Shown here: in pieces, positions 1 through 64,000 of the stretch
How the letters are laid out: each line of letters opens with the position of its first letter
Position numbering within the stretch: the first letter of the stretch is position 1
Assembly (NCBI RefSeq): GCF_000178955.2
Contig: NC_016631.1
Location: 3,596,001 to 3,660,000 of the forward strand
Direction of reading: 5' to 3'
Origin: Granulicella mallensis MP5ACTX8
Lineage (GTDB): Bacteria > Acidobacteriota > Terriglobia > Terriglobales > Acidobacteriaceae
Length of the DNA stretch: 64,000 nucleotides
Position numbers and translations under genes: made by a program
The notes under the pieces: model-generated
The model's database searches: none
The model's input: the letters and a program-made list of their open reading frames with translations, nothing else
What the model was told of the DNA's origin: nothing

Positions 1-356
1 TGCCACAGTGGCCTACAGCCATCATGTGCTCCAACGACATGACGGCTATCGGTGTGCAGCATGCTCTCTTCGAAGCGAAGCTGAAGGTGCCTGATGATTT
101 TTCATTGGTTGGCTTCGACGATATTCATCTGGCCGAATATACGATTCCACCGCTTACGACGGTACGGATGTCCTGCAAGGATCTCGCACTGAGAGCCGTC
201 AACGATCTCTTGTCGCACTTACAGGATTCGCCGGCCAAGCCAGAAGCACCCAGCAAGATCATTACGAGATTGATTGTGCGGCAGACTACTGGATTACCGA
301 AGGATGCGCTGGCGGATCTTCCAGGGAAAAGTACGCGGAAGAAGAGTCGAGAGTAG
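1..356 (+). CDS. LacI-family transcriptional regulator, C-terminal fragment
   Basis: The reading frame is open from the left edge (first full codon at position 3) to the stop at 354-356, so the gene starts outside the window. What remains is the last third of a LacI/PurR-type sugar-binding domain: a segment reading CSNDMTAIGV, the strand VSLVGFDD-like element (here FSLVGFDDI), then the IPPLTTV turn and a basic tail (KSTRKKSRE). These are hallmarks of the periplasmic-binding-protein fold of LacI regulators. The DNA-binding head is not visible. Given the arabinanase and TonB receptor immediately downstream on the other strand, it may control a plant-polysaccharide locus; that is inference only. 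Confidence 0.9.
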   Translation, partial: PQWPTAIMCSNDMTAIGVQHALFEAKLKVPDDFSLVGFDDIHLAEYTIPPLTTVRMSCKDLALRAVNDLLSHLQDSPAKPEAPSKIITRLIVRQTTGLPKDALADLPGKSTRKKSRE

Positions 357-437
357 GTGAGGATTAGCACAGGAATAGATAGTGTCTAGCGAACCTGGAA
401 CGACAACGAATCACGTATTTTGCTCCCCCCACAGAGA

Positions 438-659
438 CGTCATCCTGAGCGGAGCACCTCGCGTTTTTTGCGAGGTGTGGAGTCGAAGGACCCCGAGGGA
501 CTTGATCTCACCCAGGAGGTTGGGACCTTTTCCAGCACGAGAGTCCAGGCTCGAGCGCTCGAGGTAGAAAAGATCCAAAGGGTATAGGCAAGATAACAAC
601 CATCGGGGTCCTTCGACTCCGCGTCCCAAAAAACTGGGACGCTTCGCTCAGGATGACGA
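438..659. repeat. Intergenic inverted repeat of the GTCATCCTGAG type
   Basis: The gene-free stretch 357-761 holds a large inverted repeat. The left arm (438-496) begins CGTCATCCTGAGCG and ends with GGAGTCGAAGGACCCCGA; the right arm (603-659) is its inverse, TCGGGGTCCTTCGACTCC then TTCGCTCAGGATGACG. Each arm carries its own internal hairpin (CACCTCGC/GCGAGGTG on the left, GCGTCCC/GGGACGC on the right), which differ from each other, as if the arms are a repeat with a variable centre. Related GTCATCC cores recur at 51921-51953 and 55530-55598. I see no gene in the stretch. Confidence 0.8.
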
Positions 660-761
660 GTCTGTGGTGAGACAGAACAAAGAGCTATGAATGCATCGTT
701 TTGGTTGCGGTCTAAAACGGGATCTCAGATTCGGCCCTTCAACATATTCCGAAAGGCGATC

Positions 762-1889
762 CTACTTCGCGCTATCTCCTTCTAACGCCGCTTCGGGCCA
801 GCCGTCTTTCCAACCCAGGGTCGAGATATGCAAGGCGGGATGGCCATCCGTCGCGCTGTAAGCGTGAAAGACGATTAGGTCTTCATGATCGAGATGCAGC
901 AGAGACTCACCCCCTGGTCCAAGCCATTGTCCGTTAGCCTGCAATAGCGGCGATCCTCCGCCCTCCAGCATCGGCTTTCCATCGCGATCCACATACGGTC
1001 CAGTGACAGAGGTAGACCGGCCGACCATCGTGCGGTAGGTGCTCTTCAGGCCTCGGCAGCATAGGTCCCAGGAGACGAAGAGGTAATAATACCCTCCGTG
1101 CTGAAAGACAAACGGTGCTTCGATCGCTTCCGTGTCAGGGGGGAGATTGGGGTTACGGGGTTGAGCCAGAGATCCTGGCCTGCGCGAAGCCAACGAGTAG
1201 AGCTTCTCATCTGTCTTTGAGAGCAGTCCGGTATGGCGATCCAGGTGGCGCATCTTTATGCCGGTCCAGAAGCTGCCGAACGAGAGATATGCCTCGCCCT
1301 TGCTATCGAGAATGAGATTGGGATCGATAGCGTTGAAGTCGTCCGTCGCGAGCGAACGGAGTACCAGTCCACGGTCTACCCACGTGTACTTAGGGCTTGA
1401 GGGATCAAGCGTTTCATTGGTTGCCAGCGCAATGCCGGAGGTGTTTTTTCCGAAGGCCGAAAACGCGTAGTAGAGGTGGTACAGGCCATCGAAGTAAGAG
1501 ACGTCAGGAGCCCACAGCTCCTGCGTCTCCGGACTCATCTGCTGAATCCATATGGGGATCGAAGGAAAGATCGCGCCACATCGCTTCCAGACCTTGAGGT
1601 CGGGCGAGCAACGAATCGCTAGTTGCGGCAACTGGGCTGTCGAAGGGCGTGCAGTTCCAGGAACCGGCGGTGCCGGAGGAGCGCTCTCGACACGAGGTGG
1701 CCGCACCGCGCCCGTCGCAAAGACATAGTACTTTCCATGGTCGACGGCGATGGAGGGATCATGCGTTCCCGCGTACTCCCCCGAAAGAGTCAGTGCCTGC
1801 GGAGCACTCCCCTTCTCTTGTGCGAGTGCTCCCTGCAGTGCAAGCGAGGCGCTCGCAAAAACGATCAAGGTACCAAGAGTTCTGTTCAT
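762..1889 (-). CDS. GH43 arabinan endo-1,5-alpha-L-arabinosidase-like, secreted
   Basis: A 375-residue secreted glycoside hydrolase of family GH43 (five-bladed beta-propeller), probably an endo-arabinanase cutting alpha-1,5-arabinan of pectin. A signal peptide (residues 1-24, hydrophobic core after MNRTLG) is followed by THDPSIA with the general base Asp44, AIDPNLI with the pKa-tuning Asp189 and AIEAPFVF with the acid Glu257; SFWTGIK and WAPDVSYFDG are also typical of the arabinanase group. The second ATG at 1889 is chosen because AAGGA lies six bases before it, whereas the ATG at 1895 directly abuts that site. The next upstream gene on this strand is an Oar-like receptor that ends in a terminator, so this gene is probably transcribed separately. 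Exact substrate is inferred. Confidence 0.85.
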   Translation of the reverse strand: MNRTLGTLIVFASASLALQGALAQEKGSAPQALTLSGEYAGTHDPSIAVDHGKYYVFATGAVRPPRVESAPPAPPVPGTARPSTAQLPQLAIRCSPDLKVWKRCGAIFPSIPIWIQQMSPETQELWAPDVSYFDGLYHLYYAFSAFGKNTSGIALATNETLDPSSPKYTWVDRGLVLRSLATDDFNAIDPNLILDSKGEAYLSFGSFWTGIKMRHLDRHTGLLSKTDEKLYSLASRRPGSLAQPRNPNLPPDTEAIEAPFVFQHGGYYYLFVSWDLCCRGLKSTYRTMVGRSTSVTGPYVDRDGKPMLEGGGSPLLQANGQWLGPGGESLLHLDHEDLIVFHAYSATDGHPALHISTLGWKDGWPEAALEGDSAK

Positions 1890-1928
1890 GCTCATTCCTT
1901 TTCAACGAGATAATCCAGAGAAGAAAAG

Positions 1929-1965
1929 CAGTACGAGCAGGCTGAACAACAGCCTGCTCGTACTG
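1929..1965 (-). terminator. Rho-independent terminator of the Oar-like receptor gene
   Basis: A perfect 16-bp stem (arm CAGTACGAGCAGGCTG and its exact inverse) closes over a five-base loop. Read on the minus strand it lies six bases past the stop codon of the receptor gene and is followed by CTTTTCTT, so it ends that transcript before the arabinanase gene. Confidence 0.85.
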
Positions 1966-1970
1966 CCCTG

Positions 1971-4900
1971 TTAGTAACGGATCTTCAGCACAACCTGCAT
2001 GCTTCTTGGCGCATCGTTCAGGCTGGTGACCTGTCCGAAGTTGATATCGTTGATACCCGAATCAGGCTTCCCCCATCCATGCCGGTTGAAGACGTTGAAA
2101 GCCTCCAACCGCAGGTCGGCACTGATCTGATTATGGATCGGAATGTGCTTATTGAGGTTTAGATCTTCATTGAAGAAGGCCGGTGTACGCACCTCCGCCG
2201 TATTGCGAGGCAGGTCGCCGAAGTGGAAGGGACCGGTTCCGCGATGCGCTGCATCGTTGACGTCGATGAACGCATTGCGGTTCCAGAAGCCGGTGGGATT
2301 GTAGAGGTTCGTATTATTCCCAGCCGGAGACACATAGGTAAGCGGATTGTAGTGTCCGCTCGCTGCTGCGGGCGTCTCGATATCGGTGCCTACCGCGCGG
2401 CTGAACCGGATTGCGCCATCGAAGTACGGTACTCCCAGAGCGCCAAAGAAGCCGATGGGCTGGCCGCTCAGGTAGCGCTGAACGCCTCCGACACGGTATC
2501 CACCGATCAAAGCATTGACGAACGAGTTTGAGTTCCCAAGGAATTTCTTGCCCTTGCCTACCGGCAGCTCATACAGGTAGCTGATGACGAAGTTCGTTGG
2601 AACATCCTGTGTGCTGAGAGCCCGCTCGGCCTTGAGGTTATAGGGATTCTGCGTTCCACTCTGCCCCAGCACCGTGGCCTGGTAGGGCTGAATGGAATCG
2701 GCATCCGTATAGGTCTTCGACCAGGTATAGGACATCAGCACATTGAGGCCATCGCGGAACCGGCGCTCCAGTTTTACTTCCATGGCGTTATAGGTCGACT
2801 GCCCACGGTCCTGCAGATAGCTATCGTTATTGAGATAGCCATACTGCGGGAACGGCAGCAGTGCCTGGCCTACCAGCCCATTCGTGATGTTGAAGAAGTT
2901 AGCGTAGGGTGCAGTGATCCCGGCAGCAACGGCTGCGGCAGATTGCACCGGAGCGGTAATGGTATCTCCCAGGCTAAAGTTCGACGGGTTGATCGAGTTG
3001 GCCCAGTAGACCAGCGACCGAAGCCGTGTTCCACGTTCTCCGAGATAGCCAATCGTCAGGATGAGGTCGGGTGCGAGCTGGGCTTGTGTCTCGAGCGTCC
3101 AATTCTGCACCATCGCCGGCTTGCCGTCGGTCTTCGCCACATAGTCAGCAACGGAGGCGCCGCCAACCAGGAGCGCTGGATCAATCGTCGGCGTCAGCGA
3201 TAGAGGAGGAGGACCGGCATCCAGCGCGCCGGAAGGAACAAAGCCATCCGTATTTTCTCCAGGAGTTACTGTCGTAAAGCCCGCGCTCAGGCCCTGCCCG
3301 TAGTCGGCATAGATCAAAGGACCGTACATGATCGAGTACGCGGAACGGATGACAAAGCTATCGTGCAACCAGCCCGGAGCATAGGAGAAACCGATGCGGG
3401 GTTCGAAGTCCTTATAGTAGGTCGAGGCAAACTGCTCGTTCTTATTGCCATCGCGTCCCGGGCCAACGCCGCCGAACCTCATCGCACCGAGAATGCCGTT
3501 TGCCGCGGGGTTGGGGATCGTCGGATCGAAGCTGGAGATATCACCGTCGGCCTCGTGCCGTGGAGTGTCGATGCTGTAGCGGAAGCCGAGGTTGACTGTC
3601 AGGTTCTTCCGCGCCTTCCAGTCGTCCTGCGCATAGGCTGCGTAGTAGTGCTGAATCCAGCGTGGAAAGTGAATCTGCAGCGAGCGGCTGGTATTAGCCG
3701 GAGCTCCCAACAGGAAGCTGGCGATACCGTTGCCGCTATCGGCCTCGGCGTTCACCTGATTGGTACCGGCTGTCTGTGAACGAGCGAAGTTGAAGGTTCC
3801 CGCTGCCGGGCCGTTGTTGATGTAGCTGAACTGCTGCCAACGGTAGGTGCCGCCAAAACGGAGGCTGTGCTGCCCTTTCTGCCAACTTACGTTGTCGTCC
3901 AGCAGAAGAGCGTTGTCGACGTTGTCGTCAAAGTTCGGGCTTCCCAGGCCAGGCAGGTTCTCGCCGATATTGAAGGTCGGGAACGTGGTACCCGGAGAGG
4001 TGGTGTTTGGAATACCTAGCTGTGCGTCGTAGTTGATCCCCAGGAGAGAAGCCGGAGCGCTATTGAAGCTGTTGATGCGATTGCCGCCAAAGGTGACCTG
4101 GTTGATGAGGTGCGGCGTAATCGTGAAGTCGTATCCGATGCGAAGCAGTTTGGCATAGAAGTCCTGCAACTGCGATCCGCTGTTCACCGGCCCCGGAAGA
4201 TCCGCGACGCCGGAGTCGAAGTTCTCACGAGCGCTGCCGAAGGCGAAGAGGTGATGGCGCGTGCCGAAGTTCTGGTCGATGCGCAGTGAATTGGCAACCT
4301 GATTGACTACCTCATTGGTCGCGTAGGAGTAGTTCTGCGTTCCGCTACCGACATAGTTCTGGCGCGGAATCAGAGCCAGGACCTCCGTTGCGATCTGGCT
4401 GCGGCCGATCGGCACCTGGTTATTGACGAAGGGCATGCGGCACTCGACGCCATTCACTCTAGTAGTCGTCGTGGGGTCGAAGATTTGTCCGGAGAGGATT
4501 GGATTTCCTGTGCAGGGATTCGTCAGACCGGCGACCGGCGCGCCGAGCGTGGCGGAAAAATCACCGATCGTTCCGTTACTGCCGTTAAGCAATCCGCGTT
4601 GCGCGTCGGTCGGAACCGTGGAAAGAACGGTATGGCCAAAGCTGCTGGGAACCTGCTCGAAGCTGAAGAAGAAGAAGGTCTTGTCCCTGCCGTTATAGAC
4701 ATGCGGGATATAAACCGGACCACCTAACGTTACACCGTAATCCTGGTGCATATCGGCAGGGCGGCGGAAAGCCTGCAAGGAATCCTGCGTGCCACCATTG
4801 ATGATCGCGTTGCCCTTATTGAACCAGTTGTTCGCGTCGAAGATAGTGTTCTTGAAGTAGTCGTACACCGTACCGTGATACGAGTTCGTGCCTGACCGGG

Positions 4901-5642
4901 TCTTGAAGTTTGCGATACCTCCGGTGGTGCGCCCCAGGTACGACGGCAACGCCAGAGTCTCTACGCGGAACTCTTCGATGGCATCGAGAGAGGGCGTCAT
5001 CTGGTCGAAGAACCCTGTTCCATTCTCAGAGCGCTGCGTGCTGATGCCGTCGAGCAGGTTATCGCTGCCGAAGGTCTGGCCGCCACCAATCTTGACATAG
5101 GTTGTGCCGCCATTCGTACCCGTCCCCACCGCTCCAGGAGTCAGGAGGGTAAGCGCCACCAGGGAGCGCATGGCACCCCCAGCAAGAGAAGGCAGATCCT
5201 GAACCTGGGCTTCCGTCAGCACCGTGCCGATGTCGGAGGTCTCCGTCTCCAGCGATGGACCGTTGGCGACCACCGTCACGGTCTCGCTGACCGCTCCGGC
5301 CGACAGCGTAAAGTCATGCGAGGCACGTGTGGTTACATAGACCGGCAATCCCGTGACCTGCGCTGCTTTGAAGGTGGGCGCGGTAACGCTGATGTCGTAG
5401 TTACCTGGACGCAGCGAGGTGAAGACATAGGCACCCGAAGACGAGGTCGTGGTCTTGTAGACCGAACCCGACTGTCGCTCAGTCGCAGTCACCTGGGCTC
5501 CAGGAATGACGCCGCCTCCGGAGTCGGTCACGGTTCCAGCCATCGATCCGGTGTTGATCTGGGCTGAGGCGATCATCGAGCCCAAACAAAGGAGGATCAG
5601 GAACACTCCTAATTTCACTGTGGTTTTATAAAAAACAGTCAT
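1971..5642 (-). CDS. Oar-like TonB-dependent receptor with carboxypeptidase-regulatory domain
   Basis: A 1,223-residue outer-membrane protein of the Oar/Cna-B type that is greatly expanded in Acidobacteriota. A signal peptide (about 1-28, ending ASA) precedes a carboxypeptidase-regulatory-like domain (about 30-125, GTVTDSGGGVIPGAQVTAT), then a plug (LETETSDIGTVLTEAQVQDLP, SDNLLDGIS) and a large beta-barrel ending with the aromatic C-terminus KIRY that is needed for outer-membrane insertion. The start is supported by GAGGAG four bases before the ATG. The ligand is unknown; the neighbouring GH43 arabinanase and LacI regulator suggest an arabino-oligosaccharide or other pectin fragment (inference). 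It ends at a strong hairpin terminator. Confidence 0.92.
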   Translation of the reverse strand: MTVFYKTTVKLGVFLILLCLGSMIASAQINTGSMAGTVTDSGGGVIPGAQVTATERQSGSVYKTTTSSSGAYVFTSLRPGNYDISVTAPTFKAAQVTGLPVYVTTRASHDFTLSAGAVSETVTVVANGPSLETETSDIGTVLTEAQVQDLPSLAGGAMRSLVALTLLTPGAVGTGTNGGTTYVKIGGGQTFGSDNLLDGISTQRSENGTGFFDQMTPSLDAIEEFRVETLALPSYLGRTTGGIANFKTRSGTNSYHGTVYDYFKNTIFDANNWFNKGNAIINGGTQDSLQAFRRPADMHQDYGVTLGGPVYIPHVYNGRDKTFFFFSFEQVPSSFGHTVLSTVPTDAQRGLLNGSNGTIGDFSATLGAPVAGLTNPCTGNPILSGQIFDPTTTTRVNGVECRMPFVNNQVPIGRSQIATEVLALIPRQNYVGSGTQNYSYATNEVVNQVANSLRIDQNFGTRHHLFAFGSARENFDSGVADLPGPVNSGSQLQDFYAKLLRIGYDFTITPHLINQVTFGGNRINSFNSAPASLLGINYDAQLGIPNTTSPGTTFPTFNIGENLPGLGSPNFDDNVDNALLLDDNVSWQKGQHSLRFGGTYRWQQFSYINNGPAAGTFNFARSQTAGTNQVNAEADSGNGIASFLLGAPANTSRSLQIHFPRWIQHYYAAYAQDDWKARKNLTVNLGFRYSIDTPRHEADGDISSFDPTIPNPAANGILGAMRFGGVGPGRDGNKNEQFASTYYKDFEPRIGFSYAPGWLHDSFVIRSAYSIMYGPLIYADYGQGLSAGFTTVTPGENTDGFVPSGALDAGPPPLSLTPTIDPALLVGGASVADYVAKTDGKPAMVQNWTLETQAQLAPDLILTIGYLGERGTRLRSLVYWANSINPSNFSLGDTITAPVQSAAAVAAGITAPYANFFNITNGLVGQALLPFPQYGYLNNDSYLQDRGQSTYNAMEVKLERRFRDGLNVLMSYTWSKTYTDADSIQPYQATVLGQSGTQNPYNLKAERALSTQDVPTNFVISYLYELPVGKGKKFLGNSNSFVNALIGGYRVGGVQRYLSGQPIGFFGALGVPYFDGAIRFSRAVGTDIETPAAASGHYNPLTYVSPAGNNTNLYNPTGFWNRNAFIDVNDAAHRGTGPFHFGDLPRNTAEVRTPAFFNEDLNLNKHIPIHNQISADLRLEAFNVFNRHGWGKPDSGINDINFGQVTSLNDAPRSMQVVLKIRY

Positions 5643-5962
5643 AACACTCCTCTAAAAAGTCCTTGCCACGCAGCCCAGTGCCCTATGGGAAAACATTTAC
5701 TCAGGTAAGTTTCGGATTGAATCCCAAAAAGACAGTCATGTTTCAAAACTCTTAAGTAAACCTTTTCTCAAGTGACTGGAGACGTTCTCTCGATGGAACA
5801 TTTCCGCGTTTCTTCTAGCGCGATTTTTATATCGGCTGCCAACTGCGAGTGTCAAGCGGGTTTCGAAAAGCCTGCAAAATCGGGGCTTGAGTTCCCTTCT
5901 GCACGGTCTACAGCGAGCGAACCATGGCAGTCGAGGCTGGCGCAAATATACTGAAGGCACCG
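5643..5962. other. Divergent intergenic region without recognisable gene
   Basis: This 320-bp stretch separates the receptor gene (minus) from the GrpB-like gene (plus) and must carry both promoters. The open frames in it are short and have no ribosome binding site. I could not identify a convincing -35/-10 pair or operator. Confidence 0.5.
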
Positions 5963-6481
5963 ATGCCGACCACAGTGATCGTCGTAGAGTACGATCCAAG
6001 CTGGCCTGCGCTCTTCCGGTTCTTTTACGAGCGGCTGGCGAGGACGCTTGGCAGTATGGCTGTCACCATAGAACATGTCGGCAGCACTGCCGTTCCGCAT
6101 CTGGCAGCGAAGCCCATCATCGATATCGATGTGCTTCTGGCAGATGAGGCAGACCTACCAGCAGCTATCAATCGGCTTGCAAACATTGGCTATGGTTACC
6201 AGGGAGACCTTGGCATTCCAGGGCGTGAGGCTTTCCTGGCGCCTGCGCAGGATACTCCTCATCATCTCTATGTTTGCCCGCCACAAAGCCGAGAGTTTCA
6301 AAGACACCTGGCCTTCAGAGACTATCTTCGAGCCCACCCTGAAGAGGCGAAAAAATATGGCGATCTGAAGCGGGCACTTGCGTTGGAATTCAAGGACAAT
6401 CGCTCTGCTTATATTGATGGAAAAAGTGAATTTGTAGCCAGGATGACCGACCGAGCGATGGCGGCCAAGGCAAGAGTCTAG
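5963..6481 (+). CDS. GrpB family protein (UPF0157)
   Basis: A 172-residue member of the GrpB/UPF0157 family, whose fold belongs to the nucleotidyltransferase superfamily. Visible family marks are VEYDPSWP near the start, EHVGSTAVPHLAAKPIIDIDV (the GSTAVxGLxAKPIIDI signature, with paired aspartates that would bind metal) and HHLYVCPP followed by FRDYLRAHP. The biochemical role of the family is poorly defined; related proteins are fused to dephospho-CoA kinase in some bacteria. The ATG at 5963 is preferred over the one at 5924 because GAAGG stands five bases before it and family similarity begins there. It stands alone between divergent and convergent neighbours. Confidence 0.85.
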   Translation: MPTTVIVVEYDPSWPALFRFFYERLARTLGSMAVTIEHVGSTAVPHLAAKPIIDIDVLLADEADLPAAINRLANIGYGYQGDLGIPGREAFLAPAQDTPHHLYVCPPQSREFQRHLAFRDYLRAHPEEAKKYGDLKRALALEFKDNRSAYIDGKSEFVARMTDRAMAAKARV

Positions 6482-6584
6482 CGATTTCGAGTTGCGTGTG
6501 ACTTGGCAGCGGCGATAACTTCCTACAAGCCGACTTCTGAGGACCAACACTCCTTGAATATCTTAGGCACCGGTCTCGTCCTCC

Positions 6585-7037
6585 TTAGTGGGCGATGGGC
6601 TGGATAACCTCGAAGAGGTTACCCCAGGGATCGGCAAAGAACGCGACGCGCAGACCCATTGCGGGTACGTCGTGTGGCTCGCTGGCGATGGTCACATCGC
6701 GGCGTTTCAATTCGTCGATGACGGCATCCACGCTATCGACGCTGAAACCCGGGTGATGCCACCCAGACATGTTGTAGCTGTCATGCAGATCTTTATAGGC
6801 AAGACGTTCTGCTGCGCCCTGGCCAGCCATCAACTCGAAATGAAAACTATCGTCTCCGGCAGGATAAAGAAAGCCGAAGTTGAGCCCGGCCACTGACACT
6901 GTCTGCTTCGACCGAAAATCGAGCTTGTCGGCATACCAGGCAACCGCTATGTCGAAGTCCGGCACGCGAATGGCTGCGTGGTTGATCTTCAAAGAAGCAA
7001 GAGGGCTGGAAGCAGGTGGCGTGCTGAGTGTGGTCAT
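6585..7037 (-). CDS. VOC (glyoxalase/bleomycin resistance) family protein
   Basis: A 150-residue single-chain vicinal-oxygen-chelate protein. It shows the paired beta-alpha-beta-beta-beta modules: INHAAIRVPDFDIAVAWYADKL at the start and SGWHHPGFSVDSVDAVIDELK in the second half, ending with ADPWGNLFEVIQP, the usual last strand with a metal-ligand glutamate. Candidate metal ligands are His20, His84/85 and the Glu of FEVIQ. The enzyme activity cannot be told from sequence. AAGGA lies six bases before the ATG. It follows two alpha/beta hydrolases at 32 bp, forming an operon that may process an epoxide or ester substrate. Confidence 0.88.
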   Translation of the reverse strand: MTTLSTPPASSPLASLKINHAAIRVPDFDIAVAWYADKLDFRSKQTVSVAGLNFGFLYPAGDDSFHFELMAGQGAAERLAYKDLHDSYNMSGWHHPGFSVDSVDAVIDELKRRDVTIASEPHDVPAMGLRVAFFADPWGNLFEVIQPIAH

Positions 7038-7069
7038 TGTTTTTCCTTAGGGAATGCCGTTATCGCCAA

Positions 7070-8089
7070 TTAAAGCGCCTTCATTTCGAGCCAGGAACGC
7101 ATGGCTTCGGTCACTTCCGCCTTGCGTTCGAGAGGCAGCCAGTGGCCCGAAGGCAGACTTGTCACGGTGAGGTCCTGGCACGCGCCGCGCATCGGCTCTC
7201 CGAACCGGTTGTGGGTGATATCGCAGAGACCGTCGAACTCGCCGTTAATAAACAGCACCGGCTGGCGCAGCCTGCCGCCATCCGGCGCCTTGTACGCGTA
7301 GGCGATGTTGGCGTTGTCGTTCAAATACCAGGAGTTTCCGGGCCGGAATCCGGTGATGCGGAAGGCTTCGACCAGAGTGTCAAAGTCAGCAGATGGCCAG
7401 AGTGCGGGGTCAGGCTGCACGGCTGGAGCATGATGCGCCGATCCGAACCAACCACCATTGCGCGTAATGATCGCAGACCTGTACACCTTGCCTACGGATT
7501 CGGGGTTCCCGCTGCGGTATATCGCCGCGAGAGTCGCCGGGATGTCAGCATCGAAGTCGGTGACCGTCTGGTCGAAGTGGCTCAGGTAGAAGTGGTAATA
7601 GTCCCACTGCCCGTCCGGATACTGATCGGCGGGATAGAGCTCGCGGTCGATGAGCGGCAGCTGATTGGGTAGCGCGAAGCCTTCCGGTACATAGGGGACA
7701 GAGATAAAGACAACGCAGCGGCATCGTTCCGCGTGATGCGCGGCCAGCGCTCCGACAACCGGGCTTCCGAGGTCATGCCCAACCCAGATGGCCGGGCTAG
7801 CGCCTAGATGATCATGCAGCTCGGTCATGTCGTCAACGATCTCTTCCAGCGTGTAGACCTCGGGGGCGAGCGGCGCAGATGAACCTCCATAGCCGCGCAT
7901 GTCGGGCGCGATGCAGTGCCAGCCTTCGGACGCGAAGGCCTCGACCTGCGCGCGCCACACCAAGCCGATCTGTGGCCAGCCGTGGAGGAAGAACATCAAT
8001 GGGCCACCGGCAGGTCCGGCCTGCCAGTAGTGCGTTGTGTGACGTGGTGAACTGAAAGTGGTGTCAGTGAGTGGGAAAGATGTTGCCAT
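7070..8089 (-). CDS. Alpha/beta hydrolase, epoxide hydrolase-like
   Basis: A 339-residue cytoplasmic alpha/beta hydrolase of the epoxide hydrolase/haloalkane dehalogenase group. The oxyanion motif HGWP (36-39), the strand APDMRGYGGS, the nucleophile elbow VGHDLGSP with Asp106 in place of serine, and the late histidine in SGHWLPLER (about 316) form the Asp-His catalytic set. An aspartate nucleophile points to ring opening of an epoxide or dehalogenation by a covalent alkyl-enzyme rather than simple ester hydrolysis. AAGGAG lies six bases before the start. It is only 10 bp downstream of a second hydrolase of the same family, so the two are surely co-transcribed. Substrate unknown. Confidence 0.88.
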   Translation of the reverse strand: MATSFPLTDTTFSSPRHTTHYWQAGPAGGPLMFFLHGWPQIGLVWRAQVEAFASEGWHCIAPDMRGYGGSSAPLAPEVYTLEEIVDDMTELHDHLGASPAIWVGHDLGSPVVGALAAHHAERCRCVVFISVPYVPEGFALPNQLPLIDRELYPADQYPDGQWDYYHFYLSHFDQTVTDFDADIPATLAAIYRSGNPESVGKVYRSAIITRNGGWFGSAHHAPAVQPDPALWPSADFDTLVEAFRITGFRPGNSWYLNDNANIAYAYKAPDGGRLRQPVLFINGEFDGLCDITHNRFGEPMRGACQDLTVTSLPSGHWLPLERKAEVTEAMRSWLEMKAL

Positions 8090-8099
8090 CGCGAACTCC

Positions 8100-9047
8100 T
8101 TAGGAAGGGTTCACCGTACGCAGGAACTTCACAAGCTGTTCGTTGACTTCGGCGGAGGCCTCGTGTTGTATCCAATGGCCTACATTGTCGAGTTCCAGGT
8201 TCCCGACGAGCCCCGGAAGCCCGGCCCGCAGCTTTTCGGCAGGGGGATAAAGCGCCCTCAGGCCGTCGGCCTTTCCGGAGATGTAAAACGAGGGCTGGGT
8301 GATCTTCGCGCCTTTCCATGCGGCGGACAGACCGAAATAGAGCTCGGCGGCACGATAGTAGTTCAGCGCACCGTGAAAGCCGGTGTGCTGGAACTCCGCT
8401 ATATTGTGAGCCACATAATCCGGGTCCACCCATGAGGGCAATGGCTTAGGAGCGGGACGGTGAAGACTTCGTGCAAGATCCAGAGGGTTCCATCGCGTGT
8501 CAGCCGGAGCAGAACCCGATGCCCAATACAAGATCCCAGGAATCGTAACGGCAGCATCTGCCCAAATCTGGTCTGCTTCCGGTTTGATCTGTTCGAACAT
8601 ATAAAAATCGTTTTCATGCCCGGTCGTGCGCATGCGCTCGAAGACGCTGACATCTCCGCGCGGAAAGTAAGGCACGCTCAAGCAGAATACCGCTGTGAAT
8701 CGATCCGGTCGCATCATGGCGGCATTCCATGCATGCGTCGCACCCCAGTCGTGACCCACGATCACAGCACTGGAAATGCTTAGCGCATCGAGGAGCCCGA
8801 CCAGGTCACCCGCCGTATGCAGCGGAGTGTACAAAGCGGGGTCGCGTGGCGCTGAGCTGCGCCCGTACCCGCGCATATCCGGAGCGATCGCTCGATAGCC
8901 GGCTGACGCGACGGCTTTCATCTGCTGTCGCCACGTATAAGAAGTGTCCGGAAACCCGTGACAGAAAAGAACGACTGGCCCGGCCCCCAGCTCGGTTACA
9001 TGCAGGGAGATGCCATTCGCGGCGATATCGTACTCTTTGAGTTCCAT
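8100..9047 (-). CDS. Alpha/beta hydrolase, epoxide hydrolase-like (second copy)
   Basis: A 315-residue enzyme of the same family as its downstream neighbour. It has HGFP (oxyanion), APDMRGYGRSS, the elbow VGHDWGATH with nucleophile Asp100, and VGHWIQHE with the catalytic His near residue 291. HGFP and GHDWG are the exact forms typical of soluble epoxide hydrolases. The start at 9047 is chosen because GGAGG stands four bases before this ATG; the ATG at 9068 has no such site. The two hydrolases differ strongly outside the motifs, so this is an old duplication or an assembled pathway rather than a recent tandem copy. It heads the three-gene operon. Confidence 0.88.
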   Translation of the reverse strand: MELKEYDIAANGISLHVTELGAGPVVLFCHGFPDTSYTWRQQMKAVASAGYRAIAPDMRGYGRSSAPRDPALYTPLHTAGDLVGLLDALSISSAVIVGHDWGATHAWNAAMMRPDRFTAVFCLSVPYFPRGDVSVFERMRTTGHENDFYMFEQIKPEADQIWADAAVTIPGILYWASGSAPADTRWNPLDLARSLHRPAPKPLPSWVDPDYVAHNIAEFQHTGFHGALNYYRAAELYFGLSAAWKGAKITQPSFYISGKADGLRALYPPAEKLRAGLPGLVGNLELDNVGHWIQHEASAEVNEQLVKFLRTVNPS

Positions 9048-9184
9048 CGTTCCTCCAATTTCCATCATAGAAGGCGACCATCGTCCTGTAGCCGCAAAGA
9101 CAGGTACTGAGAAACGCGTTTATCGTCAGCAATAAATCACTGATGAGAAGCCGACTTGTGAGGTCTCCCAACAGGGGGATAACT

Positions 9185-10792
9185 CTAGTTCGCGGTAGGG
9201 GTCTCCTCCATGTGGTCGATCACCAGAACCGGGTAGGGACGTTTGGTCTTTTCTAATTTCAGGCCCAGCTGTCTGCTAATAGCGTCGAAGACGGAGAGGG
9301 CGCCATTGGGGTCTGAGCTGTTGGGGTCGGCACTTCCGCCGGTATTGGGAAGGATCTTGTCGGCGGAGCTGAAGCTGAGCGTGAAGTCGTAGGAGCCCTT
9401 GAGGCCGGTGCCGTCGACGACGGGATTGTAGATGTACCCACCGGCTACGTGCTGGAGCTCGTCGCCGATCTGGGGGATAGTCATATTCTGGCAGGTGATG
9501 AGCCGGTTGAGGACGGGACTCTCGACCCGAGGGTCTTTGCCGTCAGGACCTGGGCCCTCCTTACATCTGGTACGCTCGGTCGGGTCGAGGGTGGGCTTGA
9601 GTCTGGGCTTAATGGCTATCAGAGTGTAGGCGGTGACCGGACGATCCTCCATGTGCCATTTCATCTGAAAACGCTCGGCGATCAAGGCCCGAAGCATACT
9701 GCGGAGGTCTTCAAAGTTGATCAGGTTGCCGGAGGCGAATTTGTCGACGCGAACGTTGGCTCCGGCCTTGGCGAGGAAGTCGAACTTAGCGGTGTCGAGC
9801 CATTTGGGAGCGTTAGCGATACTCTCTTTGTTGTTCGGATTGAGGTCCCAGCCGAAGGTCAAGAGAAACATGAGAGGAATCGCGCGGGTCTCAACCTGGT
9901 TGCCGGTGATGCGGGCATAGCCCTTCTCATCGGGAGCGCTGGGTTTGATCACGGCGACTTCGAAGGGTGCCGCAGGCGGCTCGGGAAGAGCTTCGGCTAT
10001 ATTGGCGGCGTTGGGAGTAGGAGTTTCGTCAACGCTCGCAACCTGGAAGACGGGGCGGGGTGCCGTTTTGAGTTCCAGCTTGAGGCCTAATTGCTTTTCT
10101 ACGGCGGCGAAGATGGAGATGCCGTCGGCACCCTGCTTCTCAAGCTGATCGCGCCCCGTCCACTTGATGGTGAAGTCCCAGCCTCCGGCAAGGTTGGTTT
10201 CATCCACAACAGGTTGATCGAGATATCCGCCTGCGAAGGTATGAAGGGTATCGGCGAGAGACGCCATGGTGAGGTTCTTGCAGCTGACGGTGATATAGGA
10301 CGGAGCGCCGGCGGGAGGATTTTGCGGCGGAGGAAGAGGGACACAGGAGCTTTCGCCGTTCCCTTCCGACTCGGTCATCTTCGGCTTTCCGGGGGCAGAG
10401 AGGATGTAGGTCGGCATAGGAGCAGTGCCGGTTTTGACGACAAGGTGAAAACGGGTGGCGAGCAGGGTACGAAGCATGAGCTTGACGTCGTCCTGTGTGG
10501 TCTTGGGAGGGACTGTGGCACGGATATCGTAGCGATCGCGCTCGAGCCAGGTGGGACCTCCGTTCACGTTGACGGCATCGACTCCATAAGCGGTGGCAAT
10601 GAGATCGACCATGGTGGCCTGGGTGAGAAAGTAGCGGTCGCCCTGGATGGAGTTGCCGTGCATGAACGGGTTGGACGTGAACGGACTCGTGTGGACGTCG
10701 GCGATGACGAAGGATTTGGAGACGGCAGCGGGCTGGGCCATTGACGAGACCGAGACTGAAAGAAGCGCGAAAAGGGCGAAGGCTGCTCGCAT
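9185..10792 (-). CDS. TIGR03435-type secreted protein, two tandem domains
   Basis: A 535-residue secreted protein. After a signal peptide (1-19, ending SMAQ) come two copies of the domain known as TIGR03435, a family expanded in Acidobacteriota such as Solibacter. Copy one (about 28-265) and copy two (about 285-530) share the same landmarks: FxVADVH/FEVAVIKPS at the start, YGVDAVNVNGGPTWL versus WDLNPNNKESIANAPKWL, RYDIRATV versus KFDFLAKA, LRTLLATRFHLVV versus LRALIAERFQMKW, TYILSAPGKPK versus TLIAIKPRLKP, and GGYLDQPVVDETNLAGGWDF versus GGYIYNPVVDGTGLKGSYDF. Function is unknown. GAGG lies five bases before the start. Most relatives, as far as I know, have a single copy. Confidence 0.88.
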   Translation of the reverse strand: MRAAFALFALLSVSVSSMAQPAAVSKSFVIADVHTSPFTSNPFMHGNSIQGDRYFLTQATMVDLIATAYGVDAVNVNGGPTWLERDRYDIRATVPPKTTQDDVKLMLRTLLATRFHLVVKTGTAPMPTYILSAPGKPKMTESEGNGESSCVPLPPPQNPPAGAPSYITVSCKNLTMASLADTLHTFAGGYLDQPVVDETNLAGGWDFTIKWTGRDQLEKQGADGISIFAAVEKQLGLKLELKTAPRPVFQVASVDETPTPNAANIAEALPEPPAAPFEVAVIKPSAPDEKGYARITGNQVETRAIPLMFLLTFGWDLNPNNKESIANAPKWLDTAKFDFLAKAGANVRVDKFASGNLINFEDLRSMLRALIAERFQMKWHMEDRPVTAYTLIAIKPRLKPTLDPTERTRCKEGPGPDGKDPRVESPVLNRLITCQNMTIPQIGDELQHVAGGYIYNPVVDGTGLKGSYDFTLSFSSADKILPNTGGSADPNSSDPNGALSVFDAISRQLGLKLEKTKRPYPVLVIDHMEETPTAN

Positions 10793-11017
10793 GGAAACCT
10801 CAGGGGTGATGCAAATTGAAGACTGAATGCAACCGGACCAAACGCGTAAGGGGCAGGTTAAGATTGCCCTGGATAACAGCGGTGTTGAGTTTATCCCTAT
10901 AAGCAGTGCTTTCGACGACTGTACTCGGTGATAGACGCTGAGGGATCGGATTCGTCTTGAGAAACGCTCTTCTTGTCAGTATGTATAACAGAGCTTTGTT
11001 TCTTTTGATCAGCGGCT

Positions 11018-13351
11018 CTATGGCTTCTCCGGCCAGGAGTGTCTTGGGTATCGACGCATCAATTCGCGGCGCACCTCGGGATAGAGCCTCTCCCAGAATC
11101 CGGCCAGATCGGTTGTTGTCTGCACGGCCCGTTGATTCGGCGCGAGCAGATGAACGACGACGGGAGTTCTATCCGACCCGATCCTTGGAGTCTCACGCAT
11201 GCCGAAGAAGTCCTGCAGGCGCGAAGCGATCCAGGGAGGCTTGCCGCGTTCGTAGTGAATCTTCGTCTGTCGCCCACCTTGCAGCCGAACGCTGACAGGC
11301 GCAAGCTCACGAAGCGCTCGCGCATCTATTGTCTGTTCGAGTGCGGGGATGAAATCTTTTGCGGCATCTTTCAGTTCCGCAAAGCTCTTCAGCCCGAGGC
11401 ACAGGTTCTTTAATGCCTGCTGCAGGTCCGGCGGCTCCAGGCCTGCGAACTCGATACGCGCCATGAAATCGGAGAGCACGTCTCCCTCGACAAAACGGTC
11501 GAGGCCAACCTCCATCGCCTTTTCGGAGAGCAGATCGGCGGCGGCTTCCACGTCAGGGATCGCGTGGCGAGCCTCCTGGATCGTCAGGTCGTCGTAGAAC
11601 AGAGCACTGACCTCCTCCACCCTCTCCGACGTGCGATTCCACGTCACACCGGATTGCTCGCGCACACGATCCGGGAACAGGTCGATCAGCCACTCCGGCT
11701 CAATGCGTGAGGTCATGCGAACCAGCGGCAGCGGCTTCTCTTTGCGGTCTTCGACATCGATCGCGACCATGAATTCATAGGCCGGAGGTTCGCCCGCAAC
11801 CTCCGCCGAAACTCCCGTTGAAAGTTGAATCTGGCTCCCTGCCCGCCTACGGGCCACACGATCTGGAAAGCCAAGCAGCACGGACATCAGGAGCGCATCG
11901 TCCTCGTGGCTGCTCTGTCGCGGAGGACGAGCGATTCTGCGGAGTTGCTGTATCTGTTGCGTGGTCCGGTAGTCCATCGGCTGCTCCATTGCAGCGAGGA
12001 GATCGTTCTTTTCAGAGCGCGCTCCGGAGCCAAGCAATGCGGCCACAGTACAGCCGTCTTCCCCTGCCTTTCGTTCCATCGACTCGACGAGGACGCGCGA
12101 CAACCTTGGCGACAAGGGATAGCGCGACAATCGTCGAGCCATCTCCCCGCTAGCCCCGAGGCGATCGAGCAGCAGCTCGGCGTTTTGGACCGCTGCCAGA
12201 GGAGGAGCATCGAGCCAATCCACCTGGCTGAAGTGCTCGATACCCAGCACCCGCAACGACAGGCAAAGCTCAGAGAGATCGCTGCGTAGAATCTCCGGCG
12301 TATCGTGCTCGGGCCGTCGCAGAAAGTCTTCCTCCGGATAAAGTCGCAACACGCGACCCGGTCCTGTGCGTCCCGCACGACCGGCCCGCTGCTTCGCCGA
12401 TGCCCTGCTGATCCTGCCGATATGCAGGGTCGGTAACCCTGTCCACGGAGAATAGGTCGCAAAGCGTGCCTGTCCACTATCGATGACCGCGCTGACTCCC
12501 TCTACAGTGACGGAGCTCTCCGCGACATTCGTGGCCAGGATCAGCTTTCGCTGCGGACTGGGGGAGATGGCTCGATCCTGTTCCGCAGGAGAGAGGTCTC
12601 CATGCAATGGAAGCACCACTAACTCATGCTTGCGTGCAATGGGCTCGCACTCGCGCATCGTGCGCCTGATCTCGGCGACGCCAGGCAAAAAGGCCAGGGT
12701 GTGGCCCTTTTGCCCGTCTGCCAGTAATAGGTCCATGGCGTTCCTTACCTGCACAGGAAGCGGCTCCGAAGAGTAGGCCAGATGTTGGATGGAGAGTTCG
12801 AAGAGTCTTCCCTCCGACCGCAGAGAGGGACAGTCTTCCAGATATCGAGCGATGGGCGCGGCATCGAGAGTGGCGGACATCACTACGATCCGCAGATCGG
12901 GACGTGTGCGCTGCAGGCGCTTCAAGAGTGCGAGTGCGAAATCGCTGTCGAGATGGCGCTCGTGGAACTCGTCGAGTACGACCGCGTCCACTCCTTTCAG
13001 ACTGGGATCGGAGAGCAGACGCCGGATCAGGATTCCTTCGGTAACAAACCGCAGCCGTGTGCGTGGCCCGCTGACGTCTTCAAAGCGGACCTGGTAGCCA
13101 ACGGTTTCGCCAGCCTGCTCGCCAAGTTCCGCCGCCACTCTCCGCGCAGCCAGACGAGCCGCGATCCGGCGCGGTTCCAGGACTACGACTTCACCTTTTA
13201 CGGAGGCGAGAATGGCAGGCGGCACGCGGGTCGTCTTGCCCGCGCCCGGTGGGGCTTCGATCACGAGGTTGGGATTTCGCTCAAGAGAGGCAATGATCTC
13301 CGGTAAGAGAGCGTCCACCGGAAGAGAAGGTCTGGAGTTCACTGATTTCAT
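11018..13351 (-). CDS. hrpB: ATP-dependent helicase HrpB
   Basis: A 777-residue DExH-box helicase of the HrpB branch. Near the start is motif I, APPGAGKTT (about 34-42), then EPRRIAARLAARRVA (Ia), VLDEFHER (motif II; DEFH instead of DEAH is usual for HrpB), VMSATLD (III), LAFLPGVAEIRR, ATNVAESSVTVEGV (V) and QRAGRAGRTGPGR (VI). The C-terminal HrpB domain follows, ending in RYPRHSWPEKP. The frame runs back to 13447, inside the neighbouring regulator gene, but similarity to HrpB begins only at SLPVDALLPEI, so the ATG at 13351 is preferred although its ribosome binding site is weak. The role of HrpB in bacteria is RNA or nucleic-acid unwinding of unclear purpose. Confidence 0.92.
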   Translation of the reverse strand: MKSVNSRPSLPVDALLPEIIASLERNPNLVIEAPPGAGKTTRVPPAILASVKGEVVVLEPRRIAARLAARRVAAELGEQAGETVGYQVRFEDVSGPRTRLRFVTEGILIRRLLSDPSLKGVDAVVLDEFHERHLDSDFALALLKRLQRTRPDLRIVVMSATLDAAPIARYLEDCPSLRSEGRLFELSIQHLAYSSEPLPVQVRNAMDLLLADGQKGHTLAFLPGVAEIRRTMRECEPIARKHELVVLPLHGDLSPAEQDRAISPSPQRKLILATNVAESSVTVEGVSAVIDSGQARFATYSPWTGLPTLHIGRISRASAKQRAGRAGRTGPGRVLRLYPEEDFLRRPEHDTPEILRSDLSELCLSLRVLGIEHFSQVDWLDAPPLAAVQNAELLLDRLGASGEMARRLSRYPLSPRLSRVLVESMERKAGEDGCTVAALLGSGARSEKNDLLAAMEQPMDYRTTQQIQQLRRIARPPRQSSHEDDALLMSVLLGFPDRVARRRAGSQIQLSTGVSAEVAGEPPAYEFMVAIDVEDRKEKPLPLVRMTSRIEPEWLIDLFPDRVREQSGVTWNRTSERVEEVSALFYDDLTIQEARHAIPDVEAAADLLSEKAMEVGLDRFVEGDVLSDFMARIEFAGLEPPDLQQALKNLCLGLKSFAELKDAAKDFIPALEQTIDARALRELAPVSVRLQGGRQTKIHYERGKPPWIASRLQDFFGMRETPRIGSDRTPVVVHLLAPNQRAVQTTTDLAGFWERLYPEVRRELMRRYPRHSWPEKP

Positions 13352-13403
13352 CGAACCACGGCGCTTCGTCGCCGTCAATCTATCGATGGATAGTGGGAGG
13401 TGC

Positions 13404-14123
13404 TTACTTTCTCCCGCCAGGAGTGCTTTGCTTGTACAGCTTGGCATAGAGATGCTTGGTCACCTGGTAACAGTCGCAAGCCGCGGCTTCGAGATTTTCG
13501 CGATTGAGGATCTTCACCCGTCCACGCTGGTATTCGATCAGCCCACTGCGTTGAAGAGATCCGGCCACCAGGGTAACGGTCGAACGCTGCGCTCCAAGCA
13601 TCATCGCCAGAAACTCCTGCGTGAGGTTCAAAACATCGGACTGGGTCCGGTCCTGCACCATGAGCAACCAACGCGCCAGCCGCTCCTCTGCTTCATGAAA
13701 ACGATTACAGCCAGCAAGTTGGCTAAGGCTCAGAACCTGCTCCTGGATGAATTCGTTCGCACGATCTCGTACGTCTTCTGACGATCGAAACGCCTTCTTC
13801 AACTCCGAGAAGGGGATCTTGAGTCCGGTTCCATCCAACTGCATGAAGCAATGGGTGGGAACAAGCCCAGGCCCCAAAAGCTGCAGGCTACCTACGATTC
13901 CCTCTCGTCCGATGATCCCCACCTCTGCCGTCGCACCACTCGACATCGTGCTGACAACCGAGGCAATGCCCGAGGTCATGAAGTAAGCATGCGAGGGAAC
14001 CTCCTCCGCGTTGTACAGCACCGTCTTGAGAGGAAGAGTAACCGGAGTGGAGCGTTCCAGAAGAAACTCGCGGTTTTTAGGGGAAAGTGAAGCCAGAAAG
14101 AGGTTCGCGTGCGATGCAATCAT
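13404..14123 (-). CDS. Crp/Fnr-family transcriptional regulator
   Basis: A 239-residue regulator: an N-terminal cyclic-nucleotide-binding-like beta-roll (about 20-130, AYFMTSGIASVVSTMSSG, then EVGIIGREGIVG) and a C-terminal winged helix (about 155-225, LTQEFLAMMLGAQRSTVTLV, LQRSGLIEYQRGRVKILN). The arginine and glutamate set of cAMP-binding Crp is not evident and there is no Fnr cysteine cluster, so the signal is unknown. AAGGA is five bases before the ATG. hrpB starts 52 bp after its stop. A related regulator lies 1.1 kb away at 15236-15949, and a soluble histidine kinase sits between them. Confidence 0.9.
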   Translation of the reverse strand: MIASHANLFLASLSPKNREFLLERSTPVTLPLKTVLYNAEEVPSHAYFMTSGIASVVSTMSSGATAEVGIIGREGIVGSLQLLGPGLVPTHCFMQLDGTGLKIPFSELKKAFRSSEDVRDRANEFIQEQVLSLSQLAGCNRFHEAEERLARWLLMVQDRTQSDVLNLTQEFLAMMLGAQRSTVTLVAGSLQRSGLIEYQRGRVKILNRENLEAAACDCYQVTKHLYAKLYKQSTPGGRK

Positions 14124-14487
14124 TTCAGTCCTTTGAGTCAGTTCGCAAAGGACGCCCTTTCGAGGAAGGGGCTGGTTACCTCTTTGATTTGGAACGAGTT
14201 AGTCTCGCTGACTTGTGATTGACCATATACCTCGGAAGATGGGAACTCTGTTCGATACCAGACCAAACGACCCTCGAAAGAGAGGGTAAATCGAAAAAAA
14301 TTGCTTTTAGCATTTGCGGCAATATTTCGTCTGTTCGATATGCAACATAACGCTGCTTCATGCCGTCCTATTTGTAACGAAGCCTTACTGGTCTGCGGAG
14401 AAAAGGTTCTCTAAATAAATTAGACACCGCGATTGCCTGTGTTCTCTTCAGCGCATCATACGTGGGAAGAACGGTGGGAGAACCGTA
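14124..14487. other. Divergent intergenic region
   Basis: This 364-bp stretch separates a Crp/Fnr gene (minus) from a histidine kinase gene (plus). It is clearly A+T richer than its surroundings. A weak 61-residue frame (14176-14361, minus) is present but its residue pattern looks random. I identify no operator. Confidence 0.5.
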
Positions 14488-15234
14488 ATGGATGTAGCTA
14501 CTATTTCGGGTCTGCAGTCCAAGCTGGGGTTACTAGCCGATGTCTTGCAAAAGGTGGAAGAACGCGCCACGGCCGGTCAACTGGCTCTTGAGATGATCCA
14601 CGAGATCAAAAATCCTCTCGAAGCGCTGGGCCACCTGACATACCTTGCCTCTCAAGAGGCCGATAATCCAGAAAAAGTAAGAAAGTACATGCTTCTGGCC
14701 GAAGAACAGATGATGACCTTGGACCATGTCGTCGGACAGACGCTCGGATTCGCGAGGTCTTCTCAGGCTCCAAAACCCATTGATTTGGCGATCCTGGCAG
14801 AGGCAGCTCTTCGCATTCATCAGAGAACGATCGACACGAGAAAGATACGCCTTGTAAAAGATCTGCCCCAGGGCCTGGTAGCCGAGGTCTATCGTGGGGA
14901 GATCCTGCAGGTCATCTCAAACCTGATCGTCAATGCGCTCGATGCCCTTCCCGCTGACGGTGCTGTGTGTATCCGGCTTCGCAAGCGTCGGGGCGAAATT
15001 CATGTCATCGTCTCCGATAATGGTCATGGCATTCCAACCGAACACAGGGACGAGATCTTCCAGCCCTTCTTCACGACGAAAGCCGATCGCGGCACGGGGC
15101 TGGGCCTGGCGCTCTCGAGAAAGATTATCGAACACCACCATGGCAGGATATGTATGCAAAGCCGCGTGCACCCGGGCCGAAGCGGCACGATCTTCAAGAT
15201 CTGTCTTCCGGCAAAAGCCGAGTCCATCTGCTGA
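14488..15234 (+). CDS. Soluble sensor histidine kinase
   Basis: A 248-residue histidine kinase that lacks membrane segments and any recognisable sensor domain. The H-box LEMIHEIKNPLEAL (phospho-acceptor His38) is followed by the N-box ISNLIVNALDALPADG, the G1 box VSDNGHGIP, the F-box FQPFFTTK and the G2 box GTGLGLALSRKI. The first 30 residues could form a short coiled coil. Because it has only the catalytic core, the signal must come through a partner protein. GGGAG stands seven bases before the ATG. Its stop lies next to the stop of a convergent Crp/Fnr gene. No response regulator adjoins it; candidates in the window are at 16553 and 20234. Confidence 0.9.
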   Translation: MDVATISGLQSKLGLLADVLQKVEERATAGQLALEMIHEIKNPLEALGHLTYLASQEADNPEKVRKYMLLAEEQMMTLDHVVGQTLGFARSSQAPKPIDLAILAEAALRIHQRTIDTRKIRLVKDLPQGLVAEVYRGEILQVISNLIVNALDALPADGAVCIRLRKRRGEIHVIVSDNGHGIPTEHRDEIFQPFFTTKADRGTGLGLALSRKIIEHHHGRICMQSRVHPGRSGTIFKICLPAKAESIC

Positions 15235-15235
15235 T

Positions 15236-15949
15236 CTAGACCGTAATTCCACTTTCGAACTCTGCGTAGTTATCGAGATGGTCCTTGATGATGTGGTAGC
15301 ACTCGCAAGCTTTCTTTTCGAGTCCCTCAACATCGAGGATAGAGATTGCCCCCCGGTTGTACTCGATCAATCCCTCTTCTTTCAGATGGCCGGCAGCTAA
15401 AGAGACCGTGGGCCGAGTTGTTCCCAGCATATCTGCGAGAGATTCCTGCGGCATCTTGAAATGGTTCGTATGCGCTCGGTCCGCGCAGAGCAGCAACCAA
15501 CGGGCCAGGCGCTGCTCCAGATTATGCTTTGCATTGCAGCCCGTCGACTGGGCCGTCTGCACAAGCTGCGCCTGAACATATCTCAAGGCCAGGGATTGGA
15601 AGGTTCCACCAGCACGAAACTCCGCTCGCGCAACCTCGACCGGAGAAGAGTATCCGTGACCTGCGATCTGCGTATAGACGCGATTGAGGCTTCGTTTCGT
15701 TCCCATGAGAGCGGAGACGCCGATTACCCCTTCATAGCCGAACATCCCGACCTCAACCTGCGACCCATCCTTGAAGGTTGTGGTCATAGAGGCCATCCCC
15801 TCCTCCACGAAGAAGACATGGTGGATTGGTGCGCCAGGAAACTCGATCTCGTGTCCCAATTCAAAAGTGACTGGAGACAGACAGAGGCGAGCGATTACCT
15901 CTGCTTCGAGGTTTCTCAAAAGCGAGTTCTTGAATGTGTAAGAGCGCAA
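15236..15949 (-). CDS. Crp/Fnr-family transcriptional regulator, TTG start
   Basis: A 237-residue Crp/Fnr-like protein with a beta-roll effector domain (PIHHVFFVEEGMASMTTTF, QVEVGMFGYEGVIGV) and a winged helix (MPQESLADMLGTTRPTVSL, LKEEGLIEYNRGAISILD). It resembles the regulator at 13404-14123 in layout, including the ECYHI/DCYQV-like end, so the two are probably paralogues. The reading frame has no ATG near its beginning; TTG at 15949 fits best, seven bases after GAGG. Its stop is side by side with that of the convergent histidine kinase gene. No cysteine cluster for an iron-sulfur centre is seen. Signal unknown. Confidence 0.85.
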   Translation of the reverse strand: MRSYTFKNSLLRNLEAEVIARLCLSPVTFELGHEIEFPGAPIHHVFFVEEGMASMTTTFKDGSQVEVGMFGYEGVIGVSALMGTKRSLNRVYTQIAGHGYSSPVEVARAEFRAGGTFQSLALRYVQAQLVQTAQSTGCNAKHNLEQRLARWLLLCADRAHTNHFKMPQESLADMLGTTRPTVSLAAGHLKEEGLIEYNRGAISILDVEGLEKKACECYHIIKDHLDNYAEFESGITV

Positions 15950-16021
15950 GCTAGAGCCTCGCAGCCGGATAGACCCGTTCCCCCAGTATGCGCTTCTATG
16001 GCTGAACGCAAAGCTTCAGAC

Positions 16022-16267
16022 TCAGAGCCCGGCGATGAGGAAACGCGGATCCAGAGAAATCAGGCCAATCTCTTCCGCATAAGCCGATATCAGGGCTTGG
16101 GGAGATCGCTTGCCAAGCCGCTTCTCCACCCAGACAACCCGTCCCTTGCTTAGAACCCCACCATCTGAAGACACCCCCCGGAGGGAGTCCACTTCCACCT
16201 GGTAAGGGGTATTCCCCATGACTGTATAAATCTCGCGATACTCTTGTGGCTTCATAAGATTCGTCAC
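16022..16267 (-). CDS. Small hypothetical protein
   Basis: An 81-residue protein that I do not recognise. It starts at GTG, five bases after a strong GAGGGTGAG site, and has a plausible residue mix (TNLMKPQEYREIYTVMGNTP at the start; an RVVWVEKRLGKRSPQ segment in the middle). There is no signal peptide or membrane segment. It lies upstream of, and on the same strand as, the Crp/Fnr gene at 15949, with 72 bp between them, so they may form an operon. A second frame overlaps it but has a less natural composition. Confidence 0.5.
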   Translation of the reverse strand: MTNLMKPQEYREIYTVMGNTPYQVEVDSLRGVSSDGGVLSKGRVVWVEKRLGKRSPQALISAYAEEIGLISLDPRFLIAGL

Positions 16268-16552
16268 GCCTACTCACCCTCTTTTAAACGTAGATGTAAG
16301 TCACTATCACTAAGGATGCCCGTCTTTTCCAGCGTCCTTTTCGAAAATGTTTCTACAGAGAAAAGACAGTCCTTAAAAAGCCAACGTCTGGTATCGTACA
16401 GACACTAACTAAAGTCGATTGATATCTTGGCGTACAAAGCACGGCGTAAAATCCCATCTAAATCTGTCCGAAGCTTTACAGAAGTTTCGGGAAAATGCAA
16501 TGAAAAAGCTCGAGGATTTCTTGCAATGTGACTATTTATTCGGAGGCCCAAG
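16268..16552. other. Intergenic region before the pseudo-receiver gene
   Basis: This 285-bp stretch carries divergent promoters for the 81-residue protein and the pseudo-receiver gene. Nothing else can be recognised; the overlapping 173-residue plus-strand frame that crosses it is low-complexity in character and shadowed by the gene at 16553. Confidence 0.4.
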
Positions 16553-16948
16553 ATGGCTGAGCCTATTTCTATTCTGCTATGCGGTCAGGATTCACTCCTT
16601 CTCCAGACCAGGCAATGGGTGCTGGAAGCGGCTGGCTACCAGGTCCAGACGACAACGGACTTCTCAGAAGTTACGCTCGTACCCGACCCTGTCGACCTTC
16701 TCATTTTGTGCCACTCCCTTTCACTTGAAGAGTGTGGGCGCGCCTTTGCCCTGGCATCTATCCGGTGGCCCAAGATACGGTGCATCGTTCTTCCTGAAGG
16801 AGCTTCAGCCTGCTCCGAGCAAATGCTGTGCTCCGTGCTGGATGCGACCGGAACTCCGGCAACGTCTCTTCCAGAAACACACCCTCATCCTGAAACCTAC
16901 CGCAGACAACTCTCGCCTCAGTTCTGGAAATTACCTCTAAGCCGTTGA
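16553..16948 (+). CDS. Degenerate receiver-domain (CheY-like) protein
   Basis: A 131-residue protein with the outline of a response-regulator receiver but without its chemistry. The first strand reads ISILLCGQDSLLLQTR where active receivers have an acidic pair (VDD), and the third strand reads VDLLILCHSLSLEE, with cysteine where the phospho-accepting aspartate is expected. The later IRCIVLPEG strand corresponds to beta-4. It therefore probably cannot be phosphorylated in the usual way and may act as a pseudo-receiver or binding partner. GGAGG is six bases before the ATG. Its end overlaps the end of the convergent topoisomerase gene by 12 bp. Confidence 0.75.
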   Translation: MAEPISILLCGQDSLLLQTRQWVLEAAGYQVQTTTDFSEVTLVPDPVDLLILCHSLSLEECGRAFALASIRWPKIRCIVLPEGASACSEQMLCSVLDATGTPATSLPETHPHPETYRRQLSPQFWKLPLSR

Positions 16949-18031
16949 ACGAGGTAGTTGGCGTTGCAGAAGGTTTACTAACGCAACCTCTTCCCTCTTT
17001 AACCCACGGTATTGCGTAGCAAGCTTCTTTTTCATAGGCCTCTTCGTTGCTTCCATCAGGGCTCCTGCCATATAGCAATCAAGAACAGCGGGATGCACAT
17101 AGCACTTCCGGCAGATGGAAGGTGTATTGCCAAGTTGCGCCGCTACAGCTTTGATCGCTTGCACTACGTCTCTTTTAGCCTGCGTCTCCGATTCAAACAC
17201 TTCGCACCCGCAGAGAAGACTGCAGGACAATACGGTTCCAGCCCATGTCCGAAAGTCCTTCGCGGTGAAAGGCTGGTCGGTGATCTCCTGCAGATACGCA
17301 TTTACATCCGCTGAATCCACCGTATGGTGCATTCCTTCGTGGTCGAAGTACTGAAACAGCTCATAACCCGGAATATCCTGACACCGCTGAACGATCTTCG
17401 CCAGCCGGCGATCGTGGATGTCTACGGTGTGATGGATGCCACTCTTGCCCTGAAAATTAAACGTAATCGTCGAACCATCTACCCGCACATGCTTCTCGCG
17501 CAGAGTAGTCAGCCCATACGATTTATTTTGCCGCGCATACTCGGAATTTCCGACACGGATCAACGTAGTTTCCATCAACCGCACAAGGGTAGCCAGGACT
17601 TTCCTGCGCGGGAGCCCCGGCAATGCCAGGTCTTGCTCTACCTGTTTGCGGATCGTTGGCAAGGTCGCGCCAAAGAGGAGCATCCGTTCGTATTTGGTTT
17701 CATCCCGCACCTCTCGCCAATGCGGATGGTAGAGACTCTGTTTTCTACCTCGGGCATCTCGGCCCGTGGCCTGTAAGTGCCCCTTTGCATGAGGACAGAT
17801 CCAGACCTCGGACCATGCGGGTGGAATGACGAGTGACTTGATGCGGGCCAGAGTTTCAGCGTCGTGTATGACACTGCCGTTGATGTCGATATAGCGAAAA
17901 CCGTGATGCCATTGTTTCCGTTGCAGGCCCGGCCTGGCATCGGAGACATACCTCAACCCCGCGGCCCTCGCTGATTCCACAGGATCCGCCAGCACCTCTG
18001 GTTTTTGTTTTTTCGCTGGCAATGGCTCCAC
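16937..18031 (-). CDS. DNA topoisomerase IB (bacterial, poxvirus-like)
   Basis: A 364-residue type IB topoisomerase, which relaxes supercoiled DNA through a 3'-phosphotyrosyl intermediate without ATP. The N-terminal domain (about 20-110, GLRYVSDARPGLQRK, RIKSLVIPPAW, GHLQATGRDARGRKQ, YHPHWR) is followed by the catalytic domain: LIRVGNSEYARQNKSYGLTT with an active-site arginine and lysine, GKSGIHHTVDI, AKDFRTWAGT with the second arginine, and CRKCYVHPAVLDCY where Tyr311 is the nucleophile. The length matches known bacterial enzymes (Deinococcus, Pseudomonas). These genes are scattered among bacteria and often acquired by transfer. It stands as a single gene. Confidence 0.93.
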   Translation of the reverse strand: MEPLPAKKQKPEVLADPVESARAAGLRYVSDARPGLQRKQWHHGFRYIDINGSVIHDAETLARIKSLVIPPAWSEVWICPHAKGHLQATGRDARGRKQSLYHPHWREVRDETKYERMLLFGATLPTIRKQVEQDLALPGLPRRKVLATLVRLMETTLIRVGNSEYARQNKSYGLTTLREKHVRVDGSTITFNFQGKSGIHHTVDIHDRRLAKIVQRCQDIPGYELFQYFDHEGMHHTVDSADVNAYLQEITDQPFTAKDFRTWAGTVLSCSLLCGCEVFESETQAKRDVVQAIKAVAAQLGNTPSICRKCYVHPAVLDCYMAGALMEATKRPMKKKLATQYRGLKREEVALVNLLQRQLPRSTA

Positions 18032-18208
18032 CCTGCCCTATCCTGCTGATCCCTTTATGCAGCCTTTTAGCTTTACCTTACGAGGCCCTCTACTTTGGTA
18101 TGGATGCTTGAAGACTTTGCGGGGTAGCCCTTTGTACGCGACTTCTACGATTCGCATCTATGAACATACAAAGCCGGTGCCGGACAGGCTAACGGTGATG
18201 GAGAGACT

Positions 18209-19696
18209 ATGCCTGAGATACGCGTAATGAATACGTCTGAACTGCCCTGTGGGCATAAGAAGACCGTCAAACTGGGCGAAACCGAGATTCTGCTCATTCA
18301 CTACGAGGAGGGTCTCGTTGCAGTCCAGTCGCAGTGCCCGCATGCCGGAGCACCGCTGAAGGAGGGAGCTATCTGTAACGGGAGGTTGGTGTGTCCCTGG
18401 CATATGGGCACGTTCGAACTTTCTACAGGCGCCCTGGTGGAGCCTCCTCCGATGGAGTCGCTCAAGATGTATCCAGTGAGAGTGGAAGGCGGCGAGATCC
18501 TGGTCAACCCCGAACCTCTTCCGACAGCCACAAGCACCCCCGTTCAAAAGGAGGAACTGGTTTTGCTGGTGGGAACGGGTGCCGCAGGAGCGATAGCCGC
18601 GACTACTTTACGCCAGGGTGGTTTTGCGGGACGCATCCTGGCGGTAGATCCAGTGGAAGAAGAACCAGTTGACCGGACAGTCTTATCCAAAATGGCACTT
18701 AGCGGCGAGATGCCCCTGGACCAGATTGGATTAAGTACCTTCTCGTCCACAAAGGTGGAACGCATCCATGCTGCCGTCCTGGAACTTAGCGCCGCTCAAA
18801 AGGAGGCGCACCTGAGTAATGGCAGCGTCGTGAAATTCGATAAGGCGCTCGTAGCTACCGGAGGCAAACCAAAGCAGCTAGAGATTCCAGGCGCTGAACT
18901 GGCATATACGATTCGTCATCCTAGGGATGTCCAACGCATTCTCAAGGCAGCAGAAGGCAAGAAGGAAGCCGTCATCGTTGGAACCAGCTTCATCGGACTC
19001 GAAGCGGCCTCGGCCCTGGTACAAAAAGGTCTTCGGGTTACGGTAGTTGGTAAAGAAAAGCTACCCTTTGCGAAGTTATTCGGCGAGGAGGTCGCTCACG
19101 CGCTGAAGGCATTGCATGAGAGCAAAGGAACTCGCTTCCGGCTTGAGGTAGAAACCTCCAGCTTCGACTCTACCTGGGTAACGATTCGAGCGGGAGAGAA
19201 AGACGAACGGCTGCCAGCCGATTTAATCATCGCAGGCGTCGGTGTTCTTCCAGATCTCGAGTTCAAGCACGATCTACCTCGAGCTAAAGACGGGGGCATC
19301 GCTACAGATGCATCGCTGCGGGCAAAGGATGAGGTCTGGGTAGCCGGCGATATTGCCAGCGTCTCAGGCACACGCATCGAACACTGGCGACTCGCACAAC
19401 AACATGGCAGGGTGGCTGCACTTGCAATGCTGGGGCAAGATTCAAGATATGAAGGCGTACCCTTCTTCTGGACCTTTCATTACGGGAAGCAATTGGAATA
19501 TCTCGGTCACACAGAAGACTGGGATGAAGTAGTGATCGATGGAGATCTGAAAGAACTCAACTTCATGGCCTTCTATATCAAGCAGGAACGCATAGCTGCA
19601 GTGTTGAGTTGTGAACGCGAGACACAGACAGCGATGCTTGCTGAGGTCATGCGAAGCCATCCAACTCTCGAACAGGCACGTCAGGCTATCGCTTGA
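18209..19696 (+). CDS. Rieske-FAD/NAD(P) oxidoreductase fusion (AIF-like)
   Basis: A 495-residue fusion. Residues 1-105 form a Rieske [2Fe-2S] domain with both ligand boxes intact: CPHAGA (Cys43, His45) and CPWH (Cys62, His65). From about 112 comes a two-nucleotide-binding oxidoreductase: LLVGTGAAGAIAATTL for FAD, VDRTVLSKMALSG, VATGGKPK, then VIVGTSFIGLEAASAL for NAD(P)H, and VWVAGDIAS for the FAD ribityl contact. This is the layout of AIFM3-like proteins and of ferredoxin reductases of oxygenase systems. No oxygenase is nearby, so it may serve a general redox or detoxification role. It is followed by a 17-bp hairpin shared with a convergent gene. Confidence 0.9.
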   Translation: MPEIRVMNTSELPCGHKKTVKLGETEILLIHYEEGLVAVQSQCPHAGAPLKEGAICNGRLVCPWHMGTFELSTGALVEPPPMESLKMYPVRVEGGEILVNPEPLPTATSTPVQKEELVLLVGTGAAGAIAATTLRQGGFAGRILAVDPVEEEPVDRTVLSKMALSGEMPLDQIGLSTFSSTKVERIHAAVLELSAAQKEAHLSNGSVVKFDKALVATGGKPKQLEIPGAELAYTIRHPRDVQRILKAAEGKKEAVIVGTSFIGLEAASALVQKGLRVTVVGKEKLPFAKLFGEEVAHALKALHESKGTRFRLEVETSSFDSTWVTIRAGEKDERLPADLIIAGVGVLPDLEFKHDLPRAKDGGIATDASLRAKDEVWVAGDIASVSGTRIEHWRLAQQHGRVAALAMLGQDSRYEGVPFFWTFHYGKQLEYLGHTEDWDEVVIDGDLKELNFMAFYIKQERIAAVLSCERETQTAMLAEVMRSHPTLEQARQAIA

Positions 19697-19720
19697 CCGA
19701 GCCGGAGTTATAAGAACTAC

Positions 19721-19757
19721 CTGAGAGGGGCCCGAATCTTATTCGGGCCCCTCTCAG
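19721..19757. terminator. Perfect 17-bp hairpin between convergent genes
   Basis: The arm CTGAGAGGGGCCCGAAT and its exact inverse flank a three-base loop, midway between the stops of the Rieske-FAD gene (plus) and the 96-residue gene (minus). It lacks a long T tract on either side, so termination may rely on stem strength alone; a two-way terminator is the simplest reading. Confidence 0.7.
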
Positions 19758-19763
19758 AAACAA

Positions 19764-20054
19764 CTAGTCTTCTTCGTTCGTCTTCCAGATATAGAGAAAG
19801 TCGTCATCGCTTGAAGTGGCGAGATTGATCTTTCCTTGCCGCGCGGCCCGGCTTAGCGCGGAGCGAATGTTCTCCTTGGTATCCGGCAACTCAGAGAGGG
19901 GAACCTTTAGAGCTGTACCTTCGCCTAGCTGGGCGATGTCACTCAATAGCTGAGTGATGATCGCTTTATGCTTCCCGTCCCGCCCTTTTGGAACATTTAC
20001 CTGGGGCACCGATTCGAACTTCATCGGCTCCGAAACTGACTCATCGTTTTCCAC
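19764..20054 (-). CDS. Small conserved-looking hypothetical protein
   Basis: A 96-residue soluble protein that I cannot assign. It starts with an acidic, proline-containing tail (ESVSEPMKFESVPQVNVPKG) followed by a compact helical part (AIITQLLSDIAQLGEGTALK, ENIRSALSRAARQGKIN) ending in DDDFLYIWKTNEED. The RSALSRAARQGKI stretch and the following short strands resemble a small winged-helix unit, which would suggest nucleic-acid binding, but this is weak. The start is preceded by GGAGG eight bases upstream. It ends seven bases from the shared hairpin. Confidence 0.7.
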   Translation of the reverse strand: MENDESVSEPMKFESVPQVNVPKGRDGKHKAIITQLLSDIAQLGEGTALKVPLSELPDTKENIRSALSRAARQGKINLATSSDDDFLYIWKTNEED

Positions 20055-20233
20055 GATTCCTCCTAACGCAAAGGTGACGCTAAACTAACGCTAACGAGAT
20101 CATAAACTGATCCTCCAATCAGTTGTCAAGCCAAGGCGCTCTACAGAAGCTAAACCTCTCTTCATCTGACAGATGCAAAAGAGTTGACCCGTAAAGACAG
20201 AACAGGTCTACGGTCGTTACAGAGGTATTTTAG

Positions 20234-20737
20234 ATGGCTGCCAAATCAAATTTCCAAGTCGTTCCGCTCGTTGAAGTACCCAAAAACGACGCGGATTTTT
20301 ACACCAGCAACCGTCGACCGGTTGTCTTAATTGTGGACGACGAGCGAGTCATCGCGGATACCCTCTCCATCATCCTCAAGAAGAATGGTTTCGCGACGCT
20401 CACTGTCTATGACGGAAAAGCTGCCCTGGAGTTAGCCAAAGCGGAGTTGCCCGACCTGCTGATCTCCGACGTCGTCATGCCTGGGATGAGTGGGATCGAA
20501 CTGGCCATTTCCCTGACTCAAAACGTCCCGGAGTGCAAGATTCTATTGTTCTCGGGACAGGCTGCCACCGTCGACCTGCTGGCAAAGGCCCGTGAGATGG
20601 GCCACAACTTCACCACCCTGGCCAAGCCGGTGCACCCTAAAGACATGCTGCGGCGCATCTCGGAGTGCCTGGAGGCATCAGATCATATCCCTGACCTGGA
20701 ACCGCCCCCCCGCCAGCATGCTTATCCTTTGCAGTAA
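20234..20737 (+). CDS. Single-domain response regulator
   Basis: A 167-residue protein with a full receiver domain: VVLIVDDERVIADTL with the acidic pair (35-36), LLISDVVMPGMSGIEL with phospho-accepting Asp79, ILLFSGQAAT with the conserved serine/threonine region, and LAKPVHPKD with the switch lysine. It has an N-terminal extension of 28 residues and no output domain, so it probably passes phosphate on or binds a partner. AGAGG is eight bases before the ATG. The histidine kinase at 14488 lacks a neighbouring regulator and is a possible partner (inference). Confidence 0.92.
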   Translation: MAAKSNFQVVPLVEVPKNDADFYTSNRRPVVLIVDDERVIADTLSIILKKNGFATLTVYDGKAALELAKAELPDLLISDVVMPGMSGIELAISLTQNVPECKILLFSGQAATVDLLAKAREMGHNFTTLAKPVHPKDMLRRISECLEASDHIPDLEPPPRQHAYPLQ

Positions 20738-21024
20738 GTAGTAATAAACGATGGCGCGGTCGTGCTGCGAAAAGATGTGACACAACGCGCCGTGGTTATC
20801 CTCCGCTGATCAGTATCCTGCGCAAAGATGGCAGCCGCTCTGCCTTATTGACGATCCTGAAGACAGCCAGCCTTCGACACGCGACCATACCACTCGCCTC
20901 GGAGAGGCGTACATGAAGCTCTCCGATATATTGTCTAGAAAGATTCTGACTGCATCGCGTGCCCGATAGCGCAGAGGTGCGTTCCAGCAATCTTGAGAAA
21001 ACCTACAGGCAAGGCGGGAGTGGA
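20738..21024. other. Intergenic region without recognisable gene
   Basis: A 287-bp stretch between the response regulator and the next plus-strand gene. Open frames on both strands here lack convincing starts and show random-looking composition. No repeat or operator was recognised. Confidence 0.4.
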
Positions 21025-22140
21025 TTGAACAAAGAATATCGCTCAGGGAAAACCGGCTTTCGGCTTCTTTCTTCGTGGTTTGCGGCCTTCACGCTGCTTC
21101 TTTCACCGCTATCCGGGTATGGAGCAGATTTGATTAAGCCGAAGGTTCTCGTCATCGCAACCTACGAGACCGGCAAGGACCGCGGAGATGTTCCGGGCGA
21201 GCTGCAGTACTGGGTAGAGCGGGAGAACCTCGATCAGCCTATCAAAGTTACTGGGATCGATCATCCGCTATTGACCAACGGAAAAGGCCTCTATGCCATG
21301 ATCAGCGGGACGACCTCGCGTTCCGCCATCCAGATGATGGCGCTGGCCATGGACCCGCGATTCGACCTGCGACAGACTTACTTCCTATTGAGCGGAATTG
21401 GCGGCGGCAATCCCCATCAAGTCACCGTGGCAAGCGCTGTGTGGATACGGCAGATCGTAGACGGAGACCCTGCCTTCGAGATCGACAGCCGGGAGACGCC
21501 CACCTCCTGGCCCTATGGAACCATCGCACTGGGAGCGACCGAGCCAGGCAAGGTTCCTGACAATGTCGATTCCGCGCCAGCCGCTGGAGTCTCCGACGAC
21601 GGGGCTGGAGGCGTGGGACGAATTGCCTATCGCCTCAACCCCTCTTTGGTGAACTGGGCCTATCAACTGACAAAAGAGATAAAGCTCCCGGACAACGCGG
21701 CTCTGGCGGCTCAACGGGCTCTCTTCAAGGACTTCCCAGGAGCTCAGCAGAATCCATCGGTGATGGAGGGCGATAGTCTTGGCACGGACCACTTCTGGCA
21801 TGGAGCCATCATGACTCGATGGGCCGAAGACTGGGTGCGACTCTATACAAAGGGCACCGGCTCCCTGGCCGTATCGGATTGCGAAGACCAGGGAGTTGTA
21901 CTCGCGATGCAGGAGTTGGATCGGCTCGGACGAGTCGACATGAAGAGGTTTCTGATTTTACGGACGACGAGTAACTTCGTGATGCCTCCGCCGGGCGTCC
22001 ATGCGGAGAAGAGTCTCTTTGATAACCTAGCAAGCTCGCCAGGTTATCTCCCCGCACTGGACGCCAACTATCGGATCGGCAGCATCGTGGTATCGAACCT
22101 GCTGCAACACTGGGATCAATACAAGAATCAAGTGCCGTGA
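21025..22140 (+). CDS. Purine nucleoside permease (NUP) family, secreted
   Basis: A 371-residue protein of the NUP family, first known from the Candida albicans purine nucleoside permease. A signal peptide ending about residue 34 (LSSWFAAFTLLLSPLSGYGA) precedes a fold related to nucleoside phosphorylases: PKVLVIATYETGKDRGD, LYAMISGTTSRSAIQMMAL, FLLSGIGGGNPHQV and a C-terminal MQELDRLGRVD/LRTTSNF region. Such bacterial proteins have no multiple membrane spans, so periplasmic binding or cleavage of nucleosides is more likely than transport. TTG at 21025 is chosen because GGGAG lies four bases before it and it gives a proper signal peptide; the frame extends to GTG at 20959. Confidence 0.82.
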   Translation: MNKEYRSGKTGFRLLSSWFAAFTLLLSPLSGYGADLIKPKVLVIATYETGKDRGDVPGELQYWVERENLDQPIKVTGIDHPLLTNGKGLYAMISGTTSRSAIQMMALAMDPRFDLRQTYFLLSGIGGGNPHQVTVASAVWIRQIVDGDPAFEIDSRETPTSWPYGTIALGATEPGKVPDNVDSAPAAGVSDDGAGGVGRIAYRLNPSLVNWAYQLTKEIKLPDNAALAAQRALFKDFPGAQQNPSVMEGDSLGTDHFWHGAIMTRWAEDWVRLYTKGTGSLAVSDCEDQGVVLAMQELDRLGRVDMKRFLILRTTSNFVMPPPGVHAEKSLFDNLASSPGYLPALDANYRIGSIVVSNLLQHWDQYKNQVP

Positions 22141-22184
22141 TTTTTCCGATCAGGCATTTGCATTGAGCAACTAGTTAGTGCATT

Positions 22185-23870
22185 TCATCCCACAGGCCTC
22201 ATCCTGCTGACCACAACCTGTTGAACGATGGATATAACGTTGCCGAAGGACCAGTAGAGAGCAAGCCCGGCGCCAACCTTCCAGGTCATGAAGAAGCCTA
22301 AGACAGGCAATACAAGAGCCATCATTTTTCGCTGCACGGGATCAGTTCCCGATGAAGGGGTGAGAAGCTGCAACAGAAACATGGTGACAACGAAGAAGAC
22401 GGGAAGAACATGGAGTGGGTCAAGCGACGAGAGATCATGCAGCCAGAGCCATTCCGCATGCCTGAGCTCGATTACGTTCTGGAGCATCCGATAGAACCCA
22501 TAGAGCAGAGGCATCTGCAGTAGAAGAGGCAGCATTCCGCCGAACACGTTGATGCCCTCCTTCTTTTGCAGATCGAATATCTCCTTGTTCATCTCAAGGA
22601 GATGCGGGTCTCCCATCTTGCAATCTTTGAAGCGAGCCCTGATCGCGTTGATCTGCGGTTGAATATGCTGCATCTTTAGCTGGGAACGCATGGACTTGAT
22701 CCGCGTAGGCATGAGCACCAAGTTGATGAAGAGCGTCAATATCAGAATCGCCCAACCCCAGCTATGAACAAGGTGAACATGAATCCAGTTGAGTGCCAGG
22801 AAGAGTGGCTTGGCAACGATGCGTAAAAGACCAAATCGCACAAGCGGCTCCAAATCAGGTCCAGTAAGCGATCCATCTGGCGCCAACGCGTGTACGGAGC
22901 TGAGAAGCTCGATGGCCTTGGGTCCGGCAAAGAGTCGCAGGCGAATATGCCCCTCTCCATTCCCCACAGCCACGCCTGGAACAGAGACTACATCGGAGAG
23001 AGCTGAATGGGTTTGACCATTCGTTCTCGGAATGCTGATCTCGTTACGCAGGTTGAGGACAGTTGTCTTTGTGGAGTGCTCGGGCAGGAAGATCGCCGCG
23101 AAATAAAGGTCGCTAACGCCCGCATAATCGTAACTGCCTGCTTGTACGACGCCAGTGGTAATCGACTTTACAGTTTGACTAACGAACTTCCCATTCAGGC
23201 TGGCATCGAACCGCCCGTCCACGTTGTAGTTTTGTAATGTCTCCTGATCACCCAATCCAGAAGGCCAGCAAAGAGAGGCGGCAACGGGCATCCCATGATC
23301 TGTGACGAGGATATCGGCTCCCACGATGTAGCTCTGATCAAACGTGAATGTCTTGATTACACTCACCCCTCCTTCTGAATAGGTAAAGGTGAGCTTTCCG
23401 GGAGCGACAAGTCTTCCGGATGAAGAGGGTTCATAGAGAGCCTCGGCAAGTTGCTTCGTCAGCCCAGCTTTCTGTGTATAGAGTGAAAGCGGATAACCAT
23501 GCAAGGATGCAGCCCGCTGATTGACGAGATCCAGCGGTTTACCGGAGTCATCCGTATATTGCTTCAGTATCCACGACAGAACCTGTCCCCCACGATTGGA
23601 GAAACGGATCCGGTAAAACTTGTTTTCGACGATGATTTCGCTTTCGCTTGAGGCCTTCATGCTCTCCTGATTTGCCTGTGCAGCGGCCACAAGAGTATTT
23701 GGCGCTGCAGGAATCACGGTGCTGGATGGCTTCGATTTCGACTCAACAGGTTTCTTTTGCTGGAAAGCCTGCACTCCGAGAAGCGCTAGAAAAAAGACTA
23801 AAGACAAGGCAAGAATCGTGTGCACGTTCTGTCGGCCAGACTGCTGGTTGGGATTCTGTAGTTCTGCCAA
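22185..23870 (-). CDS. yidC: Membrane protein insertase YidC
   Basis: A 561-residue YidC/Oxa1 insertase, which helps proteins enter the inner membrane with or without Sec. The first membrane span (HTILALSLVFFLALLGVQAF) is followed by a large periplasmic domain (about 75-350) and the conserved five-span core: WGWAILILTLFINLVLMPTR, the charged cytoplasmic hairpin (MRSQLKMQHIQPQINAIRAR), MLPLLLQMPLLYGFYRML and the last spans with a short basic end VVVSRMRPVG. The start is TTG at 23870, seven bases after AGGAG, giving the familiar AELQNPNQQ beginning; the longer frame to 23954 has no such site. The usual rpmH-rnpA neighbourhood of yidC is absent. Confidence 0.93.
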   Translation of the reverse strand: MAELQNPNQQSGRQNVHTILALSLVFFLALLGVQAFQQKKPVESKSKPSSTVIPAAPNTLVAAAQANQESMKASSESEIIVENKFYRIRFSNRGGQVLSWILKQYTDDSGKPLDLVNQRAASLHGYPLSLYTQKAGLTKQLAEALYEPSSSGRLVAPGKLTFTYSEGGVSVIKTFTFDQSYIVGADILVTDHGMPVAASLCWPSGLGDQETLQNYNVDGRFDASLNGKFVSQTVKSITTGVVQAGSYDYAGVSDLYFAAIFLPEHSTKTTVLNLRNEISIPRTNGQTHSALSDVVSVPGVAVGNGEGHIRLRLFAGPKAIELLSSVHALAPDGSLTGPDLEPLVRFGLLRIVAKPLFLALNWIHVHLVHSWGWAILILTLFINLVLMPTRIKSMRSQLKMQHIQPQINAIRARFKDCKMGDPHLLEMNKEIFDLQKKEGINVFGGMLPLLLQMPLLYGFYRMLQNVIELRHAEWLWLHDLSSLDPLHVLPVFFVVTMFLLQLLTPSSGTDPVQRKMMALVLPVLGFFMTWKVGAGLALYWSFGNVISIVQQVVVSRMRPVG

Positions 23871-24449
23871 TGGAATTCTCCTGGATATCGACGCCCAGAG
23901 TCTGAGCGATGCCTGCTGGATCCATAGATCGCAGGCGATCAAAGCCACCTGCATTGCCAGAGCTTCTACAGAGCTGGCAATGCCCCGCTATATTCCACTC
24001 GATGCATGAGGAATGCGGTCAGGAAGCAAATAAAGCAAATTTCCTGTAGGTGTATAGCGGAATCGTGACATTTATGGCCGTTTTTACCCAGAAAAACGGT
24101 ACTACACGCCCGATTCAACTTCCCAATAACAGGAAATTGCTCTAGAGGCATGGCAGTCCTGACGACTGCATGCACTTGAGATCGATAGGGATTAGAGAAA
24201 GGAGATTGGCGGGGGAAGTTGAAAGCGGAAAGGAAGAGTCGGCTTCCGAGGGACGATGAGCGACGCTCTAGACCGTTTTACGTACCCAGAATCGAGAACC
24301 GGTTCAAATAGATTCAGGCAGAGCGCCTGAAGACCGGCTATCAGATGCCGATAGATATCCGCTGATCGTACGACCAGGAACATCAACAGGCTGGAAAGCA
24401 GGAGCAGAAGTATTACTTTGCCAATACCCAGAAATACGGAGGAAAAATA
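23871..24449. other. Intergenic region upstream of yidC
   Basis: This stretch of about 580 bp holds the promoter of yidC (minus) and of the small gene at 24450 (plus). An A/T-rich stem (CCGTTTTT at 24078-24085 against AAAAACGG at 24092-24099) is visible. A 159-residue minus-strand frame covers its right part but is rejected (see rejected list). No other gene is recognised. Confidence 0.5.
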
Positions 24450-24596
24450 GTGCCTCGTATTAATGATAAACAGAAAGCAAAGGAAACTGAGACACGCTTG
24501 TCTGTTCCGACGGAATACCATGAACGCCTCTGCCGGACAAGTATACATCTGAGAGGGAAAATCCAGAAAGGCATTACCAATGGTGGAGCAGAGTGA
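24450..24596 (+). CDS. Small basic protein, 48 residues, possibly ribbon-helix-helix
   Basis: A short gene with unusually good signals: GGAGG seven bases before a GTG start, 48 codons, TGA stop, and a Rho-independent terminator beginning two bases later. The product is highly charged; the segment ETRLSVPTEYHERLCR followed by a basic helix (GKIQKGITNGGAE) resembles the strand and first helix of ribbon-helix-helix regulators, but it is too short to be sure. The minus-strand frame overlapping it has no comparable start. The combination of a ribosome site, plausible composition and terminator argues for a real small protein. Confidence 0.6.
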   Translation: MPRINDKQKAKETETRLSVPTEYHERLCRTSIHLRGKIQKGITNGGAE

Positions 24597-24597
24597 C

Positions 24598-24637
24598 GGA
24601 TCACTTCGACTGACCAGAGCCGAAGTGATCCTCTTTT
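24598..24637 (+). terminator. Rho-independent terminator of the 48-residue gene
   Basis: A perfect 11-bp stem (GGATCACTTCG and its inverse) with a 12-base loop followed by TCTTTT on the plus strand. It begins two bases after the stop of the small gene at 24450. Confidence 0.8.
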
Positions 24638-24725
24638 GAAGGGATATTGCAAGATGAAGACGATAGGTCACAAAAGCTCGGGGCTTTTGACATTGCGCTA
24701 TTCATGCGCGAGCGCACATTGCCAT

Positions 24726-25055
24726 TTACTTCGTCTCTTTTCGCCATTTCCGAATCGTTTCGAGCAGTTCGGTCTGGGTCAGCTTGGCGATCTTTATATT
24801 CTTTTCGCCTGCTTTGGCGTTCATCGGACGAACAGCGATCGCTTCCTTGATTCCGGGGCGAACCCGCAGGAACACGCCACTGGCTCTTCTCGGTCCTGGA
24901 ATGGGAGGTGCCGAAGCCATGCGCAGTTCACCGTTCGGCTTCATGTTGCGTAGGGCGTAGACGGCGCAATTGCCATCCTTCAGCAATTCGCGAATGACAT
25001 CTTTGACTAGCTCTGACTGATTTGCGTTGAATTCAATACCATGTACATTAGGCAT
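24726..25055 (-). CDS. Small hypothetical basic protein
   Basis: A 109-residue protein that I do not recognise. It is soluble and lysine/arginine rich. An acidic-amphipathic helix (NQSELVKDVIRELLKDGN) is followed by short strands (AVYALRNMKPNGELRMASA), a proline-glycine turn, and a basic C-terminal helix (TQTELLETIRKWRKETK). GGAAGGG stands about eight bases before the ATG. It is a lone gene that converges with the small plus-strand gene and terminator at 24450-24637. Nucleic-acid binding is possible from the charge pattern, no more than that. Confidence 0.72.
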   Translation of the reverse strand: MPNVHGIEFNANQSELVKDVIRELLKDGNCAVYALRNMKPNGELRMASAPPIPGPRRASGVFLRVRPGIKEAIAVRPMNAKAGEKNIKIAKLTQTELLETIRKWRKETK

Positions 25056-25224
25056 AAAACTACCCTTCCTCAGTGCAAATAGTACAAAGAACTTCCTTAG
25101 TAACTCGTAAAGATCTATCCGCGAAAAGACTGGCTATCCTTAACAAAAGTACCCAGCGTGTCGTAAATTCAGAAGTACTCTCAGCAAAGATTCAAGCTGC
25201 ACGAAGAACTGGATCGGAGATTTA

Positions 25225-26526
25225 ATGGACACCACAATTACCCCGGCGCATAAGCCCATCAACTCCCCGCGCCAGGTTCTGTTCGCCAGCCTGATCGGCA
25301 CGACCATCGAGTTCTTCGACTTCTACATCTATGCCACCGCGGCAGTGATCGTCTTTCCACAACTATTCTTCTCGGCCGCCGATCCTGCTTCCGCGAAGCT
25401 GGCCTCGCTGGCGACCTTCGGCATCGCCTTTCTGGCGCGACCCATCGGCTCCGCGCTCTTCGGCCACTTTGGTGACCGCATCGGCCGCAAAACCACGCTG
25501 GTCATCGCCCTGTCGACCATGGGAATCTCAACCGTCGCCATCGGCGCATTGCCTACGTACCACACGATTGGTATTGCAGCGTCGCTGCTGTTGGCGCTAT
25601 GCCGCTTTGGACAAGGAATCGGATTAGGCGGCGAGTGGGGCGGCGCTGTGCTGCTGGCCATCGAGAACGCGCCACCGAACAAACGTGCCTGGTACGGCAT
25701 GTTTCCGCAGCTCGGAGCACCGATTGGATTCTTCCTCTCCGGCGGCGTCTTCCTTGTGCTCTCCCGCTGGCTCACGGATAAACAGTTCTTCTCGTTTGGC
25801 TGGCGACTTCCCTTCCTCGCCAGTGCGGTGCTGGTATTCCTCGGACTCTATGTCCGGTTGACCATTACCGAGACGCCGGTCTTCCAGGAGACCCTGGATC
25901 GAGGCGAACAGGTAAAGCTGCCCATGCTGACGGTGTTTCGCGACCATACCCGGGCGCTCATCGCCGGCATCGCAGTATGCCTGGCGACGTTCGTGCTCTT
26001 CTATCTCATGACCGTCTTTACGCTGTCCTGGGGAACCAGTGCGCTGGGCTATACCCGCGGCAAATTCCTGCTGATGCAGTTATTCGGCGTCATCTTCTTC
26101 GCAGTAACCATTCCCATCTCAGCGCTGCTCGCGGAACGTGGAAGAAAGACCGTCATGCTCTGGGTTACCGCTCTGATCGGAGTCTTCGGTTTGATCATGG
26201 CCCCGATGTTTTCAGCCGGCACCGTCGGCGCAGTCGCCATGCTGGCCTTGGGTCTGGCACTGATGGGACTCACCTACGGGCCACTCGGCACAGTCATCTC
26301 TGAGCTCTTTCCAACGCGCGTGCGCTATACCGGAAGCTCACTGGCCTTCAGTCTCGCAGGCATTGTGGGCGCTTCACTGGCACCGTACATCGCCACGTCA
26401 CTGGCCAAGAAGTACGGCCTGCCCTACGTCGGCTACTATCTCACCACAGCGGCTGTTTTGACGTTCCTGGGTTTACTTTCGATCCGAGAGACGAAGGATG
26501 ACGATCTCTCCACGACGAGGGGGTAA
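25225..26526 (+). CDS. MFS transporter, metabolite:proton symporter (MHS) family
   Basis: A 433-residue twelve-span inner-membrane transporter of the MHS family (relatives ProP, ShiA, KgtP). The family marks are near the N-terminus: IGTTIEFFDFYIYATAA in span 1, ARPIGSALFGHFGDRIGRKT in the loop between spans 2 and 3, and GQGIGLGGEWGGAVLLAIE, then FPTRVRYTGSSL later. Substrates of the family are organic acids, betaines and similar metabolites taken up with protons; this one cannot be assigned. The start has GGAG seven bases upstream. The next gene, a GlxA-type regulator, starts 30 bp downstream, so it may regulate this transporter. Confidence 0.9.
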   Translation: MDTTITPAHKPINSPRQVLFASLIGTTIEFFDFYIYATAAVIVFPQLFFSAADPASAKLASLATFGIAFLARPIGSALFGHFGDRIGRKTTLVIALSTMGISTVAIGALPTYHTIGIAASLLLALCRFGQGIGLGGEWGGAVLLAIENAPPNKRAWYGMFPQLGAPIGFFLSGGVFLVLSRWLTDKQFFSFGWRLPFLASAVLVFLGLYVRLTITETPVFQETLDRGEQVKLPMLTVFRDHTRALIAGIAVCLATFVLFYLMTVFTLSWGTSALGYTRGKFLLMQLFGVIFFAVTIPISALLAERGRKTVMLWVTALIGVFGLIMAPMFSAGTVGAVAMLALGLALMGLTYGPLGTVISELFPTRVRYTGSSLAFSLAGIVGASLAPYIATSLAKKYGLPYVGYYLTTAAVLTFLGLLSIRETKDDDLSTTRG

Positions 26527-26556
26527 AGCACCTGCGCATTCCATACAATCGAGAGC

Positions 26557-27507
26557 ATGCGCACTGTCGTCATTACCGGTCCGCCTCCGGTGCAAATTCT
26601 GGATGTGACTGGACCGCTTGAGGTCTTCTCTCAAGTAGCAGGCTATGAGATCGTCCTGGGAAGCCCGGACAGGAATACCGAACTGCGTACAAACCGCGGC
26701 ATCTCCCTGACCGGCGCAAAGCCGCTCGCGGAGATCGACGGGCCCATCGACACACTCATGATTGTGGGTGGTCCGGGAGCGGAGAACGGCCAGTATGACG
26801 AGACCTTTCTTGCGTGGGTCACAAAGGCAGCCGAGCGTTCAAGACGCGTCGCCTCCATCTGTACAGGAGCTTTCACGCTGGCTGCGGCGGGGCTTCTCGA
26901 CGGGAAAAAAGTAGTCACACACTGGGACTTCTGCGATCGGCTTGCCCGAGAGTTCCCAGATGTAATGGTGAAACCCAATCCCATTTACTTGCGCGATGGA
27001 TCTATCTACACCTCGGCAGGAATCACCGCCGGCATCGATCTGACGCTGGCGCTCGTAGAAGAAGACCACGGGCATAAGGTCGCGCTCGATGTGGCGCGCA
27101 AGCTGGTCATGTTTCTGGTTCGACCCGGCGGCCAGGCGCAGTACAGCCACATGCTGTCGCATCAGGCAGTCACGTCCAAGCCACTGCGTGAATTGCAGGT
27201 ATGGATGATGGAAAACTTACGCGAGAACCTGACGGTCGACCGCCTGGCCGAGCGAATCGGGATGAGTCCTCGCCACTTTACCCGTACGTGTCTGCGCGAG
27301 ACCAAGATGAACCCAGGGCAGTTTGTCGACCGCATGCGGGTAGAAGCTGCCCAGCAGATAATCGACAGCTCCGATATGGGTCTCAAGGAGATTGCTGACG
27401 CAAGCGGTTTTCAGAATGCCGACTCGATGCGCCGCACATTTCTTCGCATCCTCGGGGTCACAGCAGGAGAGTATAGCCGCAGGTTCAATCGCAAAACGTC
27501 TGCATAG
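26557..27507 (+). CDS. GlxA-type AraC-family regulator with DJ-1/PfpI domain
   Basis: A 316-residue regulator. Residues 1-185 form a DJ-1/PfpI-like class-I glutamine-amidotransferase domain, with LMIVGGPGAE and the elbow ASICTGAFTLAAAGLL whose cysteine (about 108) is in the nucleophile position. Residues 205-310 form an AraC-type double helix-turn-helix (LTVDRLAERIGMSPRHFTR, LKEIADASGFQNADSMRRTF). In this group (GlxA, CdhR, GbdR) the N-terminal domain senses amino-acid or betaine-like ligands. Its position just downstream of an MHS-family transporter would fit control of betaine or amino-acid use (inference). Confidence 0.92.
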   Translation: MRTVVITGPPPVQILDVTGPLEVFSQVAGYEIVLGSPDRNTELRTNRGISLTGAKPLAEIDGPIDTLMIVGGPGAENGQYDETFLAWVTKAAERSRRVASICTGAFTLAAAGLLDGKKVVTHWDFCDRLAREFPDVMVKPNPIYLRDGSIYTSAGITAGIDLTLALVEEDHGHKVALDVARKLVMFLVRPGGQAQYSHMLSHQAVTSKPLRELQVWMMENLRENLTVDRLAERIGMSPRHFTRTCLRETKMNPGQFVDRMRVEAAQQIIDSSDMGLKEIADASGFQNADSMRRTFLRILGVTAGEYSRRFNRKTSA

Positions 27508-27524
27508 TGTTCGTGGCAGATTAG

Positions 27525-27631
27525 AGAAGCAGATTCCCTTCGGGAATGACAACAAGAAAAGCAAAGGCAAAACATAGAATCGCTGTTGCTGTTGTCTCTC
27601 TTGTTGTCATTCCCGCAGAGAATCTGCTTCT
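27525..27631. repeat. Intergenic inverted repeat, GGAATGAC family, copy 1
   Basis: Two arms (27525-27572 and 27585-27631) face each other. The left arm reads AGAAGCAGATTCC, then GGGAATGACAACAAGA and an A-rich AAAGGCAAAAC tail; the right arm is the inverse (TCTTGTTGTCATTCCC, GAATCTGCTTCT). The same unit occurs at 35581-35641. The element lies between convergent genes and may also act as a terminator. Confidence 0.8.
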
Positions 27632-27684
27632 GGCCAGCGCCGAGCTCCTGCGACAAACGCAACGCTCCAACCTGCCTTGCCAAC

Positions 27685-28335
27685 TTAGTGACGAATCGAG
27701 TTCGGGAATGGAGAGTTCGCGATCAGGTCGCAAAAGTTAGGGCTCTTGTAACCCGAAATAAATCGCTCGCAGACATCGGCTTTGACCGTACCCCAGGTCG
27801 AGCCCGGCTTGTGCGCGAAGCCGCCAAAGAACGCCTTCACGATGCCCTCTTTGAAATCAACGCGCGGATAGGCCGCGACGATCTCTTCGCGAACTTCTAC
27901 GGGAAAAGTATCGAACCCTTCACCCAGCACGTCCAGCCCTACACCGGAGAACAGCAGCGCCACCTCAGGCTCCATATACTGCGTTACGCCCGGCGTGGTG
28001 TGCAGTGCAATCGCACGCCATGCGACCTGGATCTGGTCCTCGGGAATCTTGTGAGTGGTCAGGAACTGGCGCACCGCATTCGCGCCATCCACTTCAAAGC
28101 GCTCTGTCTCGCTGGAGAACGCCTTGATCAGTCCGAGATCGTGAAACGCCGCACTGACGTACAGCAGTTCAGGGTCGAAACGCAGTTTTGCATGCCGTCC
28201 TTGTTCCGCGGCAAACAGGTAGACACGAACAGAGTGGTTGTAGATCAGGTCCGTTCCATGCTCGCGAAGAATATCGGTAGCTTCTTTCGCGAGTTTGGTA
28301 TCGGGAATCAGAGTCGTGTTTTGCGTAGTAGTCAT
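27685..28335 (-). CDS. HD-domain protein, cyanamide hydratase-like
   Basis: A 216-residue metal-dependent HD-domain protein. IYNHSVRVYLFA supplies the first histidine (His34), AAFHDLGLI the His-Asp pair (65-66), and AIALHTTPGV a further histidine; together these are the usual metal ligands. The arrangement and the EPEVALLFSGVGLDVLG segment recall the cyanamide hydratase/inner HD group found in fungi and bacteria, but phosphohydrolase activity is equally possible. The start at 28335 follows AAGGAGG at eight bases; the frame extends to 28440 without a site. A single gene. Confidence 0.87.
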   Translation of the reverse strand: MTTTQNTTLIPDTKLAKEATDILREHGTDLIYNHSVRVYLFAAEQGRHAKLRFDPELLYVSAAFHDLGLIKAFSSETERFEVDGANAVRQFLTTHKIPEDQIQVAWRAIALHTTPGVTQYMEPEVALLFSGVGLDVLGEGFDTFPVEVREEIVAAYPRVDFKEGIVKAFFGGFAHKPGSTWGTVKADVCERFISGYKSPNFCDLIANSPFPNSIRH

Positions 28336-28452
28336 GGCTGAATCCTCCTTGCAGTTGCTGTACGCTCTCGGCGTTACAGCGTCTGACAAGTACGAATCTA
28401 GGAGGATTGCAGCCCTAACGCCACGACATAGATCCAGCAAAAACGGACACCC

Positions 28453-29460
28453 TTACTTGGGGTCCTTCCCTCTGCTGGTGAACTTGCTCAGGATGAACTC
28501 CTGGGCCAGCGCGCTGATCATACGGCCGCCTGTAGTGGTCAAAGCACTACTAAAGACCAGGCCCGGGCCGCGATTGGAGGGGGGATAGTACACATTGGTC
28601 AGCGCAGCGGCAGCAAAGTCGCCACCAATGCTGGAGTAGTTGAACTGCTCGCGGCCGTTATCACCCTTGGCGATGAAGGGGCTGGCGAGGGCGTGCATGA
28701 CGCGAGACTTTGTCGTCCCCGTACCCTGATAAAAATAGCGCGGGTCCTGGTGCAGCAGAGAAGGCAGGACAGCGCCGCCGATCATGATGTCGGAGGCAGC
28801 GTCAGCATAGGCAGCACCCACGCGCTGACCGTAGCCTTTTGCACCCTGAACGTAATCGGGCGTGTCTCCAGCCTGGTTGATACCCGCCAGAAAGATCGCC
28901 GTACCGAAGGTAACGACATCGGTTGAGGTCTTAAACGCGAGCTTGTACTTCAGCTTCGTCGACATCGGCACAAACCGATGATCGTAGGAGACATAAAAGT
29001 TGGGAATGATGCCCAGAACGCGCTGCTGCTCCTCCGCCTTGACCTGCTCCACGGCAAGCTCTGAAGCACTAATCGCATCTACCGTCTGCACCGTCGAAAC
29101 CGTGAGCTTGATGTCGGCGATCTCAGACTCCTGTCCCGGCGTAAGCACGAGAGCAGGCGAGGTCCAGTCCGCAAATCCCTTTGCGGTGACCTTCGCGTGA
29201 TAGGAGACGGACGGATGGAGACCGATGAGGGTGAAATATCCATCCCCGTCTGCCGTGGCCGTGTGGTGATCGCCGGGGGAGGGCCCGTCGACGCTAATCG
29301 TCGCTCCGGGAATCGCCCCGCCTTCAACATCGGTCACGGTTCCGGTCACACCTGCAGCCTGCGGCTCAGGAGCCGAAATTAACTGCCCAGATGCGTAACC
29401 AGATGCATAAACTGCAGAGAAACAGAAAGCAAAAATACAGATAAATTTCCTAATGCCCAT
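28453..29460 (-). CDS. Secreted carboxypeptidase-regulatory-like domain protein
   Basis: A 335-residue exported protein. After a signal peptide (MGIRKFICIFAFCFSAVYA) comes a carboxypeptidase-regulatory-like beta-sandwich (about 35-120, VTGTVTDVEGGAIPGATISV). The rest (about 150-335) is a domain of unknown function with many glycine and alanine helices (TDVVTFGTAIFLAGINQ, ASDIMIGGAVLPSLLHQDPRYFYQG, GGRMISALAQEFILSKF), a pattern I know only from uncharacterised acidobacterial proteins. The ATG at 29460 is chosen because it begins the signal peptide. It is divergent from an RND efflux operon, with 167 bp between them. An envelope role is likely. Confidence 0.8.
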   Translation of the reverse strand: MGIRKFICIFAFCFSAVYASGYASGQLISAPEPQAAGVTGTVTDVEGGAIPGATISVDGPSPGDHHTATADGDGYFTLIGLHPSVSYHAKVTAKGFADWTSPALVLTPGQESEIADIKLTVSTVQTVDAISASELAVEQVKAEEQQRVLGIIPNFYVSYDHRFVPMSTKLKYKLAFKTSTDVVTFGTAIFLAGINQAGDTPDYVQGAKGYGQRVGAAYADAASDIMIGGAVLPSLLHQDPRYFYQGTGTTKSRVMHALASPFIAKGDNGREQFNYSSIGGDFAAAALTNVYYPPSNRGPGLVFSSALTTTGGRMISALAQEFILSKFTSRGKDPK

Positions 29461-29627
29461 AGTTAAAAAGAACGTCCTCAGTAACAGACGCCCGAGGCCC
29501 CCTAAACGGTTCAAACATTGACAATTCTCGACAAAGATAAATCTCACAATCCACAGCGGATAGAGCTTGACTCCGAGGCCCCGCATGTTGTTCTTCAGCA
29601 AACATTAAGGTGAGGGCGATAGGCTTT

Positions 29628-31001
29628 ATGCGAATGATGTCTCACCGCTCTATCAGCAACCTTCGCGCAAGCCTGGCTCTCTGCCTCGCTTTGCCCCTCT
29701 GTGCAAAACCATTGGCGGCACAATCCACATCAACCGCAGCCACGACCACGGAGGCCGTCACAACGATCTCGCTGGACGAAGCGATTCGCCGCGCCGAGGC
29801 TAACGAATCCGGGTTTGCCTCAGCTTCGGCCGAGAGCCGTGCCTCCCAACTGAACCGCTCCATCGCGCGTGCAGGCCTGCTCCCCTCGGCAAGCTTTCAT
29901 AACCAGTATCTCTTCACCCAGGGCAATGGGTCAGGAGACCGCATCGGCCAGACGGCCAACGCCCCTGCGCCGCGCTTCATCGCTAACAACGCCGTACATG
30001 AATATGCCAGCCAGGGAGTCGTCAACGAGACGGTGGGCCTGCAGCAGTTCAGCGCCGTAAGCCTGGCCGATGCCAACGCTGCGAAGGCTGCCGCCGAGAT
30101 GGAGATTGCACGACGGGGACTGGTGTCGGCGGTGGTGACGCTGTACTACGGACTAATCTCGGCAGAGACGAAGCTCACTGCGCTCCAGCGTGCCTCCGAT
30201 GAAGCCAATCACTTCGTAACGCTTACCCAGCAACGCGAAGAGGCACGGGAGTCGGCCCACGCCGATGTGGTGAAAGCACAGTTGCAGCAGCAGCAGCGTT
30301 CACGCGATCTGGCCGATGCACAGGTGGCTGCGACACGAGCCAGGCTGGAGCTTGGCGTACTTCTCTTCCCTGACCCGCGTACGCCTTTCAAGACCGAAGC
30401 CACCGCGGTACCGGTGCTTCCCGATCGCAGCGATATCGAAGCGGACGCCGCGAAGAACAACGCCGAACTAAAGAGTGCCCTGGCTTCGCTGCATGCGAGC
30501 CAGGCGGAGGTCACGTCGGCACGTGCAGCCTATCTCCCTGACCTGGGACTGAACTTCACCTATGGTGTCGACGCCCCTCAGTTCGCGGCAAAGGGCCCGG
30601 ATGGGGCGCGCAATCTTGGCTACTCGGCCAGCGCCACCCTGGACATTCCTCTCTGGGACTGGCTTGCGACGCAGCACAAGGTGAAGCAGAGCGAGATCCG
30701 CCGCGATGCCGCCAAGGTGGCGCTCTCCGCGGCGCAGCGCCGGTTGATCGCCAACCTCGCAGAGTTCTATGACGAAGCTGCTGCTGCACGCGATCAACTG
30801 GCCTCACTCGACCAGAGCATCATGACCGCGCAGGAGAGCCTGCGCCTGACACGGCTCCGTTATACGGGCGGCGAGGGCACGGTGTTCGAGGTCGTCGACG
30901 CGCAGAACACGCTCCTCTCCGCCGAAGCCGCGCGCGCCGATGGCGCCGTTCGCTATCAGGTTGCACTCGCTAACCTCCAGACACTCACGGGAAGGTTTTA
31001 A
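29628..31001 (+). CDS. TolC-family outer-membrane efflux protein
   Basis: A 457-residue outer-membrane channel of the TolC/OprM family. A signal peptide (ending LAAQ, near residue 32) precedes two outer-membrane-efflux repeats rich in long coiled helices: ISLDEAIRRAEANESG at the start of the first, VPVLPDRSDIEADAAKNNAEL in the second, and the ending TRLRYTGGEGTVFEVVDAQNTLLSAEAAR typical of the family. The start codon is uncertain: ATG at 29628 is used, but GTG at 29610 and ATG at 29637 are possible. It forms an operon with the adaptor (3 bp downstream) and the RND pump, completing an export complex across both membranes. Confidence 0.9.
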   Translation: MRMMSHRSISNLRASLALCLALPLCAKPLAAQSTSTAATTTEAVTTISLDEAIRRAEANESGFASASAESRASQLNRSIARAGLLPSASFHNQYLFTQGNGSGDRIGQTANAPAPRFIANNAVHEYASQGVVNETVGLQQFSAVSLADANAAKAAAEMEIARRGLVSAVVTLYYGLISAETKLTALQRASDEANHFVTLTQQREEARESAHADVVKAQLQQQQRSRDLADAQVAATRARLELGVLLFPDPRTPFKTEATAVPVLPDRSDIEADAAKNNAELKSALASLHASQAEVTSARAAYLPDLGLNFTYGVDAPQFAAKGPDGARNLGYSASATLDIPLWDWLATQHKVKQSEIRRDAAKVALSAAQRRLIANLAEFYDEAAAARDQLASLDQSIMTAQESLRLTRLRYTGGEGTVFEVVDAQNTLLSAEAARADGAVRYQVALANLQTLTGRF

Positions 31002-31004
31002 CCC

Positions 31005-32261
31005 ATGCTTCTTCGCTCACGAAATTTCATTGGCTTTGGCGTCGTGTTGTTCTGCCTCAGCACAGCAGGTTGCAAGAAGACCGACCCCACACCTGAGGTC
31101 GCAGTTTCCGTCGAAGCAGCCAAACCCGAGACCGGCCCCATCTCCGAGCAGATCACCAGCGATGCCATCCTCGCGCCGCTGGCACAGGCGGCCCTGTCGC
31201 CGAAGATCAGCGCGCCGGTTAGGGAGTTTTACGTGCAGCGTGGAGCTCATGTCCATGTGGGACAGCTTCTGGTGTCTCTGGAAGACCGCGACCTTGCGGC
31301 AACCGCTCTCGACAATCGCGGCAGCTATACGGCAGCCGAAGCAGCCTACGATCAGACGACCAAGGCACAGATGCCCGAGGACACCCAGAAGGCCGAGCTG
31401 GATCTTGCTCAGGCCAAGGCGAACCTCGATCTCAATCGCAGCATCGTGAGCGGCCGCAGGCAGTTGCTCAAAGAAGGCGCGATTCCAGGACGCGATCTCG
31501 ACACCGCAGAGGCAGCGCTGGTACAGGCACAGGCAGCGTACGACTCCGCCGCCAAGCACCTGCAGTCTGTGCAGAGCGTCAGCCACGCGGCTGCAGGCAA
31601 GAGTGCAGAGGGTCAGTTGACCTCAGCTAAAGGCAAGTTCCAAAACGCCGAGGCACAGTTGAGCTATGCCTCGCTGCGCAGCCCCATCGACGGGGTTGTG
31701 ACCGATCGTCCTCTGTTCGCTGGCGAGACCGCCCAGGCAGGCACGCCGCTCATCACCGTAATGGACACTTCGTCTCTACTGGCGAAGGTGCATCTCTCGC
31801 AGGCGGCAGCGCAGCGGATGAAGGTTGGCGATAAAGCGCAGGTCACCATACCCGGCATGGACGAACCGGTCGAGGCCACCGTCTCCCTCATCAGCCCGGC
31901 GCTCGATCCAGGCTCGACGACCGTCGAAGTCTGGGTGAAGCTCAAAAATCCCGACGGCAAGCTGAAAGCGGGCACACCGGTTCATCTCGCCATTGCGGGA
32001 CGAACCGTTCCGGATGCCCTGCAGATTCCAACCCAGGCGCTGGTCCCAGCGAAGGACGGCAGCCTCGGCGTTATGGTCATCAGCGATGGCGCAGCGCATC
32101 TGAAGCCGGTCCAGATCGGCATTCGACTTCCCGACAAGGTGCAGATCACGAGCGGCATCAGCGCGTCGGACATGGTGATTACATCGGGCGGCTATGGCCT
32201 CGACGACAACACCAAGGTCACCACGGCAAAGGCTGAAGGCGCGGCTGGGGACAAAGACTAA
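31005..32261 (+). CDS. RND efflux periplasmic adaptor (HlyD/MFP family)
   Basis: A 418-residue adaptor linking pump and channel. It starts with a lipoprotein-like signal (LFCLSTAGCKK, with a cysteine at about 23 that could be lipidated). Then come a barrel-sandwich half (ALSPKISAPVREFYVQRGAHVHVGQLLVSLED), a long alpha-helical hairpin (about 110-215), the second half (YASLRSPIDGVVTDRPLFAGETAQAG), a beta-barrel domain (VHLSQAAAQRMKVGDKAQVTI) and a membrane-proximal domain at the end. The order is that of AcrA-like proteins. Its stop overlaps the start of the pump gene by one base (TAATG), which suggests coupled translation. Confidence 0.92.
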   Translation: MLLRSRNFIGFGVVLFCLSTAGCKKTDPTPEVAVSVEAAKPETGPISEQITSDAILAPLAQAALSPKISAPVREFYVQRGAHVHVGQLLVSLEDRDLAATALDNRGSYTAAEAAYDQTTKAQMPEDTQKAELDLAQAKANLDLNRSIVSGRRQLLKEGAIPGRDLDTAEAALVQAQAAYDSAAKHLQSVQSVSHAAAGKSAEGQLTSAKGKFQNAEAQLSYASLRSPIDGVVTDRPLFAGETAQAGTPLITVMDTSSLLAKVHLSQAAAQRMKVGDKAQVTIPGMDEPVEATVSLISPALDPGSTTVEVWVKLKNPDGKLKAGTPVHLAIAGRTVPDALQIPTQALVPAKDGSLGVMVISDGAAHLKPVQIGIRLPDKVQITSGISASDMVITSGGYGLDDNTKVTTAKAEGAAGDKD

Positions 32262-35200
32262 TGGCCGCTCCCGAATCCTCTTCCTTCTGGCTGGCACGCT
32301 CGACGCGTACCGTATTCTTCTTCGTCTTCGCCCTGACCATGGCTGGGGTCTGGGCCGCATTGCGCGTGCCGATCTCTGTCTTTCCCGAGACCAACTTTCC
32401 ACGCGTGGTCATCGGCGTCGATAACGGCGTGATGCCGGTCGAGCAGATGGAAGTCACGATCACCAAGCCGATCGAGAGCGCGGTGAATAGCGTTCCGGGA
32501 CTGGTTACCGTGCGCTCCAACACCAGCCGCGGTTCGGCAGAGATCAGCCTCTTCTTCGACTGGTCCGTGGACATGTTCCACACCCTGCAACTGGTAAACG
32601 CGGCCATGAGCACCGTGCAGCAGAGCCTGCCCGCTACAGCAAAGATCACCACCAACCGGCTGACCTTCGCAACCTTTCCCATCCTCGGCTACAGCCTCAC
32701 CTCCGACACCGTCTCGCAGACGCAGCTCTGGGAGCTGGCCACGTACGATCTCGCGCCGCCGCTGAATCGCGTGCCCGGTGTCAGCACCGTTACCGTCCAG
32801 GGCGGTAAGGTCCCTGAATTCCATGTCGTCCCGAACCTCGCGAAGCTGCAGGCTGCAGGGGTCACGATTCTCGATCTCACCAATGCTATTCAAGCCGCGA
32901 ACATCATCGATTCGCCCGGCCTCTACGAACAGGACCATCAACTGGTGCTCGGCCTCGTCGGCGCACAGGTGCATGACATCGACGGACTGCGGCAGCTCGT
33001 CGTAAAGACCACCGCCAGCGGTACTGCCATACGTGTTGGAGACATCGCTCAGGTGGTGGACGCCACGATGCCTGTCTACACCGTGGTGACAGCCAACGGC
33101 AAAGCTGCGGTACTGATCAACATTACCCGCCAGTCTTCGGGCAACACCGTCGCCGTCGCGGACCAGGTTGCAGCGGAGATCGCACAGCTGCAAAAGAAGC
33201 TGCCGCCGGGCGTCACGCTCAAGCCTTACTACGATCAGTCGCAGCTGGTGCGCGAGAGCATCTCCAGCGTGCGCGACGCGATCTTTCTCGGACTCGTCCT
33301 CGCCTGCGTCATCCTCTTCGTCTTCCTGCACGACTGGCGCTCATCGCTCATCGCCGGCCTCGTAATTCCGGTCACGGTTGCCGTCACCATTCTCTTCCTC
33401 TGGGTCATCGGCGAGAGCTTCAACCTGATGACGCTCGGCGGCCTGGCTGCGGCCATCGGCCTGGTCATCGACGATGCGATTGTGGTCGTCGAAAACATTG
33501 TGCTGCATCGCGACGCGGGCGAGCATCGCGTTGAGGCCGTGCGCAAGGCCCTGCGCGAGATCATGCGTCCTCTGATCGGCTCCACGATCACACCGGTCGT
33601 CGTCTTTCTGCCGCTGGTGGCTGTCACTGGAGTAACAGGCAGCTTCTTCCGCGCACTGGCCATCACGATGACGGTCTCGCTACTGACCTCGCTGGTGCTG
33701 GCGCTCACCTGGACCCCAGGCCTTGGCATCGTGCTGCTGCGCAGCCATAGCGGAGACACGAAGCCCAAAGATACCAGCGGCCATCCGGAGCCGGGCCGTG
33801 CGCTGGCGCGCGTGATGCAGTGGCACCGCTCCGCGCTGGAGTGGTCGCTGCGAAAACCGCAAATGCTCGGGCTTCTCTGCGTGGTACTGGCCGCCGGAGC
33901 CTTCTTCGCCTATCGCTCGCTCGGCTCCGATCTATTGCCCGAGATGGATGAAGGCGGCTTCGTGCTCGACTACATCATGCCGGCCGGCAGTTCGCTCGCG
34001 GAGACCAACCGCGTGCTAACCCACGTGGAAAAGATTTTGCACGACACACCCGAGGTCGAAAGCACCTCACGCCGCACGGGCCTGCAGATGGGCCTCGCTG
34101 CCGTCACAGAGGCGAACACCGGCGACATCACCGTCAAACTAAAGGCCAAGCGCAGCCGCGCGATCGATGACGTGATGAATGATATCCGCGACGAGATCAA
34201 ATCCACGGAACCTGAGTTGGACGTCGAGTTCACGCAGGTATTGCAGGACATGATCGGCGATCTCTCTAACGCTCCCGAGCCGATCCAGATCAAGCTATTC
34301 TCCAACGACTCGAAGCTGCTCTACGAGCTTGGCCCCCGCATAGCGGACGCCATCGGGAAGGTAAAAGGCGTCGTCGACGTGCAGAACGGTGTCGACAATA
34401 CGATTAGCGGCCCGGCCACCAACTTCCAGATCGATCCTGTGCTGGCAGCCCGCATGGGCTTTACACCCACCGAGGTCGCCGAAGATGCTACCTCGATCCT
34501 CGACGGCGTCACGCCGAACGATCCCTTGATTGCAAATGGCAGACCCTATACGATTCGCGTGCGGCTTGGTGACGAGACGCGCAGCTCGCTCGACGCGATT
34601 GAGAACACGGTCTTCAACAGCAGCACCGGCCACACCGCGACGCTCGGATCGATGACGCAGATTACGCAACTGCCGCCGCAGAACGAGATCCATCGCGAAA
34701 ATCTGGAGCAGACCGTTGTCGTGACTGGAAGGCTTGAGGGTTCTGACCTCGGCACGGGCGTGGCCCAGGTGCAGAAGGTTGTCGCGGCGATGCACCTGCC
34801 ACCAAGCGTGCGCGTAGAGTATGGCGGCACGTATCAGGAGCAGCAGAAGTCATTTGCGGACCTGCTGCGCGTGCTCCTGCTGGCTCTGGTCCTCGTCTTC
34901 GGAGTACTGCTGGCGGAGTTCCGCAATCTCTCGGCGCCGGTAGCAATCCTGGCCTCCTCGGTGCTATCGATCGCGGGCGTCGTCTTCGCTCTTCTTGTCA
35001 CGGGCATCAGCTTCAATGTCGCCTCGTTCATGGGGCTCATTATGGTGATCGGCATCGTGGCGAAGAACGGCATCCTGCTGCTCGATGCGGATGAACGGTT
35101 CCGTACAGAGGGTGCCAGTGCGCGCGATGCCATGCTGTTCGCCGCGCAGCGGAGATTGCGGCCAATTCTGATGACCGCGGTCGCGGCAGTCTGTGGGATG

Positions 35201-35362
35201 TTGCCGCTGGCCTTCGCGTTCGGTGCGGGGTCGAAGATGTTGCAGCCGCTAGCAATTGCGGTGATCGGCGGATTGGCTCTTTCGATGTTGCTGAGTCTGG
35301 TGGTGACACCGGTGGTTTATTACCTGCTCACGCGCAATGAGGAACGTGAGATCGTCCTGTAA
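32261..35362 (+). CDS. RND-family efflux pump (AcrB/MdtB-like)
   Basis: A 1,033-residue inner-membrane proton-driven pump of the hydrophobe/amphiphile RND family. The first span (STRTVFFFVFALTMAGVWAAL) is followed by the first porter domain, the block GLVIDDAIVVVENIV in span 4 with the paired aspartates of the proton relay, a central loop, the second porter domain, and the second set of spans (GLIMVIGIVAKNGILLLDA, RRLRPILMTAVAAVCGMLPL). Length and order match family norms. The variant TM regions and the simple three-gene operon do not reveal a substrate; metal and drug exporters both occur in this group. It ends before a long inverted repeat. Confidence 0.94.
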   Translation: MAAPESSSFWLARSTRTVFFFVFALTMAGVWAALRVPISVFPETNFPRVVIGVDNGVMPVEQMEVTITKPIESAVNSVPGLVTVRSNTSRGSAEISLFFDWSVDMFHTLQLVNAAMSTVQQSLPATAKITTNRLTFATFPILGYSLTSDTVSQTQLWELATYDLAPPLNRVPGVSTVTVQGGKVPEFHVVPNLAKLQAAGVTILDLTNAIQAANIIDSPGLYEQDHQLVLGLVGAQVHDIDGLRQLVVKTTASGTAIRVGDIAQVVDATMPVYTVVTANGKAAVLINITRQSSGNTVAVADQVAAEIAQLQKKLPPGVTLKPYYDQSQLVRESISSVRDAIFLGLVLACVILFVFLHDWRSSLIAGLVIPVTVAVTILFLWVIGESFNLMTLGGLAAAIGLVIDDAIVVVENIVLHRDAGEHRVEAVRKALREIMRPLIGSTITPVVVFLPLVAVTGVTGSFFRALAITMTVSLLTSLVLALTWTPGLGIVLLRSHSGDTKPKDTSGHPEPGRALARVMQWHRSALEWSLRKPQMLGLLCVVLAAGAFFAYRSLGSDLLPEMDEGGFVLDYIMPAGSSLAETNRVLTHVEKILHDTPEVESTSRRTGLQMGLAAVTEANTGDITVKLKAKRSRAIDDVMNDIRDEIKSTEPELDVEFTQVLQDMIGDLSNAPEPIQIKLFSNDSKLLYELGPRIADAIGKVKGVVDVQNGVDNTISGPATNFQIDPVLAARMGFTPTEVAEDATSILDGVTPNDPLIANGRPYTIRVRLGDETRSSLDAIENTVFNSSTGHTATLGSMTQITQLPPQNEIHRENLEQTVVVTGRLEGSDLGTGVAQVQKVVAAMHLPPSVRVEYGGTYQEQQKSFADLLRVLLLALVLVFGVLLAEFRNLSAPVAILASSVLSIAGVVFALLVTGISFNVASFMGLIMVIGIVAKNGILLLDADERFRTEGASARDAMLFAAQRRLRPILMTAVAAVCGMLPLAFAFGAGSKMLQPLAIAVIGGLALSMLLSLVVTPVVYYLLTRNEEREIVL

Positions 35363-35389
35363 CCCATGACACAGGTCCCGAAGGGGCAA

Positions 35390-35641
35390 TTTGCCTTTGC
35401 TTTTCTGGTTGTCATTCCGAGCCTCGAGCGAAGCGAAGGGCGAGGAACCTGCTTCTCGTGCCGCCACAAACGTTATGGCTTACCTCCATGAAGCGCACCC
35501 CAGATGCTTCAGCATCTGGGTGCGGAGGAAAAATAAATAACTAAAGAGCATGGCCTGAATCTAAATCGATAAAAACGGGAGGAAGCAGATTCCTCGCTCC
35601 GCTCGGAATGACAACCAGAAAGACAAGAGCAAAGGCAAAAC
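35390..35641. repeat. MITE-like 250-bp element, GGAATGAC family, copy 2
   Basis: The gap between the RND gene and the YncE-like gene is filled by an element with imperfect inverted ends of about 60 bp (35390-35456 and 35581-35641). Each end holds CTGGTTGTCATTCCGAGC (or its inverse), a GCGAGGAA block and CTGCTTC. The right arm closely matches the left arm at 27525-27572. Inside lies a separate hairpin (35495-35523: GCACCC-AGATGCT paired with AGCATCTGGGTGC, one bulged base). No open frame is convincing, so it is non-coding. Confidence 0.75.
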
Positions 35642-35643
35642 AA

Positions 35644-36678
35644 CTACCGCCCGATCACAATCACCTGGAAGCTATCCGGAACCACCGCAGGCCGGGGCCG
35701 TGGAGCCTGTGCCGTCGGTTCAGGACGCGGTCCAAGCTGTGCCGTCACCACATAGATGCGATCCTTGCCGGAGTCGTACGCCATCGTCCGTGCGCCCTTC
35801 TCCGTAGGCAGGTCCTCGATCACCTTGAAGTCGTGAGCGGCATCCACCACCGTCAGAGTGCCTTCTCCATTGGAGCTGAACGCCAGCCGATGCTTCGCGC
35901 TGAAACCCGCGGCATCGGGGCTATCGCCGATAGCAGGCGATGCCAACTGCTTGCCGCTGTCGGCGTCGACCACGGCCATCTTTTTGCCATCGCATACCGC
36001 GAAGAGCTGGCGATGATCTTTGTCAAGCGCCAGTCCCGAGGGCGATTCGCAGTTCTCGAGCTTCCATGCCGCCGTCTGCTTCTTCGCGCGCGCATCGAAG
36101 CGGACAATTTGATTCGTGCTCTCGATGTTGTCGTAGACCGAGCCCTGACCGTCTGCTACTGGAAACTCGGGCTTGCCGGGAACAGGGAGCGTCGCGACGA
36201 CCTGGTTGGTTGCGGTGTCGATGACGGTGACGTTGTTGCTGCGGCCATTAAACGCCCACACGGTCTTCGTCGCCGGATCGAACACGATGCCGTCGGGATT
36301 GGTGCCTGCAGGAATCGTCGTCACCGTTTTGAAGCTGTGGCGATCGAAGACCAGGACATCGTTGCTGCCGCCATCGCTGATGTAGCCGTACTTGCCATCA
36401 GCATCGAGTGCGATACCATGCGTACCCTTCAGACCAATAATCGCCGCGACGGGCTTGCCTGTTTCGGTATCGAGCACCTCAACGCGCGGGCCGTGCGTAA
36501 TGTACAGCAGATGCGCTGCAGGGTCGGCGAGCAGGTAGTCCCAGCCCCCCGTACCGCCGATCTTCCAGTGGTCAAGAACTTTGTAAGGCTGCTGGGCCTG
36601 GGCGAAGGTGCAGCAAAGCGTCGCAGCGCCAAGGGCCATGAACAAACGAGCACCGACACGGGAAGGAAAGAAAGGCAT
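35644..36678 (-). CDS. Secreted YncE/YVTN-family beta-propeller protein
   Basis: A 344-residue exported protein. A signal peptide (MPFFPSRVGARLFMALGAAT, ending AQA) is followed by a beta-propeller of about seven blades with repeated motifs such as GPRVEVLDTETGKPVAAI, GSNDVLVFDRHSFKTVTTI, SNNVTVIDTATNQVVATL and KMAVVDADSGKQLASP, typical of YncE-like and surface-layer YVTN repeats. The end is rich in proline (PRPEPTAQAPRPRPAVVP). Such proteins bind ligands or DNA in the periplasm; none has a clear enzyme role. The ATG at 36678 has GGAG six bases before it. It is downstream of, and on the same strand as, the two-component pair, with 93 bp between. Confidence 0.88.
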   Translation of the reverse strand: MPFFPSRVGARLFMALGAATLCCTFAQAQQPYKVLDHWKIGGTGGWDYLLADPAAHLLYITHGPRVEVLDTETGKPVAAIIGLKGTHGIALDADGKYGYISDGGSNDVLVFDRHSFKTVTTIPAGTNPDGIVFDPATKTVWAFNGRSNNVTVIDTATNQVVATLPVPGKPEFPVADGQGSVYDNIESTNQIVRFDARAKKQTAAWKLENCESPSGLALDKDHRQLFAVCDGKKMAVVDADSGKQLASPAIGDSPDAAGFSAKHRLAFSSNGEGTLTVVDAAHDFKVIEDLPTEKGARTMAYDSGKDRIYVVTAQLGPRPEPTAQAPRPRPAVVPDSFQVIVIGR

Positions 36679-36771
36679 AGGTTTCTCCTGAACTCGGCAG
36701 ACAGGGGTCTGCCCACATCTCATCATCGTGGGGAATGATTAAGCGTCGCTGAAGATGTCTTTGTTTGCCGC

Positions 36772-38172
36772 CTATGCACTTGCCGGCAGGACCACTCTCA
36801 CCCGGGTGCCCGCTCCAGGGGTGCTCACGATCTCGATACTTCCCCCACAGTGCTCGGCAATGGCCTTGCACATCGCGAGTCCCAGGCCCGCGCCGCCGCT
36901 ATTGCGGCTTCGCGAAGCATCGGCGCGATAGAAACGATCGAAGACATGCGGCAACGCCTCAGCGGGGATGCCCTCGCCATGGTCTTCGACCAGCAGCACG
37001 ATTGTGCCTGGCTGGTTCTCCACGCTTGCCATAACGCGGCTGCCACCCGCGCTGTGCTGCAACGCATTCAGGATCAGGTTGGAGCAAAGGATCTCCGCAT
37101 CGTCCAGAGAAATAGCAACCCTGCTTGAGGCCTGAACACTCGTGCCAAGAAGAATCTGCCGCAGCTCCGCCACGGGCCTCAGGCGCTCTGCAACGATCTG
37201 CACCACCGAGGACAGGTCCACACTCTCCTGACTCTTTGAGGGAGCCTCTTCAAGGCGTGCCAGCGCGAGCATTCGCTCCGTGAGCTCTTCCATGCGCTGC
37301 GTATCGACGAGCACGCCTTCGATGCCGCTCTCGTACTCTTCCGCCGTTCGCTGCCGCAACAACAGCAGTTGCAGACTCGACTTCATTACCGCAATCGACG
37401 TCTTCAGCTCATGTGCGGCGTCTCCCGTGAACTGGCGCTGGCGTTCAAAGGACTGCTGCAGTCCGGCGAGCAGCTTCTGGATCGAGGAGACCATCGGCTC
37501 CAGCTCGCGGGTGTGCAGGGCAGCCTCCGGCGGCACAAACTCCCAGGCCTGCACCGACACCTGGCTGGCACGCTCAGCTAGCTCACGCAGAGGCGCTAGC
37601 CAGCGCCGCAACAGCCAGACGAGCGCCAGCGCCGTCAGGGCCAGCAGCAGAGCGCCTGTGGCCATATAGAAGCTCACAGCCTCCACAGCCTCGTGCCACA
37701 GATGCGCGGTCGGAGCAGCGTAAAGAACTGTCACGGGAATGCGTAACGCGCCCGTCTTCTCTTCCCGATCGATCACGCGCATGCCCGGCGTGCGAATCGC
37801 CCGGTACTGCTTGCCGCCGGTCGCGAAGTTGAAGTATCCCTCTTTATGCGGCGACTCCAACGCCGCCAGCAGCTCCGGGGAGGACTTCGGAGAGCTCCCG
37901 AGTACGTGGCCCGCGGGAGTCGCCACAGCGTAGGCGTCCTCAAAGGGCAGCGATAGCTCCGTCGGGTCGACCATGACGTTATCTTCAGGGTCTTCAGCGT
38001 CCTGCACCGCGCCCATCAATGAGTCCGCACGACCACGCAGCATCACGTCGAAGGCGCGTCTGCGCCCGTGCATCTCGTGCGTGATGGCCACGGCCGAGAA
38101 CAACGCCGCACACAGGAACTCCGCCAGCAGAACTCCGGCGATCAGCCTGTGCGTCAGCGAGCGCGACTTCAT
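36772..38172 (-). CDS. Membrane sensor histidine kinase
   Basis: A 466-residue two-component sensor. Spans at about 10-30 and 167-188 enclose a periplasmic domain of about 135 residues; a HAMP-like linker (WLAPLRELAERASQV) follows. The H-box FTGDAAHELKTSIAVMKSSL has phospho-acceptor His254, and the ATPase part has SNLILNALQHSAGG (N), VEDHGEGIP (G1), FDRFYRADASRSRNSGGAGLGLAM (F and G2). It resembles QseC/PhoQ-type kinases that partner OmpR regulators. The start overlaps the stop of the regulator gene by three bases, so they are co-translated. The periplasmic signal is unknown. Confidence 0.92.
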   Translation of the reverse strand: MKSRSLTHRLIAGVLLAEFLCAALFSAVAITHEMHGRRRAFDVMLRGRADSLMGAVQDAEDPEDNVMVDPTELSLPFEDAYAVATPAGHVLGSSPKSSPELLAALESPHKEGYFNFATGGKQYRAIRTPGMRVIDREEKTGALRIPVTVLYAAPTAHLWHEAVEAVSFYMATGALLLALTALALVWLLRRWLAPLRELAERASQVSVQAWEFVPPEAALHTRELEPMVSSIQKLLAGLQQSFERQRQFTGDAAHELKTSIAVMKSSLQLLLLRQRTAEEYESGIEGVLVDTQRMEELTERMLALARLEEAPSKSQESVDLSSVVQIVAERLRPVAELRQILLGTSVQASSRVAISLDDAEILCSNLILNALQHSAGGSRVMASVENQPGTIVLLVEDHGEGIPAEALPHVFDRFYRADASRSRNSGGAGLGLAMCKAIAEHCGGSIEIVSTPGAGTRVRVVLPASA

Positions 38173-38855
38173 TGGGGGCTCTCCGGAGCAAACAGCCGAT
38201 AGCCCCGGCCGCGAATGGTTTCGACTGTAGCCTCTTCGCCCATCGCGCGCAGCTTCTTGCGCAGGTTGGAGACATGCGCCTCAATGACGTTGGAGTGGTG
38301 CTCCCAGCGATAGTCGTAGAGGTGCTCCAGCAGCTCCCGCTTGGATACGATGGCGCGGGGGCGGAAGATGAGGTATTCGAAGATCCGGTACTCCGTCGGC
38401 GAGAGGTCGACGAGGAGATCCGCACACCTCACCGTCTGCTCAATGGTGTTCACGCGCAACCGCCCAAAGGTGATGAGGGGATGTGCCACGCCCTTACCGC
38501 GCCGGATCAGCGCCTTGACCCGCGCCAGCAACTCGCCGAGGTCGAACGGCTTGGTCAGGTAGTCGTCGGCGCCTGCATTGAGCAGTTCGACCACCTTCTC
38601 GCGTTCACTGCGGGCCGTCAGCACAAGGATCGGCGTCGAGTCGCCGCGAGCCCGCACTTGGCGAACGATGCCCATCCCATCCAAACCGGGCAGCATGAGG
38701 TCCAGCAACATCAAGTCATAGTGCCCCTGCGCCGATAGGGTCGCGCCATCGGCGCCATTGTCAGCACAATCTACCGCAAAGCCAGAACCTTCGCGCAAGG
38801 CTGTCGCGATGTTATGGGCAATCCGAACTTCGTCTTCAACGATGAGTACACGCAT
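38169..38855 (-). CDS. OmpR-family response regulator
   Basis: A 228-residue regulator: receiver domain (1-120, MRVLIVEDEVRIAHNIATAL, acidic pair at 8-9, phospho-accepting Asp52 in LLDLMLPG, the switch lysine in LTKPFD) and a winged-helix output domain (130-225, LSPTEYRIFEYLIFRPRAIV, SNVIEAHVSNLRKKL, VETIRGRGYRLF). The family is OmpR/PhoB, close to QseB-type regulators. The ATG at 38855 begins the receiver directly; a TTG four codons upstream has no ribosome site. It heads the operon with the sensor kinase. A possible target is the neighbouring propeller gene or the efflux pump (inference). Confidence 0.94.
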   Translation of the reverse strand: MRVLIVEDEVRIAHNIATALREGSGFAVDCADNGADGATLSAQGHYDLMLLDLMLPGLDGMGIVRQVRARGDSTPILVLTARSEREKVVELLNAGADDYLTKPFDLGELLARVKALIRRGKGVAHPLITFGRLRVNTIEQTVRCADLLVDLSPTEYRIFEYLIFRPRAIVSKRELLEHLYDYRWEHHSNVIEAHVSNLRKKLRAMGEEATVETIRGRGYRLFAPESPQ

Positions 38856-39096
38856 GTCAAAAAGCAATCTACCATCTCATCGTTTGCAGGAGGAGAATCC
38901 GCCAGAATCACTGGAATCTTGTAGTTGCGTTTCAGCAACATCGAAAAAAGAGAGGAGCGAGTTGGAGGTTGTCGTTCCGAATGAGACGAGGAATGACTGT
39001 CAGAAAGGCAACGACAAAGGCCTGAGTTCTAAGGCCTGAAATTCAAGGTGACAATAGAAAATAGCAGCGCCAAAAGTTTTTAGACTGGTACACATC
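38856..39096. other. Divergent intergenic region with partial GGAATGAC repeat
   Basis: This 241-bp stretch separates the two-component genes from the fucose locus. It contains a single arm of the GGAATGAC repeat family (about 38960-39025, GAGGAATGACTGTCAGAAAGG). No gene is seen. Confidence 0.5.
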
Positions 39097-41637
39097 ATGA
39101 TGCTTCGCTTTTCTGCTTCCCTACTTGCCGCCACATTCTCTCTCGTCGCACGCGGGCAAGTAGTCCACGTCTCGCCCACCGGCAACGATAAGGCGCATGG
39201 GACGCAAGCCGCGCCGGTGCGGTCTCTGGAGCATGCCCTCGCACTCGCACGGCAGACGCACGAGCACACGGTTGAGCTTGCTGGCGGCGTCTATCGCCTT
39301 TCAGCTCCTTTGATACTGACATCAGCGGACTCCGGGCTTACGCTCAAGGCCGCGGCCCATGAGAACGTTACCCTGAGCGGCGGCACGCGCATTACAGGAT
39401 GGAAGCTTACCGACGCGCGGCGGTCTGTGTGGTCCGCACGTATTCCCGAGGAGATTGCAGCACCACGCCAGATCTATGTCGATGGGGTTCGCGCAAGCCG
39501 TGCGCAGGGACGTTCGCCTGTGAAGCTGACGATGACCGAGACCGGCTATACCGCCGACAGCGATCTGCTTTCGCACTGGAGACACCCTGACGATCTCGAG
39601 TTCGTTTACACCGGCGGCAATGCTCTTTGGGGAGAGCCCTCCGTAGGCCTGGGCTCCTGGACCGAACCGCGCTGCCCCGTGTCTGCCGTTCACGGGACGG
39701 AGATCGAGATGGCCGAGCCCTGCTGGCAGAACTCCACCAAGCGCATCATACTGCCGAACGGCGCGCGCAGTGCGAACCTCGTGGGTCCAGCAAGCGTGGG
39801 CAAGCAGCCCACCTACATCGACAACGCCTATGAACTCCTCGGCACACCAGGAGAGTTCTACTTCGACCGCACAACCCACATGCTCTTCTATACGCCTCGC
39901 AAGGGAGAAGACCTGCACAGTGCGGACGTCGAAGTGCCGGTGCTCGAATCGCTGCTTGAACTGCACGGAAGCGTGGAAGAGCCGGTACAGCATGTCACGA
40001 TCTCAGGCATCACCTTCGCCTACGCCGCGTGGCAGGAACCCAGCACCTCGGAGGGCTTCTCCGAGATCCAGGCCAACTACCGCGTCACCACCTATAACGG
40101 CGCAGCGAAGCAGGCACTCTGCACGCTCGTCCCCGGCGGCACCTGTCCCTTTGCCGCCTGGACACCTGAGCCCGGCAACGTCTCTGCGACTTTTACCGAT
40201 GACCTCCACTTCACACGGGACACTTTCACCCATCTCGGCGCAGCGGGCCTTTCGCTGAGCGGCGGGGCCCATAGAGATGTGATCGAAGGCTGCGTCTTCA
40301 CCGACATCTCCGGCAATGGACTGGAGCTCGCGGGCGTAGACAAACCGATGGCACCGGATGTCGAATTCGCCATCAAAAACCGCATCGAAGATAACCTGTT
40401 TCGCAATGTCGGAGCGGAGTTCCACGGAGGCATCCCCATCGTCGTAGGCTATGCCCGCTTCACCCACATCGCGCACAACCAGATCGACCATGTTCCCTAC
40501 GCGGGCATCTCCATCGGCTGGGGCGGATGGCCCGACAAGATTGCACTGCCAGGCGTAATGAATCGTTCCACCGGGAATGTCATCGAGCGCAACCGCATCA
40601 CGCACTTCATGCTCAAGCTCTCCGATGGCGGTGGCATCTACACCCAGGGGCGAACGGGTGTAACGATTGCCGATGGTGAGCACGTGGAAAGCAACGTGAT
40701 CGACGACCAGTTCAGTACCGGGCACGCTATCTATACCGACAACGGCTCCGCCATGATCACGGTTCGCGGCAACGTGATGTTCAACACCAATCACGACAAC
40801 TGGGGCTCTCGCCACAAGGATTACTACGATGGCGGGAAAGGGGACAATAACGATCCCCTCGCCATTGAAGGCAACTGGTGGGAGCAGGGCGATCCCGACA
40901 CGGCGGGCAAACAGGTGATCGAGAAAGGCAATCACACGATCACCGCACTGAACCAGGCTCCCGCCGAGTTACTCGAGGACGCTGGAATCGAAACGGGCTT
41001 CCGTGATCTGATCACCGCTCCAACGCCGAGAACCGCGCCCGAAGCGCCCTCTGCCGTCTCCGCCTTTGAGACGTCAACCGAGGCCTACATCACGTGGCGT
41101 CCTCCGGTCTTCGAAGGCGGCGCGCCAGTCGATCACTACACTGTTCGATCGAGCGATGGTCTTCAGGTCACGCTCCCGGCCGAGAAGTTCAATAAGCTTG
41201 CCTACACCCGGATGCCCGTCAAACGGGCTTCAAGACCCCGCACCTTCACGGTCACGGCCTCCAATGCTTATGGCAGCAGCGTCAAGTCCCTGCCCTCTAA
41301 TCCGGTAACCGCATCCACTGCGCCGATCAGCCGTCCGGGCTTGCCGCAGACGGTCAAAGCCTATGTCGAAGGCAGTCGCGCCAGTATCCACTTTGGAGAT
41401 CCGAAGGAGAATGCGGAAGGGATCATTGCCTATGCTGTCACCGTCCGGCCGGGCGGTCGCAGGCAAATTTTTACGGGACGCCGCACGCTGACACTGGAAG
41501 GCCGCCACGTTACCTTCGTCACATTGGATGGTCTGACGCCAGGCACGAAGTATACGTTCGGGGTCTCTGCAGTAAATCCGTTGGGAGAGGGCGAACCTGC
41601 GTGGACGAATGATTCGGCAGATACCTCGCAGCCATAG
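39097..41637 (+). CDS. Secreted right-handed beta-helix protein with two FN3 domains
   Basis: An 846-residue secreted protein. A signal peptide (MMLRFSASLLAATFSLVARG) precedes a right-handed parallel beta-helix. The start (VVHVSPTGNDKAHGTQAAPV, then an aldose-like LTLKAAAHENVTLSGGTRI) resembles pectate-lyase-fold glycoside hydrolases such as GH141/GH120, and the core has the ladder RIEDNLFRNVG, ISIGWGG, DGGGIYTQGRTGV, GHAIYTDNGSA. Two fibronectin-III domains follow (about 647-740 and 748-842). GH141 contains alpha-L-fucosidases; together with the fucose uptake and oxidation genes beside it, release of L-fucose from polysaccharide is a reasonable guess but not shown by sequence. A terminator lies after its stop. 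Confidence 0.8.
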   Translation: MMLRFSASLLAATFSLVARGQVVHVSPTGNDKAHGTQAAPVRSLEHALALARQTHEHTVELAGGVYRLSAPLILTSADSGLTLKAAAHENVTLSGGTRITGWKLTDARRSVWSARIPEEIAAPRQIYVDGVRASRAQGRSPVKLTMTETGYTADSDLLSHWRHPDDLEFVYTGGNALWGEPSVGLGSWTEPRCPVSAVHGTEIEMAEPCWQNSTKRIILPNGARSANLVGPASVGKQPTYIDNAYELLGTPGEFYFDRTTHMLFYTPRKGEDLHSADVEVPVLESLLELHGSVEEPVQHVTISGITFAYAAWQEPSTSEGFSEIQANYRVTTYNGAAKQALCTLVPGGTCPFAAWTPEPGNVSATFTDDLHFTRDTFTHLGAAGLSLSGGAHRDVIEGCVFTDISGNGLELAGVDKPMAPDVEFAIKNRIEDNLFRNVGAEFHGGIPIVVGYARFTHIAHNQIDHVPYAGISIGWGGWPDKIALPGVMNRSTGNVIERNRITHFMLKLSDGGGIYTQGRTGVTIADGEHVESNVIDDQFSTGHAIYTDNGSAMITVRGNVMFNTNHDNWGSRHKDYYDGGKGDNNDPLAIEGNWWEQGDPDTAGKQVIEKGNHTITALNQAPAELLEDAGIETGFRDLITAPTPRTAPEAPSAVSAFETSTEAYITWRPPVFEGGAPVDHYTVRSSDGLQVTLPAEKFNKLAYTRMPVKRASRPRTFTVTASNAYGSSVKSLPSNPVTASTAPISRPGLPQTVKAYVEGSRASIHFGDPKENAEGIIAYAVTVRPGGRRQIFTGRRTLTLEGRHVTFVTLDGLTPGTKYTFGVSAVNPLGEGEPAWTNDSADTSQP

Positions 41638-41663
41638 CGACGAAGCATGAATATTAAATGGGA

Positions 41664-41700
41664 AAAAGGGGCAAGAGATGAAACATCTCTTGCCCCTTTT
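41664..41700. terminator. Bidirectional terminator between beta-helix gene and fucP
   Basis: A perfect 17-bp stem (AAAAGGGGCAAGAGATG and its inverse) with a three-base loop; A tract on the left and T tract on the right, so it works for both convergent transcripts. Confidence 0.85.
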
Positions 41701-41752
41701 CAAGGGGCTCGCTGAAATATCCTGCGCGTTCGAGATAGGATTCAACAAGCCC

Positions 41753-43093
41753 CTACGGCATCACAGGGACGGTATGCACGCTCGTTACCGGACGCGGGCG
41801 CAAGCCATAGACAGCAACCACAACATAGCAGGCGATCACCACCCCATAGCCCAGTGCATAGCTGCCGAAGTGCTTCGCAATCAACCCCAGCAGAGGCGGC
41901 ACAACAGCCGCGCCCACCACCGACATCACGATCAAGGAACCACCCAGCTTGGTGCGCGGCCCCAGGCCCTTTACCCCGAGCGCAAAGATCGTGGGGAACA
42001 TAACTGACATGAAGAAGCTCGTAAGCAGAAGAGCGCCTGCGCCCACCAGCCCCGGGTGCAGGATGCCCAGACCAATCAAACAAATATTGACGATGGCGTA
42101 GACACCCATCATCTTTGCGGGTGCAAACCACCGCATCAACCCTGTAGAGATAATGCGGCCGGCGGCGAAGGCAATCAGGTTTCCGGTCAGGAATAAGGCT
42201 GCCGTCCGCTCGGTGGCGTGGGTGTATTGCTTCACGTACGGAATAAACGCGGACCAGGTGCTTACCTGTGCGCCGCAGTAGCAGAATTGTGCGACGATGG
42301 CGGCCAGAAGCCCGGGGCTTCGCAGCAGAGATAAAAGTTGTGAGCCAAGGTTGTGCTCCTCGCTCGCGTCATGCTCACGAGCGTTCGCAGGAAAACGCGT
42401 CAGACCAATCACCAGGGCAAGGAGCAGGACAACGCAGCCAAGCGTGACATACGTAGGCACAACCCGCATGATCTCGCCATGAAGGTAGGCGGCATAGGTA
42501 CCGGCCACCTTCATTTCCGCCACCTTGCCGCCTGAAAGCTCGACGCCGGAGAAGATGAAGAAGGTGCCGATCAAGACACCCATGATGGTGCCGGGTGGGT
42601 TAAAGGCCTGGGAAAAGTTCAGCCGCTGCTCCGAGGTCTCGGGAGCACCGGTCTGGGCGATGAAGGGATTCGCCGCCGTCTCCAGCGTCGCCGAGCCGCA
42701 ACCCACGACAAACAGTGCCGTCAACATGAGCCAGTAACGCCCGATCACAGCCGCAGGCCAGAACATGAGCGTGCCCACGCCAAACAGGCAGAGTCCCGCC
42801 AGGATGCCCGCCTTGTAGCCCCACTTCCGCATGCCCAGCGCCGCAGGGAGCGCCATGCAGAAATAGCCGAGAAAGACCGCCGTCTGTACCAGCTGTGCCT
42901 GCAGGGGCGAGAGCTCAAAGGACTTCTTGAACTGCTGCACCAGAATATCGGTGAGGTTGTTCGACATTCCCCAGATAAAGAAGAGCACCGTAACCAGCAC
43001 GAACGGCACCATGTGCCCCACGGGAAAAAGACGGGGCTGTTGGCCACTGCTGGAGGGTCCGGTTGAAGAGGGCGTGTCGACGGCGATATTCAC
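41753..43093 (-). CDS. fucP: L-fucose:proton symporter FucP-like
   Basis: A 446-residue, twelve-span MFS transporter of the fucose permease family (FHS). The first span region FIWGMSNNLTDILVQQF carries Asp49 and span 4 carries SATLETAANPF with Glu138; these align with Asp46 and Glu135 of E. coli FucP, which bind sugar and proton. PRNxSQAFNP appears as LNFSQAFNPPGTIMG. Family members take up L-fucose, and some glucose/galactose. The neighbouring fuconate dehydratase and fucose dehydrogenase support L-fucose. It lies downstream of the dehydratase on the same strand, separated by a 25-bp hairpin. Confidence 0.88.
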   Translation of the reverse strand: MNIAVDTPSSTGPSSSGQQPRLFPVGHMVPFVLVTVLFFIWGMSNNLTDILVQQFKKSFELSPLQAQLVQTAVFLGYFCMALPAALGMRKWGYKAGILAGLCLFGVGTLMFWPAAVIGRYWLMLTALFVVGCGSATLETAANPFIAQTGAPETSEQRLNFSQAFNPPGTIMGVLIGTFFIFSGVELSGGKVAEMKVAGTYAAYLHGEIMRVVPTYVTLGCVVLLLALVIGLTRFPANAREHDASEEHNLGSQLLSLLRSPGLLAAIVAQFCYCGAQVSTWSAFIPYVKQYTHATERTAALFLTGNLIAFAAGRIISTGLMRWFAPAKMMGVYAIVNICLIGLGILHPGLVGAGALLLTSFFMSVMFPTIFALGVKGLGPRTKLGGSLIVMSVVGAAVVPPLLGLIAKHFGSYALGYGVVIACYVVVAVYGLRPRPVTSVHTVPVMP

Positions 43094-43164
43094 GATGGGA
43101 CCTCGGGCAGAACGAGGAAGTTGAAAAGTTGATGGTAGTCGATCACAACTCTGCTGAGGCTACT

Positions 43165-43228
43165 GTTGTTCTTTGCCTTTCTTTCTGTCATTCCATGCGG
43201 AAACGACAGAAAGAAAGGCAAGAACAAC
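43165..43228. repeat. Strong hairpin between fuconate dehydratase and fucP
   Basis: Arms 43165-43189 (GTTGTTCTTTGCCTTTCTTT and on) and 43205-43228 pair over about 24 bases with one bulge. The loop holds ATTCC. The arm belongs to the same family as the GGAATGAC repeats. Lying between two genes of the same direction, it could attenuate fucP or stabilise the upstream message. Confidence 0.75.
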
Positions 43229-43250
43229 AACTATATCTCCAGCCCAACCT

Positions 43251-44579
43251 CTACTTTTGAGCCAGGCTAGTTTCGAGTTCCTGCTCTTTCCATACCTCAC
43301 CCTCGGGAAAGCTGAACTTGTTCAGAGATTCAGGCAACATCTCACAGCTATAACCGGGATCGGTGGGCACCAGGTAGTGTCCCCGGCGAATCTTTACCGG
43401 GTACCGGAAGTGCTCATGCAGGTGATCGACGTACTCGATCACGCGATTCTCCATCGTGCCCGAGACGCTCAGAAAATCGAAGATCGAGAGATGCTGCACA
43501 TACTCGCACAGGCCAACACCACCGGCATGCGGGCAGACCGGGATGCCAAACTTTGCGGCCATCAGGATGATCGCCAGGTTCTCATTCACGCCCGCGACCC
43601 GGCAGCTATCGATCTGGCAGACATCGATCGAACCAGCCTGAAACAGCTGCTTGAACATGACGCTGTTATGGCAGTGCTCACCCGTTGCAATGCGGGTCGG
43701 AGCGGCCTCGCGGCGGATACGCGCGTGGCCCAGGATATCGTCCGGGCTCGTGGGCTCTTCCATCCACCAGGGCTGAAGCTCGGCGAGCTGCCGCGTACGG
43801 CTGATTGCCTCCTCGACGCCCCACTTCTGATTGGCATCGACCATCATGCGGTTCTGCCAGCCAATCTCCTCGCGCACAATCCGGCCGCGCCGCAGGTCGT
43901 CCTCCGGCACGCCGCCCACCTTGAGCTTGAAGTGGGTCCAGCCGTCGGCAATGCCCTCGCGGCAAAGGCGCCGAATCTTTTCGTCGCTGAAGCCAAACCA
44001 GCCGGCCGAGGTCGTATAGGCCGGGTAACCGCCAGCTATGATCTCCGCGAGCCGCTGCTGCTGGCCCTCTTTGCCCTTGCGCAGGATAGCGAGCGCCTCT
44101 TCCGGCGAAAGCGCGTCGGCAATATAACGAAAGTCGATAGCCGAGACGATCTGTTCCGGCGTCATATCAGCAAGCAGACGCCAGACCGGCTTACCTTCAG
44201 CCTTGGCATACAGGTCCCAGACAGCGTTCACCAGCGCGCCGCAGGCCAGATGAATTACGCCCTTTTCCGGCCCGAGCCAGCGAAACTGAGTGTCCCCGGT
44301 CAACTCCAGGTACATGGCATTGAGATTGGACGTCAAAGACTCCAACGTGCGCCCCTGCACAAACTGGGTCAGGTAGCGGAGCGCGCTGACACAAAGCTCC
44401 GTGCCGCGACCCAAGGTAAAGGTAAGCCCATGTCCTTCTATCCCGGCATCGGTTTCAAGGATGCAGTACGCCGCGGAGTAGTCGGGATCTTTATTTACAG
44501 CGTCAGATCCAATGTGCTCACGCGATGTCGGGAACCGCACATCGATGACACGCGTGTTGGTAATCGTAATGGGCTTCAA
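43251..44579 (-). CDS. L-fuconate dehydratase
   Basis: A 442-residue enolase-superfamily enzyme converting L-fuconate to 2-keto-3-deoxy-L-fuconate. All catalytic residues are present and numbered as in the Xanthomonas enzyme: the KxK motif FKLKVG (Lys218, Lys220), metal ligands Asp248 (VDANQ), Glu274 (MEEPT) and Glu301 (TGEHC), and the His351/Asp324 dyad (CPHAGG, CQIDSC). The N-terminal capping domain (HIGSDAVNKDPDYSAAY) also matches the fuconate group rather than mandelate racemases. It is divergent from the two SDR genes and, together with them and fucP, forms the pathway. Confidence 0.92.
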   Translation of the reverse strand: MKPITITNTRVIDVRFPTSREHIGSDAVNKDPDYSAAYCILETDAGIEGHGLTFTLGRGTELCVSALRYLTQFVQGRTLESLTSNLNAMYLELTGDTQFRWLGPEKGVIHLACGALVNAVWDLYAKAEGKPVWRLLADMTPEQIVSAIDFRYIADALSPEEALAILRKGKEGQQQRLAEIIAGGYPAYTTSAGWFGFSDEKIRRLCREGIADGWTHFKLKVGGVPEDDLRRGRIVREEIGWQNRMMVDANQKWGVEEAISRTRQLAELQPWWMEEPTSPDDILGHARIRREAAPTRIATGEHCHNSVMFKQLFQAGSIDVCQIDSCRVAGVNENLAIILMAAKFGIPVCPHAGGVGLCEYVQHLSIFDFLSVSGTMENRVIEYVDHLHEHFRYPVKIRRGHYLVPTDPGYSCEMLPESLNKFSFPEGEVWKEQELETSLAQK

Positions 44580-44980
44580 GAGCGGCCTCGGAGTTCTGGA
44601 ATAACGGTTAAATTGCTGTTCTGCATGATACCCAATTATGCTTCGCTCGAATCGTAGCGAATGAAATTATTTTTCGTCAATGAAACATCGGTTGCACTAA
44701 AGAATACAACGGAATCTGCTATGAAAATAGTCCTAAAGATGTGCTTTTTCTCTTCTTTTTGTCACCTTTGAAGGCACCTGCCTCACGGAAATGAAACAAG
44801 AAAGGTAAAAAGCCCGTCTGCCAGACCTCTTGGCATTCTGTCCGCATCCTATGACCTGGAGGCATCCATCCAGGAAAAGATAGATTTCATCCATGATATT
44901 AGCTTTTCATATTTGACAGGTATCCACTGGACAAGTAAAACTCAGGCGGTATCGGTAACATCTTCGACAGGAGTTCAGAC
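44580..44980. promoter_or_regulatory. Divergent regulatory region of the fucose locus
   Basis: This 401-bp, A+T-rich stretch lies between the fuconate dehydratase (minus) and SDR (plus) starts. A likely sigma-70 promoter for the plus-strand genes is TTGACA at 44913-44918, 17 bases, then TAAAAC at 44936-44941. The rest must hold the minus-strand promoter and regulator sites; I find no clear operator and no regulator gene lies in the locus. Confidence 0.6.
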
Positions 44981-45748
44981 GTGTTTGATCTTAAGGGGAA
45001 ACGGGCCGTTGTAACGGGCGCAGCCAGCGGTATAGGCCTGGCGATAGCCGAGCTATTTGCAGCACACCAGGCCGATGTCGTATTGCTCGATCTCGATGCG
45101 CAAAAGACAGCCGGAGCGGCCAAGGCCATTGCAGAGAAGACATCGGCCAGCGCTACAGGCATTGCCTGCGATGTCTCCCGCGCGGACAGCGTCGCGGAGG
45201 CCTTCAGCCAGGCCGGCGGCCAGCTCGACATCCTCGTCAACTGCGCCGGCATCGCGCACGTGGGTAACCTGCTCTCCACCACTCCCGAGGACATGGACCG
45301 GCTCTACTCGGTGAACGTGCGCGGTACGTACCTGTGCATGCAGGCCGCAATCAAGCCCATGCTCGAAGCCAAGCACGGCGTAATCCTCAACTTGGCTTCG
45401 ATCGCCGCAACCGCAGGGCTCACCGACCGGTTCGCCTACTCCATGACGAAGGGCGCGGTGCTGTCGATGACGCTCTCCGCGGCCAAGGACTATATTTCGC
45501 AGGGCATTCGCTGCAACTGCATCTCCCCGGCGCGCGTCCACACACCGTTTGTGGACGGCTTTCTCGCCAAGAACTACCCTGGCCAGGAAGCGGAGAAGAT
45601 GAAGGCCCTAGCCCAGGCCCAGCCGATCGGGCGCATGGGCACTCCTGCAGAGATCGCAGTGCTGGCACTCTATCTCTGCTCGGACGAGGCTTCGTTCCTG
45701 ACCGGTGTCGACTATCCGATCGATGGCGGCTTCTTCAACCTGCGCTAG
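44981..45748 (+). CDS. SDR oxidoreductase, probable 2-keto-3-deoxy-L-fuconate dehydrogenase
   Basis: A 255-residue classical short-chain dehydrogenase. The Rossmann start KRAVVTGAASGIGLAIAE is followed by VNCAGIAHVG, the active-site serine in LNLASIAA, and YSMTKG with the catalytic tyrosine and lysine, and ends VDYPIDGGFFNLR. Asp at the end of the second strand (LLDLDAQ) suggests NAD+. In the non-phosphorylating fucose pathway an SDR oxidises 2-keto-3-deoxy-L-fuconate at C4; its position next to fuconate dehydratase points to that role (inference). The start is GTG with AGGAG seven bases before. The fucose dehydrogenase gene follows 16 bp later. Confidence 0.82.
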   Translation: MFDLKGKRAVVTGAASGIGLAIAELFAAHQADVVLLDLDAQKTAGAAKAIAEKTSASATGIACDVSRADSVAEAFSQAGGQLDILVNCAGIAHVGNLLSTTPEDMDRLYSVNVRGTYLCMQAAIKPMLEAKHGVILNLASIAATAGLTDRFAYSMTKGAVLSMTLSAAKDYISQGIRCNCISPARVHTPFVDGFLAKNYPGQEAEKMKALAQAQPIGRMGTPAEIAVLALYLCSDEASFLTGVDYPIDGGFFNLR

Positions 45749-45764
45749 AACTCAAAGGAACAAT

Positions 45765-46550
45765 ATGGATCTGGGATTGAAAGGTCACGTCATCGTAGTG
45801 ACCGGCGGCGCCTCGGGCATTGGAGAAGCCGTAACCCGCGCCTGCCTGGACGAGGACGCAAAGGTTGTCGTCGTCAGCCGCGTCTCGGAGAACGTCGAAC
45901 ACTTTATCGAAGAGATGCAGCGCGAGGAAAAGCCCTGCGACTTCATCGAATCGCACCTCGAAGACCCCGCGCAATGCCGGCGCGCCGTCGAGTATGTGCA
46001 GCAGAAGTACGGCAGGCTTGACGGATTGGTGAACAACGCCGGAGCCAACGACGGCGTTGGCCTGGCCAGCGGCGATCCGGACCGCTTTCTCGAGAGCCTG
46101 CGGCAGAACCTGGTTCACTACTACGCCATGGCCCACTATGCGCTGCCAATGCTGAAGGAGGCGAAGGGTTCCATCGTCAATATCAGCTCCAAGGTAGCGC
46201 TCACCGGCCAGGGAGGAACCTCGGCCTACGCGGCAGCGAAGGGCGCGCAGCTTGCCCTCACCCGCGAGTGGGCGGCAGAACTGCTTCCCTTCGGCGTTCG
46301 CGTGAACAGCGTGCTGCCTGCAGAGGTTCTGACTCCGCTCTACAAACGCTGGCTCGACACCCGCGACGACCCGGCGGCCGCGCTGAAATCGATCACAAAC
46401 AAGATTCCGTTGGGCCATCGCATGACGGAAGGCTCTGAGATTGCGGCAATGACGGTGTTTTTACTGTCTTCGAAGCAGTCCGGCCACACGACGGCGCAAC
46501 ACCTCATCGTCGATGGCGGCTACACGCATCTGGATCGTGCACTGACCTAG
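45765..46550 (+). CDS. SDR oxidoreductase, probable L-fucose dehydrogenase
   Basis: A 261-residue SDR enzyme. It has VIVVTGGASGIGEAV, VNNAGANDGVGL, NISSKVALTG with the catalytic serine and YAAAKG with tyrosine and lysine. The C-terminal part, VNSVLPAEVLTPLYKRW and the ending VDGGYTHLDRALT, closely follows the L-fucose dehydrogenases of Burkholderia, which oxidise L-fucose to L-fuconolactone. The frame extends upstream to 45705, but the ATG at 45765 with AAAGGA five bases before it is correct and starts after the stop of the previous SDR. It catalyses the first step; the lactonase is not in the window. Confidence 0.87.
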   Translation: MDLGLKGHVIVVTGGASGIGEAVTRACLDEDAKVVVVSRVSENVEHFIEEMQREEKPCDFIESHLEDPAQCRRAVEYVQQKYGRLDGLVNNAGANDGVGLASGDPDRFLESLRQNLVHYYAMAHYALPMLKEAKGSIVNISSKVALTGQGGTSAYAAAKGAQLALTREWAAELLPFGVRVNSVLPAEVLTPLYKRWLDTRDDPAAALKSITNKIPLGHRMTEGSEIAAMTVFLLSSKQSGHTTAQHLIVDGGYTHLDRALT

Positions 46551-46797
46551 CGCGTATCGACACGTGCTCTTTGTTGGGATTGCAATTCTTGTTGCAGCAG
46601 ATACATGGCACCTAGAAGGTACGAGTGAGTGAGAAGCAGTACGACCGCTTACTCGCCGCAGGCGACCGTGCGAATAGTGGCAGACCACCTCAGCAATCCT
46701 CTTACTGGAAACCACCATCATAGTCTGCCTGATATTCAAATGTCTTGCTCGGTGGGTCAGTTATATTATGTGGAAAGTCTCTACAGAGGAGATCTCT
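46551..46797. other. Intergenic region without recognisable feature
   Basis: A 247-bp stretch between fucose dehydrogenase and the glycosyltransferase. No repeat, operator or gene can be supported. The promoter of the glycosyltransferase presumably lies here. Confidence 0.4.
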
Positions 46798-48105
46798 TTG
46801 AGTAACATCCTGATCTGCGCTCTCCCAAATCCTGGCCACGTAACGCCGATGCTATCTGTAGGAGTTCATCTGGCGAGTCTAGGCCATACAGTCATATTTC
46901 ATACTGGAGATATTTTCCGCCGGCAGGTGGAAGAAACTGGTCTTCGATTCGCTCCAATGACCGGAAAAGCCAATATCGATTATAGAAATCCAGGGAATGC
47001 AGCCGAAAGGGAAACACTGACGGGAGTCGCACGGATTCTCAATAACATCAAATACTGGTTCATTGATCCCCTCCCGGATCAACATCGGGGCCTGCTGCAA
47101 GTCTTGAATGAAACGCGGGTTGATTTGATCCTGACGTCTTCCATGTATCTCGGATGCTTTCCGATGTTGTTAGGGCCAAGGGAGAATCGACCACCAGTCA
47201 TAGGCTGTGGAGTGACTCCCTTGATGCTGCGAAGTATCGATTGTGGTCTCGACTCGTATGACGCCACCCCCGAAGGTCGCAAGCGCAATCAGGCAGAGCA
47301 TATTCAAATGGAGAGAGGTTTTCAGCCGGTTGCCGACCTGCTGAATCTGGCACTCTCCGAATGCGGCTCTCCTCCACTTTCTGGCTTTTGGTTCGACGCC
47401 ATCTACACTGTGCCTGATTTATTTCTGCAGTTCACCGGCGACGCATTCGAATATCCACGCAGCGACATGCCATCAAAAGTTCGCTATGTGGGACCAGTAT
47501 TGCCGAATAAAACCTCAAGCTTCAAAGAACCTGCGTGGTGGACTGAATTGGATGGATCAAAACCAGTGGTCCTCGTTACCCAGGGCACATTCGCCAACTT
47601 CGATTTACAGGAATTGCTCCAGCCTACGCTCATGGCTTTGAAAGAAGACAATGCTCTTGTCATCGCAGCTACAGGACGCGCCAATATTGATGACCTTCTT
47701 GCTCCCTCTAATTCGAGGGTCGAGACATTTGTCCCTTTTGTACCGCTGCTGCCAAAAGTCGACGTGCTTGTCACCAACGGTGGATACGGTGCGGTGCAAC
47801 AGTCACTCAGCTTTGGCGTACCGCTGGTAGTTGCCGGTGACACAGAAGAAAAGGCGTTTACCGCGAGCCGCGTGGAGTGGACAGGCACGGGAATCAATCT
47901 GAGGACAGGACGTCCCACCCCTGAGCAGATTCAAACTGCAGTGCGCACCGTCCTGACAGATAAGCGATATCGGGAGCAGGCACAGAGAGTACAGAACAAC
48001 TTCGCCCAATATAACGCGCTAAACGAAATCGCCCGAACCGTTGATGCCGTGCTTGCAGACCCGATGAGAAGCTCGTTAGTAGATGCTCCGCAAGCCGTCG
48101 TCTAA
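46798..48105 (+). CDS. GT1-family glycosyltransferase
   Basis: A 435-residue GT-B glycosyltransferase of family GT1, the UDP-glucosyl/macrolide-type group that sugar-tags small hydrophobic molecules. The acceptor domain begins SNILICALPNPGHVTPMLSVG; the donor domain has VLVTQGTFANFD, the block VDVLVTNGGYGAVQQSLSFGVPLVV (donor-sugar-binding region, with asparagine where many plant UGTs have HCG), and NLRTGRPTPEQI. The start is TTG at 46798 with GAGGAG six bases before it; an upstream ATG at 46768 has no site. It stands alone, so the acceptor is unknown. Related proteins inactivate antibiotics or decorate carotenoids. Confidence 0.88.
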   Translation: MSNILICALPNPGHVTPMLSVGVHLASLGHTVIFHTGDIFRRQVEETGLRFAPMTGKANIDYRNPGNAAERETLTGVARILNNIKYWFIDPLPDQHRGLLQVLNETRVDLILTSSMYLGCFPMLLGPRENRPPVIGCGVTPLMLRSIDCGLDSYDATPEGRKRNQAEHIQMERGFQPVADLLNLALSECGSPPLSGFWFDAIYTVPDLFLQFTGDAFEYPRSDMPSKVRYVGPVLPNKTSSFKEPAWWTELDGSKPVVLVTQGTFANFDLQELLQPTLMALKEDNALVIAATGRANIDDLLAPSNSRVETFVPFVPLLPKVDVLVTNGGYGAVQQSLSFGVPLVVAGDTEEKAFTASRVEWTGTGINLRTGRPTPEQIQTAVRTVLTDKRYREQAQRVQNNFAQYNALNEIARTVDAVLADPMRSSLVDAPQAVV

Positions 48106-48180
48106 AGCGAGTTACCTGATTTGGTGGCGGCGAAGATGTCGTGGAGCTTTCGCCGGGTAGTAGCTTAGAAGTTGGAGCAG

Positions 48181-48256
48181 TGGCGTCCCCGACAGGATTC
48201 GAACCTATGTTTCTGCCTTGAGAAGGCAGCGTCCTGGGCCACTAGACGACGGGGAC
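48181..48256 (-). tRNA. tRNA-Glu (CTC)
   Basis: A full cloverleaf on the minus strand: acceptor arm GTCCCCG with CGGGGAC, D-arm, anticodon stem CTGCC/GGCAG around loop TTCTCAA (anticodon CTC), T-arm with GGTTCGAATCC, and an encoded CCA end. Charging by glutamate follows from the anticodon. Downstream on this strand lies the GT1 gene's end. Confidence 0.95.
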
Positions 48257-48293
48257 TTTTACTCGCACTTCCAGTGTAGATGGCTAACCCTAT

Positions 48294-48941
48294 CTACACT
48301 GCCGCGAACGCATCCTGCAGAAGCCGCCGTCCGAACTCAAGCTCCTCCTGAGACACCGTATGCGGGCGGCCGGGGTAGCGTCGCGCCGTCACCTTCGCGC
48401 CCATATCCGTGAGCACCTCGGCGGACTCCTGTACCCTGCTCCACGGCACATGCGGATCGGGATCGCCGCTGCCAAAGAACACGGGTGTTCCCGCCAGGTC
48501 GCCAACATGCGTGACATCGCTGCCCAGAGGCCCAATAAGGCCTCCGGTCAAAGCAATCAGGCCTGCATAGCGCCCCGGATGCGTGGCAACAAACTCCGTC
48601 GACAGGCAGGCTCCCTGGGAGAACCCGCCCACCACGATGCGCTCCCGGGGAATCCCCGCAGCGATCGCGAGATCAAGGACGGACTCGACCTTACGCAGCG
48701 CAGAGCTGAGCCACGGCTCATTGCTCTCGCGCGGCGCAAGAAATGAGTTTGGATACCACGTGGAACCCGCAGCCTGCGGCGCGAGATAGACCAGACGAGG
48801 GTTGTACATCGCCTCGGCCAGCGACAGGATGTCCTCGGCCGATCCGCCGCGTCCGTGTAGCAGGATGACCGCTCCCGAGGCCTCTTCCAAAGAGGCCCCG
48901 AAGCGATGCACCGTTCCGTCCTTGTGAGGGTCGGCGCTCAT
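48294..48941 (-). CDS. Phospholipase/carboxylesterase family hydrolase (MhqD-like)
   Basis: A 215-residue alpha/beta hydrolase of the carboxylesterase/phospholipase type. VILLHGRGGSAEDIL is the oxyanion region, VVGGFSQGACLSTEF carries the nucleophile serine in GFSQG, the acid lies in FFGSGDPDPHVP, and the histidine in GRPHTVS completes the triad. Bacillus MhqD, which works with ring-cleaving dioxygenases against quinone stress, belongs here. The start ATG at 48941 has GGAG five bases before it and overlaps the stop of the dioxygenase by four bases, so the two are translationally coupled. Confidence 0.88.
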   Translation of the reverse strand: MSADPHKDGTVHRFGASLEEASGAVILLHGRGGSAEDILSLAEAMYNPRLVYLAPQAAGSTWYPNSFLAPRESNEPWLSSALRKVESVLDLAIAAGIPRERIVVGGFSQGACLSTEFVATHPGRYAGLIALTGGLIGPLGSDVTHVGDLAGTPVFFGSGDPDPHVPWSRVQESAEVLTDMGAKVTARRYPGRPHTVSQEELEFGRRLLQDAFAAV

Positions 48942-49894
48942 GCGATCTCCTTCCACTTATGCAACTCGATCTTCGGCAGACGCGGTTCGATCGTTGCGCG
49001 CCTCGGCTCCAACCACGGCGGCAGGCGCAGAGCTTCACCCAGTGCATCCACCGGCTCATCGGTAGCAAAGCCCGGAGGGTCCGTCGCCAGTTCAAACAGC
49101 ACGCCACCTGGCTCACGGAAATAGATCGAGTGGAAGTAGTCGCGGTCGAGCACCGGGGTCACGTCCAGGTGCTTCTCGATCTCCTCCCGCCACTCCTTCT
49201 GTGAAGCCTCATCCGCCGCGCGAAACGCGATGTGATGCACCGAACCAGCTCCAGGACGTCCATGGCTGGCACCAGGATCAACCAACAGATCGATGTGATT
49301 ACCCAGCGCTAAGCCCTCTGCCGCGAAACGCTGCCGCTTGCCCTCTTCGGCAACCTTGCGGAAGCCCATCACGTTCAGAATGGCCGCCGTCTCCTCCGCG
49401 CGCTGCTGCAACAGCGTCACGCCGAAGAAGCCGCGAATTGCATGCTCCGCAGGCACCGTAGCAAAGCGTGGGGCCTTCGCCTCCCCCGCATCGGCGTGGC
49501 CTACAATTTCGATCTTCATGCCATCGGGATCGGCAAAGGTAAGCACCTCTTCCTCGAAGCGTTTGCCGGTGCGCTCCACAAGCACACTCTTTTCAGTCAG
49601 CCGCTTCTCCCAGTACTCCAGAGAGGCCAGCGGCACGCTGAAGGCGGTATGAGTGGTCTCACCGGCGCCAGCAAGGCCCCGCGAGGCGCGAGGCCAGGGG
49701 AAGAAGGTCAGAATTGTGCCCGGCGTTCCGGCATCATCGCCAAAGTAGAAGTGGTAGCTGCCGGGGTCGTCGAAGTTCACCGTTCGCTTGACGAACCGCA
49801 ATCCGAGGACATCGGTATAGAAGTCCAGATTCTGCTGTGGATCCGAGGCAATAGCAGTTACATGGTGAAGCCCAACAATCGGGAGTTGTGGCAT
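48938..49894 (-). CDS. Ring-cleaving dioxygenase, MhqO/LinE-like (VOC)
   Basis: A 318-residue double-module VOC enzyme. Module one begins GLHHVTAIASDPQQNLDFY (His metal ligand), and module two has SVHHIAFRAADEASQ (second His) and FREPGGVLFELATDPPGF with the glutamate ligand; this is the Fe(II) facial triad of hydroquinone-type extradiol dioxygenases. Related genes (mhqA, mhqE, mhqO in Bacillus) protect against quinones and catechols. The ATG at 49894 follows AGGAAG by seven bases. The downstream hydrolase overlaps its stop by four bases, so the pair is a small detoxification operon. Confidence 0.9.
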   Translation of the reverse strand: MPQLPIVGLHHVTAIASDPQQNLDFYTDVLGLRFVKRTVNFDDPGSYHFYFGDDAGTPGTILTFFPWPRASRGLAGAGETTHTAFSVPLASLEYWEKRLTEKSVLVERTGKRFEEEVLTFADPDGMKIEIVGHADAGEAKAPRFATVPAEHAIRGFFGVTLLQQRAEETAAILNVMGFRKVAEEGKRQRFAAEGLALGNHIDLLVDPGASHGRPGAGSVHHIAFRAADEASQKEWREEIEKHLDVTPVLDRDYFHSIYFREPGGVLFELATDPPGFATDEPVDALGEALRLPPWLEPRRATIEPRLPKIELHKWKEIA

Positions 49895-50098
49895 TTGGTC
49901 ACTTCCTTTCATCTCTTACGGCTTCATAAGATTCATCAATAGGAAATTGGATTCATTAGCAAACTATCCGTCTTCCGCTCAAAGCTGTCCACGCGAGGGA
50001 GTCGCCTGACTTTCGACATCATGATCCTCGCACGTATGATGGCTAACAAACGAACTCTTTGCCCATCCTGTCTTAACCCTGTTTACGAGGCCCGACTC

Positions 50099-51907
50099 AT
50101 GCATCTTTCGATCATCGACTGGCTCATCATGCTGGTCTACTTTGTTTTTGTGCTCGGTATCGGCTTTGCACTGAAACGATACATGCGCACAAGCACCGAC
50201 TTCTTCCTCGCCGGGCGTTCGATCCCGGCCTGGGTCTGCGGACTGGCCTTCATCTCCGCAAACCTCGGCGCGCAGGAAGTAATCGGGATGGGGGCCTCGG
50301 GGGCCAAGTACGGCATCATCACCAGCCACTTCTATTGGATCGGCGCCATTCCGGCGATGCTCTTTGTCGGCCTCTTTATGATGCCCTTCTACTATGGCTC
50401 GAAGGCGCGTTCCGTTCCTGAATACCTCCGTCTCCGCTATGACGAGAAGACCCGCGCAGTCAACGCGTTCTCCTTCGCCATCATGACGGTCTTCAGCTCG
50501 GGCATCTCGATGTACGCGATGGCCCTGCTCATCCAGACGCTGGGCCTGCTGCACGGTATCGTACCGGACGCCTGGGTCTTCCACGTGTCGATCCTGCTCT
50601 CCGCGGTCATCGTACTGGGCTATATCTTCCTGGGCGGCCTTACCAGCGCGATCTATAACGAGGTACTGCAGTTCTTCCTGATCGTCGCCGGGTTCCTTCC
50701 CCTGGTCTGGATCGGCCTGCGCAACGTCGGCGGTTGGCATGGCATTCAGCAGAAGCTGCCCACGTCCATGACACACTCCTGGAAGGGCATGACGCATGCC
50801 TCGACCAACTCGCTCGGCGTCGAAGTCGTCGGTCTCGTGATGGGGCTGGGCTTTGTGCTCTCCTTCGGCTACTGGTGCACGGACTTCCTCGTCATCCAGC
50901 GCGCCATGGCGGCCGAGTCACAGGACTCCGCGCGCCGCGTGCCCATCCTGGCCGCCGTACCGAAGATGTTCTTCCCGTTCCTGGTTATCCTGCCCGGTCT
51001 GATCGCGGTCAGCGTCACGTCGCACTCCACCGCCGTGCAGGCTCCCGCGGCCCTCACCCAGCAGGCCACGACTTCGCAGCACGCCGTTCCTTTGGATGAA
51101 GAGCACCCCCACGGCATCATCCCGCTCAAGATCGATCCGATCAGCGGTAAGCCTATCGTCGACGCAAGCGGCAACCCGGTCTACAACTACGATCTCGCCA
51201 TCCCCGTCATGCTGCTGCACTTCTTCCCGACCGGCATTCTCGGTCTTGGCCTCACGGCCCTGCTCGCGAGCTTCATGTCCGGCATGGCCGGCAACGTGAC
51301 CGCGTTCAATACCGTGTGGACCTATGACATCTACCAGTCGTACATCAAGAAGGACGCCAGCGACGAGCATTACCTCTGGATGGGCCGTATCGCGACCATA
51401 GGAGGGATATTGCTCACCATTGCCGCGGCCTATGCGGTGACCAACTTCAACAACATCATGGACGCGCTGCAGTTGATCTTCTCCCTGGTCAACGCCCCGC
51501 TGTTCGCAACCTTCCTGCTGGGCATGTTCTGGAAGCGGACAACCGGGCATGGGGCCTTTACCGGACTGCTCACCGGCACCGCTGCAGCCCTCGTGCATCA
51601 CGGCCTCACCATTCCGGCGGACGCCGTCCCCGGCATTCATGGCGGATGGATCCACACGGTCCACACCTACCCCAGCGATATGGCGCAAAACTTCTGGACG
51701 GCAATCTTTGCCTTCGGGGTAAACCTGCTGGTGACCATCGCGGTCAGTCTGTTTACCAAACCGCGTCCGGAGCCGGAACTCGTCGGACTGGTCTACTCGC
51801 TTACACCGAGAGCCCCGGAGCACCACCTGGCCTGGTACCAGAAGCCCATGACGCTCGCACTTGGGGTGCTGGCGGTGCTGATTGCGTTGAATCTGGTGTT
51901 TGCGTAG
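50099..51907 (+). CDS. Sodium/solute symporter (SSS), sugar-type
   Basis: A 602-residue transporter of the SSS family (SGLT/vSGLT type). LSIIDWLIMLVYFVFVLGIG is the first span, followed by STDFFLAGRSIPAWVCGLAFI, ANLGAQEVIGMGASGAKYGI, the family mark VPEYLRLRYDEKTRAVNA, and GLGLTALLASFMSGMAGNVT, in all about 13-14 spans. It heads the galactose operon and is likely to bring in galactose with sodium (inference from context and from vSGLT). The start at 50099 has GAGG eight bases before it. A GTCGTCATCC hairpin follows the stop at 51921-51953. Confidence 0.88.
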   Translation: MHLSIIDWLIMLVYFVFVLGIGFALKRYMRTSTDFFLAGRSIPAWVCGLAFISANLGAQEVIGMGASGAKYGIITSHFYWIGAIPAMLFVGLFMMPFYYGSKARSVPEYLRLRYDEKTRAVNAFSFAIMTVFSSGISMYAMALLIQTLGLLHGIVPDAWVFHVSILLSAVIVLGYIFLGGLTSAIYNEVLQFFLIVAGFLPLVWIGLRNVGGWHGIQQKLPTSMTHSWKGMTHASTNSLGVEVVGLVMGLGFVLSFGYWCTDFLVIQRAMAAESQDSARRVPILAAVPKMFFPFLVILPGLIAVSVTSHSTAVQAPAALTQQATTSQHAVPLDEEHPHGIIPLKIDPISGKPIVDASGNPVYNYDLAIPVMLLHFFPTGILGLGLTALLASFMSGMAGNVTAFNTVWTYDIYQSYIKKDASDEHYLWMGRIATIGGILLTIAAAYAVTNFNNIMDALQLIFSLVNAPLFATFLLGMFWKRTTGHGAFTGLLTGTAAALVHHGLTIPADAVPGIHGGWIHTVHTYPSDMAQNFWTAIFAFGVNLLVTIAVSLFTKPRPEPELVGLVYSLTPRAPEHHLAWYQKPMTLALGVLAVLIALNLVFA

Positions 51908-51920
51908 GGATATTGCCTGT

Positions 51921-51953
51921 TTTCGTCGTCATCCTAAAAGGATGACGACGAAA
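51921..51953. repeat. Perfect 15-bp hairpin with GTCGTCATCC core
   Basis: TTTCGTCGTCATCCT and its exact inverse with an AAA loop, 13 bases after the symporter stop. It shares the core of the repeats at 438-659 and 55530-55598, and could terminate or protect the transcript within the galactose operon. Confidence 0.7.
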
Positions 51954-52042
51954 GCAAACCACGACAAACAAGCAAACCATCCCGGTTTTGTGGTCGCACC
52001 CCAAAACTGATCTAATCAACAAAGCGAAGGAAAGCACACCTT

Positions 52043-52237
52043 ATGGGACTCGACATACGCCTCCCCCTCGGCCTCATCTTCCTGATCATCGGCGGCATCA
52101 TGGCAGGCTACGGCGTGTTCACACGCGGCAGTGCCATGTACGCCAGCTCTCAGGGGATCAACCTCAATCTGGTCTGGGGTCTAGTCATGCTCGCCTTTGG
52201 CCTTATCATGTTTATCGCAGCCCGTAAAAAAAGCTAA
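52043..52237 (+). CDS. Small two-span membrane protein in the gal operon
   Basis: A 64-residue protein with two hydrophobic spans: LPLGLIFLIIGGIMAGYGVF and LVWGLVMLAFGLIMFIAAR, with a short loop and a basic end (KKS). AAGGA lies about ten bases before the ATG. It sits between the symporter and galK; its function is unknown. Such small proteins may be partners of the symporter or general envelope proteins. The start of galK lies 38 bp downstream. Confidence 0.75.
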   Translation: MGLDIRLPLGLIFLIIGGIMAGYGVFTRGSAMYASSQGINLNLVWGLVMLAFGLIMFIAARKKS

Positions 52238-52275
52238 CAGCCTTCGATTCGCCGACTTGGCCCCAGGAGATCGTT

Positions 52276-53433
52276 CTGCAAAAGAACTCAAATGAACACG
52301 TATACATTGCGCCCGCCCGCGTCAATCTGATCGGCGAGCACACCGACTACACCGGCGGCCTCGTGCTGCCGATGGCGATTCCCTTTTCGACCACAGCCAC
52401 CATCTCACCGAACAGCGACTCGCAGTACCACTTCCATAGCGAGCAGTTCAAAGAGACCCGCGAGATGCCGGTGGACGATCGCTCTGAAGCCGCCGGCAAC
52501 TGGAGCGACTACCCTGTCGGCGTGCTCCGCCAGCTTCAACTGCGTGGCATTACACCGCCGCCCTTCCATCTTGAGATCCACGGCAATGTCCCCTTCGGCG
52601 CAGGCCTCAGCTCGTCGGCCTCAGTAGAAGTCGCCTCCGCGATCGCCATTTTGGCCCACGCCAACGCCACCCTTCCGCTCGAAGAGATCGCGATGCTCTG
52701 CAAGCTCGCGGAGAACGACTACGTCCATTCGCCCTGCGGCATTATGGATCAGTTCGTCATCACCGCCGCCAAAGCTGGCCATGCGCTGCTGCTCGACACG
52801 CGCTCGCTTAGCTACGAGCACATCCCGATGAATCACGACGGCCTCGTGAATATGCGGATCGTCGTCTGCAACTCAATGGTCAAGCACTCCATCGCCGATG
52901 GAGACTACGGTCTTCGCCGTCGCGAGGTCGAAGCCGGACAGGACGTACTGCGCGCAGCTTTCCCGCAGTTGCGTGATCTCGCCGACGCAACCCTTGATCA
53001 GCTCGAGTCCTGCGTCGCGAAGATGACGCCCGAATCTTATCGCCGCTGCCGCCACATCATCACCGAAAATGCCCGAGTTCGCGAAGCAAAAGACGCGATG
53101 ACAGCCGGCGACGCAGCCCACTTGGGCAAGCTGATGATCTCGGCCCACGCCAGCCAGCGCGACGACTTCGAGTGCAGTTGTGAAGAGATCGACTTTCTCG
53201 TAGACCAGGCCGTAGCCCTTGAAGGCTGCCTGGGCGCTCGCATGACCGGCGGCGGTTTTGGCGGCTGCACCGTTAACCTCGTCAGCCAGGACAAGGCAGA
53301 CACTTTTGCGCAGGCCCTGGCGGCCTCCTACCTGAAGCGCTTCAACATCAAGGCCGAGACCTACATCTGCGAGGCCGTCGACGGCGCCTGCTTCGTAACA
53401 GCACCAAAGCAAAGGAATCGCAAGCATGATTGA
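52276..53433 (+). CDS. galK: Galactokinase, apparent CTG start
   Basis: A 385-residue GHMP kinase phosphorylating galactose at C1. Motif 1, APARVNLIGEHTDYTGG (about 15-31), lies before the first ATG/GTG in the frame, so the protein must start upstream. No ATG, GTG or TTG exists between the in-frame stop (52225) and that motif. CTG at 52276 stands six bases after a clear AGGAG, giving 385 residues, the normal length. Motif 2, VPFGAGLSSSASVEVA, and motif 3, GARMTGGGFGGC, are intact. A sequencing error near the start is the main alternative. Its stop overlaps galT by eight bases. Confidence 0.88.
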   Translation: MQKNSNEHVYIAPARVNLIGEHTDYTGGLVLPMAIPFSTTATISPNSDSQYHFHSEQFKETREMPVDDRSEAAGNWSDYPVGVLRQLQLRGITPPPFHLEIHGNVPFGAGLSSSASVEVASAIAILAHANATLPLEEIAMLCKLAENDYVHSPCGIMDQFVITAAKAGHALLLDTRSLSYEHIPMNHDGLVNMRIVVCNSMVKHSIADGDYGLRRREVEAGQDVLRAAFPQLRDLADATLDQLESCVAKMTPESYRRCRHIITENARVREAKDAMTAGDAAHLGKLMISAHASQRDDFECSCEEIDFLVDQAVALEGCLGARMTGGGFGGCTVNLVSQDKADTFAQALAASYLKRFNIKAETYICEAVDGACFVTAPKQRNRKHD

Positions 53434-54484
53434 CCCCATCTTTCGTGAGGCCTCCCACCGCCGCTGGAACCCCCTGAAGCGCGAGTGGGTCGTAGTCTCA
53501 CCGCATCGTACGCAGCGTCCCTGGCAGGGCCAGACCGAAGAGAAGGCCACCCCTCCCTCGCTGGAATACGACCCCACCTGCTATCTCTGCCCCGGCAACA
53601 CCCGCGCGGGCGGCCACAAGACGCCTGCCTACACCGGCACCTACGTCTTCGAGAACGACTTCGCGGCTCTGAAGTCCGACGTTCCCGAAACGACCATGGA
53701 CCTGAATCAGGCAGGGCTGCTGCGTGCCGAGACCGAGCGCGGCATCTGCCGGGTGCTCTGCTTCGATCCGCGCCACGACCTCACGCTGGCAACCATGGAA
53801 CTGTCCGCCATCCGCCGCGTCGTGGACATGTGGGATGCCCAGGCTGCCGAACTCGGCGCACGGCCCGAGATGCGCTATGTGCAGATCTTCGAGAACCGCG
53901 GCTCCATGATGGGTGCCAGCAATCCCCATCCCCACGGCCAGATCTGGGCAACCGAGCACATCCCCAACGAGCCCACCCTGGAGCTCGCCGCACAGCGCGA
54001 GTACTTCGAGCAGCACCGTGTCTCGCTGCTGACCGCCTATCTCGAACTGGAGATGAACCAGCGCGAGCGCATCGTCGCCGAGAACGACACCTGGGCAGCG
54101 CTCGTCCCGTTCTGGGCGGTCTGGCCGTTCGAGCTTCTCGTTCTGCCGAAGCGCCGGGTCGCCACGCTCGCGGAGCTGACCGGTCCCGAGCGCGATGGCC
54201 TCGCAGCCATCCTGCAGCAGGTAACACGCGGCTACAACCGCGTCTTCGACACGCCCTTTCCCTACTCGATGGGCCTGCACCCCGCCCCCTCCGACGGTCC
54301 CACCAACGGCGAAGCCTATCCGGAATGGCATCTCCACGCCCACTTCTATCCGCCGCTCCTGCGCTCGGCCACCGTACGCAAGTTCATGGTCGGCTTTGAG
54401 CTGCTGGGGTCGCCGCAACGCGACATCACCCCGGAGTCCGCGGCCGAAACGCTGCGCAACGCCATGCAAACAACCGCAGAATAA
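53426..54484 (+). CDS. galT: Galactose-1-phosphate uridylyltransferase
   Basis: A 352-residue enzyme exchanging UMP between UDP-glucose and galactose-1-phosphate, the second Leloir step. CYLCPGN holds zinc ligands (52, 55), and SNPHPHGQIW has the His-Pro-His with nucleophile His170; near the end LHPAPSDGPTNGEAYPEWHLHAHFYPP carries the second set of zinc and active-site histidines. The start overlaps galK, so translation is probably coupled. galE follows 70 bp later in the same direction, completing the pathway in one operon. Confidence 0.95.
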   Translation: MIDPIFREASHRRWNPLKREWVVVSPHRTQRPWQGQTEEKATPPSLEYDPTCYLCPGNTRAGGHKTPAYTGTYVFENDFAALKSDVPETTMDLNQAGLLRAETERGICRVLCFDPRHDLTLATMELSAIRRVVDMWDAQAAELGARPEMRYVQIFENRGSMMGASNPHPHGQIWATEHIPNEPTLELAAQREYFEQHRVSLLTAYLELEMNQRERIVAENDTWAALVPFWAVWPFELLVLPKRRVATLAELTGPERDGLAAILQQVTRGYNRVFDTPFPYSMGLHPAPSDGPTNGEAYPEWHLHAHFYPPLLRSATVRKFMVGFELLGSPQRDITPESAAETLRNAMQTTAE

Positions 54485-54554
54485 ATTGGAAGCTTGGAAA
54501 GGGGCGGGCGTCAGCCCGTCCGTACAGTCAGCGCAATCAACCCACGGAGAAGCA

Positions 54555-55523
54555 ATGAACCTCTTAGTTACAGGCGGCGCAGGCTACATCGGCGGAACCG
54601 TCTCGACCATCCTCATGCAGGCAGGCCACCGCGTTACCGTGCTCGACAACCTCTGCCACAGCAAGCGCGCAGAGCTGCCCGTGGGCGCGGAGTTCGTGGA
54701 AGCTGACATCGCCGACCGTCCCCGCGTTGAAGCGCTGCTGCGCGAGCTGAAGCCGGATGGCGTCCTGCACTTCGCCGCCCTGATCGAAGCTGGCGAATCC
54801 ATGCAGAAGCCCGAGATCTACTTCCGCAACAACACCGCTTCTACCCTCGCGCTGCTCGAAGCCATGCACGCCACCGGCACCAACCGCCTCGTCTTCTCGT
54901 CAACCGCCGCTGTCTACGGCGAACCGAAGTCCACGCCTATTGAAGAGACCGCCGCCCTCGCACCGACCAACGCCTACGGCGAATCCAAGCTGATGGTCGA
55001 GCAGATGCTCGGCTGGTTCCATCGCGTTCACGGCCTGCGCTACGCCTCACTGCGCTACTTCAACGTCGCAGGCGCACTCCCCGGACGCGGCGAAGCCCAC
55101 GAGCCCGAGACTCACATCATCCCCTTAATCCTGGACGTCGCCCTCGGCCGCCGCGCCAGCATCAACATCTACGGTGACGACTACCCCACCCCCGACGGCA
55201 CCTGCATCCGCGACTACATCCACGTCCGCGACCTCGCCGACGCCCACATCCTGGCCATCAAGGCACTGGGCGAACGCGAACGCATGATCCTCAACCTCGG
55301 CAACGGCAGCGGCTTTTCAGTCAAGGAAGTCATCGCCTCCGCCCGCCGCGTCACAGGCCACGCCATCCCCGCAGAGATCAAGCCCCGGCGCGACGGCGAC
55401 CCGGCACGCCTGGTCGCAGGCTCCGAAAAAGCCAAGACCGAGCTAGGCTGGCAGCCGGAGTACCCGGAACTCGATCGCATTCTGGAGAGTGCGTGGGAGT
55501 GGCATAAACAGCGTTACGCCTGA
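54555..55523 (+). CDS. galE: UDP-glucose 4-epimerase
   Basis: A 322-residue extended SDR enzyme interconverting UDP-galactose and UDP-glucose. MNLLVTGGAGYIGG is the NAD-binding start; FSSTAAVYGEP has the catalytic serine/threonine, YGESK the tyrosine and lysine; the sugar-binding part includes GDDYPTPDGTCIRDYIHV, which is typical of GalE. The frame extends back to 54396 inside galT, but the ATG at 54555 with GGAG five bases before it is correct. Last gene of the galactose operon, ended by the inverted repeat at 55530-55598. Confidence 0.95.
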   Translation: MNLLVTGGAGYIGGTVSTILMQAGHRVTVLDNLCHSKRAELPVGAEFVEADIADRPRVEALLRELKPDGVLHFAALIEAGESMQKPEIYFRNNTASTLALLEAMHATGTNRLVFSSTAAVYGEPKSTPIEETAALAPTNAYGESKLMVEQMLGWFHRVHGLRYASLRYFNVAGALPGRGEAHEPETHIIPLILDVALGRRASINIYGDDYPTPDGTCIRDYIHVRDLADAHILAIKALGERERMILNLGNGSGFSVKEVIASARRVTGHAIPAEIKPRRDGDPARLVAGSEKAKTELGWQPEYPELDRILESAWEWHKQRYA

Positions 55524-55529
55524 GCATGA

Positions 55530-55598
55530 AGCGTCAATGGTCTTTCGTCATCACCTTGAGCTTACGACTCAGGATGACGACGAAAGACCATTGACGCT
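55530..55598 (+). terminator. Long hairpin closing the gal operon (GTCATCC repeat family)
   Basis: Two arms of about 31 bp (starting AGCGTCAATGGTCTTTCGTC and ending with its inverse, three mismatches) with a seven-base loop. They hold the GTCATC/AGGATGAC core seen elsewhere. Probably ends transcription of the gal operon before the fluoride riboswitch. Confidence 0.7.
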
Positions 55599-55636
55599 CC
55601 CACCCACACCTTGTTATCGTCTCTCTAAGCATTCAT

Positions 55637-55700
55637 GGCGATGGGGTTCGCCTGCCGCTCCGCACGCGCGTAGCTGATGACTCCTACATCTCGTAGGAGG
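55637..55700 (+). promoter_or_regulatory. Fluoride riboswitch (crcB motif) with ribosome-site hairpin
   Basis: The leader of the CLC gene has the fluoride-aptamer signature: GGCGATGGGGTTCGCC (stem 1, loop GGGGT) at 55637-55652, a middle stem-loop, then GCTGATGACTCCTAC at 55673-55687. The loop GGGGT can pair with ACTCC to form the known pseudoknot (one G-U pair). The same ACTCCTAC strand (CTCCTAC, 55681-55687) is the exact inverse of GTAGGAG (55693-55699), which holds the ribosome site GGAGG (55696-55700). When fluoride is bound, the pseudoknot should keep CTCCTAC away from the ribosome site and switch translation on. The start TTG follows four bases after GGAGG. Confidence 0.9.
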
Positions 55701-55704
55701 TCCG

Positions 55705-57012
55705 TTGTCCAAAACATCACCTAGCCCCTTCCTCACAGCACAGTTCGGCCTGCTGCTCGACCTTGCCCGCTGGATTCCGATCTCCGCAGCCATAGGCATT
55801 CTCGCGGGCAGCGCATCGGCCCTTCTGCTGGCCTCCCTCCATCTCGCGACCGACGTGCGCGAATCCCATCAGTGGATCATTCTTCTGCTGGCTCCCGCAG
55901 GCGTTCTGGTCGGCCTGATGTACCACTACTTCGGCCGCTCGGTCGAAGCTGGCAACAACCTCCTCCTAGACGAGATTCACGATCCCAAGGCCGTCATCCC
56001 CTTCCGGATGACGCCGCTCATCCTGCTCGGCACTTTCCTTACGCATCTCTTCGGAGGCTCCGCCGGGCGCGAAGGCACGGCACTGCAGACCGGAGCTTCG
56101 CTGGCGGATCAACTCACGCGTCCCCTGCGCCTTGCGCCACGCGATCGTCGCATCCTGTTGATGGCAGGCATCAGCGCCGGCTTCGGCTCTGTCTTCGGAA
56201 CGCCGCTAGCCGGAGCGCTCTTCGGAATCGAGGTGCTCGCCATCGGCCGCCTCAGCTACGAGGCCCTGGCCCCCTGCATGATCGCCGCGTTCGTCGGTGA
56301 CCTGGTGACCAATGCCTGGGGAATCCATCACACGATCTACCGCGTGACCTCGGTCCCGGAGATCAACGTCAAAGGCATCCTCGCCGCAATGGCCGCCGGT
56401 GCAGCTTTTGGTCTAGTGGGCATGGCCTTCGCCAAGACAACGCACGCCATCTCCCACTTCGTCCGCAGCCGCATCCCCTTCGCTCCGTTGCGTCCAGCTG
56501 CGGGCGGCATACTCGTCACCGCCGCAGTCTTTGCTCTCGGAACGACGAAGTACATCGGCCTCGGCATTCCCACCATCGTCGCGTCGTTCGACCACAAACT
56601 GCCCGCCTACGACTGGGCCGCTAAATTCCTCTTCACCGCCGTCACTCTGGGAACTGGCTTCAAGGGGGGAGAGGTCACGCCGCTGTTCTATATCGGCTCC
56701 ACGCTAGGAAATGCCCTCTCCAGCTTGCTGCCTTTGCCTCCGTCCCTGCTTGCGGGCATGGGCTTTGTGGCAGTCTTTGCCGGCGCCGCCAACACCCCGA
56801 TCGCCTCCACTCTGATGGCGGTCGAACTCTTCGGCGCAGAAGCAGGAGCCTTTGCCGGCATCGCCTGCATCATCAGCTATCTGTTCTCAGGACACTCCAG
56901 CATCTACCAGTCGCAGCGCGTAGGACACAGCAAACACCACAGCCTGAGCGCCGACGAAGGCCTGTCGCTCGCCGTCATCGCTAAAGCACGGAGTCAACCA
57001 AGGAACGAGTAA
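55705..57012 (+). CDS. clcF: CLC-F-type fluoride/proton antiporter
   Basis: A 435-residue CLC-family protein. It has the family core but with the variant found in fluoride exporters: the usual GSGIP is replaced by EAGNNLLLDEIHDP (Asn84/85 region), and GGSAGREGTALQ carries the gating glutamate Glu123. FKGGEVTPLF is the third anion-site block. The last 40 residues, with GHSKHHSLSADE, are soluble. Fluoride export rather than chloride is strongly supported by the fluoride riboswitch just upstream. The start is TTG at 55705, four bases after GGAGG, so the ribosome site is inside the riboswitch switch helix. Confidence 0.9.
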   Translation: MSKTSPSPFLTAQFGLLLDLARWIPISAAIGILAGSASALLLASLHLATDVRESHQWIILLLAPAGVLVGLMYHYFGRSVEAGNNLLLDEIHDPKAVIPFRMTPLILLGTFLTHLFGGSAGREGTALQTGASLADQLTRPLRLAPRDRRILLMAGISAGFGSVFGTPLAGALFGIEVLAIGRLSYEALAPCMIAAFVGDLVTNAWGIHHTIYRVTSVPEINVKGILAAMAAGAAFGLVGMAFAKTTHAISHFVRSRIPFAPLRPAAGGILVTAAVFALGTTKYIGLGIPTIVASFDHKLPAYDWAAKFLFTAVTLGTGFKGGEVTPLFYIGSTLGNALSSLLPLPPSLLAGMGFVAVFAGAANTPIASTLMAVELFGAEAGAFAGIACIISYLFSGHSSIYQSQRVGHSKHHSLSADEGLSLAVIAKARSQPRNE

Positions 57013-57026
57013 TGAACCGAATCAAA

Positions 57027-57066
57027 GACAAGTAAGGGCCGGACTTTCGCCCGGCTCTTACTTGTC
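57027..57066. terminator. Bidirectional terminator between clcF and siderophore receptor
   Basis: A 16-bp stem (GACAAGTAAGGGCCGG against CCGGCTCTTACTTGTC, one G-U pair) between convergent stops, with an eight-base loop. Confidence 0.8.
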
Positions 57067-57082
57067 AGAGAGCAAAGAGAAT

Positions 57083-59587
57083 CTAGAACCGATACTTCAG
57101 GTTCACACTCCCGCTAATCGGCGCTCCCGGGAAGATCTCCAGATCCGAGTGCCCTGTATCGTAGTACCGCGTGTTCGTCAGGTTATCCAAATGCGCCGTC
57201 ACATCCACATGCCGCTTGCGATAGAAGAACATCGCATCCAGTCGCGTATAGCCGGGCAACTGTACTAGGTTGTCATCCGCCGCAAAGCTGTCGGTGTTGA
57301 ACACCAGTCCACCGCCTGCACCGAATCCGCCTTTGAAGCTGTATGTCGTCCACAAGCTGCCGCTATTCACCGGTACATCATTCGGACGCTTGCCGTTGTA
57401 CGACACCCCATTGAACGTGGTCGGCGAGTTCAGCAGCACAGCATCGTTCCACGAGTAGCCGCCGTACACCATCCAGTGCGGCGTGATGCTGCCCTGCACC
57501 GACCACGTCGCTCCCAGCGTCCGCTGCTCGCCCACCTGGATCAGTTGGTTCGGGTTCGTAGGACTCACCTGCAGGATGTTCGTCCGATCCAGATCATAGA
57601 TCGCAACCGCAGAGGTCAGCTTGTCTCCCAGCAGAGAGACCTTCGCTCCAACCTCATAGTTTGTCGTCACCTGTGGTGGCAGATCCGCACTCGAGGTTGA
57701 GAGGCTCAAGCCCTCCCCCGAAGGATCGAACGTTCGGCTGTAGCTGAAGTACACCGTGCTGCTCGATACCGGCTGGAATAACAGTCCCACCCTCGGGCTG
57801 AAGTCGTTATCCACACGCGACGGGCTGGTTGCACCCGGCAACCGGTTATCCACGTTCTGCTTGAAGTTATCGAACCTAACTCCAGCCAATAGCTTCCACT
57901 TAGGGGCAAGCTGCATAAGGTCCTGCGTATATACAGCTGCCGTCTGGAAGAACCCACGACTGTTGGTCGAAGGCGTCGTCGACAAGGTCGGCGCGAGGCT
58001 CGTGTCCGGGTTATACAGGGTCACCGAGGGAGCTGTTCCCGTAAACTGCAGCCGATCCTGTGTCTGCCGTCCATATTCCGCGCCTACCAGCAGCAGATGC
58101 TCTATTCCGAGAAACTTACCCGAGCGGTAGGCCTCCGCTTGGTCGAAGACGTTCTGCTGGCTCTGAGTAGCATTCGTCTGCCCACGCGTCAGGATCGGAT
58201 TCTCCGGGCTATCACTCGCACTAACCTGAGCAGAAGAGAACAGAGTTACAACTCCAGGCTTACTCCGCACGTCCGTGCCAAAGATTCCGCTGCTGAGATC
58301 CTGATTTAGATACGTCTCAGACCAGACCACGACATCGCCCGCCTGCCGAAACACATTGTGAACATGCCATCCGTCCACAAACTCATGCTTGATGTCCAGC
58401 GTCTCGTCCGTCGCGGAGGTGTGACTGAAGTTATGCGGCGCCGTCGTCGGCGTTCCCGTCACATATCCGTAGTTAGTCCCAATCGGCACCACGCCCTGTG
58501 GCCCGCTGATAGCTGCAAGGCCACGATCCGGCTCACGCTCATCGCGCAGCTGCTCCCATTGGGCATAGACCTGGGTCCTGTCATTCGGCTGCCAGCGCAC
58601 AGTAGGAGCCCAGGCATAACGGTCAAGGTAGAAGAAGTCTCTCTGACTTCCCAATTTCTCAGCCGCACCAGTCACCCGCACACCCAGCTTATTGCTCAGC
58701 CAACCGTCCTCTACATCGCTTTCAAACCGTTTATCACCATAGCTTCCGCCGAGAAAGCCAATCTGTCCCTGTAGACCTTCCATCTGCGGCTGCTTCGTGA
58801 CACGGTTGATCAATCCACCGGATGATCCACGTCCATACAACACAGCCGCCGGCCCCTCCACCACCTCAATTCGGTCGGTGTTCGAGAGGTCACGAAAGTA
58901 CGGAGCATCGTCCTTGACGCCATCAATATAGGTATCCGTGCTCGCACTAAAGCCCCGAATCAACACCTGGTCGCGGCGCCCTTCGCCAAGGCTCACCGCC
59001 TGCACACCGGGAATACCCGTCAACGCATCCTTCAGCGACTCTGCTCCACGGTCCTCTATCAACTGGGAAGTGACGGCATAGACCGACTGCGGTGTATCCA
59101 GCAAACTCATCGGCACCCGAGTAGCCGTTATCGCTGAGGTCGCCGTGTATCCGACATCTGCCACAACGGTAATGCTCTCCACATTTCCCTTGATCTTCAG
59201 GGTCAGCGTCAATCTTGTAGGAGAACTGCTTGCAAGCTCTAGAGGACGCTCCTGCTGTTCATAACCGGTCTGCACGGCAGAGATTTGATAATGCCCGATC
59301 TTCAGCAGCACATGAAACGCCCCGGCAGAGTCCGCCGTCACTTCGGTAGGAGTTCCATTTACAGGGCTGAACCTCACCGCTGCGCCCGGCACCATCGCTC
59401 CGGAAGCATCCACGACTACGCCAGAGACCTCGACCGGCGCATTCGCGTCTACGACTCCCGACGATACCGCCTGATCCTCGGGGACCCAAGCCCAACCCTT
59501 TCCCACGACAACGAAACCCAAAAGAATCAACAAACTAGAAACGAAAGCTCTTTTAGCGCAAGAACTCCTACTAAAGGCGGCGGCCAT
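57083..59587 (-). CDS. TonB-dependent siderophore receptor
   Basis: An 834-residue outer-membrane receptor. A signal peptide (about 1-34) and a carboxypeptidase-regulatory-like domain (about 50-130, VSGVVVDASGAMVPGAAVRF) precede a plug with siderophore-receptor marks: ITATRVPMSLLDTPQSVYAV, ESLKDALTGIPGVQAVSLGE, RDQVLIRGFSASTDTYIDGV, IEVVEGPAAVLYGRGSSGGL. The barrel ends with GSVNLKYRF. Such proteins import ferric siderophores; the carboxypeptidase domain at the front is usual in Acidobacteriota and Bacteroidota. Start: AAGGGG eight bases before ATG. A 45-bp palindrome lies 22 bases upstream of it, so it is likely repressor controlled. Confidence 0.92.
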   Translation of the reverse strand: MAAAFSRSSCAKRAFVSSLLILLGFVVVGKGWAWVPEDQAVSSGVVDANAPVEVSGVVVDASGAMVPGAAVRFSPVNGTPTEVTADSAGAFHVLLKIGHYQISAVQTGYEQQERPLELASSSPTRLTLTLKIKGNVESITVVADVGYTATSAITATRVPMSLLDTPQSVYAVTSQLIEDRGAESLKDALTGIPGVQAVSLGEGRRDQVLIRGFSASTDTYIDGVKDDAPYFRDLSNTDRIEVVEGPAAVLYGRGSSGGLINRVTKQPQMEGLQGQIGFLGGSYGDKRFESDVEDGWLSNKLGVRVTGAAEKLGSQRDFFYLDRYAWAPTVRWQPNDRTQVYAQWEQLRDEREPDRGLAAISGPQGVVPIGTNYGYVTGTPTTAPHNFSHTSATDETLDIKHEFVDGWHVHNVFRQAGDVVVWSETYLNQDLSSGIFGTDVRSKPGVVTLFSSAQVSASDSPENPILTRGQTNATQSQQNVFDQAEAYRSGKFLGIEHLLLVGAEYGRQTQDRLQFTGTAPSVTLYNPDTSLAPTLSTTPSTNSRGFFQTAAVYTQDLMQLAPKWKLLAGVRFDNFKQNVDNRLPGATSPSRVDNDFSPRVGLLFQPVSSSTVYFSYSRTFDPSGEGLSLSTSSADLPPQVTTNYEVGAKVSLLGDKLTSAVAIYDLDRTNILQVSPTNPNQLIQVGEQRTLGATWSVQGSITPHWMVYGGYSWNDAVLLNSPTTFNGVSYNGKRPNDVPVNSGSLWTTYSFKGGFGAGGGLVFNTDSFAADDNLVQLPGYTRLDAMFFYRKRHVDVTAHLDNLTNTRYYDTGHSDLEIFPGAPISGSVNLKYRF

Positions 59588-59608
59588 CCTTTTATCCCCT
59601 TAAAACCT

Positions 59609-59653
59609 ATATCGGACTCTAACAGTCGGAATCCGACTATTCGAGTCCGATAT
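59609..59653. promoter_or_regulatory. Composite palindromic operator upstream of siderophore receptor
   Basis: Two nested palindromes: outer arms ATATCGGACTC and GAGTCCGATAT (perfect, 11 bp) enclose AGTCGGA-A-TCCGACT, with four-base spacers on either side. TCGGA(A/C)TC appears four times, twice on each strand. It lies 22-66 bases before the start codon, which is where a repressor would block transcription or translation. The regulator is not in the window; the sequence is not a standard Fur box. Confidence 0.7.
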
Positions 59654-59759
59654 TAGGGGAACCCGCCACCTCACTTGTCACAGTCTTGTCGACAAGATGT
59701 CACAATTTTGTCTCGACAGTCCGAGATCCTTTTGAAGATAGATATCAGCCCAAAATGCG

Positions 59760-60155
59760 TTACGGATTGGCAATTGGCTGTGCTGTCGCAGGAGCATTCG
59801 GGGCGACGGGCAGCGTATAAATGACCTCACCCGCCCGAGTGTAATGAAGCTCCTCACGGGCCTGATGCTCAATCGCACCAGGGTCATTCTGCAGGCGGTC
59901 TACGTGTCCACGCAAACGATCATTCTCAGCCTGCAGCAACTGCATCTGCTGCTGCAATGACCGAGCCTCCTGTCGCTTGTGCAGGAAAACCGTAATTCCG
60001 TTGTTGCCGAAGACTACGCCGTACGCCATGCCCAGGGCCAGAACACCAACCGCCACGGTAGCCGCCTTGCGCCGCCAACCGTAGACACGTTCGCGCGCGG
60101 TCCCAGCGACCGTCACCAAGCGCGAAATGTTTTCGGATTGTCCATTGACTGGCAT
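59760..60155 (-). CDS. FtsB/DivIC-like septum formation initiator
   Basis: A 131-residue single-span protein. A basic cytoplasmic tail (TARERVYGWRRKAA), one membrane span (TVAVGVLALGMAYGVVFG) and a coiled coil (KRQEARSLQQQMQLLQAENDRLRGHV) followed by DPGAIEHQAREELHYTRAGEVIY, the DivIC/FtsB motif in which HYTRAGE(I/V)IY is typical. Such proteins bridge FtsL and FtsQ at the division septum. Its ATG at 60155 follows AAGGG by seven bases; the frame extends to TTG at 60188 without need. Confidence 0.87.
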   Translation of the reverse strand: MPVNGQSENISRLVTVAGTARERVYGWRRKAATVAVGVLALGMAYGVVFGNNGITVFLHKRQEARSLQQQMQLLQAENDRLRGHVDRLQNDPGAIEHQAREELHYTRAGEVIYTLPVAPNAPATAQPIANP

Positions 60156-60556
60156 AACTAGGCCCTTTATAGCTACTGCATCTTTCAAGTATCACGTATC
60201 ACAACAAAGAATGCGTCCACAACCCAATAAAGGAACCATACTTGTTACATTTCCCTCATTTGGAGCGGGTGAATCGATAGTTATGAATAGATAGCCATGG
60301 CGCTACCCTTTTATTCTTTGGTGCTATTTCTAGTGATGTCGTTGCTTCCCAGATTGTCATTCCAGGCTCTCGAACGAAACATGGGGCGAAGACCCCGTTT
60401 CCTATAGATGTATTTTCAAGCGCCAGACACTCAGAGGGGGTCGGAAGAATAAAACGAGAACCGCCCTGTGAAGGGGAGATCCTTGGAACGCCTCTCTTCG
60501 GAAAAGAACACCGGCGCCCCCATCACCTTCCGGCTTTGCTATCCTTAGCAAGGCCC
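60156..60556. other. Intergenic region with a partial repeat
   Basis: This 401-bp divergent stretch contains one TTGTCATTCC arm (about 60352-60364) and the small stem GGGG-CGAAGA-CCCC (60386-60397). The minus-strand 141-residue frame that covers its right part is rejected as a shadow. No gene is otherwise recognised. Confidence 0.4.
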
Positions 60557-60730
60557 ATGCATGTCCTTTTTGCCATCTCGATTCTGGCGCTGATTGCTCT
60601 TTTGTGGGCCACCATATCAATCGCACAGCACATTCGCCGGACAGGTCTCCGCCGGCGCCCCGGACGCATCGTAGACGATACGCCCCCAGTAACATCAAGC
60701 CACAGCAAAGAGCCCAACAACGAGGACTAA
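60557..60730 (+). CDS. Small single-span membrane protein (tentative)
   Basis: A 57-residue frame with one clear membrane span (MHVLFAISILALIALLWATI) and a basic, hydrophilic tail (RRTGLRRRPGRIVDD). AAGG stands three bases before the ATG, which is close. It is of a plausible type but short; upstream of mqnD on the same strand. Confidence 0.45.
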   Translation: MHVLFAISILALIALLWATISIAQHIRRTGLRRRPGRIVDDTPPVTSSHSKEPNNED

Positions 60731-60732
60731 CG

Positions 60733-60894
60733 ATGCGAATCAACCCGTCTCCCTCGTTCTCCGGCTTCTCCGCGATGCTGACCGGCAAGTTGTTGATCGG
60801 ACTCGTCTCATCTACAGCGCACCACACAATTGATTCTTCCGGCTTCCTTCAATCGCAACATGGACGAAGCCGCTACGATAGACCTCAACATTAG
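60733..60894 (+). CDS. Possible small leader ORF before mqnD
   Basis: A 53-codon frame with GAGG seven bases before its ATG, ending 10 bases before the mqnD start. The residues (MRINPSPSFSGFSAMLTGKL and on) do not resemble a known protein. It could be a leader peptide or chance; the good ribosome site is the only argument for it. Confidence 0.25.
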   Translation: MRINPSPSFSGFSAMLTGKLLIGLVSSTAHHTIDSSGFLQSQHGRSRYDRPQH

Positions 60895-60904
60895 TAAGGA
60901 CAGA

Positions 60905-61759
60905 ATGACCTCCGCATCAACTGAAATTCACGACATCAGCATCGCCCATAGCCCCGACTCCGACGACGCGTTCATGTTTTACGGACTCGCCACCAGCAAA
61001 GTGCGTGTTCCGGGCTATCGCTTCAACCACACGCTCACGGACATCGAAACGCTCAACCGCAAAGCGATGAACGAGCAGTTCTACGATGTCACGGCCATCA
61101 GCTTTCACGCCTATCCGTACCTTCAGGAGCACTACACCCTGATGGCCTGCGGCGGCTCCGTCGGCGAGAACTACGGTCCGATGATCGTTGCCCCCAAGGC
61201 CTACACCCTGGACGAAGTGAAGAAGCTCCGCATCGCCGTCCCCGGCACTCTAACCACGGCTTATCTCACCCTGAAGCTCTTTGCTCCAGAGATCGAGACT
61301 GTCACGGTCGACTTCGACAAGATCATTCCCGCCGTGGTGGCGGGCGAGTTCGACGCCGGACTCATCATCCACGAAGGCCAGCTCACATACACACGCGACG
61401 GACTGAAGAAGATCCTCGACCTCGGCGTCTGGTGGCGCGAGCAGACCGGCCTGCCGTTGCCGTTGGGCGGCAACGCCATCCGCCGCTCCCTGGGCACAGA
61501 GGTGCAGGTCATCACCACCAATGCGTTGCGCGAGAGCATTCAGCATGCACTCGACCACCGTGAAGCGGCTCTCGAATACGCGATGCAGTTCGCTCGCGAC
61601 CTCGACCCCACATTGGCCAACCGCTTTGTTGGGATGTATGTAAACGAGCGCACGCTGAACTACGGCGAAGACGGCCGCGAAGCCATTCGCAAAATCCTCG
61701 ACATGGGCTACGAACGCGGCATCATCCCGCACAAGGCCAACGTAGACTTCGTAGGCTAA
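60905..61759 (+). CDS. mqnD: 1,4-dihydroxy-6-naphthoate synthase
   Basis: A 284-residue enzyme of the futalosine route to menaquinone, converting cyclic dehypoxanthinyl futalosine to 1,4-dihydroxy-6-naphthoate. It has the periplasmic-binding-like fold of the MqnA/MqnD family: ISIAHSPDSDDAFMFYGLAT, DVTAISFHAYPYL, RIAVPGTLTTAYLTLKLFA, AGLIIHEGQL (the conserved His), and WWREQTGLPLPLGGNAI. The start ATG follows AAGGA by four to five bases. The other mqn genes are not in the window. Closed by a long hairpin at 61768-61819. Confidence 0.93.
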   Translation: MTSASTEIHDISIAHSPDSDDAFMFYGLATSKVRVPGYRFNHTLTDIETLNRKAMNEQFYDVTAISFHAYPYLQEHYTLMACGGSVGENYGPMIVAPKAYTLDEVKKLRIAVPGTLTTAYLTLKLFAPEIETVTVDFDKIIPAVVAGEFDAGLIIHEGQLTYTRDGLKKILDLGVWWREQTGLPLPLGGNAIRRSLGTEVQVITTNALRESIQHALDHREAALEYAMQFARDLDPTLANRFVGMYVNERTLNYGEDGREAIRKILDMGYERGIIPHKANVDFVG

Positions 61760-61767
61760 CGCCACAA

Positions 61768-61819
61768 GGTTCCAGCTATGAGCTGCAGGTCTTGTGACTC
61801 GCAACTCGTAGCTGGAACC
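61768..61819 (+). terminator. Hairpin after mqnD
   Basis: A 19-bp stem (GGTTCCAGCTATGAGCTGC against GCAACTCGTAGCTGGAACC, two wobble pairs) with a 14-base loop, nine bases past the mqnD stop. Confidence 0.75.
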
Positions 61820-61881
61820 TCAAAGCAAATACCTCCTCCAAAACGCTCGCGAACACCACGCTTCTCCACAACCGAAAACGC

Positions 61882-61909
61882 AAGACATCGTGTTAAATCG
61901 TGCTATACT
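61882..61909 (+). promoter_or_regulatory. Promoter of tRNA-Lys
   Basis: AAGACA (61882-61887) and TATACT (61904-61909) are 16 bases apart; TG precedes the -10 (TGCTATACT), giving an extended -10 element. The tRNA begins 87 bases later. Confidence 0.55.
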
Positions 61910-61995
61910 TATTTTCGTGCGGTGATGTTCTCCCGCACATTCCTTAGCGAGCCAAAATGTTCGCTCTTCACTCTCCCGAGTGAGGTTCAAGGCTT

Positions 61996-62071
61996 GGACG
62001 CGTAGCTCAGCTGGTAGAGCATTCGACTCTTAATCGACTGGTCGTAGGTTCGATCCCTACCGCGTCCACCA
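61996..62071 (+). tRNA. tRNA-Lys (CTT)
   Basis: A full cloverleaf: acceptor GGACGCG with CGCGTCC, D-arm GCTCAGCTGGTAGAGC, anticodon loop CTCTTAA (anticodon CTT), T-arm GGTTCGATCCC, encoded CCA. Its 3' end borders the phage-like genes at the right edge, so it may serve as the attachment site. Confidence 0.96.
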
Positions 62072-62110
62072 TTCCCCACCTTGCAAATCAAATAATTCAC
62101 ACGAAGCGCT

Positions 62111-62133
62111 GCCCGCATCGGGCTATTTGTTTT
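62111..62133 (+). terminator. Terminator after tRNA-Lys
   Basis: GCCCG-CAT-CGGGC followed by TATTTGTTTT on the plus strand. Stem of five base pairs, short but with a good T tail. Confidence 0.6.
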
Positions 62134-62246
62134 ATCAGCCGTTCAGCACACTAAATGATTCATTCCGAACAAGAACAAAACTCAAAAAACCCGCCACGCT
62201 TTTAAGAGCAGTGACGGAGTTGGTTGAGAGGACGAAGATGTTCCAA

Positions 62247-62681
62247 CTAAACGTCAGCCTCGAGTTTCTGAAGTGCTACTGCGGCATTGCCCTTGAATCC
62301 GTCGAAGTCAACGACTAGCTTCTTCTCAGCGGCGATGACATCGACATAGTTACTCGAAGTCGTAACCTCGGAAATGAAAGCCTTGAACGCCACCAGGACA
62401 GCTTCATCATCTTCGATATTGAGCGCATCAGCTTTCGCGGCAATGGTGATGGCCGCGACCAGGTTTTCGGCTGAGGTGATCGCAGAACCCGAGTCCTTGA
62501 CGGCTGCCAGAACCAGAGCATCCACATCCTCGATAATAAGAACCGTCTCCGGGAGCAATGTTTCGGCGTCCTTCTCGACGTCGTTCGTGACAGTGACAAC
62601 CTTCTTTATCCAGTCGGGGACGATTGCCAACTCCTTACCAACCCATGTCAGTCCCTTTACCACTTCCGAAAAAATGTTCAT
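62247..62681 (-). CDS. Phage-region hypothetical acidic protein
   Basis: A 144-residue protein, last in the minus-strand row. It is acidic and alanine/valine rich, mostly helical: MNIFSEVVKGLTWVGKELAI at the start, then VEKDAETLLPETVLIIEDVDAL and repeating amphipathic helices (ITSAENLVAAITIAAKADAL). No signal peptide or cysteine. The pattern resembles structural or accessory phage proteins but no family is recognised. AGAGG lies seven bases before the ATG. Placed 12 bp after the small membrane protein, as part of the same operon. Confidence 0.65.
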   Translation of the reverse strand: MNIFSEVVKGLTWVGKELAIVPDWIKKVVTVTNDVEKDAETLLPETVLIIEDVDALVLAAVKDSGSAITSAENLVAAITIAAKADALNIEDDEAVLVAFKAFISEVTTSSNYVDVIAAEKKLVVDFDGFKGNAAVALQKLEADV

Positions 62682-62693
62682 AAATGCCCTCTC

Positions 62694-62933
62694 TTATGCA
62701 GTTGGAGCCGAATCGGCCACGTTGATAGTCCCACCCTGCTTGTTGTTGAGGGTGTTGCGAATCTGGTTAGTCAGCATGTTGATTCCGGCGCCGGTAACGC
62801 CGGCGGCTGAAGTTGTCAGTTCCGCATAGTGGAATCTGCAGCCTACGAAGATGGCGACTGTCCCAAAAACGACCATGGACAGGCCGATAAATTGATTTTG
62901 AGTGGACTGTTTAGCTTCAATCTGATCGCTCAA
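62694..62933 (-). CDS. Phage-region small membrane protein, TTG start
   Basis: A 79-residue protein with one membrane span (FIGLSMVVFGTVAIFVGCRF) after a short acidic start (SDQIEAKQSTQNQ) and a polar tail. The start is TTG at 62933, which shares bases with the stop of the lysozyme gene (TTGA) and has AAGGAGG four bases before it. A frame extending to 63020 overlaps the lysozyme and is not needed. Size, span and place after an endolysin suggest a holin or spanin-type lysis protein, though the family is unknown. Confidence 0.7.
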   Translation of the reverse strand: MSDQIEAKQSTQNQFIGLSMVVFGTVAIFVGCRFHYAELTTSAAGVTGAGINMLTNQIRNTLNNKQGGTINVADSAPTA

Positions 62934-63538
62934 ACTGCCTCCTTGGAAGCCTGAATAAATTGCGCAACTGTCCAGGAGTTGCGCTTGCTGAAAGCCGGAT
63001 GGTTCCTGTCTCGATGGCACTCCTGCGCCATTCTCAGAAAGTTTGGCGGAGTGCTATTGGCCGCAGCATTGAAGGCGCGATAGCTATGCAGCCCGGTAGC
63101 TGGCCTTTTCGCTGTCGCAGGTTCTCCAATTCCCAGCCCATAAGCCATGTCAGCAATGCCGACCTGTGCGCACTGGGGAAATGAGTCGAAAGCTGGATAT
63201 AGGACGTGCAGCGGCTCATCCAGAGCCTGCACTGAGGTACATGTAAGTGCATCGATGTCGAACTGGAGAAGATGCAGGCCGGTGAGCGACTTATAAAACT
63301 GAGCATCGCGGTCACCCGGCATAGCCTTGACCCGCTGCCAATCATCCGCGATCTGATCGGAGGTCGCAGGTGTGCCGTCTGGCATGTACCAGGGGAGTTG
63401 CTGTGAGTTGTGCAGATTGGCTACGAGATGGCCCTGACCGGTGGTCGCATTCGGTGGATCATCCGAGTCCAGGTACAGGAAGTTTTCGTTGCCCTCCCAG
63501 ACTGGAATCTGTATGCATTCTGCATCGATGTAGGTCAC
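62930..63538 (-). CDS. Phage lysozyme-like endolysin, GTG start
   Basis: A 202-residue protein. Near the start, IPVWEGNENFLYLDSDDPPN then ATTGQGHLV fits the T4-lysozyme (GH24) active site: Glu15, Asp24 nine residues on, and Thr33 before the GQGH turn, the same order as Glu11-Asp20-Thr26 of T4 lysozyme. Later, ADMAYGLG and FRAFNAAANS-like helices (SYRAFNAAANSTPP) complete the fold. It would cut peptidoglycan glycan chains. The GTG at 63538 follows GGAG by seven bases and shares four bases (GTGA) with the stop of the upstream coiled-coil protein. The longer frame to 63604 overlaps that gene. Confidence 0.78.
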   Translation of the reverse strand: MTYIDAECIQIPVWEGNENFLYLDSDDPPNATTGQGHLVANLHNSQQLPWYMPDGTPATSDQIADDWQRVKAMPGDRDAQFYKSLTGLHLLQFDIDALTCTSVQALDEPLHVLYPAFDSFPQCAQVGIADMAYGLGIGEPATAKRPATGLHSYRAFNAAANSTPPNFLRMAQECHRDRNHPAFSKRNSWTVAQFIQASKEAV

Positions 63539-63975
63539 GGCTTCACTCCGTGTGTAAACAACCAGACGATGCCGGTAATGATTCCGCCGATCACTGTGGC
63601 GCACGTCCCAATGATCCCCACTGCGATCCCAACCCCGCGCCAGCCGTCCATCCAGGACTTCGCCTCAGTCTGCGAACTTCGGATCGCACGGATGTCGTTT
63701 CCGATGTTGTTTACATCGGCGCGCATATCCCGCACTTCGGCACCAAGCAGGACTACGTCGCCACTCATTTGCTTCAGGTCTTTCTCTAGCCGTGGGACCA
63801 TCCCGCTTGATCCATCACCGCTTCCGACAAGAGACACGATCACCCCTTTCAGGAGCTTTAGTTCCCCCTCGATCTCCCACACCTTGTCCGCATTCTGCTG
63901 CACGGCATCGTGCAGGTTGTGGCGCTGCGCATCCTGAGCGACGAGGTTCGCCACTAGGGCCGCATTCCCCTCCAC
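63535..63975 (-). CDS. Phage-region coiled-coil protein with C-terminal span (holin-like)
   Basis: A 146-residue protein: an acidic helical start (LVANLVAQDAQRHNLHDAV), a long coiled coil (VPRLEKDLKQMSGDVVLLGA, then EVRDMRADVNNIGNDIRAI) and one or two C-terminal membrane spans (VGIAVGIIGTCATVIGGIIT, GIVWLF). This layout is that of XhlA-like hemolysin/holin partners found beside endolysins. GTG at 63975 has AAAGG four bases before it, but the frame stays open to the window edge, so a longer form is possible. It heads the visible row of overlapping lysis-type genes. Confidence 0.68.
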   Translation of the reverse strand: MEGNAALVANLVAQDAQRHNLHDAVQQNADKVWEIEGELKLLKGVIVSLVGSGDGSSGMVPRLEKDLKQMSGDVVLLGAEVRDMRADVNNIGNDIRAIRSSQTEAKSWMDGWRGVGIAVGIIGTCATVIGGIITGIVWLFTHGVKP

Positions 63976-64000
63976 TACACCTTTGCATATGGCTGTGCTC

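What the first reader, a model, noticed from the sequence alone, without database searches (positions are those of the whole stretch)
55637..55707. Fluoride riboswitch whose 3' strand masks the ribosome site of a CLC-F antiporter
The leader shows the crcB/fluoride aptamer signature (GGCGATGGGGTTCGCC and GCTGATGACTCCTAC). CTCCTAC, needed for the aptamer pseudoknot, is also the exact inverse of GTAGGAG, which carries the ribosome site, so one strand chooses between fluoride binding and translation block. The CLC protein has the GNN variant of fluoride exporters. The TTG start may further limit basal expression. The design is fully visible in about 70 bases.
Basis: partly seen in the sequence, partly recalled or inferred. 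Interest (0 to 1): 0.72.

Follow-up and report, generated by a model that had tools for sequence, protein, structure and literature searches.

The report
Fluoride-sensing RNA switch for fluoride pump
A soil bacterium's gene for a fluoride pump begins with a short RNA sensor that appears to hide the ribosome's landing site until fluoride arrives; this is a known kind of switch, with some unusual details in this bacterial family.

Summary
Rfam's fluoride aptamer matches 55628-55693 (38.5 bits, cut-off 34). Its last strand, CTCCTAC, is the exact complement of GTAGGAG, which carries the ribosome site of a CLC-F antiporter gene. The masking helix is under selection: GTA precedes GGAG in 28 of 31 CLC leaders against 0 of 98 other ribosome sites, and partners follow strand changes (0 of 2000 permutations as good). 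Translational fluoride switches are known, so this is a new member of a known kind. No fluoride response was measured.

(1) The aptamer is divergent: it lacks AACCG before P3, as do 9 of 11 CLC aptamers of its genus set. (2) In crcB leaders of relatives, the stretch at the start codon is often the complement of the other pseudoknot half (11 nt in 12 of 54; exact pattern in 18 of 298 genomes, scrambled control 0). This suggests an OFF state that captures both pseudoknot strands. The window folds that way too, but its two nearest named relatives do not, so there it may be chance. Support outside crcB leaders is mixed.

The parts
55591..55620 (+). Promoter-like site: TTGACG, 18 nt, TG-T-TATCGT (extended -10)
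   Evidence: one found, shuffles mean 0.2. By eye, relatives L032, L033, L036, L038 and L039 keep TTGACG-18-TATCTT/TATCGT; others in the list are weaker. It puts the RNA start at about 55627 (inference).
55628..55693 (+). Fluoride riboswitch aptamer, RF01734 match
   Evidence: 38.5 bits, gathering 34, E 4e-07
55637..55652 (+). P1 hairpin GGCGATGGGGTTCGCC; loop strand GGGGTT (55643-55648) is the 5' half of the pseudoknot
   Evidence: sequence; Rfam alignment; pseudoknot duplex GGGGUU/GACUCC -5.8 kcal/mol
55653..55674 (+). Shortened joining segment (no AACCG) and P3 hairpin
   Evidence: Rfam alignment shows 4 consensus positions missing; AACCG absent in 9 of 11 CLC aptamers of the genus set
55679..55684 (+). 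GACTCC, 3' strand of the pseudoknot (fluoride-bound state)
   Evidence: Rfam alignment
55681..55687 (+). CTCCTAC, switching strand (anti-ribosome-site strand in the fluoride-free state)
   Evidence: pairs with the ribosome site at probability 0.98
55693..55699 (+). GTAGGAG, partner of the switching strand; carries the ribosome site AGGAGG (55695-55700)
55702..55711 (+). Start-codon stretch CCGTTGTCCA, predicted to pair with the P1 5' side 55636-55644 (second contact: 9 pairs, one bulged U)
   Evidence: minimum free energy fold; probability 0.85 and 0.89; not predicted in nearest named relatives L032 and L033
55705..57012 (+). CLC-F fluoride/proton antiporter gene, TTG start, 435 aa

Best explanation
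It is a translational, fluoride-activated riboswitch in front of a CLC-F fluoride exporter gene. Without fluoride, CUCCUAC leaves the weak apo-aptamer and pairs with GUAGGAG, burying the ribosome site in a 7-bp hairpin with a 5-nt loop and keeping the exporter off. With fluoride and Mg2+, the aptamer holds GACUCC in the pseudoknot, GUAGGAG is freed, and the exporter is translated. Shown here: the aptamer match, the exact complementarity, the conservation and co-variation of the masking helix, and the identity of the gene. Inferred: fluoride binding by this divergent aptamer, the direction of the response, and control at translation. A second contact between the P1 5' strand and the start codon is predicted for the window but well supported only in crcB leaders of relatives.
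For: Aptamer. CLC-F. Masking helix: 27 of 31 CLC leaders hold the full 7-nt complement and the other 4 hold 5 nt. GTA precedes GGAG in 28 of 31 against 0 of 98 background sites; in the 29 leaders that hold GTAGGAG the loop runs from 5 to 19 nt, so the stem is kept while the loop varies. Over 114 leaders, the native duplex of a 10-nt strand with its downstream sequence averages -10.76 against -9.19 (sd 0.15) for permuted partners, and 0 of 2000 permutations reach it; each of the ten strand types averages a stronger duplex with its own downstream sequence than with those of other types, several types being single leaders. Window: ribosome site paired with the switching strand at probability 0.98. 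Modelled exposure of the site rises from 0.16 to 0.35 when the pseudoknot strands are barred from pairing. Energies are near balance: -26.0 with P1 and the mask, against -19.5 plus -5.8 for the pseudoknot, loop costs left out. No terminator-like site. PMC13273304 (abstract, outline, sections 33 and 35, passages) uses the P. syringae switch as a translational control and, for transcriptional members, shows co-variation in the downstream hairpin that involves the pseudoknot nucleotides.
Against: The aptamer scores only 4.5 bits above the cut-off and lacks AACCG, present in all 20 CLC aptamers of the order set (that set was picked from the best-scoring hits, so it is biased towards it). The relative L143 falls below the cut-off at 28.7 bits, and L032, a nearest named relative, gave no match at the gathering score. 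With the pseudoknot strand blocked, a weaker 5-bp hairpin (AUCUC/GAGGU) still covers part of the ribosome site, so full exposure is not predicted; the modelled rise exceeds 0.3 in only 13 of 31 CLC leaders and not in the window. The fold's z-score is only -1.34. No fluoride response was measured.
Confidence: 0.88

Rival explanations
1. The leader controls transcription: the CTCCTAC/GTAGGAG hairpin acts as an attenuator, or the untranslated RNA is cut short by Rho.
For: Many fluoride switches are transcriptional; in PMC13273304 323 of 1901 tested were functional in a transcription assay (section 35). In the wider phylum some leaders end in hairpins followed by T runs, such as L255, L229 and L264.
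Against: No terminator-like site in 55500-55760. The hairpin contains the ribosome site and the start codon lies 5 nt after it, with no T run.
Confidence: 0.05
2. The aptamer is a decayed relic in this genus: the core is kept by recent descent, fluoride is no longer bound well, and the hairpin merely lowers translation all the time.
For: Low score, loss of AACCG, sub-threshold relatives.
Against: The P1/loop and GCUGAUGACUCCUAC core letters match the consensus in the window apart from one loop letter, and the masking helix persists across divergent relatives with varying loops. A relic would not be expected to keep both.
Confidence: 0.07
3. GTAGGAG is only a good ribosome site, and its match to CTCCTAC follows from the aptamer strand happening to resemble an anti-ribosome-site sequence.
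For: CUCC in the aptamer consensus is by itself an anti-ribosome-site sequence, so 4 of the 7 pairs come free.
Against: GT before AGGAG is not expected to add to ribosome binding (general knowledge), yet GTA occurs in 28 of 31 CLC leaders and 0 of 98 other sites; partners follow strand changes.
Confidence: 0.03

Closest known systems
Translational fluoride riboswitch of Pseudomonas syringae eriC(F) (Baker et al. 2012, recalled, not held; named a translational control in PMC13273304, passages)
   Same: Fluoride aptamer in front of a CLC-F/EriC(F) gene; control at translation.
   Different: Here the aptamer lacks the AACCG segment, the masking hairpin has the shortest loop seen among the CLC leaders (5 nt), the start is TTG, and a second start-codon contact is predicted. 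I did not compare the P. syringae leader letter by letter.
Transcriptional fluoride riboswitches of Bacillus cereus and Thermotoga petrophila (PMC11077080, passages)
   Same: The pseudoknot 3' strand is shared with a mutually exclusive downstream hairpin.
   Different: There the hairpin is an intrinsic terminator; here it is a ribosome-site mask with no T run.
CLC-F antiporter of PDB entries 6d0j, 6d0k and 6d0n
   Same: E 4.5e-64 for 6d0j over residues 26-406; GREG region and G-x-N motif align.
   Different: GNN in the window, GMN in 6d0j.

Membership tests
Fluoride riboswitch RF01734 | Covariance model score above the curated cut-off | tested here: met
   38.5 against 34 bits
Fluoride riboswitch RF01734 | P1, pseudoknot and P3 can form | tested here: met
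   Alignment; pseudoknot duplex of 6 pairs, -5.8 kcal/mol, with a G-U where the consensus has A-U
Fluoride riboswitch RF01734 | Usual, though not required by the cut-off: joining segment AACCG before P3 | tested here: not met
   4 consensus positions deleted; AACCG absent in the window and in 9 of 11 genus CLC aptamers. I treat it as a common feature, not a defining one.
Fluoride riboswitch RF01734 | Binds fluoride | not testable with these tools
   Needs in-line probing or a reporter
Translational (ribosome-site-masking) expression platform | Ribosome site complementary to a strand that the ligand-bound aptamer needs | tested here: met
Translational (ribosome-site-masking) expression platform | No intrinsic terminator | tested here: met
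   (simple pattern scan)
CLC-F fluoride/proton antiporter | CLC family membership | tested here: met
   PF00654, 244.6 bits
CLC-F fluoride/proton antiporter | Closer to CLC-F than to other solved CLCs | tested here: met
   6d0j 4.5e-64; the only other CLC listed, Sll0855 (3nd0), 6.8e-08. NCBIfam chloride ClcA/ClcB equivalogs far below their cut-offs
CLC-F fluoride/proton antiporter | G-N/M-N in place of the chloride motif GSGIP, and gating Glu (motifs recalled) | tested here: met
   GNN and GREG in the ORF, aligned to GMN and GREG of 6d0j
CLC-F fluoride/proton antiporter | Fluoride transport | not testable with these tools
   Needs an assay

The most novel reading that the evidence does not exclude
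Translational fluoride riboswitches of Acidobacteriota use a double-lock OFF state. The mRNA captures both halves of the aptamer's pseudoknot at once: the 3' strand by the ribosome site, and the loop/P1 5' strand by the start-codon stretch (GAACTCCATCG-TG against CGATGGAGTTC). This gives a three-way junction that hides the ribosome site and start codon and dismantles P1. It is clearest in crcB leaders; the window's CLC-F leader would be a weaker example.
Probability: 0.4. Interest if true: 0.5.

Novelty: new member of a known kind. Interest (0 to 1): 0.32.

Why it matters
It is a compact, complete example of a switch in which one strand chooses between binding an ion and blocking the ribosome, in a phylum where the searched library shows little on this switch (2 papers hold both 'fluoride riboswitch' and 'acidobacteria'). 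The comparative set makes two points testable: how much of the fluoride aptamer can be lost while regulation persists (the missing AACCG segment in this genus), and whether some fluoride switches take apart both strands of the pseudoknot rather than one. The mechanistic papers seen here (PMC11077080, PMC13273304) deal mainly with transcriptional members.

Tried and rejected
Terminator control: no terminator-like site.

Second contact as a general feature of CLC leaders: exact complement to the P1/loop strand is hardly enriched there (0 of 31 reach 7 nt; 10 of 31 reach 5 nt against 5.9 expected). Energies lean that way (mean z -0.63; 13 of 31 below -1, 1 above +1). The contact is predicted at probability over 0.5 in 10 of 31, in 8 of 31 by a slightly different measure, and in 6 of the 17, the window among them; it is absent in the two nearest named relatives L032 and L033 (0.01 and 0.00). 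I noticed after the fact that the 4 leaders with a shortened mask (L036, L038, L040, L047) all have it (Fisher p 0.006, table entered by hand). The set of 31 shows no such correlation (Spearman 0.06, p 0.76), so I do not rely on it.

Co-variation of the second contact: only 10 of 20 loop classes pair better with their own downstream sequence than with that of other classes, 10 of 20 worse, the window's class and the second minority class (GATGGAGTCC, 20 leaders) among the worse. In the phylum set 5 of 58 leaders have a complement of 7 nt or more.

Rows dropped or chosen: the 116 leaders are the 30 loci, 27 of 28 rows (L147, 23.3 bits, left out) and 59 regions that I picked by hand from the best-scoring rows, so low-scoring aptamers are under-sampled. 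In one search, L045, L046 and L048 (no aptamer) were left out. The phylum set is 58 hits picked from the rows; L224, L228, L235, L242 and L284 were delivered or fetched but not used, and L274 and L285 were skipped. Background sites within 60 nt after CTCCT[AG]C were excluded. Gene classes and start codons were assigned by simple motifs, not by profiles; the crcB class uses a wider motif than that.

Papers: Baker 2012 and Stockbridge 2012 are not held; what I say of them is recalled or comes from passages in other papers. Searches listed nothing that I recognised as describing a start-codon/P1 contact in fluoride switches; I saw listings, and the library lacks most subscription journals.

Full report
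What is there. The window lies at 3596001-3660000 of a 6,237,577-base single-contig genome. Nearest named relatives of the CLC gene are Granulicella (87 and 86% identity). Rfam finds a fluoride riboswitch at 55628-55693 (+), 38.5 bits, gathering score 34, E 4e-07, the only one reported in the genome. Reading the sequence: P1 and its loop at 55637-55652, the pseudoknot loop strand GGGGTT at 55643-55648, P3 at about 55657-55674, the pseudoknot 3' strand GACTCC at 55679-55684, CTCCTAC at 55681-55687, a five-base loop ATCTC, GTAGGAG at 55693-55699 with AGGAGG at 55695-55700, and TTG at 55705. Upstream, a promoter-like TTGACG-18-TATCGT with an extended -10 at 55591-55620 would start the RNA just before the aptamer.

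The gene. The 435-aa ORF is a CLC (PF00654, 244.6 bits). Its best solved relative is a CLC-type fluoride/proton antiporter (6d0j, E 4.5e-64); another CLC, Sll0855, follows at 6.8e-08. The window's AGNNLLLDEI aligns with the antiporter's QGMNLVFLVG, and GREG with GREG.

Is the masking helix more than chance? Of 298 genomes of the order, 262 hold a fluoride riboswitch at E <= 0.001 and 250 above the cut-off; of 28 in the genus, 24 and 21. I collected 116 leaders (30 loci, 27 of the 28 rows, 59 regions), 114 of them distinct. The 7-nt strand has its full complement downstream in 41 of 114, against 0.26% of shuffled downstream sequences. The native duplex of a 10-nt strand with its downstream sequence averages -10.76 kcal/mol against -9.19 (sd 0.15) when partners are permuted, and no permutation of 2000 reaches it. 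Ten strand types occur (88 leaders share CTCCTAC, several types are single leaders), and each averages a stronger duplex with its own downstream sequence than with those of other types. In the 31 CLC leaders, 27 have the full 7 nt and the other 4 have 5 nt. GTA stands before GGAG in 28 of 31, against 0 of 98 ribosome sites of other genes in the same material; in the 29 leaders with GTAGGAG the intervening loop varies from 5 to 19 nt. In the window and 16 named relatives, the ribosome site pairs with the switching strand at probability 0.84-1.00. Relatedness inflates such counts, but the change of partner with strand is hard to get without selection for pairing. In crcB leaders the mask is weaker (4 or 5 nt in 35 of 42, 7 nt in 4 of 42).

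How it most likely works. The hairpin alone is worth -9.2 kcal/mol. With P1 kept, the masked state is -26.0; the aptamer scaffold with the pseudoknot strand blocked is -19.5, plus -5.8 for the pseudoknot duplex before loop costs and ion binding. So the two states lie close together and fluoride could decide. When the pseudoknot strands are barred from pairing, modelled exposure of the ribosome site rises from 0.16 to 0.35 in the window and from 0.09 to 0.35 on average in 31 CLC leaders, by more than 0.3 in 13 of 31. The rise is partial because the five-base loop can still pair with GAGGU. The window's pseudoknot has a G-U pair where the consensus has A-U (-5.8 against -6.7). PMC11077080 (passages) reports for transcriptional members that stronger pseudoknot pairing can reduce or break switching, which would fit a weakened one. 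No terminator-like site was found.

What is known. PMC8814607 (passage) says fluoride switches use terminators in some cases and presumably translation in others, citing Weinberg 2010 and Baker 2012. PMC13273304 (abstract, outline, sections 33 and 35 and passages) uses the Pseudomonas syringae switch as a translational control and shows, for transcriptional members, co-variation in the terminator hairpin that involves the pseudoknot nucleotides. PMC7541441 (passages) drives reporters with the P. syringae eriC(F) switch. The window is therefore a new member of a known kind. Non-acidobacterial CLC leaders fetched here often also carry a downstream complement of the pseudoknot strand, sometimes as a terminator (13 leaders read by eye).

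The Rfam alignment lacks four consensus positions before P3. AACCG in that segment is present in 20 of 20 CLC aptamers of the order set but in only 2 of 11 CLC aptamers of the genus set, the window being among the 9 without it. The order set was drawn from the best-scoring hits, which favours AACCG, so the contrast is overstated. The letters of the core that I recall from the T. petrophila structure as contacting the ion site are intact in the window. Whether affinity is kept is the main uncertainty.

Second thing: a possible second lock. The window's minimum-free-energy fold (-31.0) goes beyond the mask: 55636-55644, the P1 5' side, pairs with 55702-55711, which contains the start codon (9 pairs, one bulged U; probability 0.85 and 0.89). 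In crcB leaders of the same family the stretch before the start codon is often the exact complement of the P1/loop strand. At least 7 nt is found in 24 of 54 (0.5 expected from shuffles); 12 of 54 have 11 nt (GAACTCCATCG), each ending on the first base of the start codon. The 61 non-CLC leaders have a mean duplex z of -1.24 (34 below -1, 5 above +1), and the contact is predicted in 29 of 54 crcB leaders. Over all 54, positions -8 to 0 are 54-83% conserved and the linker at -27 to -15 30-61%; in the 27 picked by lock-like motifs, partly for those very letters, the figures are 85-100% and 33-67%. The exact double-lock pattern occurs in 18 of 298 genomes of the order, in 14 of 70 genera, and the scrambled control in 0 of 298; none of the 21 genomes of the window's genus searched has it. 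All 7 crcB leaders that I picked for folding, for having the match, form this outer helix; in L163 and L176 the ribosome-site hairpin beside P3 is plain as well, a three-way junction.

Does the second contact co-vary? In part. In other families of the phylum with a different loop, the start-proximal stretch can match that loop: GGACTCCAT for GGGGATGGAGTCC in L261 (at least GGACTCCA in L258), and GACTTCATCCC, inside the coding region, for GGGATGAAGTCCC in L276; but only 5 of 58 leaders there have 7 nt or more. Permutation of partners gives 0 of 2000 as good for all 169 leaders, 1 of 5000 for the 58 with minority loops and 5 of 5000 for the 56 of the phylum set, with a mean gain of only about 0.75 kcal/mol. 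Against this, only 10 of 20 loop classes do better with their own downstream sequence than with others', and the window's class (GATGGGGTTC, 29 leaders) does worse (-12.53 against -13.14). Shuffle z averages -1.30 in 113 order and genus leaders (38 below -2, 1 above +2) and -0.62 in 56 phylum leaders (7 below -2, none above +2). I read this as a probable two-strand capture in crcB leaders, unproven for the window: its nearest named relatives L032 and L033 lack it (0.01 and 0.00), and 6 of 17 CLC leaders have it. I found no description of it in the searches listed under Tried and rejected.

Verdict. The finding itself is ordinary in kind and well made. The wider interest is in the variant aptamer and in the start-codon complement of the relatives.

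Noticed in passing
window 55530-55598: A near-perfect palindrome (31-nt arms, 90% complementary) abuts the promoter. Its 49-base core recurs through the genome (41 matches listed, several counted on both strands), so it looks like a REP-type element; the outermost arms, which include the TTGACG of the promoter, are not part of the other matches, while TTGACG is also present in relatives without the palindrome (L032, L033, L036, L038, L039).
   Followed up: partly
L112-L115 (G200:C1:1428000-1500000) and L116-L117 (G176:C1:1698000-1737999): Some genomes of the same family hold up to 17 fluoride riboswitches. Two islands with similar gene order carry 15 in 72 kb and 9 in 40 kb. Ten proteins were scanned from the first: among them CLC-F, CrcB, S-adenosylmethionine synthetase, a cyclopropane synthase, a fumarase-type lyase, an RND pump, an NADH-dehydrogenase-like protein and a dynamin-like GTPase. 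This resembles, on a larger scale, the fluoride island of Enterobacter cloacae FRM (PMC5533749, abstract and passages).
   Followed up: partly
L204, L207, L209 (order set): crcB-like aptamers whose pseudoknot has changed on both sides (loop GAGGT with strand ACCTC), a natural compensatory change, with a downstream partner that suits the changed strand.
   Followed up: partly
L122, L124, L126, L129, L133-L135, L138-L141, L144, L145 (genus set): A second group of fluoride aptamers in the genus (GGTGATGGAGTTCACC) whose strand runs on as CTCCT..CAGG into a likely hairpin with sequence downstream; where their genes start is mostly unclear.
   Followed up: no
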